Assembly (NCBI RefSeq): GCF_900170025.1
Contig: NZ_FWEX01000006.1
Span: 1,148,795 to 1,212,794, forward strand
DNA: 64,000 nucleotides
Direction of reading: 5' to 3'
From: Nitrospira sp. ND1
GTDB lineage: Bacteria; Nitrospirota; Nitrospiria; Nitrospirales; Nitrospiraceae
Shown: positions 1 through 64,000 of the stretch, piece by piece
Numbering within the stretch: position 1 is the stretch's first letter
Layout: each line of letters starts with the position of its first letter
Notes under the pieces: model-generated
What the model saw: the letters and a program-made list of their open reading frames with translations, nothing else
Database searches by the model: none
Told to the model about the DNA's origin: nothing
Made by a program: the position numbers and the translations under genes

Positions 1-515
1 GGAAAGACCTCCCGCAGTCGCGCAAGGACCGGCTCATCCACTTCGTAACAGCAGGAACCAGCGGAAGGACCGATCGCCATCTGCAGCCGATCCACGGTCG
101 CCCCGAACCGGCTCACCATCAAGGCCACCGTCTTCGGCACAATACCGGCCACCGCACCCCGCCAGCCTGCATGGATCGCCGCAACCACCCGTCGCTCCGG
201 ATCGTGCAGGAGCACAGGCACGCAATCCGCGGTCCGCACGGTCACCATCAGCCCCGGCTGATCGGTCACCAACGCGTCCCAGCCTCCTTCGAAAGCGTCG
301 CCCTCCTCGACCGGCCGATCGACGATCAGCGCATCCGTCCCGTGAACCTGTTTGACGGACAGAATGACGCTCGCGCCCCGCTCGCGATGCAGAGCCCCTG
401 GCACAGCGGCACGACCCGGTGTCACCGAGACGGACGACAACCGGGTGCCGAAAAAATGTTCCACCCCATCCGCAGGCGTCGCAAACGACGGCGCGGTGAT
501 GACCTCTGACACCAT
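1..515 (-). CDS. pgeF: PgeF/YfiH-family protein (peptidoglycan editing factor, multicopper-polyphenol-oxidase fold), C-terminus cut by window edge
   Basis: The minus-strand frame beginning at the ATG at 513-515 reads through to base 1 without a stop, so the C-terminus lies outside the window. It shows the family's hallmark blocks in order: QVHGTDALIVD, RTADCVPVLLHD, AAIHAGWRG and GPSAGSCCYEV. The conserved His and Cys residues of the metal/purine-binding site are all there. Family members have been described as enzymes that remove wrong first residues from UDP-MurNAc precursors and as purine nucleoside phosphorylases. The gene starts about 40 bases after ftsZ, a common arrangement, and is probably the last or a late gene of the dcw transcript. 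The Shine-Dalgarno signal is weak (GGAACGGGG). Confidence 0.9.
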   Translation of the reverse strand, partial: MVSEVITAPSFATPADGVEHFFGTRLSSVSVTPGRAAVPGALHRERGASVILSVKQVHGTDALIVDRPVEEGDAFEGGWDALVTDQPGLMVTVRTADCVPVLLHDPERRVVAAIHAGWRGAVAGIVPKTVALMVSRFGATVDRLQMAIGPSAGSCCYEVDEPVLARLREVF

Positions 516-555
516 CCCCGTTCCAGACCTCGCAGTGACCGATACCGCTCCGTGC

Positions 556-1758
556 TCAGTCGGCCTGCTTCCGTAGGAAGGTCGGCACATCCCATTCGTC
601 ATCGCCGACCACCGCGATCCGCTCCACGGCTTCCCGGGTCTCGCCCATGCGGCGAAGGAAGGTCGGACGATCCAGGTCTTTATGAGGCCGATCCGATCCC
701 GCGGCATGCACGCCGGTCAGCACCTGTTGCGCCGGGCGTCCATTGGGGGTCCGCGCCGCGGGACGTTCGGCCGTGACGGTCGGTCGCGCAGTCGCTTGTT
801 CTTCGCGCTCGAAGCCGGTCGCAATCACGGTCACGATCAGATCATCACCGATCTCAGGATTGATGACCTGTCCGACGATGATGTTCGCTTCGGCATCCGC
901 CGCATGCTGAACGATCGAGGCCGCTTCTTCCACTTCATGCAGCGACATATTCGGGCCGCCTGTGATATTCAGCAGCACTCCACGGGCACCTTCGACACTG
1001 CCCTCTTCCAACAAGGGACTGCAAATCGCCTTCTGCGCCGCTTCCTGCGCCCGGTTGGCGCCGCGTCCGATGCCCATCCCCATCACCGCGCGCCCCGTGT
1101 GGGCCATGATGGTCCGCACATCGGCGAAATCCACGTTGACCAACCCGATGGTCGTAATCACGTCCGCAATGCCCTGGATCGCCTGACGCAGCACATCGTC
1201 CGCCACCTTGAACGCATCCAGCAACGGGGTGGCCTTGTCCACGATTCCCAGCAACCGTTGGTTCGGGATAATCAGGAGCGTATCGACATGCCTCCCGAGA
1301 TCGCGAATGCCTTCCTCGGCGTGGCTCATCCGCCGGTGTCCTTCATACTGGAAGGGTTTGGTCACGACCGCGACGGTCAGGATGCCCAGTTCACGCGCAA
1401 TGCTGGCCACGATCGGAGCCGCGCCCGTCCCGGTGCCGCCGCCCATGCCGGCGGTGACAAACACCATGTCGGCGCCGACCAGACTCTCGCGAATCTCATC
1501 TTTACTTTCCAACGCGGCGTCGCGTCCCACTTCAGGCTTGGCACCGGCGCCGAGGCCGCGAGTCCGTTCCGGACCGATCTGAATCTTATACGACGCCTGG
1601 GACCGCTCGAGTGCCTGCACATCCGTATTCGCGGCCACGAAATCGACCCGGCACAATCCGCCGGTGATCATCGTATTGACGGCGTTGCACCCCGCTCCTC
1701 CGACACCGATCACTTTGATGCGAACGGGCGATTGCGGCTCCTCTTGAAATGAAAACAT
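556..1758 (-). CDS. ftsZ: Cell division protein FtsZ
   Basis: FtsZ is the tubulin-like GTPase that forms the cytokinetic ring. The N-terminal nucleotide-binding segment [12 protein letters not shown] (about residues 17-28), the tubulin signature [10 protein letters not shown] (about 105-115) and the synergy-loop region (DFADVRTIM) are all intact. Its 400 residues are normal for the family. A variable Pro/Ala/Arg-rich linker follows the globular part. The tail ends in the conserved peptide WDVPTFLRK (389-397), the docking site for FtsA and other tethers. Unusually, a second near-copy, LDRPTFLRR, occurs at 362-370. The gene follows ftsA after 54 bases. Start choice is the ATG giving MFSFQEE, preceded by GGGAGGTG. 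Confidence 0.98.
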
Positions 1759-1812
1759 CGTGGCACCTCCCTTGACGATGGTGCGGACGTGGTCTTAAGC
1801 CGTCCGCAAAAG

Positions 1813-3057
1813 TTAGAAAAACTCGAACATCCACGATCGCATGCGATCGAACACTTTCCCCAACCCTTTGCCATGACGGATGCCGGCGGCCTCCAAGTTG
1901 TCGGCATGTTGACGTGCATGCAACAACAGCCCAACACCGGTCGCGTGCATCGGGTTGCTGACGATATCGCGCAGCCCACCGATGCCCGTCGGCATGCCGC
2001 GACGAGCGGGCAGATTCAGGCCTCGCTCGGCAGCATCCGGCATCCCTTCCAATAATGAGGTTCCGCCCGTGATCACCACGCCGGCACCGAGCATGCCTTC
2101 ATAGCCGGCTCGCACGATTTCGCGTTTCACCAGATCGAACATCTCCTCGACGCGCGGTTCGAGAATCTCCGCGATATCACGGCGCGTGAATTGCCGCGGC
2201 GGCCGATCGCCGACCGACGGCACTTCCACCATTTGATGCCCATGCACCAGCTCGGTCCTGGCAATCCCATGTTGCACTTTGATTTTCTCGGCGTCGGTTT
2301 GCGAGGTGAGCAGACCGATTGCCAGATCTTTGGTCAAATTCTGGCCGCCGATCGGGAGCACCGCCGTGTGCCGGATGCTGCCGTCGAGGAAGATCGCCAG
2401 GTCGGTCGTGCCGCCGCCCAGATCCACCATGGCGACTCCCAACTCCCGCTCTTCGGCGCTCAGGACGGCTTCGCTTGACGCGAGGGGCTGCAGGATAATG
2501 TCCACGACGTCGAGCCCGGCCCGGTTCACACTCTTGATGATGTTTTGCGCCGACGTTACCGCGCCGGTGATGACATGGACGTTGACCTCCAGCCGGTTGC
2601 CGGACATGCCCAGGGGCTCGCGCACGCCTTCCTGATCGTCGACCATGAATTCGCGCGGTAACACGTGCAGAATGCGGCGCTCGTGAGGAATCACGGCAAG
2701 AGTTCGCGCACTCTCCACCGCACGGCTGATGTCGTCGCGCGTGACTTCCTGTTTCTTGAGGGCCACGACGCCCTTGAGGTTTTCTCCTGAGATATGACTA
2801 CCGGCGATGCCCGTATAGACCGAATTGATCTGCACGGCCGCCATGAGCTCCGCTTCCTCAACCGCCTTCTTGATCGACTCCACCGTACTCTCAATATTGA
2901 CCACCACACCCTTGCGAAGCCCGCGCGAGGGGCAGGAGCCGACGCCGATGATATTCAGCGGGCCCTCCTCCGGCACTTCGGCGACAATCGCACAGATCTT
3001 GGTGGTCCCGATGTCGAGTCCGACCAGGATATGATCCCGCTTAGACACTCGGCTCAC
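1813..3057 (-). CDS. ftsA: Cell division protein FtsA
   Basis: This actin-like ATPase tethers FtsZ to the membrane. The phosphate-1 motif GLDIGTTKICAIV is at the N-terminus and the phosphate-2 motif VDLGGGTTDLAIF lies mid-protein; the adenosine motif region GAGVVITGGTSLLEG is near residue 340. The C-terminus (KVFDRMRSWMFEFF) is the amphipathic membrane-targeting helix expected of FtsA. The length of 414 residues is typical. The ATG overlaps the ftsQ stop by four bases (ATGA), implying translational coupling, and ftsZ follows downstream. Confidence 0.98.
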   Translation of the reverse strand: MSRVSKRDHILVGLDIGTTKICAIVAEVPEEGPLNIIGVGSCPSRGLRKGVVVNIESTVESIKKAVEEAELMAAVQINSVYTGIAGSHISGENLKGVVALKKQEVTRDDISRAVESARTLAVIPHERRILHVLPREFMVDDQEGVREPLGMSGNRLEVNVHVITGAVTSAQNIIKSVNRAGLDVVDIILQPLASSEAVLSAEERELGVAMVDLGGGTTDLAIFLDGSIRHTAVLPIGGQNLTKDLAIGLLTSQTDAEKIKVQHGIARTELVHGHQMVEVPSVGDRPPRQFTRRDIAEILEPRVEEMFDLVKREIVRAGYEGMLGAGVVITGGTSLLEGMPDAAERGLNLPARRGMPTGIGGLRDIVSNPMHATGVGLLLHARQHADNLEAAGIRHGKGLGKVFDRMRSWMFEFF

Positions 3058-3923
3058 CCCCTTCCCCGAACAATGACGCGGTCGGCAAAGCGAAGATCGA
3101 TTTCATTCGCCCTGGCGCCCTCGCCGTCAAAGGCCACATCACGCAGTGCGGGCCGCATTTTGAGAAACCGGTACCATTGCTGATTCATCGACGACTCACT
3201 GAATTGAAACGTCACACCCTGGACCTCGACTACCAGATTATTGAGATTCCCCACATTGATATCCGGCCGTCCTCCGGTCGTCTGTCCGACCATGCGGGCC
3301 AGGGCCGCGCCGACCTGCACGGGGCGACGATCGTCCGGTTTTCCCTGCACCAGCCGCTTGCCGTCGACACCGGATAACATCGGTAGGGTCGGATCATCCG
3401 CCGACCCGAGATGCGCCAGCAAGAACCCGTCCGAATCGGCCAGGAGATTCTCCGCCAGCGTGCGTACCACGACCGCAGGTTCCCGCTCAACGATGTCGAT
3501 ATGAATTTCATGTAAGGGCTTCAGCACCACCGTCGCATCCTTGATCCAGGGATGGGTCTTGATCCGGTCGGCCAACCAGGACGGGTTAATGGAGTAGAGC
3601 GCGGTATCAGGCTTCAACGCCAATCTCCCGATCACTTCTTTCCTCGTCACATGGTGCAACCCGCTCACCGACACGGAGCGCACCAGAAACCATTCCCGCG
3701 TCAGAGGTCCCACTTCCCGCGCCAGGACAAACAAGCCCGAACAACCGCCGACCAGCACAGTCACTGTGGCGACCACCCGCAAGGTAATCAGCAGGCCCCG
3801 CCCCAGCCTGGACCAGTACCCGCCCGTCTCACCGGCCCGATGGCGGCCCAGCGCGGATTCCGAACGGGCATTCGCCCGCGGGTTCACTTTGACCGGGCGT
3901 ACCTTGCGCCACCGCAGCGACAT
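3054..3923 (-). CDS. ftsQ: Cell division protein FtsQ (POTRA/FtsQ-type)
   Basis: FtsQ is a bitopic divisome protein that recruits FtsL/FtsB. A basic cytoplasmic tail of about 40 residues precedes one transmembrane helix (LLITLRVVATVTVLVGGCSG, about residues 44-63). A POTRA domain follows, beginning VRSVSVSGLHHVTRKEVIGR and ending near DIVEREPAVVV, and then a beta domain. The length of 289 residues fits the family. It sits two bases after ddl and overlaps ftsA by ATGA. Identification rests on the POTRA pattern plus its position, since FtsQ diverges fast. Confidence 0.93.
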   Translation of the reverse strand: MSLRWRKVRPVKVNPRANARSESALGRHRAGETGGYWSRLGRGLLITLRVVATVTVLVGGCSGLFVLAREVGPLTREWFLVRSVSVSGLHHVTRKEVIGRLALKPDTALYSINPSWLADRIKTHPWIKDATVVLKPLHEIHIDIVEREPAVVVRTLAENLLADSDGFLLAHLGSADDPTLPMLSGVDGKRLVQGKPDDRRPVQVGAALARMVGQTTGGRPDINVGNLNNLVVEVQGVTFQFSESSMNQQWYRFLKMRPALRDVAFDGEGARANEIDLRFADRVIVRGRG

Positions 3924-3925
3924 CG

Positions 3926-4924
3926 CTACCTCACGGCTCGAAATGATCCGACTCCGGCCCGCCCGAGCGCGGACTGGAGAATCCGCTCCGTCAAGGCGTC
4001 GTACGACAATCCGGCCTTCCCCGCCGCCATCGGCAGCAGACTCGTCTCCGTCATTCCCGGCACGGTGTTGATCTCAAGCACAAACGGCTTGCCCTTGGGC
4101 GTGATACGGAAATCGACCCGGGCTGCCCCGCTGCATCCCAAGGCCTGATAGGTCCGGATTGCCAGTTGCTTGATCTGCCGAGTGACTGCGGCCGGGAGCG
4201 GCGCCGGGCACAGGTACTGGGTTCGACCTTTCTCATACTTGGCCGAGAAGTCATAAAATCCATCCGGCGCCACGATCTCCACGGCCGGCAACCCGGTCAC
4301 CACCCCGTCGGGGCCGCCCAACAGCGACACCGTGACCTCATGTCCCGGGATAAACGCCTCGACCATCGCTTCTTCGTCATACCGGTGCGCCACACGAAGC
4401 GCCTCTTTCCATTGCGACGGCTTCCGGACAATGGTCACTCCGATCGTGGATCCCTGGCTCGCCGGCTTGACGACCACCGGCAACTTCAACTTACAGGTGC
4501 TCAGCACTCGATTCAGACTAGGAGCCGTGCCGCGAAACACCACCGTCCCGCGCGGGACCGGAATGCCCTGAGCGGCCAATTCCGTCTTGGTCACCACCTT
4601 ATGCATCCCAATGGCACTGGCCCGGACACCGGAACCCGTATAGGGAATGCCGAGGGTCTCCAAAAATCCCTGAATCGCGCCGTCTTCGCCTCCCGGTCCG
4701 TGCAACGCCAGAAACCCGATCTCAACCGCCTGCTCCTGCAGCGTCTTGGACAGATCCGGACCGACATCGATGGCCACCGCGTCGTAGCCGCTTCGCACCA
4801 GCGAGCGATACACAGCCTCCCCGGTCTTCAGCGACACTTCCCGTTCAGACGATTGACCGCCCATCAAGACCCCGATTTTCGAACGTGTCAGCGGCTTCCG
4901 TTCCGTCACATCCACTCCCTTCAT
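3926..4924 (-). CDS. ddl: D-alanine--D-alanine ligase
   Basis: Ddl is an ATP-grasp ligase that joins two D-Ala residues for MurF. The N-terminal block GVLMGGQSSEREVSLKTG, the FLALHGPGGEDGAIQG loop and the ATP-grasp residues VVKPASQGSTIGV and FVLEINTVPGMTETSLLP (metal-binding E and N) are intact. The length of 332 residues is slightly above the norm because of a short basic N-terminal extension; a start closer to GVLMGG is not excluded. It lies nine bases downstream of murB and two upstream of ftsQ, as in many dcw clusters. Confidence 0.96.
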   Translation of the reverse strand: MKGVDVTERKPLTRSKIGVLMGGQSSEREVSLKTGEAVYRSLVRSGYDAVAIDVGPDLSKTLQEQAVEIGFLALHGPGGEDGAIQGFLETLGIPYTGSGVRASAIGMHKVVTKTELAAQGIPVPRGTVVFRGTAPSLNRVLSTCKLKLPVVVKPASQGSTIGVTIVRKPSQWKEALRVAHRYDEEAMVEAFIPGHEVTVSLLGGPDGVVTGLPAVEIVAPDGFYDFSAKYEKGRTQYLCPAPLPAAVTRQIKQLAIRTYQALGCSGAARVDFRITPKGKPFVLEINTVPGMTETSLLPMAAGKAGLSYDALTERILQSALGRAGVGSFRAVR

Positions 4925-4933
4925 CGATCCGCG

Positions 4934-5866
4934 TCAGGCCTCACCGACCACCTTCAGTTCCAATTCCAGCTTCACGCCGGACACTTTTTTCACGGCCGCC
5001 CGAACCTTCCTGATCAACGCCAGCACATCGGCCGCGCGCGCATGACCCACGTTCACCATGAAGTTCGCGTGTTTTTCCGAAACCTGCGCATCTCCGATGC
5101 GGGCCCCCTTCAGGCCCGCCGCGTCCACCAGGCGGCCTGCGGAGTCCTGCGGAGGGTTCTTAAACACACACCCGGCACTCGGCAACGTGAGCGGCTGAGT
5201 ATTCTTGCGATACTGAAGATACTCCTTCACTGTCTTTTCAATCCGGTCGTGATCGCCGGGCCTCAACTGCACCCAGACTCCCGCCACGATGCCGCGCGGC
5301 AGATGCGCCCGTCGATAACTGAACGGAATATCCGCGGCGGGAATATCCACCACCCGGCCGCGAGGATCCACCATCCGGACGGCCTTGACGGACTCCTTCA
5401 TTTCGCCCAAGCGCGTGCCTGCATTCATCACGACGCACCCCGCCACGGTCCCGGGAATCCCAACGCCCCATTCCAAGCCGGCGAGCGACCGTCGAATGGC
5501 ATATCCAATCAACGTCGGCATGCCCACGCCCCCTTCTGCATAGAGCACGTGGTCCGGTTCCTGGCGGATGGCTTTGAATTGCCGCAGGCTAACCACGATC
5601 CCGCGGATGCCCCCGTCACGAACGAGCAGATTGGTCCCCCCCACCACAAAGACCGGAATGTGTTCCGCACGAGCCTGTGCCACCACCCGGCAAAGGTCCT
5701 CCACATCGGCCGGCTCCACCAGCACTTCCGCCGGGCCACCGATGTGGAATGAAGTATAGGCCTGCAGCGAGGCCTCGTACGTGATTGTTCCACGAACCCC
5801 TTCAAGAATACGCGCCCAGTCTTTCCTGGTTCTTGCCGCATGATCTTTGCCCGCCACACGTGACAC
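4934..5866 (-). CDS. murB: UDP-N-acetylenolpyruvoylglucosamine reductase MurB
   Basis: This FAD/NADPH enzyme reduces the enolpyruvyl ether of UDP-GlcNAc to make UDP-MurNAc. The PP-loop FAD-binding blocks TSFHIGGPAEVLVEP and VVGGTNLLVRDGG are present, along with GIPGTVAGCVVMNAG and the catalytic segment SAGCVFKNP near residue 230. In that segment Cys stands where Ser is the proton donor in the best-known MurBs; Cys is, to my knowledge, a known alternative. SEKHANFMVN near the C-terminus supplies the active-site Glu region. The gene lies 21 bases after murC and nine before ddl. Confidence 0.96.
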   Translation of the reverse strand: MSRVAGKDHAARTRKDWARILEGVRGTITYEASLQAYTSFHIGGPAEVLVEPADVEDLCRVVAQARAEHIPVFVVGGTNLLVRDGGIRGIVVSLRQFKAIRQEPDHVLYAEGGVGMPTLIGYAIRRSLAGLEWGVGIPGTVAGCVVMNAGTRLGEMKESVKAVRMVDPRGRVVDIPAADIPFSYRRAHLPRGIVAGVWVQLRPGDHDRIEKTVKEYLQYRKNTQPLTLPSAGCVFKNPPQDSAGRLVDAAGLKGARIGDAQVSEKHANFMVNVGHARAADVLALIRKVRAAVKKVSGVKLELELKVVGEA

Positions 5867-5887
5867 GGTTGTTCGCCTCGTCGCCCC

Positions 5888-7270
5888 CTAAGCCGGCAAT
5901 CGCTCAAGAATCGCCAATCCCGTTTTCCAGATATCCCCTGCGCCAAGGGTAATCACAAGATCCCCGGATTTCAGGGTCGGCAGCACCTGCTCCGCCAGGG
6001 TGTCCTTGCGCTCCACGAAAGTGGCCGAAGGATGCCCGGCCGCCTGCACCGCCTCCACCAGCTTCGCGCCGGACACGCCGGGAATGGGCTGTTCACCCGC
6101 CGCATAAATTTCCGTCATGAAGAGCGCATCCGCCTGGTCGAACGCATGGGAAAATTCCTGCATCAAATCGCGAGAACGGCTGTAGCGATGCGGCTGGAAC
6201 AGCACGACGACGCGTCGATCCCACCCTTGCTTCGCGGCGGCGATCGTGGCCCGCACCTCGGTCGGATGATGCCCATAGTCGTCCACCACCATGATGCCGG
6301 CCTTCTCTCCGCGCAGATGGAAACGCCGCTCCACCCCGCTGAACGCCGCGAGGCCTTTCCGGATCAGATCGACCGGAATATCCAACTCCATGCCGATGGC
6401 AATCGCCACCAAGGAATTCGACACATTGTGAATGCCGGGAATGGACAACCGGAACGGACCGAGGTTGCGTCCGCGGAAGAACACCCGGAACTCAGACCCC
6501 CATTGCCGCAGGCTGATATCGGTGGCGCGAAAGTCGGGAACATGGCCGGGGTGTTCGTGCAGACCGTAGGTCTGATAGCGCTTCACTACGCGCGGCAGTA
6601 GATTTCGTAACCGTTCATCGTCGGAGGACAACACGGCCAGGCCGTAGAACGGCACCTTGTTCACGAATTCCAGAAAACTGTCGTTCAGCTTCTCCATGGT
6701 CCCGTAGTGGTCCAGGTGCTCACGGTCGATATTGGTGACGGCGGCAATGGTCGGTGCGAGGCGCAGAAACGACCCGTCACTTTCATCCGCTTCCGCAATG
6801 AGTAGATCACCGCGCCCCAGCCGTGCATGGCTCCCAAGGGCATTCACCTTTCCGCCGATCACCATGGTGGGGTCCAATCCGCCCTGTGCGAGGACATTGG
6901 CCACCATCGAGGTCGTCGTCGTCTTTCCATGAGCGCCGGCGATCGCCACGCCGAACTTGAGTCGCATCAGCTCCGCCAGCATCTCCGCACGCGGGATGAC
7001 CGGGATCTGCCGCGCTTTCGCCGCCACCACTTCAGGGTTGGTCGCCGCCACCGCGGAAGAGATTACGACCACCTGCGCGTCACCGATATTGGACTCATGG
7101 TGGCCGATCGCGATGCGCCCCCCTAGTTCCTCAAGCCGGCGCGTCGTTTCCGACTGACTGAGGTCCGAGCCGCTGACCTTATACCCGAGCGTCAACAACA
7201 CCTCAGCGATGCCGCTCATCCCGGATCCACCGATGCCCACTAAATGAATATGTTGTGTCTTTCTGAACAT
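5888..7270 (-). CDS. murC: UDP-N-acetylmuramate--L-alanine ligase MurC
   Basis: MurC adds L-Ala to UDP-MurNAc. The N-terminal Rossmann motif HLVGIGGSGMSGIAE, the Mur-ligase P-loop GAHGKTTTTSM and the central NIDREHLDHYG and C-terminal DDYGHHPTEVRA blocks are all there. The frame stays open upstream to 7384, but that extension would overlap the murG stop, is low in complexity and lacks family similarity. I therefore chose the ATG at 7268-7270 (MFRKTQHIHLVG), preceded by GGCGGACGGCG. That gives 460 residues, normal for MurC. Confidence 0.96.
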   Translation of the reverse strand: MFRKTQHIHLVGIGGSGMSGIAEVLLTLGYKVSGSDLSQSETTRRLEELGGRIAIGHHESNIGDAQVVVISSAVAATNPEVVAAKARQIPVIPRAEMLAELMRLKFGVAIAGAHGKTTTTSMVANVLAQGGLDPTMVIGGKVNALGSHARLGRGDLLIAEADESDGSFLRLAPTIAAVTNIDREHLDHYGTMEKLNDSFLEFVNKVPFYGLAVLSSDDERLRNLLPRVVKRYQTYGLHEHPGHVPDFRATDISLRQWGSEFRVFFRGRNLGPFRLSIPGIHNVSNSLVAIAIGMELDIPVDLIRKGLAAFSGVERRFHLRGEKAGIMVVDDYGHHPTEVRATIAAAKQGWDRRVVVLFQPHRYSRSRDLMQEFSHAFDQADALFMTEIYAAGEQPIPGVSGAKLVEAVQAAGHPSATFVERKDTLAEQVLPTLKSGDLVITLGAGDIWKTGLAILERLPA

Positions 7271-7352
7271 CGCCGTCCGCCTTAGCTCCTGTCCTCGAAA
7301 TGATCGCTGCCCACTGCTCCTATCCTGTTGCTGTGTCTCCCGCTCTCGTTGT

Positions 7353-8474
7353 TCATAGGGCGCGAGCGCTGTCGCTGGCCTCATGGCGCCTCCTTATGAC
7401 GTCGTAACACTCACGAACGATGGTTTCTGCCGCATCACTACGCCGCATATTCCAACTCTGTTCACTCATGGTCTGAAGCCGATGCGGCTCCTTCAAAATC
7501 TGCGTGACGGTTTGCGCCAGTCCGGGCCCGGTCAATTCCGCTTGCGGCAGGAGCACTGCGCCGCCCGCCTTGGCCATGACCTCGGCATTCCGCAGTTGAT
7601 GGTTGTAGATCGCCGTCGGCAGCGGAATCAGAATCGCCGCCTTTCCGCAGACGGTGAGCTCGGCAATCGTCATGGCTCCGGCCCTCGCGACCACAAGATC
7701 GGCGCCTCGCAGCACCGTGGGCATGTCGTAAAGAAAGGACACCACCTGCGCGGGCATTCCAGCCTGTTCATACGCGGCCACGACTCTGGCGTGATCCGCC
7801 TCACCCGTTTGATGGGTGATGGTGAGCTGGCCCTTCATGGAGCGAAGCAACGGCAAGGCCTCGATCACCGCCGAGTTGATGGCCTTCGCACCCTGACTGC
7901 CGCCGAAGATCAACAGGTGTCGAGCGGTGCGTGCCTCCGCTTGCCCCGCATCCGGAGCGGCAGATTCCACAAACGCCTGCCGAACTGGTGTCCCCACTAC
8001 GCTGGTCTTGCATCGATCGAAAAATGTCACCGTCGATTCGAAGGCCAGGAACACCCGCTGCACGAACGGCGCAACCGCCTTGTTCGCCATGCCGGGATAG
8101 GCGTTCGGCTCGAGAATCACACCGGGGATCCGCCGTAGAAACGCCGCCAAGAGCATCGCCGGACTGGTGTACCCGCCGACGCCGAACACGAGATCGGCAC
8201 TCTGCTTCTTGAGGATCCCCAGTGATTGCCATAAACTTTTTGGCAGGGTGATCAGGGCCTTCAGGATCTCCAGCAGACTCTTGCCCATCAAAGGATTGGC
8301 ATCGATGCACTGCAAGGGAAAACCTTCGTGGGCCAGCACTTTGCGTTCGATTCCACGCGTCGTGCCGACAAACAGAATCCGGGTGGATGGATCGCGCTTC
8401 AAAAACTCGCGCGCGACGGCAATGGCCGGATACAGATGGCCCCCCGTTCCGCCTGCCGCAATCACCACATTCAT
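7353..8474 (-). CDS. murG: UDP-GlcNAc--MurNAc-(pentapeptide)-PP-undecaprenol GlcNAc transferase MurG
   Basis: MurG converts lipid I to lipid II at the inner membrane face. It opens with the GT28 glycine-rich loop AAGGTGGHLYPAIAVA and contains FGVGGYTSPAMLLAA, LEPNAYPGMANK, LLIFGGSQGAKAIN and the donor-binding VARAGAMTIAEL. The same reading frame stays open for hundreds of codons upstream, antisense-like through ftsW. The real start is the ATG at 8472-8474, which overlaps the ftsW stop as ATGA and yields 373 residues. About 80 bases separate its stop from the chosen murC start. Confidence 0.96.
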   Translation of the reverse strand: MNVVIAAGGTGGHLYPAIAVAREFLKRDPSTRILFVGTTRGIERKVLAHEGFPLQCIDANPLMGKSLLEILKALITLPKSLWQSLGILKKQSADLVFGVGGYTSPAMLLAAFLRRIPGVILEPNAYPGMANKAVAPFVQRVFLAFESTVTFFDRCKTSVVGTPVRQAFVESAAPDAGQAEARTARHLLIFGGSQGAKAINSAVIEALPLLRSMKGQLTITHQTGEADHARVVAAYEQAGMPAQVVSFLYDMPTVLRGADLVVARAGAMTIAELTVCGKAAILIPLPTAIYNHQLRNAEVMAKAGGAVLLPQAELTGPGLAQTVTQILKEPHRLQTMSEQSWNMRRSDAAETIVRECYDVIRRRHEASDSARAL

Positions 8475-9679
8475 TCCGTCACCACCCCGCGCTTGCGCAC
8501 CACCCGCGGCCCACTGCTGTCCTGCCCGCCCTGCCGGTCGCGTGAAATGCTCAACAGAATCCCCACGCCGAACAAATTGGCCATCAATGAGGAGCCGCCG
8601 TAGCTGACAAAGGGCAGGGTCAAGCCTTTGGTCGGAAGCAGTCCGGTGACCACTCCGGCATTGACCAAGGCCTGCATGCCGACGAGGAGCGTGATGCCCA
8701 TTGCCAGGTGCCGACCGAACGGGTTGCGAGCCCGCCTCGCGATCTGAAAGCCCTTGATGACGAACAGACCGAACAGCAGCACGATGGTCACGGTGCCCAT
8801 CAGCCCCAATTCTTCGCCGACCAGGGCCAGCACAAAGTCGGTATGCGCTTCCGGCAAGAAAAACAACTTCTGCTTCCCTTCGCCCAGCCCCACACCGAAC
8901 GGGCCGCCGCTGCCGAACGCCAGAAAGGATTGATGGATTTGATATCCGGAACCGGTCGGATCTTTGGCCCCGTACAGATATTCGATCACTCGTCGACGCC
9001 GATAAGGAGACCCCAGAATCAAGGCCGCCACCGTCGGCAGCGCACAGAGCGCCAGGAGGCCCAGGTGTTTGATTCGCGCCCCTGCCAGGAACAGCATCGC
9101 CACGACCACCAGGCCCATCACCACGACCGTTCCCAGATCGGGCTCCAGCAAAACCAAGCCGCTCAGCAACCCCAACACGATCAGCGGCGGTAAGAGGCCT
9201 CGAGAAAAATTGGTGATCTGATCCTGCTTCTTGGTCAGGTAGGCCGCGATGTATATGGCCACCGCGTACTTCGCCAGCTCGGCCGGCTGAATGTTGAGCG
9301 GACCGAGGTGCAGCCATCGCCGCGCCCCCTTGGCCACGCTGCCGAACGACGGAACGAGCACCAACATCAGCAGCACCGTCGTCCCGAACAGCAGCGGAAT
9401 CGCTAACTTTTTCCATATGGTGTAGTCGATCTTCGAAATGAGATGCATCACCAAGAGGCCGGCGCCCAACCAGGCCAACTGGCGCTTCAGGAAGTACCAG
9501 GGGTCGTGAAACCGATTCCCCGCGACCACCGCGCTGGCACTGAACACCATGACCACTCCCACCAGGGCAAGAATGAGCGTCACGGCCAGCAGGGCCGGAT
9601 CGACCGGCACGCGTTTGGTCGCCCGCTGGGTCGAGGTCGACCAGGGCAACATCAGTGTTCCGAGCGCATACTGTGCCAT
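8471..9679 (-). CDS. ftsW: Lipid II polymerase / division SEDS protein FtsW
   Basis: FtsW is a polytopic SEDS glycosyltransferase that works with FtsI in septal peptidoglycan synthesis. About ten hydrophobic segments can be drawn. The signature stretches GARRWLHLGPLNIQPAELAK, the AKDPTGSGYQIHQSFLA region, EAHTDFVLALVGEELG and LPFVSYGGSSL are conserved in order. The length of 402 residues is normal. GGGAGGA lies about 13 bases before the first ATG; a start nine codons later cannot be excluded. It couples to murG through ATGA. Confidence 0.96.
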   Translation of the reverse strand: MAQYALGTLMLPWSTSTQRATKRVPVDPALLAVTLILALVGVVMVFSASAVVAGNRFHDPWYFLKRQLAWLGAGLLVMHLISKIDYTIWKKLAIPLLFGTTVLLMLVLVPSFGSVAKGARRWLHLGPLNIQPAELAKYAVAIYIAAYLTKKQDQITNFSRGLLPPLIVLGLLSGLVLLEPDLGTVVVMGLVVVAMLFLAGARIKHLGLLALCALPTVAALILGSPYRRRRVIEYLYGAKDPTGSGYQIHQSFLAFGSGGPFGVGLGEGKQKLFFLPEAHTDFVLALVGEELGLMGTVTIVLLFGLFVIKGFQIARRARNPFGRHLAMGITLLVGMQALVNAGVVTGLLPTKGLTLPFVSYGGSSLMANLFGVGILLSISRDRQGGQDSSGPRVVRKRGVVTE

Positions 9680-9714
9680 CGATCAGCTGTCGTTCCTCCC
9701 ACACGGCTTCCGCC

Positions 9715-11103
9715 TTACGCCGGCAGCCCTTGTACCAGGGCCTTAAACTGCCGGCCCCGGTCTTGATAATCCGCGAACATGTCGAAACTGGCGCAGGCCG
9801 GCGAGAGTAAGACCACCTCACCGGGCTGCGCCTCGCGAGCAGCAAGCTCCACGGCGTCGCGGAGGGTCGCTGCAGGACGACACCGGTCAAAATCTCCCAT
9901 CGCATCCTGAATACGGCCGGCTGCCTCTCCGATCAGAATCAGCCCTTTCACCCGTTCCCGTATTGCCCCTTCGAGGCGGGAAAAGTCACCGCCCTTGTCG
10001 CGGCCGCCGGCGATCAACCAGATCGGCTGGTCGATTCCTTCGAGCGCCTTCAACACCGCATCGACATTGGTGCCTTTGGAGTCGTTCACGAAGCGAACCC
10101 CGCGACGCTCGCGCACCACCTCCAGGGCATGTTCCAGCCCGGGGAAGGATCGCAGCACGGCACGAATGGCCTCGATTGAACAGCCACAGAGCAGCGCATA
10201 CGTCACCGCCGCCATCACATTTTCGACGTTATGGAGGCCGATCAGCCGCATGTCGCTCCGGCGACAGATTTCCTCCCGCCGCCCCCGAACCGTCGTCACG
10301 ATCAGATCGCCGTCCAACACCGTCGCTCCCGCCACCCCCGACACCGTGGCACCGCTGCGGCTGAAGCCCAGGACGGTGCCCTTGGTACGCCCGCGAAGCG
10401 CAGCCACGCGCGCATCATCGAGATTGAACAGCGAATAGTCGCCGGCCGTTTGGTTGGCGAAGATGTTCGCCTTCGCCGCCACATAGTCATCCACCGAGGC
10501 ATAGCGGTCCATATGGTCCAAGGTCACATTCAAAATCGCAGCAATCCAGGGATGGAACTGCTCAGTCGTCTCAAGTTGGAAACTGGAGACTTCCAGCACC
10601 ACATACTCATAGGGTACGACCGTCCCCGCCTTCGCCTGCACAGAAGACAAGGCCGCCTCGCTGGCCGCTATCCCGAGATTCCCGCCGACGAAGGCGCGCT
10701 TTCCGCTCTCCTGTAGAAATTTGCCGATCAGCGTCACCGTCGTGCTCTTCCCGTTGGTCCCGGTCACGGCCACCACCGGCGCCGTCAAAAAGCGGGACGC
10801 CAATTCCAGCTCCCCGATGACCCGGACCCCGCGGGCCCTCACCCGATTGAGCGCATCCAGTTGAGTCGGCACACCCGGGCTGATCACGACAAGATCAGCC
10901 CCTTCGAGTGCGGACTCGTACTGCGCCCCCACCTTCACCGCGATACTCGACCGGTCCACCTGCGACAGGATGACGGTCAGTTCCTGCGCCTCCTTCCGGT
11001 CGGCCAGGGTGACTCGGGCCCCGAGATGGTTCAACAGGCGTGCCGCGCCCACTCCGCTTCGGGCTAGTCCGACAACCGTGACTTGGAGATCTTTTACGTT
11101 CAC
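9715..11103 (-). CDS. murD: UDP-N-acetylmuramoylalanine--D-glutamate ligase MurD
   Basis: MurD adds D-Glu to UDP-MurNAc-L-Ala. The N-terminal [15 protein letters not shown] dinucleotide-type fold, the ATP site [27 protein letters not shown] and the C-terminal [15 protein letters not shown] and [12 protein letters not shown] are diagnostic. The length of 462 residues is typical. It lies ten bases after mraY and 35 before ftsW in the same transcript. Confidence 0.97.
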
Positions 11104-11113
11104 TGCTGTTCGC

Positions 11114-12190
11114 CTACCGTAATTTGAGCGTGCTCAAGCTGAGCAACGCCAGCAAAATGGCAATGATCCACAGACGCACCACGACCTTCGGCTCGTCCCA
11201 CCCCTTCATCTCGAAGTGATGGTGAATGGGCGCCATATTGAAGATGCGTTTCCCCCGGAGCTTATAGGATCCCACCTGCAGGATGACCGACAACGCTTCG
11301 ATGACGAATACGCCGCCGACCAGGAGCAACAGCAGTTCGTGCTTGCTGATCACGGCCACAGTACCGAGGGCTGCCCCCAACGGGAGCGAGCCCACGTCGC
11401 CCATGAAGACGGAGGCCGGATAGGTGTTGAACCACAAAAAGCCCAGACTGGATCCCAAAATGGCTCCGGTGAAGATGGCGATTTCTCCCGCGCCTTCGAT
11501 GTAGGGGATAAGCAAATATTCGGCCATCACACGGTTCCCGGTCACATAGGCCACGATCGTATACGCCAGCGAGGCGATCATGACCGGACCGATCGCCAGC
11601 CCATCGAGCCCGTCCGTCAAATTGACGGCGTTGGAGCTGCCGACAATGACAAGAATGACGAACACAATGTAGAACCAGCCGAGGTCCGGCGTGAAAAATT
11701 TAAAGAACGGCACGCTGAGTTTCGTCGTATAGCTGGGCAACGTGTAGAGAAAGACGCCGATGGTCAGCGCGACCAGAATCTGGCAGGTGAATTTTTGTGC
11801 CGCCGAGAGGCCTTTCGATTGGCGCTTGATGAACTTGAGATAGTCATCCGCAAACCCGATCGCGCCGAAGCCCACCGTCGCCACCACGACCAGCCACACG
11901 TACCGGTTGGTCATGTCGGCCCACAGCAACGTGGACAACACTACCGCAAAGATAATGAGTATCCCACCCATGGTCGGCGTGCCGCTTTTGGCCAAATGCC
12001 GCTTCGGTCCATCGTCGCGAATCTGCTGGCCGAGCTTGATCTCCTGCAATTTTCGGATGACCCAGGGGGCCATCACAAACGCGATCAAAAACGCCGTGAC
12101 CGCCGCATAGATAATCCGGAAGCTCTGGTACCGAAAAACGTTCAGGAATGAAAACTGTGTGTGAAGGGGGTATAGCCAGTTGTATAACAT
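11114..12190 (-). CDS. mraY: Phospho-N-acetylmuramoyl-pentapeptide transferase MraY
   Basis: MraY is the integral membrane enzyme that moves phospho-MurNAc-pentapeptide to undecaprenyl phosphate, giving lipid I. The GTPTMGG loop, the catalytic [25 protein letters not shown] and the HHH-type motif [20 protein letters not shown] are intact among about ten transmembrane helices. The length of 358 residues fits. The ATG sits just after GTAGG. It lies between murF and murD, the standard order. Confidence 0.97.
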
Positions 12191-12253
12191 CCTACGGCAT
12201 CTTTGCCCGCATGGATCAGCGGGCCCTAAAGTTCCTCTGTATGTGCCTGCCGA

Positions 12254-13717
12254 CTAGCAGGCCTTTCGCGCGACCCGGCGCATTCCCGTCAGGGCGTCCA
12301 CCACTTGCTCCATACGCATCCCGCGCGAGGCCTTGACCAGCACCACGTCGCCTTGCCGAACCATCCGTGCCAGGGCAACGGCTGCCGCCGCCGCATCGGG
12401 CAACTCCGTGATGCTATCGGACGCCATCCCGGCCTGCCGGGCTCCTTCGGCCAATTCTCGTCCCAATACACCACAGGCGAGCAGATGTCCGATTCCTTGC
12501 GCGGCCAGAAACGCTCCGACCTCCCGGTGCATCCGCTTGCTGTCCGTGCCCAGCTCCAGCATGTCGCCCAGCGCCGCAATCGACCGTTTTCCCCGACCGA
12601 GCTCCGCCAGCAGTTGAACGGCCGCTTTCATCGAGGCCGGATTGGCGTTGTAGCAATCGTTAATCACCTGCACCCCATGGGACATGCTGATCTGCGATCG
12701 CATCGCGGCCGGCCGAAATTTGGCCAAACCTTCGGCAATGGCCGTTCCCGATAAGCCCAACGCATACCCGACCGCAGCCGCGGCGAGGGCATTGCTCACA
12801 TTGTGTTGCCCCTGCGTCCGGATGCGAATTTCAGTCTGACGACTCTTTCCCGGCACCACCAGGCCGAACACCGTTCCACCCTTTTCATCGACCCGAATAT
12901 TGACGGCGCGGATTGCTGCCTTGGGAGACACCCCGAACGCCACGACCCGGCACTGCGCCCGGGCCGCGAGATAATCGAAATATTCATCATCGGCGTTCAA
13001 CACCACCGCCCCGTCCTGCGGCAAATGGTCGAGCAACTCGGCCTTGGCCTGCGCAGACCCTTCCATACTGCCGAAAAACTCCAAATGGTCCGGGCCGATG
13101 TTGGTAATCACGCCAATCGTCGGTCTCGCGATTTCACACAGCCGGGCGGTCTGCCCCTGCTGATCCACCCCCATTTCAATGACGGCGGCCTGATGGCGCG
13201 GCGCCAACTGAAACAGAGTCTGCGGGACTCCGATCCGATTATTGAGGTTGCCCTCGGTCTTGAGCGTTTTCCAGCGCTGTGCAACCACCTGGGCGACCAT
13301 TTCCTTCGTCGTCGTCTTGCCGTTGCTCCCCGTGATGGCAATGACCGGAATGGGAAACCGGTTTCGATAATGCGTGGCCAGCCGTTGATAGGACTCCAGC
13401 GTATCTCTCACCCCGAGCAGCATGGGTACGCCGGTACGTTTCGGCGCCGGCGGCAGGCGATAGTCCTCCTGCACGATGGCACAGACCGCCCCCTGGGCCA
13501 ACACCTTCGGCACGAAGGTATGCGCGTCAAACCGCTCGCCCTGAAATGCGATGAAGAGATCGCCTTTGCGCACCAACCGCGAATCAGTCACCACACGACG
13601 AATGCGTTGTTTCAAGTCCTGAGGCGTGACGCCGGCCGGCGGTCTGACACTCAAGACCTCACAGATTTCCTCGACCGTAAACAGCGCCATCACACCGCGA
13701 TTCCCATGCTCCCGCAT
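12254..13717 (-). CDS. murF: UDP-N-acetylmuramoyl-tripeptide--D-alanyl-D-alanine ligase MurF
   Basis: MurF adds the Ddl product to the UDP-MurNAc tripeptide. The N-terminal domain VTDSRLVRKGDLFIAFQGERFDAH, the P-loop ITGSNGKTTTKEMV, ITNIGPDHLEFFG and the C-terminal NDCYNANPASMKAA block identify it. I kept the first ATG because GAGGGA precedes it at good spacing; a second ATG nine codons in (MALFTVEEI) is closer to the family N-terminus but has no clear ribosome site. The start follows murE by 12 bases. Confidence 0.96.
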   Translation of the reverse strand: MREHGNRGVMALFTVEEICEVLSVRPPAGVTPQDLKQRIRRVVTDSRLVRKGDLFIAFQGERFDAHTFVPKVLAQGAVCAIVQEDYRLPPAPKRTGVPMLLGVRDTLESYQRLATHYRNRFPIPVIAITGSNGKTTTKEMVAQVVAQRWKTLKTEGNLNNRIGVPQTLFQLAPRHQAAVIEMGVDQQGQTARLCEIARPTIGVITNIGPDHLEFFGSMEGSAQAKAELLDHLPQDGAVVLNADDEYFDYLAARAQCRVVAFGVSPKAAIRAVNIRVDEKGGTVFGLVVPGKSRQTEIRIRTQGQHNVSNALAAAAVGYALGLSGTAIAEGLAKFRPAAMRSQISMSHGVQVINDCYNANPASMKAAVQLLAELGRGKRSIAALGDMLELGTDSKRMHREVGAFLAAQGIGHLLACGVLGRELAEGARQAGMASDSITELPDAAAAAVALARMVRQGDVVLVKASRGMRMEQVVDALTGMRRVARKAC

Positions 13718-13729
13718 GCGTTCCCTCGC

Positions 13730-15238
13730 TCAGGCTCCGGATCGGAGCGCGCCGATCGCGTCGCGCGCCACTTCCCGATCGTCGAAGTGATGTTTCGTGG
13801 TTCCCACGATCTGATAATCTTCGTGACCTTTCCCCGCGATCAGCACCATGTCCCCGGTCTTCGCCTCACGAATGGCCGCCTCGATGGCCTCCCGACGGTC
13901 TGCAACCATGCGATAGCGAACATGACCCCGGTCCGCCAGCGCCTCCTTGACCCCGACCTCGACCTCGCGCAGGATCGCAGCAGGATCTTCGGTACGCGGG
14001 TTATCCGATGTCAAAATCACCACATCACTATACTGCACAGCTGCACGTCCCATTTTGGGGCGTTTGGTCCGGTCACGGTCCCCGCCACACCCGAAGACAG
14101 TGATGATGCGCCCCGTGCGAAGCGCCTGGGCTGCGGTCAACAACCGAACCAGCGCGTCTTCGGTATGCGCATAGTCCACCACCACGGAAAAGTTCTGACC
14201 GGCCTCGACCAATTCGAACCGCCCCGGCACGTTCGTGACCGTCTCGACAGCGGACCGTACCTGCTCCAGCGTCAGCCCTTCATGCAACACCACTCCGATG
14301 GCAGCCAGGAGGTTCGACACATTATGCTCTCCGACCAGACGGCTCTTGATCGGGCAGGTCCCGACGGGACTGCGCAACGTAAAACTGGTGCCGGCCGGCG
14401 AAAGCCTCACGCCTTCGGGGTAAATATCCGCTTCCCGGTGAAGGCCGTAGGTCCAAACGGGAACGGTGGAGGCCGCTTGAATTCGCGCGCCCCATGGATC
14501 ATCCACATTGATGATCGCCCGCTTCCGCTGCTTCACCGCGCCCGTCCTTCCTAACTCGACGAAGAGTTTCAGCTTCGCCTGGAAATACCGTTCCATGTCG
14601 AGATGAAAGTCGAGGTGGTCCTGCGTGAGATTCGTAAAGACGGCGACATCGAACTCGGATCCGGCAGTCCGATCCAAAGCTAACGCATGCGACGAGACCT
14701 CCATCACCACCGTATCCAACCTCGCATCGCGCATTCGTGCAAATAATTTCTGCAACTCCAACGCGCCAGGCGTCGTATGCGAAGCTGGAATCGATTCCTT
14801 CCCGACGAGATAGGCGACCGTCCCGATCAGTCCGACCTGGCGCTGCGCTGCTTCCAACATGGTTTTGACGACATAGGTCGTCGTGGTCTTCCCATTGGTG
14901 CCCGTGACTCCGATCATCCTCAACGCAGCTGACGGATCGCCATAGAACCGGCTGCCGAGGACCCCCAATGCCGCGCGCGAGTCCTGCACGCGAATGCAAG
15001 GAATCGCACCGACGTCGCCGCTTCGCTGCACCACGACGGCCGCCGCCCCCGCCGCGACCACAGGGTCGAGAAACTGATGGCCATCGACGCGCTCTCCCTG
15101 TACAGCCACGAAGAGGGACCCGGGTCCCACCTTCCGCGAATCGTCAGTCAAGTCGGCAATGGTCACGCGCTGGTCTCCGTTCCGTTCCAGCACTCCGAGA
15201 CGCCCATGAATCGGACTGATCAATTCATCGAGTGTCAT
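13730..15238 (-). CDS. murE: UDP-N-acetylmuramoyl-L-alanyl-D-glutamate--2,6-diaminopimelate ligase MurE
   Basis: MurE adds the third stem-peptide residue. It has DLTDDSRKVGPGSLFVAVQG at the N-terminus, the P-loop VTGTNGKTTTTYVV, NLTQDHLDFH and the C-terminal motif SDNPRTEDP. The DNPR motif is the established determinant for meso-diaminopimelate rather than lysine, so the peptidoglycan should be of the DAP type. The frame allows a TTG start at 15250, but the ATG at 15236-15238, one base after the ftsI stop, is the more natural start. Confidence 0.96.
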   Translation of the reverse strand: MTLDELISPIHGRLGVLERNGDQRVTIADLTDDSRKVGPGSLFVAVQGERVDGHQFLDPVVAAGAAAVVVQRSGDVGAIPCIRVQDSRAALGVLGSRFYGDPSAALRMIGVTGTNGKTTTTYVVKTMLEAAQRQVGLIGTVAYLVGKESIPASHTTPGALELQKLFARMRDARLDTVVMEVSSHALALDRTAGSEFDVAVFTNLTQDHLDFHLDMERYFQAKLKLFVELGRTGAVKQRKRAIINVDDPWGARIQAASTVPVWTYGLHREADIYPEGVRLSPAGTSFTLRSPVGTCPIKSRLVGEHNVSNLLAAIGVVLHEGLTLEQVRSAVETVTNVPGRFELVEAGQNFSVVVDYAHTEDALVRLLTAAQALRTGRIITVFGCGGDRDRTKRPKMGRAAVQYSDVVILTSDNPRTEDPAAILREVEVGVKEALADRGHVRYRMVADRREAIEAAIREAKTGDMVLIAGKGHEDYQIVGTTKHHFDDREVARDAIGALRSGA

Positions 15239-15239
15239 A

Positions 15240-16958
15240 TCAGGACTCAAGGCCGGCCATGGCTAACTTGACCGGCTCATCCACTGCCACGCCCAGATAG
15301 TTGAGTACCTGCTCACCGACCCGACGGAATACCGGCGCAGCCACGACGCCGCCCCAGCCTTCACCGCGCGGCTCGTCGATCACGACGATCATCGCCAGTC
15401 GCGGATCTTCCGCCGGCACATACCCGAGAAACGACCCGACCAGCAGCGTGGAGGAATAGGCGCCGGTGCGGGGATCAACCTTTTGAGCCGTACCGGTCTT
15501 GCCGGCCACCCGGAAGCCCGGGATCGCCGCTTTGCCGCCGGTGCCGTTCGTGACCACTCCCTCCATCAACGTCGTCAGTGTCCTCGCCGTATCGGCAGAA
15601 ATGACTCGCCGCTTCGCTTGCGGCATGGTCTGCGCCACCAATTGCCCCTTGGCGTTACGGATCTCTGAGACCACGAAGGGCTTCATCAACACGCCCCCGT
15701 TCGCAATAGCTGAGACGGCTGTGACCATCTGCAGCGGCGTCACGCCGACCTCTTGTCCCATCGAAATCGAAGCCAGAGAACGCTTGCCCCACTGGCGCGG
15801 TCCCCGCAGCAACCCCACGGCTTCCCCGGGCAAATCGATGCCGGTCTTGTCGCCGAACCCGAAGTCTTTGAGATAATCGAATACCCGCCACTCACCCAAG
15901 GCCATGCCGACCTTCGCCGCGCCGATATTGCTCGACTTCTGAATCATCTGCGCGAAGGTCATCCAGCCGGTTTTTTCGTGATCGTGAATCACGGTGTTGG
16001 CGATCGAGAGTTGCCCGTTCTCTCCATAGATCATGCTCCCGGGCGTCATCACCTTCTCTTCGAGCGCCGCTGCCGCGATCACCGTCTTCATGGTGGACCC
16101 AGGCTCATACGTGTCCGTCAGGGCGCGGTTGCGCCACCGGTCCGGAGCCAGCGCGCGGACCGTGTTGGGGTCGAATCGTGGGCTGACCGCCATAGCCAAC
16201 ACGGCCCCGGTTTTCGGGTCCATGACAATGATCGTGCCTGACTTGGCATTCGATCGACTCACGGCCTCATCCAGCTCTTTCTCAGCGATGTACTGAATCA
16301 CTTCGTCGACGGTGAGGGTCAGACTGTGCCCGGCTGCCGCGCCCTCCTCATTGAGTCCTTTCGGGAATACGGCGCGTCCCAACGCATCACGCTGCAACAC
16401 CACCGCCCGCTTTTCACCACGCAGATATTGCTCGTAACGCAGCTCCACGCCTTCCAACCCACGATCGTCCATGCCGGCAAAGCCCAGCACGTGCGACAAC
16501 AGCGGCCCCTTGGGATAGAAGCGGCGCCCTTCCATCACAACCCCGACTCCATCGAGAGCAAGTCGTTCAAGCCGCCGCCCCTGCTCCGGCTCAAGCTTTC
16601 GCGCCAGCCACACAAAATGCTTTTCCTGCTTCAGTTTCTTTTCGAGCTCCGTCGCTTTGACGTGCAAGATCGGCGAGAGATTGCGCGCCGTCGCACCGGG
16701 ATTCCCGAGGGAAGCCGGAACTCCGAATACGGACGGCACGTCCATGTTCATCGCCAGCACCTTGCTGTTTCGATCGTAGATCGTCCCCCGCGCGCCTTCC
16801 AGCGTGACATTTTTCTGATGCTGTCGATCGGCCTTCACGGTCAGCTCCGCCGACTGCATCACCTGGAGATTCACGAGACGGACAATGACCAGCATAAACG
16901 CGACCACCAGCCCGCAGGCCACCACAATACGGCGACTGCGAAAAGGGGGCGAAGCCAC
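15240..16958 (-). CDS. ftsI: Penicillin-binding protein FtsI (PBP3-type septal transpeptidase)
   Basis: FtsI is the class B PBP that cross-links septal peptidoglycan with FtsW. One N-terminal transmembrane anchor (VVACGLVVAFMLVIVRLV) is followed by the pedestal domain with RGTIYDRN and a transpeptidase domain. The three active-site motifs are visible: SxxK as STMK in YEPGSTMKT, SxN as SSN, and KTG in AGKTGTAQ. The length of 572 residues is standard, and there is no C-terminal PASTA domain. The last base of its stop codon lies one base before the murE ATG, and it overlaps the ftsL end. Confidence 0.96.
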   Translation of the reverse strand: MASPPFRSRRIVVACGLVVAFMLVIVRLVNLQVMQSAELTVKADRQHQKNVTLEGARGTIYDRNSKVLAMNMDVPSVFGVPASLGNPGATARNLSPILHVKATELEKKLKQEKHFVWLARKLEPEQGRRLERLALDGVGVVMEGRRFYPKGPLLSHVLGFAGMDDRGLEGVELRYEQYLRGEKRAVVLQRDALGRAVFPKGLNEEGAAAGHSLTLTVDEVIQYIAEKELDEAVSRSNAKSGTIIVMDPKTGAVLAMAVSPRFDPNTVRALAPDRWRNRALTDTYEPGSTMKTVIAAAALEEKVMTPGSMIYGENGQLSIANTVIHDHEKTGWMTFAQMIQKSSNIGAAKVGMALGEWRVFDYLKDFGFGDKTGIDLPGEAVGLLRGPRQWGKRSLASISMGQEVGVTPLQMVTAVSAIANGGVLMKPFVVSEIRNAKGQLVAQTMPQAKRRVISADTARTLTTLMEGVVTNGTGGKAAIPGFRVAGKTGTAQKVDPRTGAYSSTLLVGSFLGYVPAEDPRLAMIVVIDEPRGEGWGGVVAAPVFRRVGEQVLNYLGVAVDEPVKLAMAGLES

Positions 16959-17290
16959 TATCGCGCTCTCCGCGTTACGATGTTTTTGGCGATCCGCACC
17001 TCACCCTCCGCAACGACGGGATTGGTCGGCGCTTCCGGCTCGATATTGATGACGACGACCTGGCCCTTCTCCGGCTGCATCATCCCCAACTTGTCGCTGG
17101 CCAGACGCGCAATCCGCTCAGGTGCCGTGAGGCCGGAGATCTTCACGCGCAATTCATCGCGCTCCCGCTCCAGGAGGACCTTCTGCGCCTTCAGCCGTTC
17201 GATGTGGTAGCCGATGCGAACGATGTCCACCCGCTCCCACACAAAGAGCAACACCAGCGACGTGACCGCGGCAAACGCGACGGCTTTCAT
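16958..17290 (-). CDS. ftsL: Cell division protein FtsL
   Basis: This 110-residue protein has one N-terminal transmembrane helix (AVAFAAVTSLVLLFVWERVD) and then a predicted coiled coil (YHIERLKAQKVLLERERDELRVKI). That is the FtsL layout, in which the coiled coil pairs with FtsB in the FtsQLB complex. Sequence conservation is low in this family, so position between rsmH and ftsI carries much of the weight. Its start overlaps the rsmH stop by four bases and its stop overlaps the ftsI start by one. Confidence 0.9.
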   Translation of the reverse strand: MKAVAFAAVTSLVLLFVWERVDIVRIGYHIERLKAQKVLLERERDELRVKISGLTAPERIARLASDKLGMMQPEKGQVVVINIEPEAPTNPVVAEGEVRIAKNIVTRRAR

Positions 17291-18216
17291 TTCACATACT
17301 CCTTGGAGATCCGCTCCACGACTCGCAACTTTGCGCTCCGTGACCGCGGGTTTCGGCTACGCTCGCTTTCCGAGGCGATGACCGGTTTTTTCGTCAACAC
17401 CCTGACCGACGCTTCGGGGCCGTTCGCCAGCGACCGAAACGTATGCTTCACGATCCTGTCTTCGAGCGAATGAAACGAGACGGCACAGACACGCCCGCCC
17501 GGCGCCAGAATGTCCACCGCATCCCGGAGCGCCGGCTCCAACACGTCCAACTCACGATTCACGGCAATCCGCAACGCCTGAAAGGTGCGCGTGGCGCAAT
17601 GAATTCGTCCGTGCCGATACGAAGCCGGCACCGCGCGTCCCACCACTGCCGCCAACTGCCAGGTTGTTCCGATCACCCCCTGCATCCGGGCCTGCACGAT
17701 CGCGCGGGCAATTCTGCGCGAGTACCGCTCCTCACCGAGCTGATAGATCAGATCGGCCAACTCGGTCTCGGGCAGATCGCGAACCAGGTCTGCAGCCGTG
17801 CGTCCCTCGCGCTGATCCATGCGCATATCCAGCGGGCCGTCTTCCCGAAAACTGAAACCGCGCTCCGCACGATCGAGCTGAGGCGAGGACACGCCCAGAT
17901 CGAAAATCACGCCATCCACCCGCGACACCCCGCTCCCCATGATCAACGCTTTCAGGTCGCAGAAATTTCCGTGTCGGAAATGCACCCGATGCGCGACCTC
18001 TCGCAGACGCATTTGCGACTCCGCGAGTGCCGCGGCATCGCGATCAATCCCCACAAAGATGCCATCTGGAGCGGTGCGATCGAGGAGACGAGCAGCGAGC
18101 CCTGCATATCCAAGAGTGCAGTCCACGTAAACACCACCTGGTTTACACTGCAACCAGAACAAGATCTCTTCGACTAAAACCGGCTCATGGGAATCGCGAG
18201 CAGAATCTATTTCCAT
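17287..18216 (-). CDS. rsmH: 16S rRNA (cytosine(1402)-N(4))-methyltransferase RsmH
   Basis: RsmH (MraW) methylates N4 of C1402 in 16S rRNA. It starts with the family signature HEPVLVEEILFWL, then YVDCTLGYAGLAARLL for AdoMet binding, DGVIFDLGVSSPQLD, GFSFREDGPLDMRMD and the C-terminal AVSFHSLEDRIVKHTF. I chose the ATG at 18214-18216. Upstream in-frame starts at 18240 and 18264 would place the codon at or before the likely transcription start of the -35/-10 pair at 18248-18275. GGGTGGAA supplies a ribosome site. It heads the dcw operon. Confidence 0.95.
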   Translation of the reverse strand: MEIDSARDSHEPVLVEEILFWLQCKPGGVYVDCTLGYAGLAARLLDRTAPDGIFVGIDRDAAALAESQMRLREVAHRVHFRHGNFCDLKALIMGSGVSRVDGVIFDLGVSSPQLDRAERGFSFREDGPLDMRMDQREGRTAADLVRDLPETELADLIYQLGEERYSRRIARAIVQARMQGVIGTTWQLAAVVGRAVPASYRHGRIHCATRTFQALRIAVNRELDVLEPALRDAVDILAPGGRVCAVSFHSLEDRIVKHTFRSLANGPEASVRVLTKKPVIASESERSRNPRSRSAKLRVVERISKEYVK

Positions 18217-18220
18217 TTCC

Positions 18221-18235
18221 ACCCACTTTACCCCA
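18221..18235 (-). promoter_or_regulatory. MraZ-box-like repeat TGGGG-N5-TGGGT in the rsmH leader
   Basis: On the minus strand the leader reads TGGGGTAAAGTGGGT: two TGGGN units separated by exactly five bases. MraZ is known to bind TGGGN repeats spaced by five bases upstream of dcw clusters. A further TGGGT lies inside the promoter spacer, but not in the ten-base register. The element falls between the predicted transcription start and the rsmH ATG, where a bound repressor would block transcription. No mraZ gene lies next to it, so this is a sequence match only. Confidence 0.45.
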
Positions 18236-18247
18236 CTCATTGGGTGG

Positions 18248-18275
18248 AGTATACACCCAACCAAATGACTGTCAA
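18248..18275 (-). promoter_or_regulatory. Sigma70-type promoter of the dcw operon
   Basis: The minus strand carries a perfect -35 hexamer TTGACA (18270-18275), a 16-base spacer and a -10 hexamer TATACT (18248-18253, five of six consensus bases). The expected start of transcription is about 18240-18242, leaving a leader of some 25 bases before the rsmH ATG at 18216. It is the best promoter I can see near the start of the cluster and probably drives most of the 17-kb operon. Confidence 0.75.
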
Positions 18276-18312
18276 CAGAATTAACCCCTATTTATCAAGA
18301 ATATTGTTCAGT

Positions 18313-18328
18313 TTAGACACATGTCTAA
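18313..18328. promoter_or_regulatory. 16-bp perfect palindrome upstream of the dcw promoter
   Basis: The sequence TTAGACA-CA-TGTCTAA is a perfect 7-bp inverted repeat with a two-base centre, lying about 38 bases upstream of the -35 hexamer. Size and symmetry fit an operator for a dimeric regulator of the dcw promoter. I do not recognise the cognate protein. Confidence 0.5.
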
Positions 18329-18351
18329 TTTGGCCGGAATTTGCAGGAAAG

Positions 18352-18383
18352 TTATCCACATTTGTGGACAAGTCTGTGGGAAA
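18352..18383. promoter_or_regulatory. Cluster of three DnaA-box-like 9-mers
   Basis: TTATCCACA at 18352-18360 is an exact consensus DnaA box. It is followed after two bases by TGTGGACAA (18363-18371), the reverse complement of the one-mismatch box TTGTCCACA, and then by TGTGGGAAA (18375-18383), a poorer match. An AT-rich stretch lies on the rsmH side (about 18275-18345). Either DnaA regulates the dcw promoter or this is part of a replication origin. No dnaA gene is in the window, so I prefer the regulatory reading. Confidence 0.55.
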
Positions 18384-18465
18384 CTCGCCCACCTGACAAT
18401 TATCTTCGGGCAAGTTTCTGTCAGGGGAAAATGGGGATCATCAAAAAATCAGATGGATGAAATAC

Positions 18466-18499
18466 CTGCATTTCGGTGGTCGCTCGGGCCGAAATGCAG
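18466..18499 (-). terminator. 11-bp stem-loop after asnS, possible terminator or attenuator
   Basis: CTGCATTTCGG (18466-18476) and CCGAAATGCAG (18489-18499) form a perfect 11-bp stem with a 12-base loop, beginning 23 bases downstream of the asnS stop. There is no immediate U tract on the minus strand; a run of six T (18443-18448 as A on the plus strand) comes about 18 bases later. It could end asnS transcription or merely protect the 3' end. Confidence 0.45.
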
Positions 18500-18521
18500 G
18501 CAGAAACGGAAGGACTCGCCG

Positions 18522-19814
18522 CTATGGATAAAGTCGATACAACATCCGCGGAAAGGGAATCGTTTCCCGCACGTGATCGAGCCCACAAATCCAGGCCACG
18601 GCACGCTCAATACCCATTCCAAACCCCGCATGCGGAACCGAGCCGAACCGGCGAAGGTCGAGATACCATTGAAACGCCTCAACCGGTAGATGGTGCTCCT
18701 GAATGCGTCCCAAGAGTTTTTCGTGAGAATGGATGCGTTGGCCACCGCCGATGATTTCTCCATAGCCTTCCGGCGCCAGCACATCCATACAGAGGGCCAG
18801 ATCAGGCCGCTCCGGATCCGTCTCCATATAAAATGCTTTCAAGGCCGCAGGGTATCGATGCACGATCACCGGCCGATCGAATTCATTGGACAGAATCGTC
18901 TCATCATCGGCGCCAAAATCGTCACCAGGCTTGGCAGGATTTCCTTTCCGCTGCAGAATATCGATGGCTTCTTCGTAGGTAATACGAGGAAACGGCGCCG
19001 TCACACACTCCAGCTTCACGAGATCCCGTTCAAGCAGGAGCAGCTCGGCACGACGCCCCTTCAGCACCGCCGCCACAATATGAGACAGGAACTGTTCAGC
19101 CAGATCCATCATATCGGGCAATTGCGCAAAGGCCACCTCCGGCTCCACCATCCAAAATTCCATTAAATGCCGGCGCGTCTTGGACTTTTCCGCGCGAAAG
19201 GTCGGACCGAAGCAATACACCTTTCCAAACGCCGCGGCTGTGGCCTCACTATAGAGTTGCCCGCTCTGAGTCAAATAGGCCGTCTCATCGAAGTATGGCG
19301 TTTGAAATAAGGTGGTCGTGCCCTCACAGGCATTCGGCGTAAAAATCGGCGCGTCGACCAGCGTAAAGCCACGATCGTCGAAAAAGTTCCGACAGGCTCG
19401 AATAATTTCATGGCGAATGCGAAGCACGGCATGCTGTCGGCTGGAACGCAACCAGAGATGGCGATGCTCCATCAAGAATCCCGTGCCGTGTTCTTTCGGT
19501 TGGATGGGAAAAGGCTCCGCTACCTGCAACACTTCAAGACGCAGCACGTCGAGCTCATACCCGCCCGGCGCACGCGCATCCTGCCGTAACGTGCCGGTGA
19601 GGACGAGACTGGACTCCTGGGTGAGTTCCGCCGATCGAGCAAACTGTGCATCACCCACCGTCGCTTTGCTCACGACCGCCTGAATGTCCCCGGTTCCATC
19701 TCGCACGATCAGAAAATGGAGCTTGCCCTTGTCTCGACGACTGCGGAGCCACCCCCGAATCGTCACATCCTGTCCGGCATGGGCGGCCGCTTCATCGATA
19801 TACATCACAGGCAT
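18522..19814 (-). CDS. asnS: Asparaginyl-tRNA synthetase
   Basis: This class II synthetase charges tRNA(Asn). An N-terminal OB-fold anticodon-binding domain ([23 protein letters not shown]) precedes the catalytic core. The core shows motif 2 ([25 protein letters not shown]) and motif 3 ([27 protein letters not shown]). The ending IPFPR rather than a LFPRD-type motif separates AsnRS from the AspRS subgroup. The length of 430 residues is usual. It is transcribed toward the dcw cluster but separated from it by about 300 bases carrying its own promoter. Confidence 0.95.
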
Positions 19815-19949
19815 GGGTCATCCTATCCAAATAGAGGTGCGCTGGAGAGGTCTACGGCCGGAGGGTAACGAACAGTCGCGGGCTTTTCAAGCGCATCACA
19901 AATCCCCCCTTTCGTTGACACAATGTCATGCCAGGGGCATCATCACATC

Positions 19950-21044
19950 ATGATGCACACCACATTGCTCCACCATCCCCGATCACGTACACCGCTACTC
20001 GCCGCGCTTCTCCTGCTGGGCCTGTTGCCCTCCGCACTGGCAGGTGAATTCCGAACCGACAACCCGTTAAACCGGCCCGGAAAAATCTATTGGTGCCCGG
20101 ACCGCACGGCAGACAAGCGGATCACCGCCACTCCCGATGCAGGCTGTACGGCCCTGTACGATGAGGAACGCGACGCGAAGAAACCGGAGAAACTGGACCC
20201 GTCTGATCATGACGCCTCCACTCCGAAGGAGCCGCTCAAGATCGTCGACATCCAAAATGAAGCGTCGAAGTTTACCCGCGAATATCGAGAATTTCTGGAA
20301 TGCTGCGCCGGCGAGTTCGATTCCGTCGAACGCATCGACGAACTCCTGGACCAGTCGAACCACATTCTGATGTCGGTGCAACAAAAAGGCATCTACAACA
20401 GTGCGGGCTTCGGCGTGGGAAGCGGAGCAGGAGGACTCGGCGGCGGCCCGGGTCAATCGCCGAAACTCGGCACCTTTGCCCGCCAGTGGACACTCAGCGA
20501 GATCGTCGGAACCGTCGCGATCGCTCGGGACGACCTCACGAAAATCAAGACGCGCATCAAGGCTCTGGGTGAGCGATTCGAGAAGCTCGATTCATTGGAC
20601 TATGAGCAGCGCGGGAGAGAAGCGCGGCGCATCGACGAGGAACGCGAAGCCATTGCTCATGACGTTCGGGCCAAGAGGCCACCGGCCTCAGCACCGACAG
20701 GCATGGACATCCAGGACACCACCATCCCGACCAGAATCGGCGGAGACATCGAGAACACCCATTTGAATCGATCCCTCAATCCAAGCTTCGGCGCCGACAT
20801 CGGAGCCACGGTGTCGCCATACAGCAACGTCAACGAATCTCTGCGACCCCGCAGAGGGGAAGACCTCAAAGACAGTACCTTACCGGACCGGGTGGGCACT
20901 CACACCCAGGACAGTACCCTGCCGAATGCATTCGGCTTCGACATCAATTCAGCGCAAAACGCCGAACGCTCGTCGTCGGTGCAGACGCGGGGCGTCGGCG
21001 CCGAAATCGGCGACTCCTCCCTCAATAACCAGTCACGCCGGTAG
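19950..21044 (+). CDS. Exported protein of unknown function with C-terminal short repeats
   Basis: I do not recognise this family. The N-terminus is a signal peptide (TPLLAALLLLGLLPSALA, then GEFRTDN). The mature part has a Cys-containing N-terminal segment (IYWCPD and DAGCTALYDEE), a charged helical middle with ECCAGEFDSVERIDELLDQSN and a glycine-rich hinge. From about residue 250 it has imperfect repeats built on G-x-(D/E)-(I/L)-x-D-(S/T)-(T/S)-(L/I)-P-x-R-x-G. The first possible ATG is at 19923; I chose 19950 because it places the signal peptide normally and follows AGGGG. The gene diverges from asnS and converges on the BNR-type lipoprotein gene. Confidence 0.75.
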   Translation: MMHTTLLHHPRSRTPLLAALLLLGLLPSALAGEFRTDNPLNRPGKIYWCPDRTADKRITATPDAGCTALYDEERDAKKPEKLDPSDHDASTPKEPLKIVDIQNEASKFTREYREFLECCAGEFDSVERIDELLDQSNHILMSVQQKGIYNSAGFGVGSGAGGLGGGPGQSPKLGTFARQWTLSEIVGTVAIARDDLTKIKTRIKALGERFEKLDSLDYEQRGREARRIDEEREAIAHDVRAKRPPASAPTGMDIQDTTIPTRIGGDIENTHLNRSLNPSFGADIGATVSPYSNVNESLRPRRGEDLKDSTLPDRVGTHTQDSTLPNAFGFDINSAQNAERSSSVQTRGVGAEIGDSSLNNQSRR

Positions 21045-21071
21045 ACTCGCGCCGGCCGAATCTACGCCCGG

Positions 21072-22091
21072 TTACTCCTTAGGAAAGACCGACGGAAGCG
21101 CCTCCCAATGCGCCCCTCCGTCCGTGCTCCGGTACAATCCACTGCCGTTTGTGCCGGCGTAGAACAGCTGTGGATCCAGCGCGCTCTGCGCAAGCGACCG
21201 GATATTGGTGGTCGCCAACCCCTCGTTCAATGCCACCCAACTCGTTCCGCCATCCTCGCTCCGGTGGATGCCATCCCGGGCTGCCACATACATCACTCCG
21301 GACCGCGCACGATCGAGTACCATCGACACGATCATCTGATCCTGCAACGATTCGCCGATACGTACCCAGGAAACGGCGCCGTCGGTGGTTTTATAGAGCC
21401 CGGCCAGGGTCGCAGCATAGACCGTCTCCGTCGTGAATGGATCGACCTGCACCGACGTGACGCTCAGTGCGCGCGATGTTTTCACCATCCCCTCCGGCAC
21501 CAAACCATGATTCACCTGCTGCCAATGCGCCCCTTGATTCACCGACTTGTAGACGCCGCCGCTGGTGCCGGCATAGAGCACGGATGATCTCGTGGGATCC
21601 ATGCCCAGCGTGACCACCATCAACACTTCCTTCATTCCGTCCATCCGCTTCGTCCACCGCTCACCGGCATTCTTCGATTCGAACACCCCCATGGTCGTAG
21701 CCAGAAAGATATGAGTATCGTCTGCGGGGTCGAAGACAAATTGGTTCACGACTGAGGAAATCGTGGCGTCGTCGAGCCCGCCACGTATGGACGTCCAGCG
21801 CTGCCCCCCGTCGTAACTTTTATAGACGGCGTCGCCCTTCGTGCCCGCATAAATCGTCGCGGGATAGGCCGGATCAATCGCCATCGCAATCACGCGCGAG
21901 TGGCTCATCCCCTTCGAGAGATTGCTCCAGGTCTTGCCGCCGTCACGCGATTTGTAAATGTAGTCGTTCGTGGCGATGTAGAGAATGTCAGGATTGGTCG
22001 GGTGCAGTTGAATGACGACGATCGGGTCGCTGCCGGTGCATCCGCTGAGAGACAGCGCGGCCAGAAAAAGGAGCGCGAGGAATTGCTTCAT
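21072..22091 (-). CDS. Lipoprotein with YCF48/BNR-type beta-propeller repeats
   Basis: A lipoprotein signal (MKQFLALLFLAALSLSGCTG, lipobox LSGC) precedes a chain of about six repeats. Each carries a (V/L)YAGT/AAT strand and a K-S-x-D-x-G-x-x-W Asp-box, for example YKSRDGGKTWSNLS, YKSYDGGQRWTSI, YKSVNQGAHWQQV and YRSTDGGAHWEAL. This is the architecture of YCF48-like and sortilin-type propellers, usually structural or chaperone-like rather than catalytic. I chose the ATG at 22089-22091, which places the signal peptide at the N-terminus; the open frame upstream runs into a repeat element. It should be outer- or inner-membrane anchored; the substrate is unknown. Confidence 0.82.
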   Translation of the reverse strand: MKQFLALLFLAALSLSGCTGSDPIVVIQLHPTNPDILYIATNDYIYKSRDGGKTWSNLSKGMSHSRVIAMAIDPAYPATIYAGTKGDAVYKSYDGGQRWTSIRGGLDDATISSVVNQFVFDPADDTHIFLATTMGVFESKNAGERWTKRMDGMKEVLMVVTLGMDPTRSSVLYAGTSGGVYKSVNQGAHWQQVNHGLVPEGMVKTSRALSVTSVQVDPFTTETVYAATLAGLYKTTDGAVSWVRIGESLQDQMIVSMVLDRARSGVMYVAARDGIHRSEDGGTSWVALNEGLATTNIRSLAQSALDPQLFYAGTNGSGLYRSTDGGAHWEALPSVFPKE

Positions 22092-22117
22092 GCAACTCGC
22101 GCGCTGCACTCTTTCCA

Positions 22118-22237
22118 GGATGCTCAAACGGGCCATCCAACAAGGCCGCAGAGAGGATTGGTTGCTGAGGCGTGCTGTCCTGCACGTTGAGGCAACCAAT
22201 CGACCGAGAACGCCGTTGGGGGCCCGTTTCAGCATCC
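22118..22237. repeat. Dispersed inverted-repeat element (about 120 bp)
   Basis: The ends GGATGCTCAAACGGGCC (22118-22134) and GGCCCGTTTCAGCATCC (22221-22237) are complementary at 16 of 17 positions. A second, inner pair, GATTGGTTG (22156-22164) and CAACCAATC (22193-22201), is perfect. The whole unit could fold into one long hairpin between yajQ and the lipoprotein gene. It shares the interior words CAAGGCCGCA and GAGAACGCCG with the element at 33185-33420, so it belongs to a family. Confidence 0.75.
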
Positions 22238-22241
22238 GGGG

Positions 22242-22739
22242 CTAGCGGTAGTTGGTGAATTGAAGATCAATCCCAAAATCCTTCCCCTTGAGGAAGGCAA
22301 TCGCCGTCTGCAGATCATCTTTACTCTTGCTGATCACGCGCACCTGCTCGCCTTGAATTTGCGCCTGCACCTTTATCTTGGACTCTTTCACGGCCTTGGT
22401 GATTTCCTTGGCCTTCTCCGATGAGATACCGCTTTGAATCTTGATCACCTGCCGGACTGTAGCGCCGAGCGCCTCCTCGATTTTGCCGTACTCGAACGCC
22501 TTCAACGAGACCCCGCGCTTCACACACTTGGTCTTAATAATTTCAATGACCGCATTGAGCTTGTACTCGTCGTCGGAGAGCACCACTAGTTCCTTTTCTT
22601 TCTCCTTCAGCGTCAGCTCGGTCTTTGAATCTTTGAAATCGAAGCGTTGCTTGATTTCCTTCGTCGCCTGATCGACGACGTTCTTCATCTCCTGCATATT
22701 CACTTCCGACACCACATCAAACGACGATTGGTCCGCCAC
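22242..22739 (-). CDS. YajQ-family nucleotide-binding protein (UPF0234)
   Basis: The protein is the right size (165 residues) and shows the YajQ pattern from end to end: SSFDVVSEVNMQEMKNVVDQ at the start, then IKQRFDFKDSKTELTL, the central KTKCVKRGVSLKAFEYGKIEEALG and the C-terminal DDLQTAIAFLKGKDFGIDLQFTNYR. Members bind nucleotides including cyclic di-GMP in some species. The start is a GTG at 22737-22739 preceded by an excellent GGAGGAGG; the longer open frame would overlap cstA. It lies 37 bases after cstA and is probably cotranscribed. Confidence 0.92.
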   Translation of the reverse strand: MADQSSFDVVSEVNMQEMKNVVDQATKEIKQRFDFKDSKTELTLKEKEKELVVLSDDEYKLNAVIEIIKTKCVKRGVSLKAFEYGKIEEALGATVRQVIKIQSGISSEKAKEITKAVKESKIKVQAQIQGEQVRVISKSKDDLQTAIAFLKGKDFGIDLQFTNYR

Positions 22740-22776
22740 GATCCCCTCCTCCTGCTGTTTCGTCAGGTCTTCCGCC

Positions 22777-24792
22777 CTAACAGCACCCTCCGTCAGGCGG
22801 CAATTTAAACCCGCGCTCATCATGCCGGTGAATCGCCGTCTGCACGCGACCGGCCGATCCACCGCCGGCCCTGGCCATCACTTCACTGCTGCTGAACGGC
22901 CGCTTCAAAATCACATACCCATACCACTGCTTCATGCTGTCGCTCAAGACGACCAGGCCCAACATCGCGACCACCGCCACCAGCACGGCATCGAGATACA
23001 ATGCAAAGGCCTGCCCCGCCGCAAGTGTCGCCGCCTTCGCCAAAAACATCCAAAACATCTCATATGAGCCAGCCAGCGTAATGCCTCCCACGAACAACAT
23101 CGGCAGAGCCGTCACCCAGAGATAGGGCGACTTCCACATTTTGATCAACACCGTCGTGCCGATACAGAGCGCGAGCGTGCCCAGCAATTGATTGGCTGCG
23201 CCGAACATGGGCCAGATAGTCGAAATGCTGCCCGTCCCGATCAGATAGGCCCACGACCCCACCACAAAGGCGCTGCTCAATAGAACGCCCGGCCACCAGT
23301 TCATCTGTCGAAACGGCGCATACACCCGCCCGGCCATTTCCTGAATGAGATACCTGGCCACACGGGTCCCCGTATCGATGGTCGTCAGAATGAACAGCGC
23401 CTCGAACACGAGGGCGAATTGATACCAATAGGCCATCAGCCCGGCCATGCCGGGCAGCGCCGAAAAGATGGAGGCCATGCCCACTGCCAACGACACCGCC
23501 CCTCCCGGCCGCCCCGCCACATTCACTTCAACCAGCTGCGACAACTCCGCGATGCGGGAAGGCGCAAAACCCATCGCCGTCAACGTCTCGGCCGGCAACA
23601 TGGTGTTGATCGCCAGGTAATCGCCGGGGATCAGCACCGACGCCGCAATCAACGCCATCACGCCGACGAAGCTTTCCAGCAACATCGCCGCATAGCCCAC
23701 CACTGCCTGCGACTCCTGCTCGATCATCTTCGGTGTCGTGCCGGAGGACACCAGCGCATGAAAGCCGGACACGGCCCCGCAGGCAATCGTAATAAAGAGA
23801 AACGGAAACAACGTGCCGGGAATAATCGGCCCGCCGCCATTGGCGAAGGCAGTCACACGGGGCATTTCAATGGTCGGCGCCATGAGGATGACCCCGAAGC
23901 CGAGCAGAAACACCACGCCGAGCTTCATGAACGTGGAGAGATAGCCACGCGGCACCAACAACATCCAGCCCGGCAACACCGAGGCCAGGAATCCATACCC
24001 CGCCAGCAGCCAGACCAGCGCCGGCTTCTCGAACTCGAAGAGCCAGGCAAGAGACGACTGTCCGACCACACGCCCGAAGAGCACCGCCGCCACCAACAGC
24101 ACCACCCCGATCACCGACACTTCAGCCACCGCGCCGGGGCGAAACTTCTGGAGATAGAAACCCATGATGAACCCGATGGGAATCGTCATGGCGATGGTGA
24201 ACGTACCCCAGGCATTGTGGTAGAGCGCATTCACCACCGCGAAACCCAGTCCCGCCAATGCCACGACGACAATAAAGAGTACCGCCACCGCCGTCGCCGT
24301 CCCGGTGATGGAGCCCAGTTCGTCATGGGCGATTTCAGGCAATGAACGGCCGTTGCGTCGCATCGAAGCGACGAGGATGATGAAGTCCTGCACCGCCCCC
24401 GCCAGCACCGCGCCGATCACGAGCCAGAGAAAACCGGGAAGAAAACCGAACTGCGCCGCCAACACCGGTCCCAGCAACGGCCCGGCTCCGGCAATCGCCG
24501 CAAAGTGATGGCCGAACAAGACGACTCGGTTGGTGGGGTGGAAATTGACGCCGTCATTCAAACGCACGGCCGGGGTCAAGCGGGCATTGTCCAGTTGCAC
24601 CACGTGCCGAGCCAGCCAACGACCGTAGAAGCGATAGGCCAACACATAGATACAGGCCGCCGCCACGACCAACCAGAGACCATTTACTTTTTCCTGGGGA
24701 TTGACGACGCCTGTAACATGGGCGAGGGCGACAGCGGCAAGAATAGAGAGGAGCGCCCAGAGCACACGAGTAGCTATTTTCATGCGCGGCAT
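22777..24792 (-). CDS. cstA: CstA-family carbon starvation protein / peptide-pyruvate transporter
   Basis: This is a polytopic inner-membrane protein of 671 residues with about 16-18 hydrophobic segments. Characteristic blocks are YRFYGRWLARHVVQLD, the GVNFHPTNRVVLFGHHFAAIAGAGPLLGP region, AQFGFLPGFLWLVIGAVLAGAVQDF, and CGAVSGFHALVSSGTTPK in the middle. CstA proteins take up peptides or pyruvate under carbon limitation; the substrate cannot be read from the sequence. AGGTGGG precedes the first ATG. The C-terminus ends with a short Gly/Cys tail. yajQ follows in the same direction. Confidence 0.93.
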   Translation of the reverse strand: MPRMKIATRVLWALLSILAAVALAHVTGVVNPQEKVNGLWLVVAAACIYVLAYRFYGRWLARHVVQLDNARLTPAVRLNDGVNFHPTNRVVLFGHHFAAIAGAGPLLGPVLAAQFGFLPGFLWLVIGAVLAGAVQDFIILVASMRRNGRSLPEIAHDELGSITGTATAVAVLFIVVVALAGLGFAVVNALYHNAWGTFTIAMTIPIGFIMGFYLQKFRPGAVAEVSVIGVVLLVAAVLFGRVVGQSSLAWLFEFEKPALVWLLAGYGFLASVLPGWMLLVPRGYLSTFMKLGVVFLLGFGVILMAPTIEMPRVTAFANGGGPIIPGTLFPFLFITIACGAVSGFHALVSSGTTPKMIEQESQAVVGYAAMLLESFVGVMALIAASVLIPGDYLAINTMLPAETLTAMGFAPSRIAELSQLVEVNVAGRPGGAVSLAVGMASIFSALPGMAGLMAYWYQFALVFEALFILTTIDTGTRVARYLIQEMAGRVYAPFRQMNWWPGVLLSSAFVVGSWAYLIGTGSISTIWPMFGAANQLLGTLALCIGTTVLIKMWKSPYLWVTALPMLFVGGITLAGSYEMFWMFLAKAATLAAGQAFALYLDAVLVAVVAMLGLVVLSDSMKQWYGYVILKRPFSSSEVMARAGGGSAGRVQTAIHRHDERGFKLPPDGGCC

Positions 24793-24914
24793 ACTAACAA
24801 CCCACCTGTCGCTTGTAAATCGAGCGTCTTCCCGCTATTTTCCTATGCTCTGGCGAGTTGAGGGGGCATTCAACCGGTATTGTAGCCCTGGACTTACACT
24901 GCGGAGAGGTAACC

Positions 24915-25100
24915 ATGCCTTCGGCCAAAGAACAGATCGCCAAGGTTCTTCAGGATCAGCCAGACGACAGGTCTTACGATGAGATTCTACGAGAGTTGGC
25001 CTTCGCTCGAATGGTCGAGAGGGGGCTTGCTGACTCCGATGCCGGGAAAACGATCAGCCACGAAGAGATGGGACGCCGCATCAAGACATGGCAGAAGTGA
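24915..25100 (+). CDS. Putative type II antitoxin (RelB/ParD-like)
   Basis: A 61-residue acidic and helical protein, MPSAKEQIAKVLQDQPDDRS at its start, sits directly upstream of a ParE-like toxin frame that overlaps it by 13 bases. The SD GGAGAGGT is well placed, and the frame upstream of the chosen ATG is less convincing. Size, composition and position fit an antitoxin, but I see no decisive family motif. The toxin partner is broken, so the pair is probably no longer addictive. Confidence 0.6.
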   Translation: MPSAKEQIAKVLQDQPDDRSYDEILRELAFARMVERGLADSDAGKTISHEEMGRRIKTWQK

Positions 25101-25382
25101 TCTGGACGGCTGAAGCCGAACATAGCTGCACGACATCCACCAGTTCATCGCGCAAGATAATCCCCTCGCCGCAACTCACGCCGTTGAAACGCTCTACCAG
25201 AAAACAGAGATCTTGAGAGAGTTCCCCGAATCAGGCTACCGGTACTGGCAACGACCGGACCGGCACATCCGCATTCTTCTTCATGGACACTACCGAATCG
25301 CCTACGTGATCAAAGATTCAGGAGCGATCGCGTCCTCGGCGTTTTCCACGGCGCACTCAGCATTGATCGCTATTTGCTGTAA
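25088..25382 (+). pseudogene. Frameshifted ParE/RelE-type toxin
   Basis: An ATG overlaps the end of the antitoxin gene and starts MAEVIWTAEAEH. The frame then breaks near 25128, but the +1-related frame continues with a clear RelE/ParE body: LHDIHQFIAQDNPLAATHAV, then REFPESGYRYW, then HIRILLHGHYRIAYVIKD. A second shift near 25332 is needed to read LGVFHGALSIDRYLL and the stop. The first break looks like loss of one base in the GAACATAGCTGCAC stretch. At least two frameshifts make an active toxin unlikely. Confidence 0.7.
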
Positions 25383-25614
25383 CAAACCTGTCAGACCTTT
25401 CTGGTTTTCATACGCAATCGGGCGCGGATAGCCCGCCCGGACAAGCACCCAGAAGCGGTGCAGTTTTCCTGACCGCTGCCGAGGCAGGTCGCCCGAACCA
25501 GCTCGCCATACTCTGGCAAAGAGCCGCAATGACTCAGCCGCGCGCCAGGTGTCGTCGGAGTCGTCATTTGGCATACCATTTGACGACAGAGGCGACACGT
25601 GATACCGTTCCGCC

Positions 25615-26760
25615 ATGAATCCGATACCGGTCATCCCACGCCACCTTGCCCTAGATAAACTCCTGGAAAAGAAATCCTACTTCCTTCTCGGCCCTCGCCA
25701 GACCGGGAAAAGCTTCCTTATCGGCCAGAGCCTCAAAGGTGCCCGCGTCTATGATCTCTTGGACAACTCGATGTATCTCGCCCTCAGCCACCGTCCACAA
25801 CGACTGGCTGAAGAAATCACGCCCAAGGATCGCGTGGTCGTTATCGATGAAATTCAACGGCTGCCTGCGTTGCTGAATGAGGTCCATCGCCTCATCGAAC
25901 AACGAGGCATCCACTTCCTCCTGACCGGGTCCAGCGCAAGGAAACTCCGCCATGGAGGGGTGAACCTATTAGGCGGACGGGCCAGAACCAAATATCTGCA
26001 TCCCCTCACCTATCGAGAATTGGGCGAGCACTTTAACCTGGACACCTTCATTTCGCACGGAGGGCTGCCGTCCATCTATTTTTCTGACGACCCGCGCGCC
26101 GATCTTGGTGCCTATGCCGGGTCCTATCTGCAACAGGAAATCGTCGCAGAAGGCGCGACCAGGAACATCGCAGCCTTCAGCCGATTTCTCAAAGTGGCCG
26201 CCTACTGCAATGCCACCATCGTCAATTTCACGAACGTCGCCACGGATGCCCAGGTGCCGCGCACAACCGTCTACGAGTACTTTGAAATCCTGAAAGACAC
26301 CCTTGTGTTGCATGAGCTACCGGCATGGCGCGAGACCAAAAAACGCAAACCCCTGGCCTCATCGAAATACTATTTCTTCGACATCGGCGTCGTGGCGGCC
26401 ATTCAAGAACGTCGCTATCGGCGGGGCACGCCGGAATACGGCGAGGCCATGGAAACATACGTCATGCACGAATTGAAGAGCTACACGGATTATGTTTCAG
26501 GAGAACCACTGGCTTATTGGAGATCAAAGTCAGGGTTTGAGGTGGATTACATCCTCGGCGACCATACCGCCATTGAGTTGAAAGCCAGCGAGAACGTTGC
26601 CGCCAACGATCTCAAATCGCTGAAGGCGTTGGCGGAGGAAGGAAAGTTAAAACGTTATCTCTGCGTCAGTCTGGAAGCTCGCCGCCGACAGGTGGGCGAA
26701 GTGACGATCTTGCCGGTGAGGGAGTTTCTGGACAACCTCTGGGATGGGGCTTACTCCTAA
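25615..26760 (+). CDS. AAA-type ATPase with DUF4143 C-terminal domain
   Basis: Residues 25-32 carry a Walker A motif (GPRQTGKS), followed by Walker B VVVIDEIQ (about 72-79) and the sensor LLTGSSARKLR. The C-terminal half has the DUF4143 pattern, including YEYFEILKDTLVLHELP, YFFDIGVV and a nuclease-fold-like ending FEVDYILGDHTAIELKAS. The Asp/Glu-x-Lys arrangement resembles PD-(D/E)xK enzymes, but activity is unproven for the family. The length of 381 residues is normal. Such genes are common in mobile or accessory regions; here an IS256 element starts 67 bases downstream. Confidence 0.88.
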   Translation: MNPIPVIPRHLALDKLLEKKSYFLLGPRQTGKSFLIGQSLKGARVYDLLDNSMYLALSHRPQRLAEEITPKDRVVVIDEIQRLPALLNEVHRLIEQRGIHFLLTGSSARKLRHGGVNLLGGRARTKYLHPLTYRELGEHFNLDTFISHGGLPSIYFSDDPRADLGAYAGSYLQQEIVAEGATRNIAAFSRFLKVAAYCNATIVNFTNVATDAQVPRTTVYEYFEILKDTLVLHELPAWRETKKRKPLASSKYYFFDIGVVAAIQERRYRRGTPEYGEAMETYVMHELKSYTDYVSGEPLAYWRSKSGFEVDYILGDHTAIELKASENVAANDLKSLKALAEEGKLKRYLCVSLEARRRQVGEVTILPVREFLDNLWDGAYS

Positions 26761-26826
26761 CTTTCCCTCAGAGTCGAAAGATCTTCTATCAGCAGAGGAG
26801 CCAACAATGAACGACATCACGAGGCA

Positions 26827-28168
26827 GGGCCTGTCAGATTTTCTGTGTGTGAGGCGGGTTAGTTTCACGCCACACTCGGATTGAACCGCTCTGCATACAG
26901 GATGGCGAATTGATTCATCGCCGCCTTCCAGTCCCGCGTCGCCCGGCTCCAGCCGGCCGTAATATTGCGCAGCGCCAGCCACAGCAATTTGGTCGCCGCT
27001 TCGTCGGTCGGGAAGTGACCGCGCGTCTTGATGATCTTGCGCAGCCGCATGTGCACCGACTCAATGGCATTGGTCGTGTAGAGGATCCGCCGCACCTCCG
27101 GGGGGAACGCAAAGAAGGGCGTCACGTGGTTCCAGGCCCGTCGCCACAGGCCGCGAATGGGCGCATACTTGGTCCCCCACGGACCGGCCTCGAACGCGTC
27201 CAGCGCGGCGTGAGCCGCCGCCTCGGTCGGCGCGGTGTAGATCGGCCGGATTGCGGCGGCCACCGCCTGGCGGTCCTTCCAGCTCACGTAGTCCAGTGAA
27301 TTGCGGATCAGGTGCACGATGCAGGTTTGCACGGTGGTCTGTGGAAACACCGTGCCAATCGCCTCGGCGAGCCCCTTTAAACCATCCACCACCGCGATGA
27401 GCACGTCCATGACCCCACGGGTGCGCAGCTCGTTGAACACCTTCAGCCAGAACTTTGCCCCTTCGGTCTGCTCGATCCACAGCCCCAGGATCTCCCGCGT
27501 CCCATCGGCGCGCACGCCCAGCGCGAGATACACCGCCTTGTTCCGCACCACCGCGTCTTCACGGATCTTCACCCGCAACGCATCGAAGAACACGACGGGG
27601 TACAGCGGCTCCAGGGGCCGACTCTGCCAGGCCGTCACCTCGGCCAGCACGGCCTCGCTCACGGTGCTGATGAAGTCGGGCGAGACCTCCACCGCATACA
27701 TCTCGGACAGGTAGCCCTGGATCTCCCGGACGGTCATCCCCCGAGCATACAAGGCGATGATCTTGTCATCAAAGCCCGTGAAGCGCCGCTCGTGTTTGCC
27801 GATTAACTGCGGCTCGAAGGTCCCGCTCCGATCCCGCGGCACCTCGAGCCGCACTGCCCCCTCGTCGGTGAGTACGGTCTTCGGCGTCGTGCCGTTGCGG
27901 TGGTTGCCACGGGGCGCGCCGGGGGCCTGCTCCGTCCCCAGGTGATGCGTCAGCTCCGCCCCCAGGGCACGCTCCAGCACCGCCTTCTTCAGGCCCCGGA
28001 ACAGAGTCTCAAATTGTGCCGGCGTCAGCGGCCCAGGCACCAACTGGTCCAACAATTCCTGGCTTACCGGCAGCGCCGGGGCGAGGTCCTTCGTCGTGTT
28101 CGTCTTGCGAGGCATCGAGGCTCCTTTCAGCCACACTATGCCTCACACACAAAATTTCGGACAAGTCC
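26827..28168 (-). mobile_element. Complete IS256-family insertion sequence, 1342 bp
   Basis: Imperfect inverted repeats of 29 bases bound the element. The left one (26827-26855) contains TGTCAGATTTTCTGTGTGTG and the right one (28140-28168) complements it at about 23 of 29 positions, with TGTGTGTGAGGC identical. The flanks carry the same 9-mer CACGAGGCA at 26818-26826 and 28169-28177, a target duplication of the size expected for IS256. The single internal gene is intact. Removing the IS and one 9-mer restores a continuous plus-strand frame starting at 26807, so the insertion is fairly recent. Confidence 0.92.
26865..28115 (-). CDS. IS256-family (mutator-type) DDE transposase
   Basis: The 416-residue protein carries the family blocks in order: QFETLFRGLKKAVLERALGAEL, GNHRNGTTPKTVLTDEG and IIALYARGMTVREIQGYL. 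The catalytic Asp candidates are in VVFFDALRVKIRED and IAVVDGLKGL, and the Glu in YTTNAIESVHMRLRK. The signature CIVHLIRNSLDYVSWKDR is present. The ATG at 28113-28115 follows AAAGGAG with good spacing; the longer frame upstream extends into the inverted repeat. No stops or shifts interrupt it, so it is probably functional. Confidence 0.95.
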   Translation of the reverse strand: MPRKTNTTKDLAPALPVSQELLDQLVPGPLTPAQFETLFRGLKKAVLERALGAELTHHLGTEQAPGAPRGNHRNGTTPKTVLTDEGAVRLEVPRDRSGTFEPQLIGKHERRFTGFDDKIIALYARGMTVREIQGYLSEMYAVEVSPDFISTVSEAVLAEVTAWQSRPLEPLYPVVFFDALRVKIREDAVVRNKAVYLALGVRADGTREILGLWIEQTEGAKFWLKVFNELRTRGVMDVLIAVVDGLKGLAEAIGTVFPQTTVQTCIVHLIRNSLDYVSWKDRQAVAAAIRPIYTAPTEAAAHAALDAFEAGPWGTKYAPIRGLWRRAWNHVTPFFAFPPEVRRILYTTNAIESVHMRLRKIIKTRGHFPTDEAATKLLWLALRNITAGWSRATRDWKAAMNQFAILYAERFNPSVA

Positions 28169-28210
28169 CACGAGGCACTCCCCATTATATAAGGCAGGCG
28201 AAAGAACCGT

Positions 28211-28302
28211 GGGCAACCTGGTCGATCTCCTGTGCTCGCGCAACGCGCGGCCTCAGAAGGCCCTCGTTGGACGCGCGCAGTGGGAGATCAACCAGGCCGC
28301 CC
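28211..28302. repeat. Inverted-repeat element next to the IS256 copy
   Basis: GGGCAACCTGGTCGATCTCC (28211-28230) pairs with GGAGATCAACCAGGCCGCCC (28283-28302) at 17 of 20 positions, leaving a GC-rich interior with smaller hairpins. The architecture resembles the elements at 22118-22237 and 33185-33420, although the arms differ in sequence. The IS256 copy inserted 33 bases to its left. Confidence 0.6.
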
Positions 28303-28345
28303 ATGCAGGCAAATGAACACGTGCGGGCTCAATAAGCATGAGATC

Positions 28346-29497
28346 TCACTCAAAGGCTTCGGCAGAAAAACCTCCCTCTGAATTGCGGTCATGCAGCCAT
28401 ATATTCACATCCCCATATCTATCTCCAACAACTTCCCCAATCTTTCTAATGAGTGAGATTGCCGAGTCCATCAACCTTTCGCAGCTCCCATGCTCCAGCA
28501 TATATAATCGAGACTCACGCGGTGCGAGCTGCCGTTCGACTTCGATATGTGTCTCAACTTTGGGATGCACAAGTGAATGTCGTAGCTCTTCCTCGCTCTC
28601 AACGATAAACTTTAACTCGGGGCAATTGGTTTCCAGTAGAGGCGGATATTGTTTCCCGATCGCGATCTTAGGGTACTTGTGTAGCTTATCTCGAAGACCC
28701 AGAGTTCTCTGCCTTTCCGTTTGCTCATCCCACTCGCTCAGCCAGATCTTTTCGTCCTTGGTCAAAGCACTACCTTTTAACTTTTGAATATCCCAGGATA
28801 ATGCATTTAGATAACCTTCCAGGAGAAAGAATGCCGATCTAACTGTCGCACGCAAGAGAGCCTCTTCTCTCTTGGTGCTCTCCTTCGTATCCTTCTTGTG
28901 CCTGGCTTTCTTCGCATCACACGCAGCATTCCATAATAACCCCATATCCTCAAAAAGCCGCGCTTCCAGAACTGTCCACGGAACCTCCCTCCCACCACAT
29001 TTACTTACTCCGTTAATATCTATGCCAATTCTGCCGTGCGGTGGAAGCTTCACAAAAAGAGGACATGCTTTCTCATAACGGCTAAACAGATGTTCCTGCA
29101 TGTACCATTTGGGCACCCATAGAATCTTTCCTGGCTGATCGGAAGCCATCTGGAGTATCTCATCATAAGCTGAGAGGTCTCCCTTCGCTCCTATCCACTC
29201 TTTGATAGAAGCGAGTCTCCGTTGTAGATCGGAGTAAAAAACCCTGAGAGCAGCTTTCGACAGATTAGGAATGTTCTCAAGGGACAAATTCATTTGCTCA
29301 TATCCAGAATCATCCAGTCCGTTACTAAGAACATAGATGGCCCGGTACTCTCTGTATGCCCGTTGAGCCTTTTCTTTCAGATGTGTAACTCTCCGCTGTG
29401 CTGGTTTGTTTTTCATACGCCTGGCATTGCATCTTATTCTTTCTCCTCGAATCGGGAAAGAGCCCCTCGCGATGGCTAATTCATACCGCCGGCTCAT
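28346..29497 (-). CDS. Uncharacterised protein with a HEPN-like C-terminal region
   Basis: I do not recognise the full-length family. The N-terminal third is basic and helical; the middle contains WVPKWYMQEHLFSRYEKACP. The C-terminal third, around FFLLEGYLNALSWDI and ending in EEELRHSLVHP, resembles HEPN domains. The R-x4-H spacing in RHSLVH is the catalytic RNase motif of that superfamily. Base composition is clearly lower in GC than its neighbours, and the gene stands alone between an IS256 element and a transferase relic, so recent transfer is likely. The start is uncertain: the ATG at 29497 has AGGA nine bases upstream, and one at 29416 is also possible. Confidence 0.65.
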   Translation of the reverse strand: MSRRYELAIARGSFPIRGERIRCNARRMKNKPAQRRVTHLKEKAQRAYREYRAIYVLSNGLDDSGYEQMNLSLENIPNLSKAALRVFYSDLQRRLASIKEWIGAKGDLSAYDEILQMASDQPGKILWVPKWYMQEHLFSRYEKACPLFVKLPPHGRIGIDINGVSKCGGREVPWTVLEARLFEDMGLLWNAACDAKKARHKKDTKESTKREEALLRATVRSAFFLLEGYLNALSWDIQKLKGSALTKDEKIWLSEWDEQTERQRTLGLRDKLHKYPKIAIGKQYPPLLETNCPELKFIVESEEELRHSLVHPKVETHIEVERQLAPRESRLYMLEHGSCERLMDSAISLIRKIGEVVGDRYGDVNIWLHDRNSEGGFSAEAFE

Positions 29498-29551
29498 TCC
29501 TGCTGTTCCTGTAGCCTTGCGCTTTCCCCTCGCTTCCGGCATATAGACCCC

Positions 29552-29740
29552 ATGCCCACTCTGATCCTGTTTCCTTGGTCACCATTCTGCACCACGGTGC
29601 GGCGTTTTCTGGGAAGGCACGGCATTTTGTTCCGTCGGCGCAACATCCCCTTTCACAAGCGGGCTTCCATCATCAGAGCCACGAACGGGCTTGGCCACAC
29701 GGTGCCCTGTAGCCCGACGTTCTCTACCGTGCCTATCTGA
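29552..29740 (+). pseudogene. Relic of a glutathione S-transferase N-terminal (thioredoxin-like) domain
   Basis: A 62-codon plus-strand frame begins MPTLILFPWSPFCTTVRRFL and continues RHGILFRRRNIPFHKRASII to GHTVP. This matches the start of bacterial glutathione S-transferases, including the SPFC/TTV active-site region and the conserved VP at the cis-proline position. The frame then ends at a stop, and the rest of a transferase cannot be followed, so I read it as a truncated remnant. It fills most of the 300-base gap before the PilZ gene. Confidence 0.45.
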
Positions 29741-29843
29741 CATGAACACCGGGACACATCGTTGGTCCGGAGCCCGGCGATCATGCACATCTTCATGCTT
29801 AAGGGCCGATGTGTCTGCCAACTTTGTTATACTTGCCTCCACC

Positions 29844-30239
29844 ATGCCGCCCGACATGCCTTCACAGCCGTCCGGGAGAGAACGCCGCGAATTTTATCGC
29901 ATCACCGTGCTTCTGCCCATCTGCATTCGGCACGAGACCGACGACACGGTAGGTGAGTGCACTGAGAAATCGGTCAACCTCAGTGGCGGCGGTGTCGGCG
30001 TGACGGTCACTGAGAGTTACACACCCGGTGAAGTCCTTTCCCTCACACTGCTGCTCCCCGAGCAAGTTCCCTTCACATCTTCTATCGAGGTACTGCGGCT
30101 TGATCCCCTTCCGGTCCCAGGCGGTGCGTACCGCCTCCACGCCCGCTTCGTCAGGATGACCACCCAGAATCGGGAGCTGCTGATCAGATACATCGTGCGT
30201 TTTCAGCGCGACCACCTGCAGGAACACTATTCCGTCTGA
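29844..30239 (+). CDS. PilZ-domain protein
   Basis: The 131-residue protein is little more than one PilZ domain. The two cyclic-di-GMP contact motifs are visible: RxxxR in RREFYR near residue 15 and (D/N)xSxxG as NLSGGG near residue 48. It should be a soluble cyclic-di-GMP receptor, possibly acting on motility or on exopolysaccharide output. The ATG at 29844 has no strong ribosome site; a second one four codons later is equally possible. The gene diverges from the HEPN-like gene and is followed by an alpha/beta hydrolase gene. Confidence 0.85.
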   Translation: MPPDMPSQPSGRERREFYRITVLLPICIRHETDDTVGECTEKSVNLSGGGVGVTVTESYTPGEVLSLTLLLPEQVPFTSSIEVLRLDPLPVPGGAYRLHARFVRMTTQNRELLIRYIVRFQRDHLQEHYSV

Positions 30240-30382
30240 AGCGCAGAGAAGGCTTGGCGGCTTGGCAGCCCCCGCACACGAGGGCAGAGATGTTCATTGG
30301 GAGTGCCGCTCGCCCGGTCTTGGGCGACACTTCGACTCGTCCCGGTTTGCTTCTTCCATCCATGACAGGTGATCATGTCCCC

Positions 30383-31390
30383 ATGCGTGGACTCAAATGG
30401 TTTCTCGGCCTGTTGGTTGCGCTGGCGACAATCGGTGCGCTGTATCAGATCGTCGGGATGGTGCTCGATCGGAAACAGCATCCGCCCATCGGCCGGCTTA
30501 TCGACATCGGCGGTCATCGACTCCATCTCTACTGCATAGGGCAGGGCAGTCCGACGGTCGTGCTGGAAGCAGCCGCTCCCGGCTGGTCGCTCTACTGGAG
30601 CACGGTGCAACCGGAGGTGGCACAAGTCACGCGCGTCTGCGCCTACGATCGCGCTGGCCTCGGCTGGAGTGAGCGTGGCCCGTTGCCCCGCACCGGCCGG
30701 CGGCTGGCGCGAGAGCTTCATCAGTTGCTGAGCCGCGGGGGCATCCCCGGCCCCTACATTCTCGTGGGCCATTCGCTCGGCGGCTTCGTCACCCGGCTCT
30801 ACCGCGAAGAACATCCCCTGGAGGTCGTCGGTATGGTGCTGGTCGATGCGGGACATGAATCGGAAATGCGCCAGGCCGAATTTCGATCTTTCGCCAACGC
30901 CGGCAAATCGATGCTCCCCGTCATTCGCGCCATGACGATGCTAGGCATTCCACGCCTGATGGCCTCGTATGACCAACTGCCACCGCTGTTGACCGGACAG
31001 GAAGAGAAGGTACCCACGGAGATTCGACCAATGCTACGTGCAGGTTGGCTGCGGACCGGCTATTTCTCAACGTTGACTGATGAAAGCGATGCGCTGATTG
31101 AAACCCTGGAACAGGTGCGCCACACCGGTTCACTCGGCGATCTTCCGTTGGTCGTCGTCACCGCAACCGGCCCCCTGTGGTGGCCGGACATGCCCGGCCA
31201 GGTGAACCCTGCCAAGTTCAGAAAAATGTGGCTGGATCTACAGCAGAATTTAACAACACTCTCCTCCAACAGTCGCCAGGTGTTTGCCGACCAGAGCAGT
31301 CATTTCGTTCAATTCGATCAGCCGACGCTCATCAGCGAGACCATTCGTCAGATGGTCATTGCCACCCGCCTGGCATCACGTACCAAATAG
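30383..31390 (+). CDS. Membrane-anchored alpha/beta hydrolase
   Basis: One N-terminal hydrophobic helix (FLGLLVALATIGALYQIV) anchors an alpha/beta hydrolase of 335 residues. The oxyanion segment is near VVLEAAAPGWSLYW, the nucleophile elbow is GHSLGG, and a candidate catalytic His is in DQSSHFVQFDQP. The substrate cannot be told from sequence. I chose the ATG at 30383 (MRGLKWFLG) because AGGTGA lies about ten bases upstream; the frame is open back to 30254 but those residues look non-coding. Confidence 0.85.
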   Translation: MRGLKWFLGLLVALATIGALYQIVGMVLDRKQHPPIGRLIDIGGHRLHLYCIGQGSPTVVLEAAAPGWSLYWSTVQPEVAQVTRVCAYDRAGLGWSERGPLPRTGRRLARELHQLLSRGGIPGPYILVGHSLGGFVTRLYREEHPLEVVGMVLVDAGHESEMRQAEFRSFANAGKSMLPVIRAMTMLGIPRLMASYDQLPPLLTGQEEKVPTEIRPMLRAGWLRTGYFSTLTDESDALIETLEQVRHTGSLGDLPLVVVTATGPLWWPDMPGQVNPAKFRKMWLDLQQNLTTLSSNSRQVFADQSSHFVQFDQPTLISETIRQMVIATRLASRTK

Positions 31391-31439
31391 ACATGAACCT
31401 ATGCACGCGCGCGAGGAGGAAATTTTTGCGGCGTGATAG

Positions 31440-33092
31440 TTACCGGCGCACGGGCTCGTAGATCTGGTAGCGCCCGATGCTGGTTACGAGTCGCACCCGG
31501 TTTTGCGCGATCAACGGCTTGTAAAATCCGGCCCATCGGCCGTACTCCCCGACCACGAGATAGTCCGGCCTGCTTTCCAACGGATCGTACGTGACGGCCT
31601 TCGCCTCTCCCTGTTCGCGCCGGATAATCTCAACCAGGGCGCGGGGCGGGGCATAGGTATAGGGTCGATGCAGGAATAGAAACAGTTCGCTGTCATAGGT
31701 CTCGATCACTGCCGTCGGCGGCGTAGCCGTATTCAGGTAGTGCGTCACCGCAAACAGGTCACGATCGTCCTCACGCGCGCGAAACGCATAGCGCTCCTGC
31801 ACAGCAACCCACCCCATCATCACCAGGAGCATGACGACGACGACCGCCTTGATTCCCTGCCTCGTCACATGCCTGCTTCGCAGGAGGCCGGTCAGAGTCC
31901 TCGTCAGGAACGCCACATCGAATCCTCTGGTGAAATCGTGAAAGAGCGCTGCCGTGAAGGGCGCCGCAAGAAACAACCCGGGCAGGGCATAGCGCGGTTC
32001 ACCGGCGCTGAGAAACGCAAACCAGGCCAACCAACTCCCTGCCAGCAGCAGCAGCATGGTCTGCACCGTCTGTTCGACAGAAACCTTGGCAACGGAACCG
32101 GAAGTTCCACCTACACGCCAGGCCGCATAGGCAAGCCCGAGCGGATACTCCGGCCACGACACGAACAGGTATCGGATCGTCTCAAGACGAATGGACGGCA
32201 CAAATACCAACGCAATCGCTTCTGTCATTCCGTCTACGGGCGGATGCGGCATGATGTGGCCTGCCAACAGCCAATCCTTGACATACAGAAGAAGCCGGCA
32301 CCCACCCCATGAACCGATCATGGCGACGGCCAGCCGGCCGACAACCGACCAGTCCCCGCGAAGGCTCATGACCACCATGGTCCCGGCAATGGAGGCGACG
32401 AGAAACGGCGCGACCTGCGCCTTGGTCATCCACGCCAGCGCCCAGCATCCAATCGTAGCGACCTGCCAGAGCGGACGGTGCGTGCTCCGGAGAAAGCAGA
32501 CATACCCGGCCAGGAGGAAGCACAAGAGTGGCATCTCGCCCAGCACTTGTCGACCAATATACAGGGGATGGATCGACCACTTCAGAGGCACAAGGAGCAG
32601 CAGCGCCAAGGCGGCAATCGCGATAGATCGACCGTAGAGGCGACGGGCCAACGCATAGAGCAGCAGGAAGGCGCCGAGGGTATAGAGCAATCCCACCAGT
32701 CTCGTCTGCCAGACACCGACGCCGAACAGTGTGAAACTTGCCGCCACCGAGGCCACCACCGGAAAATGCGCCGCCAATGAGGGCGGCGCCGGCTCACCGC
32801 GTAGCAGGCACCCGTAATGCCCCAGCTCGACCCATGTGCGAGCGACACAGACTGTCCAGCCTTCGTCGAACCACAGCGGAGGGAAACTCTCGATATGTAT
32901 CAGGCCGCTGCCGAACACGAACAAGAATAAGAATCCGGCAACCACTCCGTCCACAACCGATGAAGCGGAGTCGAGCCGTTCGACCACGGAACCGGCCGCA
33001 GGTGAGGCACCGGCCGCCACGGAGTCGAACTCGTTAGGGCGTGCATCATGACCGTCGTCAGGCGGTAACGGAATGTGAGAGGCGCTAGGCAT
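31440..33092 (-). CDS. GT39-like polytopic glycosyltransferase (PMT/ArnT type)
   Basis: The protein has 550 residues and about 10-12 transmembrane segments. After the first helix comes the loop FPPLWFDEGWTVCVARTW, with the acidic pair (DE) that GT-C enzymes use for a polyprenyl-phosphate-sugar donor. LYIGRQVLGEMPLLCFLLAG follows. The C-terminal part is a periplasmic domain. It probably adds a sugar to a lipid carrier, lipid A or glycan outside the membrane. It is preceded, in its direction of transcription, by a dispersed repeat that separates it from the larger glycan locus. Confidence 0.8.
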   Translation of the reverse strand: MPSASHIPLPPDDGHDARPNEFDSVAAGASPAAGSVVERLDSASSVVDGVVAGFLFLFVFGSGLIHIESFPPLWFDEGWTVCVARTWVELGHYGCLLRGEPAPPSLAAHFPVVASVAASFTLFGVGVWQTRLVGLLYTLGAFLLLYALARRLYGRSIAIAALALLLLVPLKWSIHPLYIGRQVLGEMPLLCFLLAGYVCFLRSTHRPLWQVATIGCWALAWMTKAQVAPFLVASIAGTMVVMSLRGDWSVVGRLAVAMIGSWGGCRLLLYVKDWLLAGHIMPHPPVDGMTEAIALVFVPSIRLETIRYLFVSWPEYPLGLAYAAWRVGGTSGSVAKVSVEQTVQTMLLLLAGSWLAWFAFLSAGEPRYALPGLFLAAPFTAALFHDFTRGFDVAFLTRTLTGLLRSRHVTRQGIKAVVVVMLLVMMGWVAVQERYAFRAREDDRDLFAVTHYLNTATPPTAVIETYDSELFLFLHRPYTYAPPRALVEIIRREQGEAKAVTYDPLESRPDYLVVGEYGRWAGFYKPLIAQNRVRLVTSIGRYQIYEPVRR

Positions 33093-33184
33093 AGCGGATG
33101 AAGTTCTAGCAGGCTGCGAAAAACTCGATCATTGCGCAATATACGACGATCAACTCATGCGCGGTGTCGATATGACAATGACCC

Positions 33185-33420
33185 GCAGGATGCGAAAAAA
33201 GTCCGTCCAGCAAGGCCGCAAGTAGCGAAGAGGCGAATCGTTCATTCGTACCCGCCCACCCCGAGCCTGCCAAGACAGGCTCTTGTCCCGTGGCCGTACG
33301 GTGAGCCTCTGAGGTTCACGACGCGCGGAATAACCCGCGTCACGTTTGTGAACGCCGCCGAGACGGTGAGGCGGCCGTGTCTTGCGAGAACGCCGCTGGC
33401 GGACTTTTTCCGCGTCCTGC
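33185..33420. repeat. Dispersed inverted-repeat element (236 bp) with a partial end copy at 33109-33125
   Basis: The left end GCAGGATGCGAAAAAAGTCC and the right end, whose reverse complement reads GCAGGACGCGGAAAAAGTCC, match at all but two of these 20 positions, and pairing continues through the CCAGC that follows. The interior shares CAAGGCCGCA and GAGAACGCCG with the element at 22118-22237. A fragment GCAGGCTGCGAAAAACT at 33109-33125 looks like a stray end. The gap between the GT39-like gene and the LarA-type gene holds only this material. Confidence 0.75.
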
Positions 33421-33478
33421 CAGAAACGGACCGGTCGTCGAAGCATCGCGGAGCACGACATCCTCCGCTCCTTCCTTT

Positions 33479-34813
33479 TTAGGCCGAGGTCGGTTGCCTG
33501 GTGAGGGTCGGCTCCGACACTCCAACCTCCTGCCCCAGTACGGCTGCGGTTGGAATGAGAAACGGCGCGCATCGATAGACCGCCACGGTCACAGGTCCCT
33601 CGCCATGGCGCGCCAGAAGGGCGGCCCTAAGAGCCGGCCAATCTCCGAATCGCTGCGCATGGGGGAACATGGACGTTAGGTCCTGCCCATGCAAGCCTGG
33701 CGACAACACCATGAGGTGATGCTGCTTCCGGCGGATTAATTGGGCCACCGTCCTCAGTTTCTCAAGGGGCCGATCGAGATCGGCCAGGCGAAAATGGCTG
33801 AGCCGTCTGGCAATGCGCGACCAGAGCGGACTGTCTACGGGAAACAATTCATGGGTGCCCATGCCGAGAGGACAGGCGGCAATGACCACCCGGGAGACTT
33901 CTCCTGTCGCCTGCTCAACCGGCCACATTCCTCGATCCTGCGCAAACTGCCAGCTTGTGTCGAAGGGATACATGTCCGCCACCACGACCTCCGCTTCCGG
34001 ACACATCGGCACGGCGTAGAGCCGCTGCGCTGCGCGGACGCCTGCTTCATGCGCCTGAACGACATCCCCCGCGAACAGACCGCAGATGGCGCGATGGCGA
34101 TTGAGGGTGACATTGACAATACCATCGAGCCCGACCCGTCGTGCCACGGCGACCATATCCTGCCGTAACTCCGTCTGGATGGACCCGCCGCGCTCGTGCG
34201 AACCGCGCAGATAGTCGTGCATCATCCGCGTGGTCTCCACGCCACAGACGGCCGGGAGTATGATCTTGGCGCCACCGGAAAACCCCGCCACCGGATGGGG
34301 ATAGATGCAGCCCACGCCGATCTTGACCTCGCTCTCCATCACCCGTCGATTGATATGGAGCGGGAGCCCGGCAGGCGACCGGCCACAATTCACCAGATCG
34401 CCCCGACTGTCATGGGCCAGGACCTTCACCGCCGATGACAGCCCGGATCCGACCTTCTTGGCCCTCTCGTCGGCCGAGGCAGGCGGGTGCGTACCGCCCG
34501 CCAACATCACCGTAATGTCGTGCGCAGGGATCCCCCCGCTCGTCAACTCCTCCACGAGGAGTGGAAGCAGATCGGCACCCGGCGTCGGCCTCGTCAGATC
34601 GTCGACCATGATCACGGCATTGCGCTTGCCCCTGGCAATCTCAGACAACCTGCGCGTCCCGATCGGCCGAGAGAGGCACTCCCGCATGGCCTCCACCGTC
34701 AGCGCCGGTTCATCCCGGGGACCGATTTCGATCAGCTTCCACGACGCGGGGAAGTCGATCGTCAAGTCTTCATCCCCGAACCATGCTTTGGTGCGCAACT
34801 GCATCCTGGTCAT
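33479..34813 (-). CDS. LarA-type protein (nickel-pincer lactate racemase family, DUF2088)
   Basis: LarA racemises lactate with a nickel-pincer nucleotide cofactor, and relatives act on other 2-hydroxy acids. Conserved positions can be placed: THPP in LAGGTHPPAS, then YPHPVAGFSGGAK (His and Lys) and the later MMHD. These correspond to the catalytic His residues and the cofactor-bearing Lys. The length of 444 residues is close to the family norm. The ATG at 34811-34813 overlaps the stop of the upstream GT2 gene (ATGA), so the two are coupled. No larB, larC or larE is in the window. The true substrate is unknown. Confidence 0.8.
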   Translation of the reverse strand: MTRMQLRTKAWFGDEDLTIDFPASWKLIEIGPRDEPALTVEAMRECLSRPIGTRRLSEIARGKRNAVIMVDDLTRPTPGADLLPLLVEELTSGGIPAHDITVMLAGGTHPPASADERAKKVGSGLSSAVKVLAHDSRGDLVNCGRSPAGLPLHINRRVMESEVKIGVGCIYPHPVAGFSGGAKIILPAVCGVETTRMMHDYLRGSHERGGSIQTELRQDMVAVARRVGLDGIVNVTLNRHRAICGLFAGDVVQAHEAGVRAAQRLYAVPMCPEAEVVVADMYPFDTSWQFAQDRGMWPVEQATGEVSRVVIAACPLGMGTHELFPVDSPLWSRIARRLSHFRLADLDRPLEKLRTVAQLIRRKQHHLMVLSPGLHGQDLTSMFPHAQRFGDWPALRAALLARHGEGPVTVAVYRCAPFLIPTAAVLGQEVGVSEPTLTRQPTSA

Positions 34814-35724
34814 GACTTGGGCCCCATCGCCGCAGACCCGGCGCTTTGCGGATCCGCTCGGCGAGGGACAGGCCGTTTCGACATCACACCCGTCATCAGC
34901 TCCCAGAGGAATCCGGCCGCCTGACATTTTTCTCCAAGCCAAAACACCCAGAATTGTCGCCTGGACTGAAACCCCTTCCCGTCAAATGGGCCGATGAGCT
35001 TGGTCCACAGGGCCTGGAACCAGCGGGGATCTGTCCTCCGCCCTCCCTTCCCCCACAACAGGCTATCCTGCGGCACGACCCCGCTCTGGTCGCAACGCAT
35101 CACTAGAAAAAGCCTTGCGATACCGACTCCCCGTTGAAACGAATGGCGCAGATGCTGCCCGACCGCCGCTCGCCGCAGATGCTGTACCTGGCTGGGCACG
35201 TAGACCATCCTGGCCCCTCGTTTCCGCAGTCTCCACATCAATTCCCAGTCCTCCCCGGAACCCCCGAAGCAGGGGTTGAACACATGCCCATCCTCCTGCT
35301 GACATCGCGCCAGCCACTCCCTTCGAATCATCAGATTCCCGCTGTTGCCGACCAATCCTCCGTGATCCATCTGTTCCCGTTCGGGAAAGGGATTACGGCG
35401 ACGGATCGCGTCCAGCAGCGGATCGGTCTCCTGGAACGTGCCCCCCGACGCTGCGGCATCGCAGCGATCGAGGGCCCCGACCAGCCGTTCCAGCCAATCC
35501 GCCGGTGGAATCACGTCGTCATCCGCAAACGCGATCACGTCACCTGAGGATCTGGCAATGCCCTCATTTCTAGCCCATACCACGCCGCGTCGGAATTCAT
35601 CGACGACGATAACAATCTCATCCGGCGGCCTGGTCTGCCGTTCCAACGCAGTCCGGCACAGTGCCAACGAGTCTCGCCCCACCGTGGGAACGATGACTGA
35701 GATCTTGTGTCGATCCAAAGGCAT
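34810..35724 (-). CDS. GT2-family glycosyltransferase
   Basis: A GT-A fold is evident: VIVPTVGRDSLALCRTALERQ at the N-terminus, the donor/metal motif DDD in DVIAFADDDVIPPADWL (about residues 65-81), and the acceptor-side signature GGSGEDWELMWRLRKRG. It resembles rhamnosyl- and other surface-glycan transferases. The gene lies seven bases after the flippase gene and is coupled to the LarA-type gene by an ATGA overlap. Confidence 0.9.
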   Translation of the reverse strand: MPLDRHKISVIVPTVGRDSLALCRTALERQTRPPDEIVIVVDEFRRGVVWARNEGIARSSGDVIAFADDDVIPPADWLERLVGALDRCDAAASGGTFQETDPLLDAIRRRNPFPEREQMDHGGLVGNSGNLMIRREWLARCQQEDGHVFNPCFGGSGEDWELMWRLRKRGARMVYVPSQVQHLRRAAVGQHLRHSFQRGVGIARLFLVMRCDQSGVVPQDSLLWGKGGRRTDPRWFQALWTKLIGPFDGKGFQSRRQFWVFWLGEKCQAAGFLWELMTGVMSKRPVPRRADPQSAGSAAMGPKS

Positions 35725-35731
35725 AGACCAC

Positions 35732-37276
35732 CTAACTCCAAGCTGCGGCTTTGAGTCGCAGCAACACCGGTGCGAGGTACCGGAACAGCCGTTCCCCTGT
35801 CAGGCGGAACGCGCCCGGCAGACTGCTCACCATGAGTTCGATTTCTTCGACCCGCACAAGCCCAAGCCGGAAGACGCCACCCCAGTACAGGACTGTCCCC
35901 ACCACCGCCCCGACAAGAATTGAGAGCAGCGGAGGCGTCACCCATGCCGCAACCAGAGCGATAGCCAGGGCCGTGCCCATCGACAACAGCAGCCATCTGA
36001 ACAGATGAGCCTGCTCAAAGACTTGAACCCGCCGCCGATGCAGCATCCAGACATATCCCACTGCCACCAAGGCAAACGAGATGGACGTGGCCATCGCCGC
36101 ACCTGCAGCGCCCCAGAGCGGAATCAAGCCGCCACAGAGCCCCACATCCACCAGCACGATCATCCCGATGAGGCGGACCAAATGTCCCCCCTCCCCGCCC
36201 GCTTGAATGACCGGCCACAACACACGCGCCACCGCGTAACACAAGGCCCCCGGAACCAACAGGCGCAATCCCAGAGCGGCATCGGCAAAACGAGGGCCAA
36301 AGTAGACTGTCACGATCTGTTCGCCCAGGACTGCGACCAACAGGAGTAGGAACGTCGTCCCCACCAACACATATCGCACCAGCCGGCCGACCAACTGGCT
36401 CACCTCATCCACCCGCTGTTCCGCCCACAGGCGCGCCGTCGCCTGCAACATGACGCCTTCGACCGCAATCGGAATGAACCAGACGAATTGCGACCATTGA
36501 ATCGCCGCCGCGTAGAGACCTGCCTGCGCCTCGCCGGCAAGGTGCCGAACCAGAATCACATCCAACGAGCAGAGGGCCATATTAAGCACCGAAAACAGCA
36601 TGGCCGGCAGCCCGAAGCGCAACAAAGGTCCGGTCACTGAGGAGACAGTCCGACCGGACTCCCGGCATTCGCTCCCGCTCAATACCTTCAGTACCGCCCT
36701 GAGACAGGCCATGGCCACAAAGAGATTAGCCGTCAATAACCCGGCAAACACGCCGGTCACTCCCAAACCGGCCGTGGCCGCCAGCACGCCCAACAGGCCT
36801 GCCGATACCACGCCGATCATGCCTGGGATCGCCGCACGCGCCTCATGTCGAAGACCGTGGAGTACACCGCGCGCATAAAACCACACCTGGTCGAACATCA
36901 ACACGCCGACGATCACCAACGCGATAGGCAGGGCCGCCGTCCCGGCCGGAGCAGTCGTCCCGACCACCAGGCCCACCACGACACTCACCGACAGCAGGCC
37001 TACCGCATTGATCAACGCACCCGCGTGCGCCACGGCCCGGCACCAGGCCACGTCCTCCGGTCGCTCCGCGATACGTTTCGTCATGGTCTGCATCATGCCG
37101 ACATTGGCGAATTGAGAGGCGAGCAACAGGAGGGCCATGTAATAGGCATACTGTCCGTAACCTTCGATGCCGAGCATGCGGGCGAGGATCGGCAACACCA
37201 AGGCCGAGGTGGCCATTTTCACCACCGACCAACTGCCGATGGATAGGATACCTTTAGAAACCGCTTGCGCCGACAT
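35732..37276 (-). CDS. Polysaccharide biosynthesis flippase (Wzx/MATE-like)
   Basis: This 514-residue protein has about 12-14 hydrophobic segments. The N-terminal pattern SIGSWSVVKMATSALVLPIL and LARMLGIEGYGQYAYYMALL is that of MOP-superfamily Wzx flippases, which move undecaprenyl-linked oligosaccharides to the periplasm. No extra domain is visible. It is one of two such flippases in the locus (the other at 58421-59893), which suggests two glycans or a duplicated export step. Confidence 0.88.
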   Translation of the reverse strand: MSAQAVSKGILSIGSWSVVKMATSALVLPILARMLGIEGYGQYAYYMALLLLASQFANVGMMQTMTKRIAERPEDVAWCRAVAHAGALINAVGLLSVSVVVGLVVGTTAPAGTAALPIALVIVGVLMFDQVWFYARGVLHGLRHEARAAIPGMIGVVSAGLLGVLAATAGLGVTGVFAGLLTANLFVAMACLRAVLKVLSGSECRESGRTVSSVTGPLLRFGLPAMLFSVLNMALCSLDVILVRHLAGEAQAGLYAAAIQWSQFVWFIPIAVEGVMLQATARLWAEQRVDEVSQLVGRLVRYVLVGTTFLLLLVAVLGEQIVTVYFGPRFADAALGLRLLVPGALCYAVARVLWPVIQAGGEGGHLVRLIGMIVLVDVGLCGGLIPLWGAAGAAMATSISFALVAVGYVWMLHRRRVQVFEQAHLFRWLLLSMGTALAIALVAAWVTPPLLSILVGAVVGTVLYWGGVFRLGLVRVEEIELMVSSLPGAFRLTGERLFRYLAPVLLRLKAAAWS

Positions 37277-37338
37277 GAATCTTGTTTCCGATCGACCGCA
37301 GAGGCCTCATGGAGGAGACGAGACGAACGCCTGAACGA

Positions 37339-38448
37339 TCAGGCCGCAAATCGCTCGTACTGTTCTTGATGCGCCGCCAGGGCCTTGGAAGTTTCGTAGG
37401 TCTCTCGCACGTAGTCGTAGGCGGCCCGCCCCTTCTCCAGGGGGTTATCGGCAAGCAAGTGTCGAATGGCCGACGCATAGTCGTCGTCTGTCACCTGCTT
37501 GCCGAACCGGCTGGCGAACTCGTCCGGGTCGACCCGGCTGATGATGGGACACCCATAAGCCGCCGCTTCCAGAAACGTCAAGGGAAGGCCCTCGCGCACC
37601 GCCGTGCTCACAAAAATCCACGTGTCCGACAGAATCCGGTGCATCCGCTCCGGCTCGCGAAAACGATTGATCAGCCCCGGCATTTCCAGGTTCGGCACAT
37701 CACGAAATCTCCGACGCAATTGAGCATCGAAACCGGATTCGGCCGAGGCACTCCCCTGCCCTACCGCCACAAACCGATACTCCGGGAACTGCGCGGCCAA
37801 TTCCAGGAACAACCAGGGGCGTTTGCGCTTATCCCAGCGCGCCACAAAGGTGATCGTAGGGCGTGCGCTTTTCTGCGGCAACGACGCGGGGACGTCGATA
37901 AGGTTGGGCAACAACGTCGGAAGAACCGACAGGCCATACAGCCGCTTCACCTTCTCCTTCAGAAAATGGGCCGGACAGAACACTGCATCCGCTCGCCGCA
38001 CGGCCCGCCGCACCAGCAACCCGGACTCGGTGAAGTAGTTGAGAGGCGTCAACAGGCGGCGCATCGGGGTCGCGTAACGGAATTCAACCCACCAGTCGCT
38101 CAACTCGCGCGGGTCGCGGCTCGTTACCAGGTGGGCGCGGCGTGGGTGGAGACGTTGCGCCAGATAGGTCAGGACGGTCGGATCCTGCGAATGGAAAATA
38201 TCGGCAGTGGATTCACGAATCAAACGGCAGGCCGCAACGACGTTCCGTGGTGAAAAACTCCGGATCTCCACCCCACTGATCGTTTCACTCGGCTGTTGTC
38301 CCTGTCGCCCGGGAACAATGACGCTGACCCGATGGCCGGAGCGCACGAGACTCTCGGCCAATTTCCTGGACATGCTCCCGAATCCGCCGTAGATCCCCCA
38401 GTCGAAATACTGGCTCGTCAGAATGCATACATGCGGCCGCGCCTTCAT
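37339..38448 (-). CDS. GT4-family glycosyltransferase
   Basis: The GT-B layout is clear: an N-terminal ILTSQYFDWGIYGGFGSMSRK loop, a central TFVARWDKRKRPWLFLELA linker and the EX7E region REGLPLTFLEAAAYGCPIIS in the C-terminal domain. The protein has 369 residues. The ATG at 38446-38448 overlaps the previous gene's stop as ATGA; the longer frame upstream is that gene's coding region in another frame. Confidence 0.9.
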   Translation of the reverse strand: MKARPHVCILTSQYFDWGIYGGFGSMSRKLAESLVRSGHRVSVIVPGRQGQQPSETISGVEIRSFSPRNVVAACRLIRESTADIFHSQDPTVLTYLAQRLHPRRAHLVTSRDPRELSDWWVEFRYATPMRRLLTPLNYFTESGLLVRRAVRRADAVFCPAHFLKEKVKRLYGLSVLPTLLPNLIDVPASLPQKSARPTITFVARWDKRKRPWLFLELAAQFPEYRFVAVGQGSASAESGFDAQLRRRFRDVPNLEMPGLINRFREPERMHRILSDTWIFVSTAVREGLPLTFLEAAAYGCPIISRVDPDEFASRFGKQVTDDDYASAIRHLLADNPLEKGRAAYDYVRETYETSKALAAHQEQYERFAA

Positions 38449-39656
38449 GCCCGTGGCTCCCGCTGCCACCCGCCACCGGCATCCGCAGTGGAGCGACCGG
38501 CCACCGACCTGGCTGCCGGCGCGGGTGCCATCACCCTCGCACACAATTCGAGGTACCTGGTCGCGAGCGCGGGCCACCCGAATCGGAGCGCCCGCCGGCG
38601 ATTCTCCGCACCCATCCGTCGTCGCAGATCGTCCGCCGGCAGCAATTCCCGCAAGGCGCGCACCAGCGCCGGCACATCGGCCCAGGGCACGATTTCGCCG
38701 TTCTCCCCCTTCGTCACTAACTCCGCGGTTCCTCCCGTGTCGGTCACAATGACCGGCAACCCGGACGCCATCGCCTCCAACAACGCAATCGACATGCCCT
38801 CCTGCTCGGACGGCAACACGAACACATCCGCCTCCTGGTACACAGCCGGCATCCGGTCCCGCGCAACGAATCCCTTGAAGGTCACAGAGTCTGCCACTTG
38901 GAGACGGTCCGCCGATTCCCGTAAGGCGGTCTCGGCATCGCCGGTACCCACGAATAGCAGCCGTAGCGGCTGCTCGCAGGTGGCCCGCAATTGCGCGAAC
39001 GCTTCCAACAGATGATGCTGTCCTTTGCGCTCGATCAAACGCGCGACGCAGACAATCGTGAATGGCCGCTTGGATTCCAGGTGGATGGGAGTGAACAGAG
39101 TCGTATCGACCCCATTGGGAATCGTCACCAGCGGCAGGCCCGGCAGCGTGCGATGCGCTAAGGCTTCCTGCTCCGCACTAATGGCCGTCACGGCTTCCGC
39201 ATGCCGCCAGATCCGTTTGATCAACGGCGTCAGCACCGGATACAGGTACGCATAGCGCGCCTCGAAGCCGGGCACGTCGGGCCCTTGGAGCGACAGCACG
39301 TACGGCACACCGTGGGTCAAGCGCAGCAGATAACTGATCGCCCCCGCCGGCACTCCGGCAAAGGCAAAGCTAACATCGTACCGATGGGCGCGCAGCAGAC
39401 GCTGCGCCATGCGCAGACCGCGCCAGCTGTACCGCATCAACTCACGATTGGTCGCATGGTGGATGTTCCGATTGTCGACGGGAACTTTATAGATCGTGAT
39501 CCGCTCCGCAAACCGCTCGGTCTCATACCTCGCTTTGGTCCGTGAAGAAGTCACCAGGTCCACAACCACATCCCGATGCGACGCCATCTCCTGCAACAGG
39601 TGATAGTTCACCACGCCGGTGCCGCCGCCCAGCGGAGGAAACTCATTATCGAACAT
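38445..39656 (-). CDS. GT4-family glycosyltransferase
   Basis: A standard GT-B enzyme of 403 residues with a glycine-rich start FDNEFPPLGGGTGVVNYHLL, the linker VARLIERKGQHHLLEAFAQL, and the donor site SEQEGMSIALLEAMASGLPV. The annotated ATG has no ribosome site at normal distance. GAGGAGA lies nine bases before an in-frame ATT at 39668, which would give the more typical start (M/I)RILMFDNE, so a rare ATT start is possible. It is coupled to the downstream GT4. Confidence 0.9.
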   Translation of the reverse strand: MFDNEFPPLGGGTGVVNYHLLQEMASHRDVVVDLVTSSRTKARYETERFAERITIYKVPVDNRNIHHATNRELMRYSWRGLRMAQRLLRAHRYDVSFAFAGVPAGAISYLLRLTHGVPYVLSLQGPDVPGFEARYAYLYPVLTPLIKRIWRHAEAVTAISAEQEALAHRTLPGLPLVTIPNGVDTTLFTPIHLESKRPFTIVCVARLIERKGQHHLLEAFAQLRATCEQPLRLLFVGTGDAETALRESADRLQVADSVTFKGFVARDRMPAVYQEADVFVLPSEQEGMSIALLEAMASGLPVIVTDTGGTAELVTKGENGEIVPWADVPALVRALRELLPADDLRRRMGAENRRRALRFGWPALATRYLELCARVMAPAPAARSVAGRSTADAGGGWQREPRA

Positions 39657-39673
39657 GAGAATGCGAATGGCGG

Positions 39674-40837
39674 CTATCTCCTCGTCACCCGACGGGCCAC
39701 GTAGAGAGGGCGCCGTTTGACCTCGTCGGAAATCCGGCCGATGTACTCGCCGATGACCCCGATCGTCACCAGTTGAATGCCTGCGAGAAAGAAGATGGAG
39801 ACGACCAGTGTGGTAAAGCCGGGCACGCCGGTGCCTAGCGTGAACTTCTTGACTAGATAGAACAGCGCTACAAGGAACGACAGGAACGACACGGTGAACC
39901 CCAGGAGGGTAATGATGCGTAGCGGCATATGGCTGAAGGAGATCAGCCCGTCCAGCGCGAGATAGAGGAGCTTCCTGAACGTATACTTGGGCGCCCCCGC
40001 ATGGCGGGCGTGGCGTTCATAGGGCACGCCGATTTGTTTGAACCCCACCCAACTACGAATCCCCCTGACAAAACGATTGCGCTCCGGCATGCGCACCAGG
40101 AGGTCCACCACCCGCCGGTCCATGACACAAAAATCTCCGGCGTCCAACGGGATGTCGATATTGGCCACCCGCTGCAGCAGGCGATAAAACCCGGCATAGG
40201 CCAATCGCTTCCCCCACCACTCTTTACGCTCGGTCCGGATGGCATAGACGACTTCCCAGCCCTCCCGCCACTTGGCCAGAAAGGTGTGCAACACCTCAGG
40301 GGGATCCTGCAGATCGGCGTCCATAATGCAGACGACTCGTCCGCGGCACTGCTCAAGCCCGGCACTGATCGCCACCTGATGCCCGAAATTCCGCGCAAAC
40401 TCCACGATGACGATCCGTTGATCCTCGGCCTCCATCCTTCGCAAGATGTCCGGACTCTGGTCCTGACTGCCGTCGTCCACCAGAACGATTTCATACTCCA
40501 TTCCCAGATTCACCAACGCCCTGGTGAGGCGGCCATGCAACGTGGGGAGGTTCTCCGCCTCATTGAACACCGGAATGATCACGGACAGCTCAGGTCGCCC
40601 GGTCGATGGCTCCGCCTGTCCCATCATGGCCGCGAAGTTTGCCGGTGTGAGGGCATGTCTCTCGCCGTCGGAGGCACGTTCAAGCGCCGAAGCCAAGACG
40701 CGACAAAATCGCAAGGCCTCGGCCGGGTCCTCCAGAGGCGGCAGCATTCGGTCGCCTACCCGATCCGCGCTGGTCACAGTCTTACGCTCCTGCACAGCCG
40801 GTGGGGCTGGAGGAGCGCGCTTATATGGTGGTTGCAT
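39674..40837 (-). CDS. Membrane-bound GT2 glycosyltransferase (polyprenyl-phosphate glycosyltransferase type)
   Basis: The catalytic domain begins ELSVIIPVFNEAENLPTLHG and has the DAD motif in CIMDADLQDPPEVL, then NFGHQVAISAGLEQCRG. Two C-terminal transmembrane helices follow, the usual plan of DPM1/GtrB/ArnC enzymes that load a sugar on polyprenyl phosphate. Such donors feed GT-C enzymes like those at 31440 and 41759. An N-terminal extension of about 80 residues of low conservation precedes the domain; a later start is possible. Confidence 0.9.
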   Translation of the reverse strand: MQPPYKRAPPAPPAVQERKTVTSADRVGDRMLPPLEDPAEALRFCRVLASALERASDGERHALTPANFAAMMGQAEPSTGRPELSVIIPVFNEAENLPTLHGRLTRALVNLGMEYEIVLVDDGSQDQSPDILRRMEAEDQRIVIVEFARNFGHQVAISAGLEQCRGRVVCIMDADLQDPPEVLHTFLAKWREGWEVVYAIRTERKEWWGKRLAYAGFYRLLQRVANIDIPLDAGDFCVMDRRVVDLLVRMPERNRFVRGIRSWVGFKQIGVPYERHARHAGAPKYTFRKLLYLALDGLISFSHMPLRIITLLGFTVSFLSFLVALFYLVKKFTLGTGVPGFTTLVVSIFFLAGIQLVTIGVIGEYIGRISDEVKRRPLYVARRVTRR

Positions 40838-41064
40838 GGTTTTCCCTACAATGTCAGGCCTTCGGTCTCCCGACAGCCGCGCTGCCGGTCGGCACAAGGA
40901 ATCTCCAACCACATAAGTGTAGCAAGAGAATCGTTTTCATCCAGTTCACGCTATAAAGCGCAAAAAATGGTTTGGATAGGCAACAAACATCGTCCCGTGA
41001 CGAGGCAGGTGTAGGAAAAAGGGCGGGTATTTTTGTGTGAAATGGACGACGGCCGGAATACAGA

Positions 41065-41739
41065 TCAGGGGGCAGGAACTGGAGGCTCTTCGCCCTTTGG
41101 GAGCATGGCAAGGCACGCCAACCCAATGGCAATCCAGACAAATTCCCGAAAGCGCCGCAACAGGGCAAAGGTGATTCCGGTCACATCTCCATATCCGAAA
41201 GCCGTCAGCAGCAAGAGATTGCCGGCGTCCTGCGCGCCTAAGCTACCCGGGATGAAGAAGGTGCCCCCTTTGATCAGCACCGCGAGGGCTCCGATTGCCA
41301 GCGCCGACAACACTGTCACCGGTTGGCCCAGACAGAGGATCATGACGAAGACTTCCAGCGCTTCCGCGAGCCATCCCAGGAGAAACAGCCCGGTCGAAAG
41401 GAGAAAGGCGAAGCGCTGCGTCGCATAAAATCCGGCGATGGTGCGATCCAAGTCGAGCAGTTGTTGCTCACGCGATTCCAAATAGTGGATGCGCAGGCCG
41501 AGGCGCCGCAGCATCTTCAGGATCCACCCGAACATGCCCTGGCGTTGCACCACCACGAAGGCTCCGATGCCGAACACGAGCAACCCCACACTCACCAACC
41601 CTGCCGTGATGGTCTGGCCGGCCGATCCGCATAGCCCGTGGCAACGCGGCACCAAAGAGAACACCAAGGGCTTATTGCGCCAGTACTTGCCCAAGGGCAC
41701 GGACTTGTCGGGCAACACCCAGCGCGAGTTGAACGCCAT
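41065..41739 (-). pseudogene. N-truncated UPF0104/LPG-synthase-TM protein
   Basis: The C-terminal half is a normal UPF0104 protein: [20 protein letters not shown], the following helices, and the family ending GGTFFIPGSLGAQDAGNLLL with TAFGYGDVTGITFALLRRFRE. The first four or so helices of a usual 300-plus-residue member are missing. In their place is a short stretch ([19 protein letters not shown]) that resembles the C-terminal tail of the neighbouring GT-C-like protein (NSDLIDFDRHPERVWYWRES). This looks like deletion and fusion of two older genes. Function is doubtful; the start is arbitrary. Confidence 0.55.
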
Positions 41740-41758
41740 CGCCTGAACTGGCACTTCG

Positions 41759-43306
41759 TCAGAGCAGCGCTGCAAGTTTCTGCCACATCTGCGTACAGAG
41801 CTGTTTGGCAAAAATGACGGGAGGGCTTTCTCGCCAATACCAGACGCGTTCGGGGTGCCTGTCAAAGTCAATCAAGTCCGAATTCCAATCGCCAGAATAA
41901 GCGAATCCAATAGCGTGCATGCCGAGCGATAGTCCCGCCAACCCCACCACTACATACTTCAGCCAGACCCTCTGGTGAATTCGGTCGAGGGCGGGGCCCA
42001 GTAAGAAACAGAGGAACGGGGTGCTATCCGCCAGAAGCCTTGGACCATAGCAAAGCCCTCCCCACCAGCTCCCAAGCATTGCCACAGGAACGAGCAAGAA
42101 AAGGGGCGCCAGGCTCAGATACTTCAGAAGCACCTGTTCCGGTTCTCTCCAGACCACCACCATGCCAGCCAGCGCACAAAGAAAAATCGGGGAGTAGATG
42201 AACAGCCCGCGTGCTGGGGAAAAGAGCACGCCTGCAAGCCCTTCAAACAGGGGTGTGTTGAACCAGGAAAGATGGTGTCCGACCAAGGAAGAGGGACTGA
42301 CCACGGTCGCACCAAATCCTGTCTGAAGAGGTGAGCCAAAGTGCACTGCGTTGTACCACAGAAACAATAGTAGAGGAGGAACACCGGCAATCATGAAACC
42401 AATACACTGACCACGATGCTTATGCACAATATACAGTACGATTGGCACGGCCATGACAAGATTCAGTGGGCGACACATAACCGCAACCCCAAGCGGAAGC
42501 CCCGCCCACGCACTAAAGACCGGAGTTTCCACGCCCCTCACCAAGCAGTACAGCGTGAGCGAGAGAAAGAGTTGGCTCGGCCCATGCTGCCACAAGGCCT
42601 GACTATTAAGACTCAGGCAGTTCGTTCCGAAGGCATAGACGAACGCGACAAACCATGCTACGCGCGGCCTCGTCACGCGGCGTAACGCGAGAAACAAGAT
42701 GAGCACCGACAACGCCATGATGAGCACAGCTGCTCGTTTTTCCAGGTCGAACATCCCAGCGCCAGCTCCTTTGAGCACCGGAATAACATACACCGGCAGG
42801 GCAAGGATGGCTCCCCACGGTGGGTAGCTTGAAACCAGGTGACCATTGACAAGCCGTACGAAGTATTGATCCTCATATAGATGGATCGTCGAGGCCCACT
42901 CATCAAGATAGAAATCGTGGTCCGTGAGGAGGCTTACAGGGAGAAAACGTGCAGGGAACGTATCGCCCGTTTCGAAGGTATGCCCATTGGAGTAATACAC
43001 AGTCACCGCCCCTAGGAATAGCAGCAGCGGAGACTGCATTCCTTCGAAAGTCGACCTGGCGCCCCGTCTTTCCTCCAACCAGGCTTTGCTTAACGTGAGT
43101 GCAAAGCAGAGGGCAAGCCAGTTTCTCAGAGAAGTGGCGTGGACATGAATGGGGCCAACTTGCACATCGTAGCCTCCCTGCATGAGGAACAGGACAAGGA
43201 CATTGGCACAGGTCACATACCATAGCACCAGGATGCAGCTCTCGAAACGAGAGGGTGCCTGGGCATCGGTTGGAGCAACACGCTGTAGGAGTTGGCGAAA
43301 CGTCAC
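41759..43306 (-). CDS. Polytopic membrane protein, GT-C-like
   Basis: This 515-residue protein has about 11-13 hydrophobic segments. An extracytoplasmic loop after the early helices reads LLTDHDFYLDEWASTIHLYE, with acidic residues of the kind GT-C glycosyltransferases use. Later come NSQALWQHGPSQLFLSLTLY and YSPIFLCALAGMVV. I recognise the general class but not a named family. It probably adds or polymerises sugars on the periplasmic side. The 20 bases after its stop lead into the truncated UPF0104 frame. Confidence 0.7.
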   Translation of the reverse strand: MTFRQLLQRVAPTDAQAPSRFESCILVLWYVTCANVLVLFLMQGGYDVQVGPIHVHATSLRNWLALCFALTLSKAWLEERRGARSTFEGMQSPLLLFLGAVTVYYSNGHTFETGDTFPARFLPVSLLTDHDFYLDEWASTIHLYEDQYFVRLVNGHLVSSYPPWGAILALPVYVIPVLKGAGAGMFDLEKRAAVLIMALSVLILFLALRRVTRPRVAWFVAFVYAFGTNCLSLNSQALWQHGPSQLFLSLTLYCLVRGVETPVFSAWAGLPLGVAVMCRPLNLVMAVPIVLYIVHKHRGQCIGFMIAGVPPLLLFLWYNAVHFGSPLQTGFGATVVSPSSLVGHHLSWFNTPLFEGLAGVLFSPARGLFIYSPIFLCALAGMVVVWREPEQVLLKYLSLAPLFLLVPVAMLGSWWGGLCYGPRLLADSTPFLCFLLGPALDRIHQRVWLKYVVVGLAGLSLGMHAIGFAYSGDWNSDLIDFDRHPERVWYWRESPPVIFAKQLCTQMWQKLAALL

Positions 43307-43422
43307 AATTTGGACTCAGTCAGGTTTTCCTGTCATTGATCTTCCAGTGGATGAGGCACTGACTTAGTGCCTCACAGCGGACAAGCAGCGACCAACCACC
43401 GCCGCGGCCCTTGCGGGATCAG

Positions 43423-43761
43423 CTAGATCTCTACGAACACAATTCCGTCAAGGATGCCAGGTATCCCATTTCGATACGCTTCCTTGACCAGCGGCGAGAC
43501 CGCCGATCGGTCCCCTTGCGCATTCGCATTGGCACTGACCCAGGTTAAAAAGAATGAGCATGCGCTTAAGAAGTCACCAGGCTGCTGTATCCACGAGAGA
43601 GAAACATGCCAGTCTTCTGGCTGGTGATCGTCCGGCGATGCTCTTCTGTGTTTCCGTAGCCCGGCGGTGATGGATAGAGCAAGGTAGACGCCCGCGCAAA
43701 GGGCCACGATGCCCCACTCACCATATCGATGGATACTCGTGATCAAACGTTTCTCCCTCAC
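43423..43761 (-). CDS. Small putative membrane protein
   Basis: An open frame of about 112 codons begins at a GTG (43759-43761) and has one clear transmembrane segment (WGIVALCAGVYLALSITAGL) and a second hydrophobic stretch (DFLSACSFFLTWVSANANA). The frame is open upstream to an ATG at 43842, but that overlaps the preceding GT2 gene by 40 bases. I find no family, and it may be the debris of a larger gene. It is the only coding candidate in the 490-base gap between the GT2 and GT-C-like genes. Confidence 0.35.
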   Translation of the reverse strand: MREKRLITSIHRYGEWGIVALCAGVYLALSITAGLRKHRRASPDDHQPEDWHVSLSWIQQPGDFLSACSFFLTWVSANANAQGDRSAVSPLVKEAYRNGIPGILDGIVFVEI

Positions 43762-43801
43762 ATGAACTACTGACTCACCTGTACCACAGTGCCTCCACCG
43801 G

Positions 43802-44791
43802 TCATCTGAGGTGAAGGGCGTAGGACAACCATACCAAGACAAAGGTGACGCCGCTGTAGATGTAATAGAACCCGTGCATCGGAACTGTCACGGCCGAAAA
43901 CAACACACCCCTTCGGCGGAGAAAAAAAACAAACAGGTCACGGTTCAGAAGCAGAAAGATGCTTGCTAGAAAAAGACACCCGTAGGCCAGCGGGGGAAAA
44001 ACCGGGGTCAAGGGCAGCATCGCCAGGAAGAGTCCTGCCACTGCGGCACTGGCTCGATGCGATAATTTTAAATTGAGGTCGTTGACCAATCCCTGCCGCT
44101 CGTGAATAAGCCGAGACCAGGGAATGGCACGATACAGGATCTCCGCGCGTAAGAGCGACTTCCACCGCCACTCCTTCAAATGAGTTGCCTGAAGACCTTT
44201 GTCCAGCCAGATCCGATACCCCAGGCGATGCATGCGGTCTCCCAGCTCAATATCCTCGATGGATGGCGTGGGATATTTCTCTTGGTCAAACCCACCGACG
44301 TTCACAAAGACATCTTTACGGATAGCCCCACATCCCCCCCAAAACGTGGTGGCCCGGTTATTCGCCTGCTGGTGCACATAATGATGCAGCAGATTTTTGT
44401 ATTGCGAGAGAAAATTCTTAGCCGGCGGGCTGTCATCGTATGACCCGAAGACCGCTGCCAGTTCAGTATCCTCGATAAACCTTGCAACCACCCGATTGAG
44501 CACATCGTTATGCACCACCACGTCGGCGTCCACAAACAAGAGAATCTGTCCGGTTGCCAACTTCACTCCTGTGTTACGAGCCGCGCCGGGGCCACTCGGA
44601 CCTGGACAATGCGCCACCAGAGCACCGTGCGCTTGCGCAATCGCAACGGAATTGTCCGTTGATCCATTGTCGACGACGATCAACTCATACTCACGATACG
44701 ACGAGCGCTGAATTCCTGCCAGACATTGACCCAGACACCAGCCGCCATTGTATACAGGGACGACGACTGACAGAAAATTCTTGTTACCCAT
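43802..44791 (-). CDS. GT2-family glycosyltransferase with C-terminal membrane segments
   Basis: The protein opens SVVVPVYNGGWCLGQCLAGI, has the DAD motif in LLFVDADVVVHNDVL and the acceptor signature FWGGCGAIRKDVF, and ends in two to three hydrophobic segments (AAVAGLFLAMLPLTPVFPPL onward). The ATG at 44789-44791 has GGGGAGCGAG directly upstream, and the longer frame lies in the next gene. It follows the methyltransferase gene after 22 bases. Confidence 0.88.
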   Translation of the reverse strand: MGNKNFLSVVVPVYNGGWCLGQCLAGIQRSSYREYELIVVDNGSTDNSVAIAQAHGALVAHCPGPSGPGAARNTGVKLATGQILLFVDADVVVHNDVLNRVVARFIEDTELAAVFGSYDDSPPAKNFLSQYKNLLHHYVHQQANNRATTFWGGCGAIRKDVFVNVGGFDQEKYPTPSIEDIELGDRMHRLGYRIWLDKGLQATHLKEWRWKSLLRAEILYRAIPWSRLIHERQGLVNDLNLKLSHRASAAVAGLFLAMLPLTPVFPPLAYGCLFLASIFLLLNRDLFVFFLRRRGVLFSAVTVPMHGFYYIYSGVTFVLVWLSYALHLR

Positions 44792-44813
44792 CTCGCTCCC
44801 CGTCTTGGCTTGC

Positions 44814-45830
44814 TTATTTTCTGCTGGAAAACACCACAACGTTGAAATACGGACCGACCACATACAGGATCAACCGTAGAACAGGAATTTGTTTGGCCAC
44901 ATTGTAGATGGCAAGCTGCATGCGCTGAAAAGGAGAAAAGTACTGGGCTTCTTCGCAGGAGATAGACGGGAGCAGAATTCGATGGTTGGTAAACAGGCAC
45001 TTATTCAACAGTCTTCTCAATTCCATGAATGACAAGACTTTGATATTTTCATAAGAAATCCCCTTCACGAGCTTGACGTAGCCGTTCATCCACCTTCTTG
45101 GTAAAAATCCCACTCCCCACACACGGACATGAGGCTCCGGGGTCAGACTAAAACGATTGGGAGTTGCCAGGAAGAGCATTCCCTGCTTCGTCATCACGCG
45201 ACGACACTCCGCCAGAGTGCTTTCTTGACTTCTCACATGCTCGAGCACATCTTCGGCTAAGATGATGTCAAATCTTGTGCCCGGAAATGGAAGATACTCG
45301 GCACAGCAGCAGACCAAAGGTACATTCATCTTGAGCTCTTCCAGCCTTTTCCTCGCCACGACCAGCCAACGAAACGCAATATCTGCGCCAACTACATGGT
45401 CGTATTTTCGTTTTGCAGCCACGAGAAATCCGCCGGTTCCGCACCCGATCTCCAGTACTCTATTAAACCCGCGGAGCTTCTCGGTCTCAGCTAAGGACTC
45501 AATCAAGCTCAGACATTCAGCCCCCTTTTCAACTAAAGCGGCCGTGCGTCTAATGAATCGTTCGGCGCGATCCTCCGACACTTCTGGCGTCATCTTCCAA
45601 TAGAGACGGACCAATCCCATAAAGTCGAGCTTGTGGTACTGCTCGGCTAAATGCCCGGCCTTCTTGTGATCATCTTCAAAATCAATATAGGGATCAGGGA
45701 ACACACGAAAATCGGGAATGCCCAGGATGACAGGGTATTTCTTGGAACATGCCGAGCAAGCATACTCACTTTCTTGAAAACTAAGTACCCCCTTGCACGT
45801 TGGGCAACAGAACTCCTCAACCTGCAACAT
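44814..45830 (-). CDS. Class I SAM methyltransferase with N-terminal zinc ribbon
   Basis: An N-terminal Trm112-like zinc ribbon (CCPTCKGVLSF ... YACSACSKKYPVILGIPDF) supplies four Cys. The AdoMet site VLEIGCGTGGFLVAAKR (motif I) and AEDVLEHV (motif IV) follow. The C-terminal region is predicted to be helical and may contact membrane. The start at 45830 follows AGGAGG at eight bases. Enzymes of this plan methylate glycan or lipid-linked intermediates in surface loci; the acceptor is not known. Codon use is AT-richer than in the nearby transferases, hinting at transfer. Confidence 0.82.
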   Translation of the reverse strand: MLQVEEFCCPTCKGVLSFQESEYACSACSKKYPVILGIPDFRVFPDPYIDFEDDHKKAGHLAEQYHKLDFMGLVRLYWKMTPEVSEDRAERFIRRTAALVEKGAECLSLIESLAETEKLRGFNRVLEIGCGTGGFLVAAKRKYDHVVGADIAFRWLVVARKRLEELKMNVPLVCCCAEYLPFPGTRFDIILAEDVLEHVRSQESTLAECRRVMTKQGMLFLATPNRFSLTPEPHVRVWGVGFLPRRWMNGYVKLVKGISYENIKVLSFMELRRLLNKCLFTNHRILLPSISCEEAQYFSPFQRMQLAIYNVAKQIPVLRLILYVVGPYFNVVVFSSRK

Positions 45831-45856
45831 AACTTTCACCTCCTGTTTCTATACTT

Positions 45857-46612
45857 TCACGCAAACCATGCTTTGGTCGCCCGCATCGCCCGCCGGACGC
45901 CTAAGTACAGATCCATCCCTCTCGTGTCGAGCGATTCCATCAACCACTGCGAAGAGAGGTAATACATATCCACCCTGGGAAGCAGAGCCGAATCCGCCTC
46001 TGACGTGACTTTTCCTAAGATCGTTGAACAGGCCCCGGTGAAATGCTCCTTCGCGAGATCGACCACCCACGAGGCATACTTCCCGTAGGGATAGGCAAAT
46101 ACCTCTACGTCCCCGCCCAATCGCTCCTGGATCGTCTGTTTCGACTCTCGCATCTCCCGCGCCGCTTCATGACGCGTCACGCAGGCCAAGTCAGGATGCG
46201 TCACCGTATGGGAGCCAAACTCGATGTGATGCCGCGCCATTTCCTCGATCTGTGTCCAGGAGAGCAACAACTGCTCACCGACCGGAGATACATGACCAGG
46301 CCAGGAATTCTGTTTACCGCAATATCCGGTAATCAGAAAGACTGTTGCTGTAAAACCGAGTTCTTCTAGAACAGGAAAGGCTTCCCGATACACGGTTTCA
46401 TAGCCGTCATCGAACGTCACCACGCAGGTCCGTTCACGAAAGGGCTGTCCATCTCGCACCAGCCTCGCCGCCTCTGCCAGAGACAGCGTCTGAAACCCCT
46501 GCTGATGCAGCCACTCCATCTGCCGCCGAAAGATTGATGGAGTAGTCGAGATCACAGACCCGCTGGAATCCAGCGAATGGTAGGTGAGGATGGGAAGCCG
46601 GTATGGAGTCAT
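45857..46612 (-). CDS. Polysaccharide deacetylase family protein (NodB/CE4-type)
   Basis: The 251-residue enzyme starts LPILTYHSLDSSGSVIST. It contains the first NodB motif TFDDGYET, with the metal-binding Asp pair, and the second motif SHTVTHPDL, with the H-x3-H metal ligands, then YPYGKY. CE4 enzymes remove N- or O-acetyl groups from GlcNAc polymers. No signal peptide is seen, so it may act on an intermediate in the cytoplasm. AAGGG precedes the ATG. Confidence 0.88.
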   Translation of the reverse strand: MTPYRLPILTYHSLDSSGSVISTTPSIFRRQMEWLHQQGFQTLSLAEAARLVRDGQPFRERTCVVTFDDGYETVYREAFPVLEELGFTATVFLITGYCGKQNSWPGHVSPVGEQLLLSWTQIEEMARHHIEFGSHTVTHPDLACVTRHEAAREMRESKQTIQERLGGDVEVFAYPYGKYASWVVDLAKEHFTGACSTILGKVTSEADSALLPRVDMYYLSSQWLMESLDTRGMDLYLGVRRAMRATKAWFA

Positions 46613-46774
46613 CTGGCCCTTTTGATCAATGGAGAAGCACCGTTGCTTCCCACGATCCGCAGTCTCCTCAGCCGTAGAGACATAGCCTCATGGGCTTCGA
46701 CTGTTCGCCGTAGAAAACCTCGCGAAGTGTCTATCTTCTCTCGTGGCTTGGCAACGAAATACGCGCCATTCGTA

Positions 46775-47082
46775 CTAAACCTGGAATCGGCCAATTCGAT
46801 CGTAAAGCCAGATGATATGCCGATAGTGTGCCGTTGAAGCCAGCAGCGTCGTCGAAGAGAAGCCGTCACTCCTCGACACATTCTCCTCCGGCGACCAGGT
46901 GGAACCCCTGTCGGTTGAGCAGCGGTAGTTGATTTCACTGTTGCCGGGGTCCCGCGATCGTGCCATGCAAGGTGGACAAGCCCCCCGCGACAATTAAAGA
47001 ACTGTGCTGGGAATCGCCTGGCGCATTCGAAAGGCGGAGGTTCGGCTCCCAGGTCTCTCTCCCGTCGATGGAGCGCAGTAGA
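46775..47082 (-). pseudogene. Relic of a BNR/sialidase-like protein
   Basis: On the minus strand a frame reads GEHLLRSIDGRETWEPNLRLSN, an Asp-box repeat. After a frameshift near 46975, in the run GGGGGG before CTTGTCCACC, it continues HLAWHDRGTPGNSEINYRCS, then TDRGSTWSPEENVSRSDG, a second Asp-box. The end is a stop near 46775. The pattern matches exo-sialidase-like beta-propellers with no intact remainder. Together with the bases to 46613 it explains the 480-base space between the deacetylase and SGNH-type genes. Confidence 0.6.
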
Positions 47083-47091
47083 TGTTCACCA

Positions 47092-48246
47092 TCACTGGAA
47101 TCCAAATTCATTCAACCACTTCGCAAGCAGGACGCCGGTCAGCTGATTACCGATCCGGTTCATGTGACTGTCCGGATAGAAATACAATCGCTCGGCAGAA
47201 TGGCTTTTCTGGTACGCACGAAACTCCGGCAACAAATCCAGGATGGCCACGTGTTTCTCGGCGGCCCAGTCAGCGAGGAAGCGCTGTGGCCTGTCGAGGT
47301 CCAGCGCCTCATCGTTGATCCGGTAAGCCTCCTTCCATTTCGCCAGTTCCCAATCGTAAATCTGCATGCTCCTCGGCTGGACCAGCAGCAGCATTTCGGC
47401 GTTGTTTTGCCGACACCATTGATGGATGTCGTCCAAGGCAGTCCGCGTGCGGGCAAAGGCCTCAACCGTTTCGGGAGGCGGCTGGCGCAGGTGGACTTTG
47501 GCAAATTCCCAGAGCCAGCGGTCGACAGCGTTGAGGCCAGGATTGCTGCGATTTTGCGGCGCAACAAATGTATTCTGCAAATACCACAGCACCTGGGCCA
47601 ACCGCTGGGCCAGGAGGGAGGTGCGCTTGAGTTTTTCAATCGCTTCTCGAGCTGGCGAGCTACGCTCGGTGCCGTCCAGCGAACGCCTGACCATCAAACC
47701 GTCCTTGATGGTAAACTGTTTCTTGAACCCACCCATCTGGACGTCCGTGAAGTCGTTGCCGACGAAAAGCGATACGATCACGAGACGCGGCGCATAGGTT
47801 CCGCCGTATTGACGCAGCCAGTGTAGTTGGTCGGTGGTGCCGGTGCCGGGAATACCGGCCTTGATCACGCGGATGGCCTCCGATCGCAACTGTTCTTCCG
47901 CAAGGTAGAGATAAGTCTCCGGCAATTCGACGCCCCAGCCAAACGCAAACGAATCGCCGAGTGCCAGGATGCGACCTCGCGTGTCGGGCACGGGACTCGG
48001 CCGGTCACGGAGTCCCTCGGAATTGATGGCGACAGTCACATTCCACTCGCGGGTGAAATGCCGACGGGTGACATTCGGCTTGAGCGACACCTGGTCGTAG
48101 GGATCGAGCTGATAGATGTCCATGGACAGCGGTGAATCGTTCTGGGCAACCAATCGCAGAATCGCTTCGCAGAAGATCAGACTTAACGCCAGAGAGCCTA
48201 GAAGGAGTGAGAGATTAACCAGAAGGCTTTTCCAACGATATCTCAT
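47092..48246 (-). CDS. SGNH/GDSL-hydrolase-like exported or membrane-anchored protein
   Basis: One N-terminal hydrophobic helix (SLLLGSLALSLIFCEAILRL) anchors an SGNH-fold domain. The catalytic block I is ILALGDSFAFGWGVE, block III-like ILIVGNDFTD is near VSLFVGNDFTD, and the C-terminal DSHMNRIGNQ holds the DxxH pair. In surface-glycan loci such proteins usually act as O-acyl esterases or acyltransferase partners. I chose the ATG at 48244-48246; the frame upstream overlaps the next GT4 gene. Confidence 0.78.
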   Translation of the reverse strand: MRYRWKSLLVNLSLLLGSLALSLIFCEAILRLVAQNDSPLSMDIYQLDPYDQVSLKPNVTRRHFTREWNVTVAINSEGLRDRPSPVPDTRGRILALGDSFAFGWGVELPETYLYLAEEQLRSEAIRVIKAGIPGTGTTDQLHWLRQYGGTYAPRLVIVSLFVGNDFTDVQMGGFKKQFTIKDGLMVRRSLDGTERSSPAREAIEKLKRTSLLAQRLAQVLWYLQNTFVAPQNRSNPGLNAVDRWLWEFAKVHLRQPPPETVEAFARTRTALDDIHQWCRQNNAEMLLLVQPRSMQIYDWELAKWKEAYRINDEALDLDRPQRFLADWAAEKHVAILDLLPEFRAYQKSHSAERLYFYPDSHMNRIGNQLTGVLLAKWLNEFGFQ

Positions 48247-48299
48247 GAGCGCTGACCGCCTTGCTTGCGAATCAAGCATTTCGCGTTGTGAAGCAAAAT

Positions 48300-49556
48300 T
48301 TATACCATGGCATGTTCGGCCCGTTTCCGCTCGCCGATCCGACTGATGAGCGCCAGATACCGATCGAGATGCTCTTCTTCGGTCCACTGCTTCCGATAGG
48401 CCTCATGACCTCGTTTCCCCAGCTCTGCCTTCAGCTCAGGATTCGTACGCAGCGACTCGATCGCATCGCCCAGTTCATGGCCATTCCGGTAAAGGAGCCC
48501 GCCCCCGCTCGTTGTCACCAGTTCCGACAACGCGCCAATGTCTCTCGCAATCACGGGCGTCTTAAACGAGAAGGCCTCCGCGACCACCTGGCCAAAGGTC
48601 TCGTAGCAGAGCGACGGCACGATCACCGCGACCGCATGGGCATATAGTTGCCGTAACCGCTCGAATGGCAGGGCCCCAAGAAATGTCACGCGCGGACTGT
48701 CCTGGGCGAGGCGTTTTAGCTCAGACTCATATTGACCGGTCCCTGCCACCAGAAGATCGGCCTGGTCTTGCTGTGCAAAAAATGGAATTACCTCTTGCAG
48801 CCCCTTGAGCTTTTCCAAGCGTCCGACATAGAGGAAATATGGCAGCTGACCATCCGGCAGGGAAGCGGGCAAGAATTCGCCGCGCTCTTGTTCTGCCTGC
48901 CGGCTGGGAACGAACATCGGTATCACCGTCTTCTCAACATTCAGCCCCATATGTCTGTGTGCATCGGCGGCAAATTGGCTGGGCGAGATCACCGCGTCGA
49001 GCTGCCTGAGCGCACGATCCATTATGCCGGTGTAGCGCCAGAGTTGCGGGGGCTTCCGACAGGACAACTGGCACATCAGGCAGCTCGGCTTCGTGCAGGC
49101 CTCCTGGTTGAACTTAAAGAGCACATGCGTCGGACACAGCAACCAATACTCATGCGTCGTGTACAGCTTGATCGCACAGCCATATTCGAGGACTTTCGGC
49201 CCTCCGACAAGCGACACATTATGGTAATGGATCACGTCGAACCGGCCCTCGGTAAGAATCCGCTTGATCTTTCCGGCCTTCAAACCGGGAATGCCCAATT
49301 GCTGGGTCAGGAGCGGCGACAGGATGCCGGCCTTGCTCTTGAGGCTGTGCAACGTAATGCGAGGGTGGTTTGGCCACTCGCCGACCGGCTCTGTGGCATG
49401 CTGCGCGTAATAGGCATCGCGGCAATGAATCACGTCCACGGAATGGCCTCGCTCCGCCAGCAGATTGGAGAAGCGATACACAAACATGCCGTCCCCGCCA
49501 AAACTATAGGGGGGATAAAATGTCGTGACCATGCAGAACCGCAGCGACGGCCCCAT
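48300..49556 (-). CDS. GT4-family glycosyltransferase
   Basis: The GT-B start FCMVTTFYPPYSFGGDGMFV is followed by a Cys-rich segment (CPTHVLFKFNQEACTKPSCL with CQLSC) seen in a subset of GT4s. The linker YFLYVGRLEKLKGLQEVIPF and donor motif LCYETFGQVVAEAFSFKTPV follow. The Cys cluster could bind zinc. The ATG at 49554-49556 overlaps the upstream GT4 stop (TGATG), giving translational coupling; a TTG one codon upstream is in frame. Confidence 0.9.
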   Translation of the reverse strand: MGPSLRFCMVTTFYPPYSFGGDGMFVYRFSNLLAERGHSVDVIHCRDAYYAQHATEPVGEWPNHPRITLHSLKSKAGILSPLLTQQLGIPGLKAGKIKRILTEGRFDVIHYHNVSLVGGPKVLEYGCAIKLYTTHEYWLLCPTHVLFKFNQEACTKPSCLMCQLSCRKPPQLWRYTGIMDRALRQLDAVISPSQFAADAHRHMGLNVEKTVIPMFVPSRQAEQERGEFLPASLPDGQLPYFLYVGRLEKLKGLQEVIPFFAQQDQADLLVAGTGQYESELKRLAQDSPRVTFLGALPFERLRQLYAHAVAVIVPSLCYETFGQVVAEAFSFKTPVIARDIGALSELVTTSGGGLLYRNGHELGDAIESLRTNPELKAELGKRGHEAYRKQWTEEEHLDRYLALISRIGERKRAEHAMV

Positions 49557-50791
49557 CAACGAACCTCATTGAGCACCCGTTCAAAGAGAGCTGCCGTGGA
49601 CTGTGCCGCCAGCTCCCACGTAAATAACTTTGCCCGTTCGAGCCCAGCCAGGCTCATACGATCCCTGATCGACTCGCTGCTCAGCACGTCGCGAAGAAGC
49701 GTCACCAGCACATCCGGACGACTCGGATCAAAAAACAAGCCGACCTGCCCCACCACTTCCGGCAGAGAGCCCCGGTCGCTGGCAATCACCGGAGCTCCGC
49801 AGGCCATAGCTTCTACCGCAGGAAGCCCGAATCCCTCTTCCAGAGAAGGCAGCACCAACGCCCGAGCGAGGTTGTAGAGCACCGCGAGTTCGCTGTCGGG
49901 CACAAACCCTGTAAACAGCACGCGGGCAGAGAGACCTCGCTGTTCGATGTCCGCCTTCAATTCCGCATAATGGGAAAAAAACACATCGCCCTTGTAATCC
50001 CCCACCAACACGAGCTTGTGATCTGCGAAACGGGGGTCTTCCATGAGCCGATGAAACGCATCGACCAGCACCCCTAAATTTTTGTGCGGGCTGATGCCCC
50101 CGACATAGATTAGAAACGGTTCCCCGGATCTCAATCCATATTTCGGTAAGACCGCTGTGGCCCCTTCCAGATTCGGCAGGCGAATGAACACATCGCTCGG
50201 GCCTTCTGTCGTCGTCTCCACTCGCGTAGCAGGAACCCGGCAATACTCGACGATCTGCTGCTTGGCATGGCTTGAAACGGTTAGAATCATGTCCGATTGC
50301 CAGAGTGCAGCCTGTTGCTTGAGCTTCCAGAACAAGCGCGATTTCCGATTGGGGAAGACTCGCTCCGGATGGTGGTCGGCGATCATGTCATGGATGGTCA
50401 CAATCACTTTGCACCGGTTCAGGATTGGGAAATAGGAGTATACAGCCGGAAAGTAAAACAGATCGACCGGCTCCTGCGCGACCACGCGGCTCAGCGCCCA
50501 TAAATCCTTGAGCGAGCGACTCCCTGAGGCAGAGGCGGCGACGGTCGGGGAGACCTCCGTCGATGCCACCACGACTGTGACCCCTGGAGGAAACTCGCTC
50601 GCTCGCGCCGTGTCCCCATCCGCAAAGAAGATGTACTCGTGCTCCCGGTCAGTCGCGACCAGCGTCGTCAGCAATTCTCTGGTGAAACGTCCGAACCCCC
50701 GGCGATTCGACCAGCAGCAGGCATCCACGCCGATGCGCGGTTTTCTTGTGCTCGGACCCACGCCTGACGATCCAGATGCCGCTATGCCCAT
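49556..50791 (-). CDS. GT4-family glycosyltransferase
   Basis: The enzyme has IGVDACCWSNRRGFGRFTRE near the N-terminus, TVSSHAKQQIVEY, the linker FLIYVGGISPHKNLGVLVDA and the donor site LEEGFGLPAVEAMACGAPVI. It resembles mannosyl-type GT4s. I chose the ATG at 50791, just inside the end of the tandem GT2 genes. It is coupled to the next GT4 by the TGATG overlap. Confidence 0.9.
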   Translation of the reverse strand: MGIAASGSSGVGPSTRKPRIGVDACCWSNRRGFGRFTRELLTTLVATDREHEYIFFADGDTARASEFPPGVTVVVASTEVSPTVAASASGSRSLKDLWALSRVVAQEPVDLFYFPAVYSYFPILNRCKVIVTIHDMIADHHPERVFPNRKSRLFWKLKQQAALWQSDMILTVSSHAKQQIVEYCRVPATRVETTTEGPSDVFIRLPNLEGATAVLPKYGLRSGEPFLIYVGGISPHKNLGVLVDAFHRLMEDPRFADHKLVLVGDYKGDVFFSHYAELKADIEQRGLSARVLFTGFVPDSELAVLYNLARALVLPSLEEGFGLPAVEAMACGAPVIASDRGSLPEVVGQVGLFFDPSRPDVLVTLLRDVLSSESIRDRMSLAGLERAKLFTWELAAQSTAALFERVLNEVR

Positions 50792-51693
50792 CGCCGCACA
50801 CTCTCCCCTTCTCCACAAAGGTATCCCATAAGCTCTCCACAGGCCCAACTCGTCATAAACAGAACCAGGTACGGCATGGCGACCGTCAGCTCCCGGAGAT
50901 GCCGCCGCCGGTGCAGCACCAACTGTGCAATGCGTAGCGGGAGGATCACGGGAAGAAGCGTCGAGCCGGCTGCGTAGCCAAGCCGCGTGAGGCGCGAGGC
51001 GGCAGCGACCCGTCTCCCCGCATAGTGGCGGCCATGGTGAAAGGTCTGCACGAGGACTTTACCGACTCGATAGCGCAGGGTGTGATACACCACGGCATCG
51101 GGAGCCATATAGAGGGTGCTGCCCTGCCTGCGTAGTCGCTCATGAAGGAAGGCTTCAAAAAACCCGTTACGAAACTCATCCTGGATTTCCTGTAACAATG
51201 TCCGCTTGTAAGAGACGTTGTTCCCGGACAGCGTTGCGCTCACGCCTTCTACGCAGGGAAGCATGTATTTCCCATACTCATAGAAATACACGGCCCAATC
51301 GACGGCCCGATGCGTGCCGTCTCGTTCCACAGCTCCGCCGACGATCTCTTGGGGGGCAGCATGAGCCCTTCTAATTGCGCGACACCAGGTCGGCGCCACA
51401 ATGCTGTTGTCCTCAAGCAGGGCCACGATCCTCCCTGTGGCTGCCTGGATTCCCAACGTGCGCAATTCCGGCACGGTGGTACCGGGAGGTGCCTCGATCA
51501 ATCGGACAAATGGAAAAGCCTCTTCGATCGAACGACCGGCACCCTCGCAACAGTTACATGCCACAATGACATCGATCTCTCCACCGCTAACCTGGTCTTT
51601 CAATGATGTCAGGCAGGCCTCCAGACCGGCTCGCGAATGAGCGGCCGCCAGGACAACGGACAACTCTATGCCTACAGCCGGTGCGTTGTTCAT
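50782..51693 (-). CDS. GT2-like transferase, tandem paralogue 1
   Basis: This is the most downstream of four neighbouring paralogues (the others start at 52586, 53530 and 54441). It has LSVVLAAAHSRAGLEACLTS, EDN at the DxD position (94-96), the shared signature DWAVYFYEYGKYMLPC, the GNNVSYKR motif and HHGRHYAGRR. The C-terminus ends in hydrophobic segments and GELMGYLCGEG. The function is probably glycosyl transfer on the membrane. It overlaps paralogue 2 by ATGA. Confidence 0.8.
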   Translation of the reverse strand: MNNAPAVGIELSVVLAAAHSRAGLEACLTSLKDQVSGGEIDVIVACNCCEGAGRSIEEAFPFVRLIEAPPGTTVPELRTLGIQAATGRIVALLEDNSIVAPTWCRAIRRAHAAPQEIVGGAVERDGTHRAVDWAVYFYEYGKYMLPCVEGVSATLSGNNVSYKRTLLQEIQDEFRNGFFEAFLHERLRRQGSTLYMAPDAVVYHTLRYRVGKVLVQTFHHGRHYAGRRVAAASRLTRLGYAAGSTLLPVILPLRIAQLVLHRRRHLRELTVAMPYLVLFMTSWACGELMGYLCGEGESVRRWA

Positions 51694-52586
51694 TCGACCT
51701 TCAGGAGGCTGTCACCAGAGCCCAAGAGATACCCTACAAATTCCCCCGCCGCATAGCTCACCATGAACGCCGCCTGCAACGGCAGCGACCAAACGAAAGC
51801 GCCGACATGCTGCTGTTTGTTCAGCACCTGGCGTGTCATTCTCCAGAGCATGAGCCCCGGAAGCAACGGCGAGGCGCAGCAGTACAAAAGCCTGCCCGGA
51901 AGCGACGTGCGTTTCCGACGCATGCCGGCGAACGATCGGGAATAGTAATAGCGCTGGGCCATAAAGTACCAGAATCCAAATTCTTTCTTATGGCTGACAA
52001 TGATCGAAGACGCGGAGAGAAACGTAACCCCCTTCTTGCTGAGCTCCTGATGCAGAAAGAACTCCCAGCATTCCTTCTTCACCGATTCGTCGACACGATC
52101 GAGGATCGCCTTGCGATACGACACGTTGTTTCCGGTAACACCTGACACTTCTCCGTCGGGAATGGGCGGCATGACCCCGCTATACTCGCAGAGAAACACG
52201 GCCCAATCGATCAGGCGCTCGACGCTGCCGTTGACCACCGTCCCGCCGACCACCTGGTACCCCTTGTCATGCGCCGCGAGAATCTCACGAAACCATCCGT
52301 TCTGAACAATGCAATGGTCTTCGATGATCGAGATAATCTCCCCCGTCGCGCGTTCCATCCCGATCGCTCGCAATTCCGGAATGCCCAACCGTCTTGGGAA
52401 ATGGACCAGTGTGACATCTGGAAAGTGCTTGGCAACGTGCGCGGCCGTGCCATCCTGGCAACAGCAGAGCACCAGGATCTCCACCTGAAAGTTCTTCCGT
52501 TCTCGTTCCAGGGCGATCAAACAATCATGAATCGACGGCAGCCTATTGACGCAAGCGATAACGACAGAGATTGATCGATTACCCAT
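51690..52586 (-). CDS. GT2-like transferase, tandem paralogue 2
   Basis: The 298-residue paralogue has SVVIACVNRLPSIHDCLIAL, EDH (89-91) at the metal site in SIIEDHCIVQNGWF, the shared DWAVFLCEYSGVMPPI and GNNVSYRK motifs, and C-terminal GEFVGYLLGSGDS. The EDH motif is the most canonical of the four. It lies 29 bases after paralogue 3, and its stop overlaps the paralogue 1 start. Confidence 0.82.
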   Translation of the reverse strand: MGNRSISVVIACVNRLPSIHDCLIALERERKNFQVEILVLCCCQDGTAAHVAKHFPDVTLVHFPRRLGIPELRAIGMERATGEIISIIEDHCIVQNGWFREILAAHDKGYQVVGGTVVNGSVERLIDWAVFLCEYSGVMPPIPDGEVSGVTGNNVSYRKAILDRVDESVKKECWEFFLHQELSKKGVTFLSASSIIVSHKKEFGFWYFMAQRYYYSRSFAGMRRKRTSLPGRLLYCCASPLLPGLMLWRMTRQVLNKQQHVGAFVWSLPLQAAFMVSYAAGEFVGYLLGSGDSLLKVE

Positions 52587-52615
52587 GGTTCGCCGCTACT
52601 CCGGTGGTGATGATG

Positions 52616-53530
52616 TTATTGAATGAACTCACAACTCCGTCCTGGCCCTGCCAGATACCCGCAGAACTCACCCCACGACCAACTGACGACTGCCAAGATC
52701 GAAACGGGCAATGAACACATAAACTGCGGAAGATAGCGTCGCTTCTGCATGATCGGCCCAGCAATCCTCCTCATGAACAGAACAGGCAATAGCGGAGTCC
52801 CGAGCGCATACAGGACGCGTATGACCGGCGGCACCTGCGTAATCCTCATACCGGCGAAACAGCGGCCGTGATGATATCGTCTGACCAGAAATGGGAGCAG
52901 CCGATAGGACTTCCTATCATAGACCACCATAGAAGGCACCGACCGAAGCTGAACCCCTTCCTGCTGTAGCGCCCGACACCAATAGGTCTTCCAGAACCTC
53001 TGCTCGACGAATTGTGTTCCCTTGTCTAACGCCGCTCGCTTGAACGCAATGTTATTGCCAGGAAGTTCTGAAACATCCCCCCCTGTGAGAGGCAACATGA
53101 ACTGCCCATACTCGCAAAAGTAGGCAGCCCAATCGACCAGACTTCGCTGGGGCATCGGGTCAACCGCACCACCGACGATCAGATCCGACGACTCGTGAGC
53201 AGCCTGGGTGGACAAGACCCACCGTCTATCCGGGACGGAGCAGGCATCAGTGACGGCGATAATCGCGCCACGAGACTGTCTGATCCCGGCGCCCCAGAGG
53301 GCGGGAAGTGGAGTCCCCCGTGGAAATCGAAGCGTCAGCACTCCCTCGTCCTGAACTATTGATTGGTTTGCTGCCTCATCGCCAGAACTATCCACGACAA
53401 TGATTTCGAGACCGTCCGCCCCTTCCTGGCCGCGGAGAGACGAGAGGACAAGCTCGAGATCTAGCCGGGAATGTGTACAGGCCACAATGACAGAGAGTCG
53501 AGGGTTTTTCAGGGACTCCTGGCCGATCAT
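52616..53530 (-). CDS. GT2-like transferase, tandem paralogue 3
   Basis: The 304-residue protein starts MIGQESLKNPRLSVIVACTH and carries TDAC (94-97) where the metal-binding acidic motif should be. The shared DWAAYFCEYGQFMLPL, GNNIAFKR and HHGRCFAGMR are present, with GEFCGYLAGPG at the end. The longer upstream frame overlaps paralogue 4 and lacks similarity. The ATG at 53528-53530 forms an ATGA overlap with paralogue 4's stop. Confidence 0.8.
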   Translation of the reverse strand: MIGQESLKNPRLSVIVACTHSRLDLELVLSSLRGQEGADGLEIIVVDSSGDEAANQSIVQDEGVLTLRFPRGTPLPALWGAGIRQSRGAIIAVTDACSVPDRRWVLSTQAAHESSDLIVGGAVDPMPQRSLVDWAAYFCEYGQFMLPLTGGDVSELPGNNIAFKRAALDKGTQFVEQRFWKTYWCRALQQEGVQLRSVPSMVVYDRKSYRLLPFLVRRYHHGRCFAGMRITQVPPVIRVLYALGTPLLPVLFMRRIAGPIMQKRRYLPQFMCSLPVSILAVVSWSWGEFCGYLAGPGRSCEFIQ

Positions 53531-54441
53531 GCCTGATGGCCTGTGGGCGCCAGGTACCCTATAACTTGACCGGTCGTCCAACTCGCAAGGAACAGCAGAA
53601 GTACGGGTGTCGCAAGAAGCAAGTGCGTGATGTGCTGCCGCCTGCGAAATACTTGGCAAGCGATTCGTGTCAGCATGAGGAACGGGACGAGTGGTGCCGC
53701 GACAATGTGGGCCAGTCGGACTGCGGTGGACAGTCGCATGGCACGGGATGAACCGAATTGCCGGCCATGCCAAAATCGCTGTCGCATGAACTTAATGAAC
53801 GTAAACGATCGTAGATGGCGTACGCCAATCCGTGGCGTCATGAACAATTGATAGCCCTCCGCCGTAAGCTTGGCATGGATGTCGGGCTCCCAAAATCCTC
53901 GGGCGCGCACATCCGTACAACTATCCAACGCCCATCGTTTATAGGACGCATTATCCGCAGGAATGTCGCGAATGACATAGGGAGCAAAGGGTCTCATGTA
54001 CCTCGCATACCGGCACAGGTAAACCGCCCAATCGGTGATACTTGCCGACGCATCGTTCTCAATGGCTCCTCCGATTCCGACATAGGCGCTGCCATGGTGC
54101 GCTGCGAGGACTTCCTTCATCCAATCGTCATCGGGGACACAATGAGCTGTGGTCAGGGCTACGATAGAACCCCGGCTCGCTCTGATGCCGGCTTCCCATA
54201 ACTCAGGAATCCACTGCTCAGGGGAAGTACACATGAGCGCTACGTCGGGAAACTGCGCCGCGACAATGGCGGCTGTTCCATCCGTCGAATTATCCACCAC
54301 AATGATTTCTGCGCGGCACCCGTTGCGTTGCTTCTGCAACGCACCAAGACATGCAGCCACACTGGTCCTGGCATTATGAGACCCTATCACGACCGAAAGT
54401 TCAGGAAGATCCTGTGCGCTCGCACCCGGCGATGTGGCCAT
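53527..54441 (-). CDS. GT2-like transferase, tandem paralogue 4 with degenerate metal-binding motif
   Basis: The 304-residue protein has LSVVIGSHNARTSVAACLGA and the shared DWAVYLCRYARYMRPF, with ADNASYKR and the end GQVIGYLAPTG. The position that is EDH in paralogue 2 reads TAH here (97-101 is TTAHC). Both acidic residues are lost, so catalysis by the usual divalent-metal mechanism is doubtful unless another residue takes over. Its ATG shares one base with the stop of the upstream oxidoreductase gene. Confidence 0.78.
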   Translation of the reverse strand: MATSPGASAQDLPELSVVIGSHNARTSVAACLGALQKQRNGCRAEIIVVDNSTDGTAAIVAAQFPDVALMCTSPEQWIPELWEAGIRASRGSIVALTTAHCVPDDDWMKEVLAAHHGSAYVGIGGAIENDASASITDWAVYLCRYARYMRPFAPYVIRDIPADNASYKRWALDSCTDVRARGFWEPDIHAKLTAEGYQLFMTPRIGVRHLRSFTFIKFMRQRFWHGRQFGSSRAMRLSTAVRLAHIVAAPLVPFLMLTRIACQVFRRRQHITHLLLATPVLLLFLASWTTGQVIGYLAPTGHQA

Positions 54442-55496
54442 TATGAATGACTCACGGCTGTGTAACCGTCACGGCTCATACCCTCCACCAGGATGTCTCG
54501 AACCCGAGCGATATTCAGCATCGCCTCAGTGGTAAAGGGGGCGCACTGCCCGGTCCGTATGGCTGCATAAAATTCGGCAACCAGCCGCGTGAGGCCAGGA
54601 TAGGCTCGCTCCCTGGAGAGGGCCCTCTTGGCCAGGTTGATCGATGCCGCAGCCAATCTCCTGGCAGCCAAATCAAAAGGCCGCAGAATTTTTCTTTCTT
54701 TCGACACAGCCCCCGGCTCGATGAACGCATACCCATGAAAGAGGTCGAGATGAATGGTTCCAGCGGCGCCAAAGATCTTCAACGTACATTGGGTGGGACG
54801 AGCCTGAAGACTGATCATCACAGACACCGTCACGCCGCTCACTTCTGCCATCGCTCGAAATTCTCCCACGCGCGGACGGAGACGCATCCAGGTGTCCGGA
54901 ACCATTCCGCCCGGGAGAAAGACCTGTGCAAGGGAAAGCGGATGGGGCAGAATCTCGGCGACGACGGAGTCGAGTTCGCTCTCCTGGCGTCCCACGCCCC
55001 CTGCCGTGCAAAAGATTGCTTCCAGGTGCAGCACATGCCCGATGCGATCAAGGAGCCGCCGAGCCTTCATCACACCCTGCTGAAACACAAATTGATGGAC
55101 CGGGCAAATAAGAACCCCACGGCGAGCCGCCAGCTGGATTAACCGTTGTGTTCCTTCGGCATCAGGCGTCGCAGGCTTTTCGATCAGCACGTGTTTGCCG
55201 GCTTCAAGCGCAGTCCCGGCGATCTGTTCATGCGTGGCAATCGGGGTGCAGATGTGGACAAGATCGCAGGAGGTCCGGCTCAATAGTTCCTCGATATCGA
55301 CACAGGCCTCGACGCCTTGAAACGTCCTCGCCAGCCGGCTGGCGGCTTCGAGATTGCAATCAGCAATGGCAACGAGATTTCCCTGTGCCTTCCTGGCCTC
55401 ATAAGCATGCCACTGTCCCATAAGACCAGCACCGACGATCCCGACCCGAAGCCGTCTGTTCTCTATGGCAAGACTTTCGATCGGTCCAGTTGCCAT
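54441..55496 (-). CDS. Gfo/Idh/MocA-family oxidoreductase
   Basis: An NAD(P)-binding Rossmann domain is opened by RVGIVGAGLMGQWHAYEARK. It then has the family signature HICTPIATHEQIAGTALEAG and LIEKPATPDAEGTQRL, with the catalytic Lys in EKP. The C-terminal beta-sheet domain holds HPLSLAQVFLPGG. The likely role is sugar oxidation or epimerisation in nucleotide-sugar supply. The chosen ATG at 55496 follows CAGGTAATT; a start seven codons earlier is possible. Confidence 0.88.
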   Translation of the reverse strand: MATGPIESLAIENRRLRVGIVGAGLMGQWHAYEARKAQGNLVAIADCNLEAASRLARTFQGVEACVDIEELLSRTSCDLVHICTPIATHEQIAGTALEAGKHVLIEKPATPDAEGTQRLIQLAARRGVLICPVHQFVFQQGVMKARRLLDRIGHVLHLEAIFCTAGGVGRQESELDSVVAEILPHPLSLAQVFLPGGMVPDTWMRLRPRVGEFRAMAEVSGVTVSVMISLQARPTQCTLKIFGAAGTIHLDLFHGYAFIEPGAVSKERKILRPFDLAARRLAAASINLAKRALSRERAYPGLTRLVAEFYAAIRTGQCAPFTTEAMLNIARVRDILVEGMSRDGYTAVSHS

Positions 55497-55536
55497 AATT
55501 ACCTGAGCACGCAACATTGCCAAGAAACGGCGTCCC

Positions 55537-56640
55537 TCACGAAAGGTCCTTTCGCGTGGCAGCTCCGGATAGATAGGGTGCAATGGCGACGACCTTCCTT
55601 GACTCCGCCGCATCATAGGCAGCCAAAGTCAAAGCAAGGGTCGCCTTGTGATCTTCCGCTGTCCCGGACGGAACACGGCCATCCTCAATCGCCGAAAGAA
55701 AATTGCCAAAATGGACGGCGGTCGCGGAGGCAAATGGATTCATGCCATCTGTTCCTATCACCGTCGCCCGCTCAGCCTGTTGCAACACCGCTTGTCCACC
55801 TTTCACGACATGCAGTCCCATGAACGGTTTTCGCTGACGCGTGTGAAGCCCGACCTCAAACCGCAGCTCCCCTCCTATTGACGTGTGAACGGCGGCATGC
55901 TCCCCGTCGAGTCTCATCTCCAAGTAGCGTTCAGGCCCCTTGCTCACACGATCCAAGAGAATGGATGCCGCCCGTCCATCCGGAAATTCCATCGCGATGA
56001 TATTGAGCGATTCGGTGTTGGATGCACGAATTGGTCGTGGCATGTGCGCCCAAAGCGTGGACGGCGTCGCATCGAAAAAGTGTCGGATCAGCTCGAAGAC
56101 GTGCACGCCGAACTCGAAACACAATCTACGCTGCATGTTCGCGCGCCACCCCCCTTCCGTATCGGCCGTCGGCCGAAAGGTTTGCCAGGCATGCAAGAAG
56201 AGCAGCCGCCCAAACTCCGGAGAGCCGATCTGTTTCTTGGCGGCCGTATATATGTTCATATTCGGGAATTGACTGTTGACCACGACCGACCGCATGCATC
56301 GCGACGATGCGAGAATAATCTCGTCGGCATGCGCCAAACTTTCCGCCAGTGGCTTCTCGCAGAAGACATGACAGTCACGCTCAAGCGCATCGAGGCATTG
56401 CTGGTGATGCAAAAACGGCGGAGTACAAATACTCACAACATCGGGCTTCGCCTTGTCAAGCATCTCCTCGTGGCTGTCGTAGATCCTTTTGAAAAGACCG
56501 GTCTTTTCCATCGCCGCCCTCGTCGCAAGATCCACATCACAACCGGCGACGAGAGTCACGCGACCCTTGAGCCGGCGATAGGCCGGGAGATGAATATTTC
56601 TCGTGACCGCTCCCAACCCGATGACGGCAAGACGAATCAT
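55537..56640 (-). CDS. Gfo/Idh/MocA-family oxidoreductase
   Basis: This second dehydrogenase has LAVIGLGAVTRNIHLPAYRR and SICTPPFLHHQQCLDALERD with CEKPLAESLAHADEI, the EKP Lys included. The C-terminal domain holds GVHVFELIRHFF near residue 190. Its ATG overlaps the stop of the GH30-like gene, and it is followed after about 40 bases by the first Gfo/Idh gene, so the two may act in sequence on one sugar. Confidence 0.88.
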   Translation of the reverse strand: MIRLAVIGLGAVTRNIHLPAYRRLKGRVTLVAGCDVDLATRAAMEKTGLFKRIYDSHEEMLDKAKPDVVSICTPPFLHHQQCLDALERDCHVFCEKPLAESLAHADEIILASSRCMRSVVVNSQFPNMNIYTAAKKQIGSPEFGRLLFLHAWQTFRPTADTEGGWRANMQRRLCFEFGVHVFELIRHFFDATPSTLWAHMPRPIRASNTESLNIIAMEFPDGRAASILLDRVSKGPERYLEMRLDGEHAAVHTSIGGELRFEVGLHTRQRKPFMGLHVVKGGQAVLQQAERATVIGTDGMNPFASATAVHFGNFLSAIEDGRVPSGTAEDHKATLALTLAAYDAAESRKVVAIAPYLSGAATRKDLS

Positions 56641-58133
56641 TGTGCGCTCTTCTTTATGCCGACACCGGAGAGGGTACCGGCCGAATCAATTGATCCACCG
56701 CGATATGTGGTGACGCTCTGTGCAGGCAGTGCGACATTGAAGGTGGATGTATCCGATGCGATCGGTTCTAATTCGCTCCAGAATTCCCGGACGGTGGTCC
56801 GGATCGCCGAGAAATGAAGCGGCGCCACGGCGTCTGTGACCGTCACATTTACGCGGCGGTCCTCCTGACCGGCATTGATCGCCACGATCACCGACTGTGC
56901 CCCTGACTTGTATGCCGTCACCAACAGATCTTGGCTCGATGAATGCGTTTCGACTCGAACCTGTCCCGGACGCACGAATTTCGAGAACTGCCCTGTCAAA
57001 TAGTAGAGCGGTCCGACATGGTGTTGCACGTATTTCCCGTCTAAAAACTCGATGCTCAGGATTGTGTGGTTCCTTTCCCAAGCTCCGAAGAATCCCCACA
57101 TATAATCCACAGCGCTGACATCGTACGTTGCCACGAGCTTATGGATGATTTTCATCCACTCCATGGCACCGGAAAAAGTCATGTCGTTGGGAACGCTAAA
57201 CTCCGTCATCCAGATGGGGATTCCGTATTCGGCCGCGAGATTCCGCATGTGCGCAAGGTCGTGCGCGAGTTCGGTCTCCTTGGTATCGTACAAGTGGTAG
57301 GCCAGCGCGCCCACGTATCGGCGGGCTTTGGAGTCACGAAGCACGACGGACGCTCGTTTGTAGGCTTCGGCGGGATTCAGATCGTCCGGAATGACCAACA
57401 TGGTTCGAAACCCTTCCTGCCGCATTCTGGCCCCCAACCGCTTCACAACCGTTCTCATCCATTCAGCCGACCAAATCCCGCTGCGCTTATACCCAGGTTC
57501 ATTGATGATCGAGAAATACGGTAATTCCACTCCTCTATCGCGCCACCTCAGCATGATCGCCAAGGCCCATTCGACGTACTCATCGGGATTGTCCTCCGTC
57601 ATCCACGCCTCAAGCGTAACTGGTGAAACAAAGAATGTCGTCATCCCTTTTGCTCGAGCTTGCTCCACGAGGCTAATATGTGCATCGGTCCGTTTCCATT
57701 CAAAATGGAATTTTGTCCAGTCAAAGGCCGCCGGATCCACATTGTCGTTGATCGGTTCCACCCCTCCGTCCAACACCGGTCGCATGCGCGTGAGGCCTAA
57801 ATCTGTGTACAGGAGAGTCAGGACATTCTCCTGTGCCGCAGCGGGCACCGAAGTGGAGCCCGCATTACTTACATGCGGATCGTCCCACACTCGACTTGAT
57901 GCTCCAAATCCCTCCATCGTCTGACGAGGCTCCTGAGGGAAGATCGTCACTTCGACCATTGTTGGCATGCTATCGCGCCCGAGGTTGACCGACGCACAGG
58001 CCGGCATCGCCACGAGCAAGACACCATTCAGCAGGACGACAGAAATCTTTTTCGCGACTTCTTGGAAGCGGTTATTACTGTTCAAGCGAAATTCTCCTGG
58101 CGTGCAGCTCAGCATCGACCATCCGATGGACAC
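56637..58133 (-). CDS. Glycoside hydrolase, GH30-like (clan A beta/alpha barrel)
   Basis: A hydrophobic N-terminal segment (VVLLNGVLLVAMPACASV) suggests secretion, probably cleaved after ACA. A TIM barrel follows with QTMEGFGASSRVWDD at the start, typical of GH30, SIINEPGYKRSG with the proton-donor Glu and WMTEFSVPND with the nucleophile Glu. A C-terminal beta-sandwich ends the protein. Family enzymes cleave glucans, xylans or galactans. Placed in a biosynthetic locus, it may trim the exported polymer. The first ATG is kept; the N-terminal 25 residues are uncertain. Confidence 0.78.
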   Translation of the reverse strand: MSIGWSMLSCTPGEFRLNSNNRFQEVAKKISVVLLNGVLLVAMPACASVNLGRDSMPTMVEVTIFPQEPRQTMEGFGASSRVWDDPHVSNAGSTSVPAAAQENVLTLLYTDLGLTRMRPVLDGGVEPINDNVDPAAFDWTKFHFEWKRTDAHISLVEQARAKGMTTFFVSPVTLEAWMTEDNPDEYVEWALAIMLRWRDRGVELPYFSIINEPGYKRSGIWSAEWMRTVVKRLGARMRQEGFRTMLVIPDDLNPAEAYKRASVVLRDSKARRYVGALAYHLYDTKETELAHDLAHMRNLAAEYGIPIWMTEFSVPNDMTFSGAMEWMKIIHKLVATYDVSAVDYMWGFFGAWERNHTILSIEFLDGKYVQHHVGPLYYLTGQFSKFVRPGQVRVETHSSSQDLLVTAYKSGAQSVIVAINAGQEDRRVNVTVTDAVAPLHFSAIRTTVREFWSELEPIASDTSTFNVALPAQSVTTYRGGSIDSAGTLSGVGIKKSAQ

Positions 58134-58420
58134 AGATGATCGTAGGCGTTATTTGTTGGTGACCATTCGACCCCGTGGATGCCTGGGTCATAGTTCAAGA
58201 CCCCATTATGTCGATTACGCCGCCAGATTTTGTGACAACTAACCTACTCGTCGCTGACTCACGAATGGCATATTCATCAACTATGGGGATATGTCCTGCG
58301 GAACTCCGGCAGCAGGGTCAGGCGTGCAGCGTCCACGATGCTCCCCAACCGAATGACCGCAAGCCAAACCATCAGAACCCTCCACTGGAAATTGAGAATG
58401 CTGCATTCGCTCCCCGCGAG

Positions 58421-59893
58421 CTACCACGGGCCCGATCGCACCTTTTGAAAGAAGCTCACCAATGCGAGCTTGTCATTCCTGCTCAAAAATAACAACAGGC
58501 CGATGACGGTGGCCAGCGCCGCTGCAGCTTTCGCCAGTAGGGTTGAACCGTGCCACGCGCCGTAATGCCGAAAGATGCTGCCGAGCACCAGCGTGACCAA
58601 CAGGCTATACCCCATCAGGAAGACAAGATTCCTCGGCAAGGCAAACCCGTGCCAGAGCTTGAGCCTAACAAAGGTGCCGAGCAACACCAGCGAACTCGCT
58701 ATCACGAAGCCGACCGCCGCCCCGATGCCCCCATAATGCGGCACAAGAACCACCGCGGAACAGGCGGCCAGGACGTTCCCCGAGCATGTGATGGCCGTAT
58801 ACGAGATCATGTCGTCCAGTCCAATCAAGAGAGCTTGGCAGACGCCGGAAAGCAGGGCGAAACTTTGCCACAGCATAAACACGAACATATATTGCGCGGC
58901 GCCTAAAAACTTCGTGGAGAATGCCAGATCAAGCACGAGGTGAGGGAAGAGGATGGCAGGGAGCGAAAATATCGTCACGATCATGGTCAGTTGCTTCAGG
59001 AATTCCATGGCAACTTGAAACTTTTCTTCCTTTGGTCCGACCCGGGTGACTCTTGGTGTAAAAAATAATTCAGTGAGCGGCATCAGAACCATGTTCATGA
59101 GAAGGGCAACAGACATACCGGCATGCAGAAGCCCGGCCCCGGCCTCGCCAAGATTCTCAAGTACGGAATACCGTGTGATTAAGAATGCTCCTTGATAGGT
59201 GAAAGCTGCGGCATAGAACAAAATGCTGAAAGAGACGACATTGCCTAGCCTGCGAAAACCAGCCGCAATGCCAACAGCGCACTGAGTAATCGACCATCCC
59301 ATCACGCGACGAAGATATTCGACGACCACAATGGCCCACACCGTTACAATGAGCACCGTCGCGACATAGAAACCTAAAATCCCTCCTGCAAGGAGCCCGA
59401 ATGTGCTTGCCAATGCCATGACGAGGCCCGTCAAAGCGGTCAACCGCGCCGATCCGGAGGAATACTGGGCCGCCGCTAGTGCATTGGGGATAAATGAGGC
59501 CAACGCCATCCCCGGAATACCTAGTAACCCCACCAGAAGCAAGATTTTATACGGTGCTATTACGGCGGGGAGGAGATCGATTCTGAACAGCACTAGACTT
59601 GTTGTCACCAGCGCACCGACTGTGCCGAGCACAAGTAACGCTTTCAGAACCACGGCATACCCATCACAAAAGGCATCGCCTCCCTCGCTATGGGCTTTGG
59701 AAAGGAACTTCACCGTCGAACGGGAAAAATTTAGGGTGCAGAGGTTCGCCACAAACTGGATAGTTTGATCGATGATGCTGATGACTCCGATGCCTTCAGG
59801 GCCGACCAACACCGCGGCAACCTTCGTTCGAGCAAAGTTCACCAGTACAGCAAGAGCCTGGGGGGCCCCGATTCCCAGAAGAATTTTAAGCAT
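58421..59893 (-). CDS. Polysaccharide flippase (O-antigen translocase type)
   Basis: A 490-residue protein with about 14 hydrophobic segments. LLGIGAPQALAVLVNFARTK and VLVGPEGIGVISIIDQTIQF are typical of the WzxE/O-antigen translocase group of the MOP superfamily. The start is ATG at 59891-59893 (an alternative TTG lies one codon upstream). It is distinct in sequence from the flippase at 35732-37276. The 287 bases after it hold no convincing gene. Confidence 0.88.
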   Translation of the reverse strand: MLKILLGIGAPQALAVLVNFARTKVAAVLVGPEGIGVISIIDQTIQFVANLCTLNFSRSTVKFLSKAHSEGGDAFCDGYAVVLKALLVLGTVGALVTTSLVLFRIDLLPAVIAPYKILLLVGLLGIPGMALASFIPNALAAAQYSSGSARLTALTGLVMALASTFGLLAGGILGFYVATVLIVTVWAIVVVEYLRRVMGWSITQCAVGIAAGFRRLGNVVSFSILFYAAAFTYQGAFLITRYSVLENLGEAGAGLLHAGMSVALLMNMVLMPLTELFFTPRVTRVGPKEEKFQVAMEFLKQLTMIVTIFSLPAILFPHLVLDLAFSTKFLGAAQYMFVFMLWQSFALLSGVCQALLIGLDDMISYTAITCSGNVLAACSAVVLVPHYGGIGAAVGFVIASSLVLLGTFVRLKLWHGFALPRNLVFLMGYSLLVTLVLGSIFRHYGAWHGSTLLAKAAAALATVIGLLLFLSRNDKLALVSFFQKVRSGPW

Positions 59894-59945
59894 CAACGAT
59901 CCGATCTATCTGGCTCATGTCGGCCATCTAGCCATCCTCTTCTGT

Positions 59946-61082
59946 TTAGCAATATCCATTCCGATCCTCTTTGTCCGCCACACGATCCAAGATACGCATG
60001 GTTTCCCGTGCCACCATCTCCCATGAAAACCGCTTAGCCCGCTCACGGCCCTGTTCGGCATACTTGCGACGGACTGCCCCATCCAGCAAGAACGTCGAAA
60101 GTCCCTCGACCAAATCTTCTACTGACGGAGTCGGCATGGCCAGCGCCGCATCTCCTGCGCCCTCTTCCAATGTCGGGTGCTTCACCGTCAACACAGCGGC
60201 ACCGCTGGCCATAGCCTCGAACATGGTATAGGAGATCCCTTCGTAGATGGTGGGCAGGGCGTACACATCCGCGCCGGCGTACAGCCGTGCCAACGGCTCA
60301 AGCTCCGCATAAGGGCGATACACCACGGCATCCCCGACCCCATGCTGTTGCGCGATCTCAGCAATCGGGACATTCGTGGTGTTCGGTCCGACGATTAACA
60401 GAGCGTGGGGCAAGTTATGTTGTCGGCGGACGATGGCGAAGGCTTCGATGAGATTCGGAACATGCCGCCTCTTCGCAAGCTTCCCGACAAAAATAACATA
60501 AGGAACCTCTTTGCCCAGCGCACGAATAACTTCTTCTTTGATCGCCGCCGGATCGTGGCGTTGGAAGTAGTAATCGTGTGCGGCCGGATAAATCGTGTCG
60601 ATCTTCTCCGGTGGAATGCCAAAAAATCGCACGAGATCGGCTTTTGTGGCAAGAGAGTTCGCGATCACGCGTTCGGCACACTTCGCACTGTACCGTTGCA
60701 GCGTCGTCGCACGGAGGCGGGTGAACCAGGAAAACTCGCCTGGTAGGGCTTCATAGAAGCCATGATTTGCCAACACCATGCGCCCACGATGCAACAAGGG
60801 ACAGATGTAGGAGGGGCAAAACAATATCGCAGCACCTTTTGCCGCTCTGTGGAAACATACCTGTTCCCAAATGGCGGCTGGATATTGTCCCCCGAACACC
60901 TTGACCTCAACGGAAGTGACGCGATCGAATCCACTCATCTCTATGTTCTTCGGGCTCATCAACACCACTCGATCGAACGGGATCTTCATCCGGCTCCATT
61001 GCTGTGCCACGAACTCGATATAGCGGCCTATCCCGGTTCGCTGCTGAGCCATTCTGAAGGCGTTGACGACAAGTGTTCTCAT
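59946..61082 (-). CDS. GT4-family glycosyltransferase
   Basis: The 378-residue enzyme shows VVNAFRMAQQRTGIGRYIEF, ANSLATKADLVRFFGIPPEK, the linker VIFVGKLAKRRHVPNLIEAF and the donor site TIYEGISYTMFEAMASGAAV. It resembles mannosyl-type GT4s. GGAGGAGGAAAG precedes the ATG, an excellent ribosome site. A 115-bp inverted-repeat element begins 13 bases upstream. Confidence 0.92.
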   Translation of the reverse strand: MRTLVVNAFRMAQQRTGIGRYIEFVAQQWSRMKIPFDRVVLMSPKNIEMSGFDRVTSVEVKVFGGQYPAAIWEQVCFHRAAKGAAILFCPSYICPLLHRGRMVLANHGFYEALPGEFSWFTRLRATTLQRYSAKCAERVIANSLATKADLVRFFGIPPEKIDTIYPAAHDYYFQRHDPAAIKEEVIRALGKEVPYVIFVGKLAKRRHVPNLIEAFAIVRRQHNLPHALLIVGPNTTNVPIAEIAQQHGVGDAVVYRPYAELEPLARLYAGADVYALPTIYEGISYTMFEAMASGAAVLTVKHPTLEEGAGDAALAMPTPSVEDLVEGLSTFLLDGAVRRKYAEQGRERAKRFSWEMVARETMRILDRVADKEDRNGYC

Positions 61083-61095
61083 TCTTTCCTCCTCC

Positions 61096-61210
61096 GTGGC
61101 CTGTAACAGACGATTGTAGACTACCTTATCCGGCTCTGGCGCGATGGGGGCAGCCTAAAAACATCCATCTTAACCGCAGGCTCAGTACATAATCTGCTGT
61201 TACAGGCCAC
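61096..61210. repeat. MITE-like inverted-repeat element (115 bp)
   Basis: GTGGCCTGTAACAG (61096-61109) and CTGTTACAGGCCAC (61197-61210) are perfectly complementary over 14 bases. Pairing continues imperfectly for another dozen bases. The 87 bases between hold no gene. It lies directly upstream of a GT4 ribosome site, so it may also affect that gene's expression. The surrounding 61083-61335 gap holds no other recognisable feature. Confidence 0.6.
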
Positions 61211-61335
61211 TAGTCATGCCCTGATAACACTCATCACAACGGACACGCGCGCATAGCATCACGCCGTCCAATTCCTCGATCGATGCGGAGCAACGGATTC
61301 AATTTGATAGCAAAAAACTGAACGCTATGAAATGA

Positions 61336-62016
61336 CTACCTGTCAGAACTCATGACGGAAGGTTGCCCGCCAGGATTCTTCTGCTGAAGAACTTTGCGAT
61401 AGCCTGCAGTTTGCAGCGCTCCCACAAGAAGAATTGCCGCAGCAAATACGAGTACAAATCCCGCCATTCTCTTTTCAAGCAGCTGATAGACCGCCCCGTG
61501 CACGATCAAGAGTGCAAATCCCGCGTAATTCCATCGTTGCAACGTTTTCCATCGGTGAGAGCCGAGCTTGGTCAATGCTGCGTTGTTCGACAAACCCAAT
61601 AAGAGCGCCAGCACGAGGGAAATTCCGAGACCGGAATAATTTGCCAAACCGAAGAGGTCGTATCGCAAGGGAACGAGATGGCTCTCTTCACGCGGGTAGA
61701 GAAAATAGAGCCAGAACCGTCCTGCCATATGAACCTGCAAGCCCACGACCGTATGCACGAGGCCTATAATGCCACCCCAAATGCCGACGTCGCGACGCAA
61801 ACTGGTGTTGAGCGGGTTAGAGCACCCACGCAAAACATTGATGGGACCAATGATAAGCGAGAGCCCGATGAGTGCCAACCCGACATATGCCGTGGCCATG
61901 CTCCAGCGGAAGGTCGCGTCCTTCGAATCCACGGCAACGAACAATCCTACCGTCAGCACTCCGCTGATTGCCGCAATACAGAGCTGCCGGATGACCCTCT
62001 TGCTCATGAATGCCAT
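61336..62016 (-). CDS. Ferric-reductase-like transmembrane protein (heme-binding membrane domain)
   Basis: This 226-residue protein has about six hydrophobic segments. The third and later helices contain spaced His residues (HTVVGLQVHMAG and LLIVHGAVYQLL), with RWKTLQRWNYAGF between them. That pattern resembles the ferric reductase-like domain of MsrQ/YedZ proteins, in which His ligate heme. No flavin or NAD domain is attached. Its link with the glycan locus is unclear; it may be a passenger between mobile elements. Confidence 0.68.
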   Translation of the reverse strand: MAFMSKRVIRQLCIAAISGVLTVGLFVAVDSKDATFRWSMATAYVGLALIGLSLIIGPINVLRGCSNPLNTSLRRDVGIWGGIIGLVHTVVGLQVHMAGRFWLYFLYPREESHLVPLRYDLFGLANYSGLGISLVLALLLGLSNNAALTKLGSHRWKTLQRWNYAGFALLIVHGAVYQLLEKRMAGFVLVFAAAILLVGALQTAGYRKVLQQKNPGGQPSVMSSDR

Positions 62017-62054
62017 AGCGCTTCTCTGCAGCCCGAGATTCCGTTTATTTACTA

Positions 62055-62812
62055 GGGGCTGCTCACAAATGACAAAGTTCTATACATTCTCGCTTTTGGG
62101 AGTTTGCGAGAATAGACCGAAAGATGTTGCGCGACGATCAATGGAAGCATTGTGGATCGCCCGCACGGGCTCGCCGTGGCGCGACCTGCCCCCAGCACTT
62201 CGGAGCGTGGCACACAGCGTATATGCGCTTTTCCCGCTGGAGCAAGAAAGGGGTTTGGGCGCGGATGGCCGAGGCACTCAAGCGTGACGCCGATCTAGAG
62301 CAGTTGTTTGTCGACTCGACCATCGTGCGAGTTCACCAGCACGCTACCGGCGTCCCCCCAAAATGAGCGATCAAGCCATCGGACGCAGCCGGGGGGGCCT
62401 GAGCACCAAAATTCATGCGACTGTCGAAGCCTTGGGCAATCCCGTGCGCATACGCCTGACCGGCGGGCAAGCGGCCGACATAACCGAAGCGGCGGCCCTT
62501 ATCAAGGGGATTGAGGCGCAATGCGTCATCGCCGACAAGGGCTACGATGCCGATGCATTCGTCGATCTCATTGAAACCCAGGGCGCACAGGTGGTGAATC
62601 CACCACGCAGTCATCGTCTGACTCAGCGTGTCTATGATCGTCACCTTTATAAAGACCGCAACCTCGTCGAACGCTTCTTCTGCCGACTCAAGCCGTTCAG
62701 GCGCACCGCCACACGATACGAGAAGCTTTCGCAGAACTTCATGTCCATGCTCAGTCTGGCTTGTGCCTGTATCTGGCTGGCATGATCGCTACAATTCAAT
62801 TGTCATCACGCC
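62055..62812 (+). mobile_element. Degraded IS5-family (IS427-like) insertion sequence
   Basis: Imperfect ends are visible: GGGGCTGCTCACAAATGA at 62055-62072, and near 62795-62812 a sequence whose reverse complement GGCGTGATGACAATTGA matches most of it. The trinucleotide CTA flanks both sides (62052-62054 and 62813-62815), compatible with the short target duplication of the family. The element is shorter than a full copy and its transposase frame is broken. Confidence 0.65.
62124..62785 (+). pseudogene. Truncated and frameshifted IS5-family transposase
   Basis: The frame starts MLRDDQW, but roughly 35 residues that should follow are missing, and the next segment, EALWIARTGSPWRDLPP, is in another frame. 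It then runs FGAWHTAYMRFSRWSKKGVW and LFVDSTIVRVHQHATG. Another shift near 62363 leads to SRGGLSTKIHATVEALGNPV, IADKGYDADAFVDLIE and ERFFCRLKPFRRTATRYEKL. The DDE residues remain, but the deletion and shifts rule out an active protein. Some IS427-type elements use a programmed frameshift at the second junction; the N-terminal deletion is not explained that way. Confidence 0.8.
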
Positions 62813-62823
62813 CTAAGGGCGTG

Positions 62824-63756
62824 TCATGCGCGGCGACCGGACACCAGCAACGCTCCAGTTGGATACACCAATTCCCCGCCGCGAGACAGGACCTCGCGAC
62901 AGGTGTTCATAAAGTCCTGCCGCACACGCGCAACGACCTCAGATGACACTGTGGCGAGACGTTTTCTGGACAGGGAAGAAAACGTTGTTTGCAGCTCCCA
63001 AAACTCTTCTGGCGTATTGATGATGGACTGTTGCCCCTGCCACTCCGAGCGAATATTCTGAAATCCGGCTGCTCGAATAAATGCCGGTACCGATTGCTGC
63101 ATATGCGTATGTTCATGCGTCCAACCTGCCTCTTCGCTCTTGCCTGAGGACGGGACATAGGCCGCGACCATCCCGTCCAAAAACTTGCATGCCACGAGTT
63201 GCTTACCCTGAAAACGGCGCACAACGTGCGGTAGGAGCTTCAGCCGATGGACCAATCCCACGAGAGAGAGCCAGGGTGCGCCGCTCCCGACAGCCAACAC
63301 CAACCGGCCTCCAGGACGAAGCACGCGATGCATTTCCTGTAAGGCCGTCTCAGGATGAGGAAAATGACGCAAGGCGAACAAGGAGACTACCGCGTCGAAC
63401 GATCCATCCTTGCAGTCCAGCGACTCCGCATCCATCTTGCGAAATTCGACACGATCTGCGAGGCCTCGCCCTCGCGCGTTCTGCCTGGCAACCTCCAGCA
63501 TGCCGTCGGACAAGTCGATGCCGACAACCCTGCCCGATGGCCCCATCTCTGCAACCGCACGAAGCGCGACTATTCCCGTCCCTGCACCGACATCCAGAAC
63601 GTGATTGTCTGGCGCGAGCCCGGCAAGCGCGACGAGACGGGCAGCGACCGGAGCAGACAATTGAGTCACGAACCGGTCGAAGCTCTGCGCGACTGGGTTG
63701 TAACTTGCCGCGTCTTGGGTCTTGAACTCTGCATGGTTAGGGTTAACGGTTGTCAT
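62824..63756 (-). CDS. Class I SAM-dependent methyltransferase (UbiE/COQ5-like)
   Basis: The 310-residue protein has motif I VLDVGAGTGIVALRAV, motif post-I VGIDLSDGML and motif III DAVVSLFALRHFPHPETALQ with LRPGGRLVLAVG, the layout of UbiE-like enzymes. The start is the ATG at 63754-63756 (MTTVNPNH); the frame upstream overlaps the next gene. It lies next to the IS5 relic, and its substrate cannot be inferred from sequence. Confidence 0.85.
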   Translation of the reverse strand: MTTVNPNHAEFKTQDAASYNPVAQSFDRFVTQLSAPVAARLVALAGLAPDNHVLDVGAGTGIVALRAVAEMGPSGRVVGIDLSDGMLEVARQNARGRGLADRVEFRKMDAESLDCKDGSFDAVVSLFALRHFPHPETALQEMHRVLRPGGRLVLAVGSGAPWLSLVGLVHRLKLLPHVVRRFQGKQLVACKFLDGMVAAYVPSSGKSEEAGWTHEHTHMQQSVPAFIRAAGFQNIRSEWQGQQSIINTPEEFWELQTTFSSLSRKRLATVSSEVVARVRQDFMNTCREVLSRGGELVYPTGALLVSGRRA

Positions 63757-63781
63757 GGTGCATCCACGGCTACAGCAAGAT

Positions 63782-64000
63782 TTAGATATTCCCGGCCAAC
63801 CGAATCGCGATGTGTTCTTTACTGCTGCGATACACGGCGTTGGCAATTTCCACCGCTCGAAGACCGGCAACGCCGTCCGCAATCGCGCTCTCTTTCCCCC
63901 GAGTCAGGCGGACGAAATCTGTGAACTCCTGCCGGAACATCTGAATGACCGACGATTGCCACCCGATGAATTTCTCCCGGAGCATCGTCATGGGATAGAA
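63782..64000 (-). CDS. Gfo/Idh/MocA-family oxidoreductase, C-terminal fragment cut by window edge
   Basis: The last 70 or so codons include FRQEFTDFVRLTRGKES and the family's C-terminal helix GLRAVEIANAVYRSSKEHIA, where AGLRA(V/L)EIA is characteristic of Gfo/Idh/MocA enzymes. The stop is TAA at 63782-63784. The N-terminal Rossmann domain lies beyond base 64000, so cofactor residues are not visible. It is the third such gene of the locus. Confidence 0.7.
   Translation of the reverse strand, partial: FYPMTMLREKFIGWQSSVIQMFRQEFTDFVRLTRGKESAIADGVAGLRAVEIANAVYRSSKEHIAIRLAGNI

Follow-up and report, generated by a model that had tools for sequence, protein, structure and literature searches.

What is a cluster of DnaA boxes doing in front of the division and cell-wall (dcw) operon of Nitrospira sp. 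ND1? How replication initiation is coupled to division in bacteria is an unsettled matter. A sequence-only reading of the window (the whole stretch of 64,000 nucleotides analysed here, from contig NZ_FWEX01000006.1) offered two explanations for the cluster: a direct link from DnaA to the septation genes, or an origin segment located away from dnaA. We compared the site across related genomes and weighed these and other explanations.

The box cluster and its setting

The genes on the minus strand run in the order asnS, rsmH, an ftsL-like gene, ftsI, two Mur ligases and mraY. About 300 bp separate asnS from rsmH and hold, in the direction of rsmH, a possible asnS terminator, the box cluster, an AT-rich element and the promoter. 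The features, in window coordinates, are as follows.

11114..12190, minus strand: mraY (PF00953)
12254..13717, minus strand: Mur ligase, murF by position
13730..15250, minus strand: Mur ligase, murE by position
15240..16958, minus strand: ftsI/pbp transpeptidase (PF00905, PF03717)
16958..17290, minus strand: ftsL-like short protein, named by position (no Pfam match)
17287..18216, minus strand: rsmH (mraW), first gene of the dcw operon (PF01795, 5e-106)
18219..18237, minus strand: GTGG-type repeats with a 10-bp period, just before rsmH
18248..18253, minus strand: -10 hexamer TATACT of the dcw promoter
18270..18275, minus strand: -35 hexamer TTGACA of the dcw promoter, at a fixed distance to the box module
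18290..18307, minus strand: conserved AT-rich element ACAATATTCTTGATAAAT, between module and promoter
18352..18360, plus strand: DnaA box 1, TTATCCACA (exact), promoter-proximal at dcw
18363..18371, minus strand: DnaA box 2, TTGTCCACA, head-to-head with box 1 across a gap of 2 bp
18375..18383, minus strand: DnaA box 3 (weak), TTTCCCACA, oriented as box 2 and 3 bp past it
18375..18392, minus strand: GTGGGNNNGTTTCCCACA, box 3 plus an inverted GTGGG
18465..18500, minus strand: inverted repeat CCTGCATTTCGG/CCGAAATGCAGG after asnS, possible asnS terminator
18522..19814, minus strand: asnS, upstream gene on the same strand, ending before the module (PF00152, PF01336)

The layout described in the sequence-only reading holds: one exact box and two near-matches lie at 18352-18383, the first two form a near-perfect inverted pair (box 2 has one mismatch to TTATCCACA), the neighbouring AT-rich stretch includes the conserved 18-bp element, and the cluster is upstream of a TTGACA-16-TATACT promoter at 18275-18248. 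Box 3 departs from TTATCCACA at two positions and from the looser TTWTNCACA at one; at least two matches to TTWTNCACA fall within this short stretch, above chance. The AT-rich element, with 95% pairwise identity and 11 of 18 columns invariant in 27 genomes, is a possible UP element or IHF-like bend site. It reads CAA-N5-TTGATA, 1 bp too long for the IHF consensus, the spacer of which is given as N4 (PMC10380432).

Other elements of the intergenic region were also considered. A T-run, TGATTTTTTG, stands further on from the asnS inverted repeat, and a terminator scan of 18180-18560 scored none, this repeat included. The GTGG-type repeats at 18219..18237 resemble what we take to be MraZ boxes. 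An MraZ operator was rejected as an explanation of the module, since these direct repeats adjoin rsmH, outside the module, and mraZ is a separate locus (C6:820195-820602 in ND1, G000), after comF- and FmdB-like genes; it is also far from rsmH in the other examined genomes in which the place of rsmH is known. No GTGGG repeat array was seen before mraZ at C6:820195. A perfect palindrome, TTAGACATGTGTCTAA, at 18313-18328 is present in the nearest relatives only and is a possible operator for another regulator.

Conservation, spacing and a twin module at dnaA

Single boxes are not enriched: the exact 9-mer TTATCCACA occurs 13 times in the genome versus 14 times for its reversed control, and the window holds 13 boxes with at most one mismatch versus 7.07 +/- 2.83 in 100 shuffles, five of which reach 13. 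The case stands on geometry and conservation. A 1.1975-Mb sample of the closed relative G023 contains just two pairs of one-mismatch boxes no more than 30 bp apart versus 0.4 expected, and these two are the dnaA site and the dcw site. Of the 29 genus genomes, 25 carry a single copy of the inverted pair TTRTCCACANNTGTGGAYAA; the 32 other genomes of the order have none, and the reversed control of the pair is absent from all 61. The four genus genomes that lack it have a degenerate pair (G004), a single change in box 2 (G043), the variant TTATACACA (G010) or a contig end (G017). On these comparisons, the three-box cluster before dcw is not a product of chance.

The boxes are conserved genus-wide, as a comparison of the intergenic region in related genomes shows. 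Box 1 is TTATCCACA in 25 of 27 aligned genus genomes, the exceptions being G020 (TTGTCCACA) and G004 (ATATCCACA); the GTTTCCCACA of box 3 is invariant in all 27, and its position is occupied by TTATTCACA-type boxes in the dnaA-upstream module of the order's other families. The module block has 87% pairwise identity with 26 of 46 columns invariant in this alignment. Neither flank has an invariant column: pairwise identity is 36% over the 60 columns next to asnS and 48% over the 45 that lead to the AT-rich element.

Spacing to the promoter is nearly constant. Of 26 genomes, 22 have 76 bp between the pair and TTGACA and all have 75-77 bp, so that the boxes keep their distance from a conserved promoter in 26 of 27 genomes; the 27th, G004, differs by 4 bp (103 versus 99 bp, measured from box 3), and its boxes 1 and 2 are degenerate. 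Of 25 gaps between module and asnS, 23 were usable and span 130-300 bp, the values for G014 and G044 having been left out as negative, low-identity partial matches. A constant distance maintained across drifting sequence indicates that the module is tied to the promoter or to the adjacent AT-rich element, and the fixed spacing might reflect coupling to this element instead of RNA polymerase. The degenerate boxes and longer gap of G004 imply that the pair is dispensable there. The 18-bp GTGGGNNNGTTTCCCACA, which apart from two one-mismatch matches occurs at dcw only, is more conserved than the DnaA pair and is intact even in G004, so a second protein may use the box 3 half.

The dnaA, dnaN and gyrB genes lie together 720 kb from the cluster, and 64 bp before the dnaA start we found TTATCCACA-CC-TGTGTATAA-GGC-TGTGAACAT. 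The dcw module, TTATCCACA-TT-TGTGGACAA-GTC-TGTGGGAAA, equals it in order, orientation and gaps. The boxes upstream of dnaA, an autoregulation site or part of oriC, are thus the same three-box module in the same genomes, although the dcw copy has the opposite orientation to its gene, lies farther upstream and carries TTTCCCACA instead of ATGTTCACA as box 3.

We searched the 61 genomes (29 from the genus, 32 others from the order) for the module as TTRTNCACANNTGTGNAYAANNNTGTG with at most two mismatches. Within the genus, the dnaA site was found in 28 of 29 genomes, 63-64 bp before dnaA and in each case checked against the gene, and the dcw site in 27 of 29, of which 26 stand before rsmH; the remaining one, in G010, is at a contig end, with its asnS side aligning. 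No third place for the pattern was found in the 29 genomes at this threshold, the additional listed matches being the dcw pair read on the opposite strand, and the reversed pattern was absent from all 61. Outside the genus, 22 of 32 genomes have one site, located 62-111 bp before dnaA in all of these except G055, and none of the 32 has a three-box site at rsmH.

A draw of 198 genomes from the phylum, searched with at most one mismatch and counting pattern copies per genome wherever they lie, gave two sites in 11 of 12 genus genomes and exactly one in 31 of 34 genomes from the same family outside the genus. Beyond the family, genomes with exactly one site numbered 1 of 10 in the rest of the order, 2 of 9 in the rest of the class and 6 among the other 133. 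Taken with the counts for the order, these numbers suggest that the second copy is confined to the genus Nitrospira as far as sampled, and our best reading is a DnaA operator at dcw gained in the Nitrospira stem.

Two more TTATCCACA boxes are present at C6:1888925 and C6:1888973 (L098), 48 bp apart and 1.3 kb upstream of dnaA. Their position is kept in six genus genomes, in some as TTTTCCACA or TTGTCCACA, and they are possibly a further part of oriC.

The twin at dnaA also bears on what binds the module. The block could instead be the palindromic operator of an unrelated regulator, or an RNA element at the asnS 3' end, that merely resembles DnaA boxes; it does hold GTGGGNNNGTTTCCCACA, whose conservation exceeds that of the boxes, and RNA pairing between the inverted repeats of the block is conceivable. 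We regard this as very improbable in view of the module of the same geometry upstream of dnaA, the lack of conservation on the asnS side, and variants that keep the box pattern and not the pairing (box 2 as TTATACACA in G010; box 1 as TTGTCCACA opposite TTATCCACA in G020). A terminator or RNA hairpin was rejected on the same variants and the empty scan of 18180-18560.

Operator, titration site or origin

We propose that the cluster is probably a three-site DnaA-binding module serving the dcw promoter as an operator. The twin at dnaA, alike in box order and in its gaps of 2 bp and 3 bp, makes DnaA the obvious candidate ligand in preference to an unrelated factor; the host protein aligns with solved DnaA over residues 1-443, including KDHTT of the DNA-binding domain. 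In the proposed mechanism, DnaA would bind the head-to-head pair at high affinity and extend to the weak box 3, occupying the module about 110-143 bp upstream of the predicted transcription start. Bound DnaA would then modulate RNA polymerase, probably via the conserved AT-rich element, at which the DNA may bend. Regulation of dcw transcription by DnaA would follow, with activation slightly favoured over repression as its sign because the module is far upstream of the -35 hexamer, and the response may depend on the ATP/ADP state of DnaA. With the same module 63-64 bp before dnaA, the initiator gene and the division and cell-wall operon would be read by one DnaA pool through the same cooperative geometry.

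Known cases bear on this model in both directions. A review (PMC8203912) reports in vivo binding of Bacillus subtilis DnaA to the promoter region of ftsL. The same review notes that the equally suggestive boxes in Escherichia coli ftsQA do not control ftsZ, and B. subtilis levels of RsmH and PbpB upon replication arrest are reported as comparable to wild type (PMC11019786); together with the degenerate pair of G004 and the stronger conservation of the box 3 half, these two observations count against the operator model. Literature on Nitrospira DnaA boxes or origin, and on DnaA together with dcw or mraZ, showed nothing on the dcw site in its titles and the starts of its abstracts.

A module serving purely for DnaA titration, without a local effect on dcw, is quite improbable. 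DnaA-box clusters outside oriC are described in that role in B. subtilis (PMC5295017), and one additional site per genome, at 438-716 kb from dnaA in five closed genomes (for G004, the rsmH locus), would be compatible with it. However, three boxes are few, and titration has no need for the 76-bp promoter distance or for the constant downstream neighbour seen in 26 genomes.

To see how common the arrangement is elsewhere, we scanned bacterial genomes for the inverted pair and obtained at least 120 stretches and, among the matches listed, 127 pairs. In 52 of these listed pairs, a third CACA is spaced exactly 3 bp from the pair, on either side, while any other gap accounts for at most seven cases. 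The third CACA accompanies 42 of 60 listed pairs beside dnaA versus 10 of 67 elsewhere, a bias that counts in favour of the DnaA reading, and one of the latter ten is a Nitrospira dcw site (L190). In another of the ten, from an unclassified metagenome-assembled genome (JAUHWK010000160.1, L135:1806-1825), the three-box module stands 100 bp before mraZ-rsmH, apparently an independent case of the module at a dcw operon. The third box of this copy continues into a GTGGG repeat of 10 bp.

This distribution also lends something to the idea of a second replication origin or a relocated oriC segment: among the matches listed, the three-box arrangement elsewhere is commonest beside dnaA, and the dcw site combines an inverted box pair with an AT-rich stretch. 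GC skew speaks against it. In G023, sampled as 60 segments of 20 kb, skew stays above zero for about 2.33 Mb from dnaA (position 0) and is below zero over the rest, apart from one weakly positive sample (+0.004 at 3.672 Mb). The sign thus changes at dnaA and near 2.33 Mb; the site, 717 kb from dnaA in this genome, is inside the positive arm (+0.104 at 706-726 kb) and has neither a skew switch nor dnaA-dnaN beside it. The dnaA-dnaN-gyrB genes 720 kb away have their own conserved boxes. The origin explanation put forward in the sequence-only reading is refuted by these two lines of evidence and is hardly credible at all. The other half of that proposal, a link between DnaA and septation genes, gains support from comparison, through genus-wide conservation, the dnaA twin and the fixed spacing at dcw.

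That a whole genus keeps one DnaA module, with the geometry of the dnaA site and at a fixed distance from the dcw promoter, suggests a direct link from the start of DNA copying to division. The pair of modules yields a sharp prediction of two targets, dnaA and dcw.

Comparison with known DnaA-binding loci

A close structural parallel is with the DARS loci of E. coli. In strain MG1655, DARS1 reads TTATCCACT, 5 bp, inverted TTATCCACA, 3 bp, inverted TAATACACA, and is presumably located between bioD and uvrB, a placement supported by the matching box arrangement. DARS2, upstream of mutH, reads TTATTCACC, 5 bp, inverted CTATCCACA, 3 bp, inverted TTCTTCACA, and the location read here agrees with published deletion primers (PMC4585315). 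Both cores share with the Nitrospira module the forward-reverse-reverse order and the 3 bp separating boxes II and III, with boxes I and II head-to-head and box III oriented as box II, and each organism has two of these loci in its genome. Boxes I and II are 5 bp apart in the two E. coli cores and 2 bp apart in Nitrospira, whose modules precede dnaA and dcw. The module may work like a DARS; with its different core spacing it is not classed as one.

It is nevertheless worth asking whether the site before dcw is a DARS-like station for DnaA nucleotide exchange that tunes ATP-DnaA and the timing of initiation, with or without an effect on dcw. Besides the shared order, orientation and 3-bp gap, the head-to-head pair is called a characteristic and essential feature of DARS (PMC10380432), and further papers describe it as essential, with box III assisting DnaA on box II (PMC8682772; PMC5742627). 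IHF is reported as conserved in Nitrospirae (PMC10316083), and the distance from the module to the IHF-like AT-rich element is constant; DARS2 has IHF and Fis sites at defined spacing. Against this stand an I-II gap of 2 bp instead of 5, a 1-bp departure of the AT-rich element from the IHF consensus, the link between the site and promoter spacing, and the presence of the module before dnaA across the order, where autoregulation or origin function would usually be expected. By analogy such an exchange station is conceivable, if unlikely. A combination with the operator model, in which a DARS-type core is wired into the dcw promoter and bound DnaA both exchanges its nucleotide and sets transcription of the division operon, is likewise doubtful. 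If true, one complex would report the state of initiation and license division, and dnaA and dcw would be the two members of a three-box DnaA regulon in Nitrospira. The 2-bp/3-bp geometry recurs beside dnaA in distant bacteria and is near but not equal to that of the DARS core.

Among division loci, the review cited above (PMC8203912) offers three comparisons. DnaA boxes are likewise found near division genes at E. coli ftsQA. The Caulobacter ftsZ promoter, which is under DnaA, also has boxes near division genes, but with binding data. The promoter of the B. subtilis ftsL operon resembles the Nitrospira site in placing DnaA at an operon with rsmH, ftsL and a division transpeptidase gene; it belongs to another phylum, and its basis is ChIP (Goranov et al. 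2005, via PMC8203912), whereas the Nitrospira site is described from its sequence.
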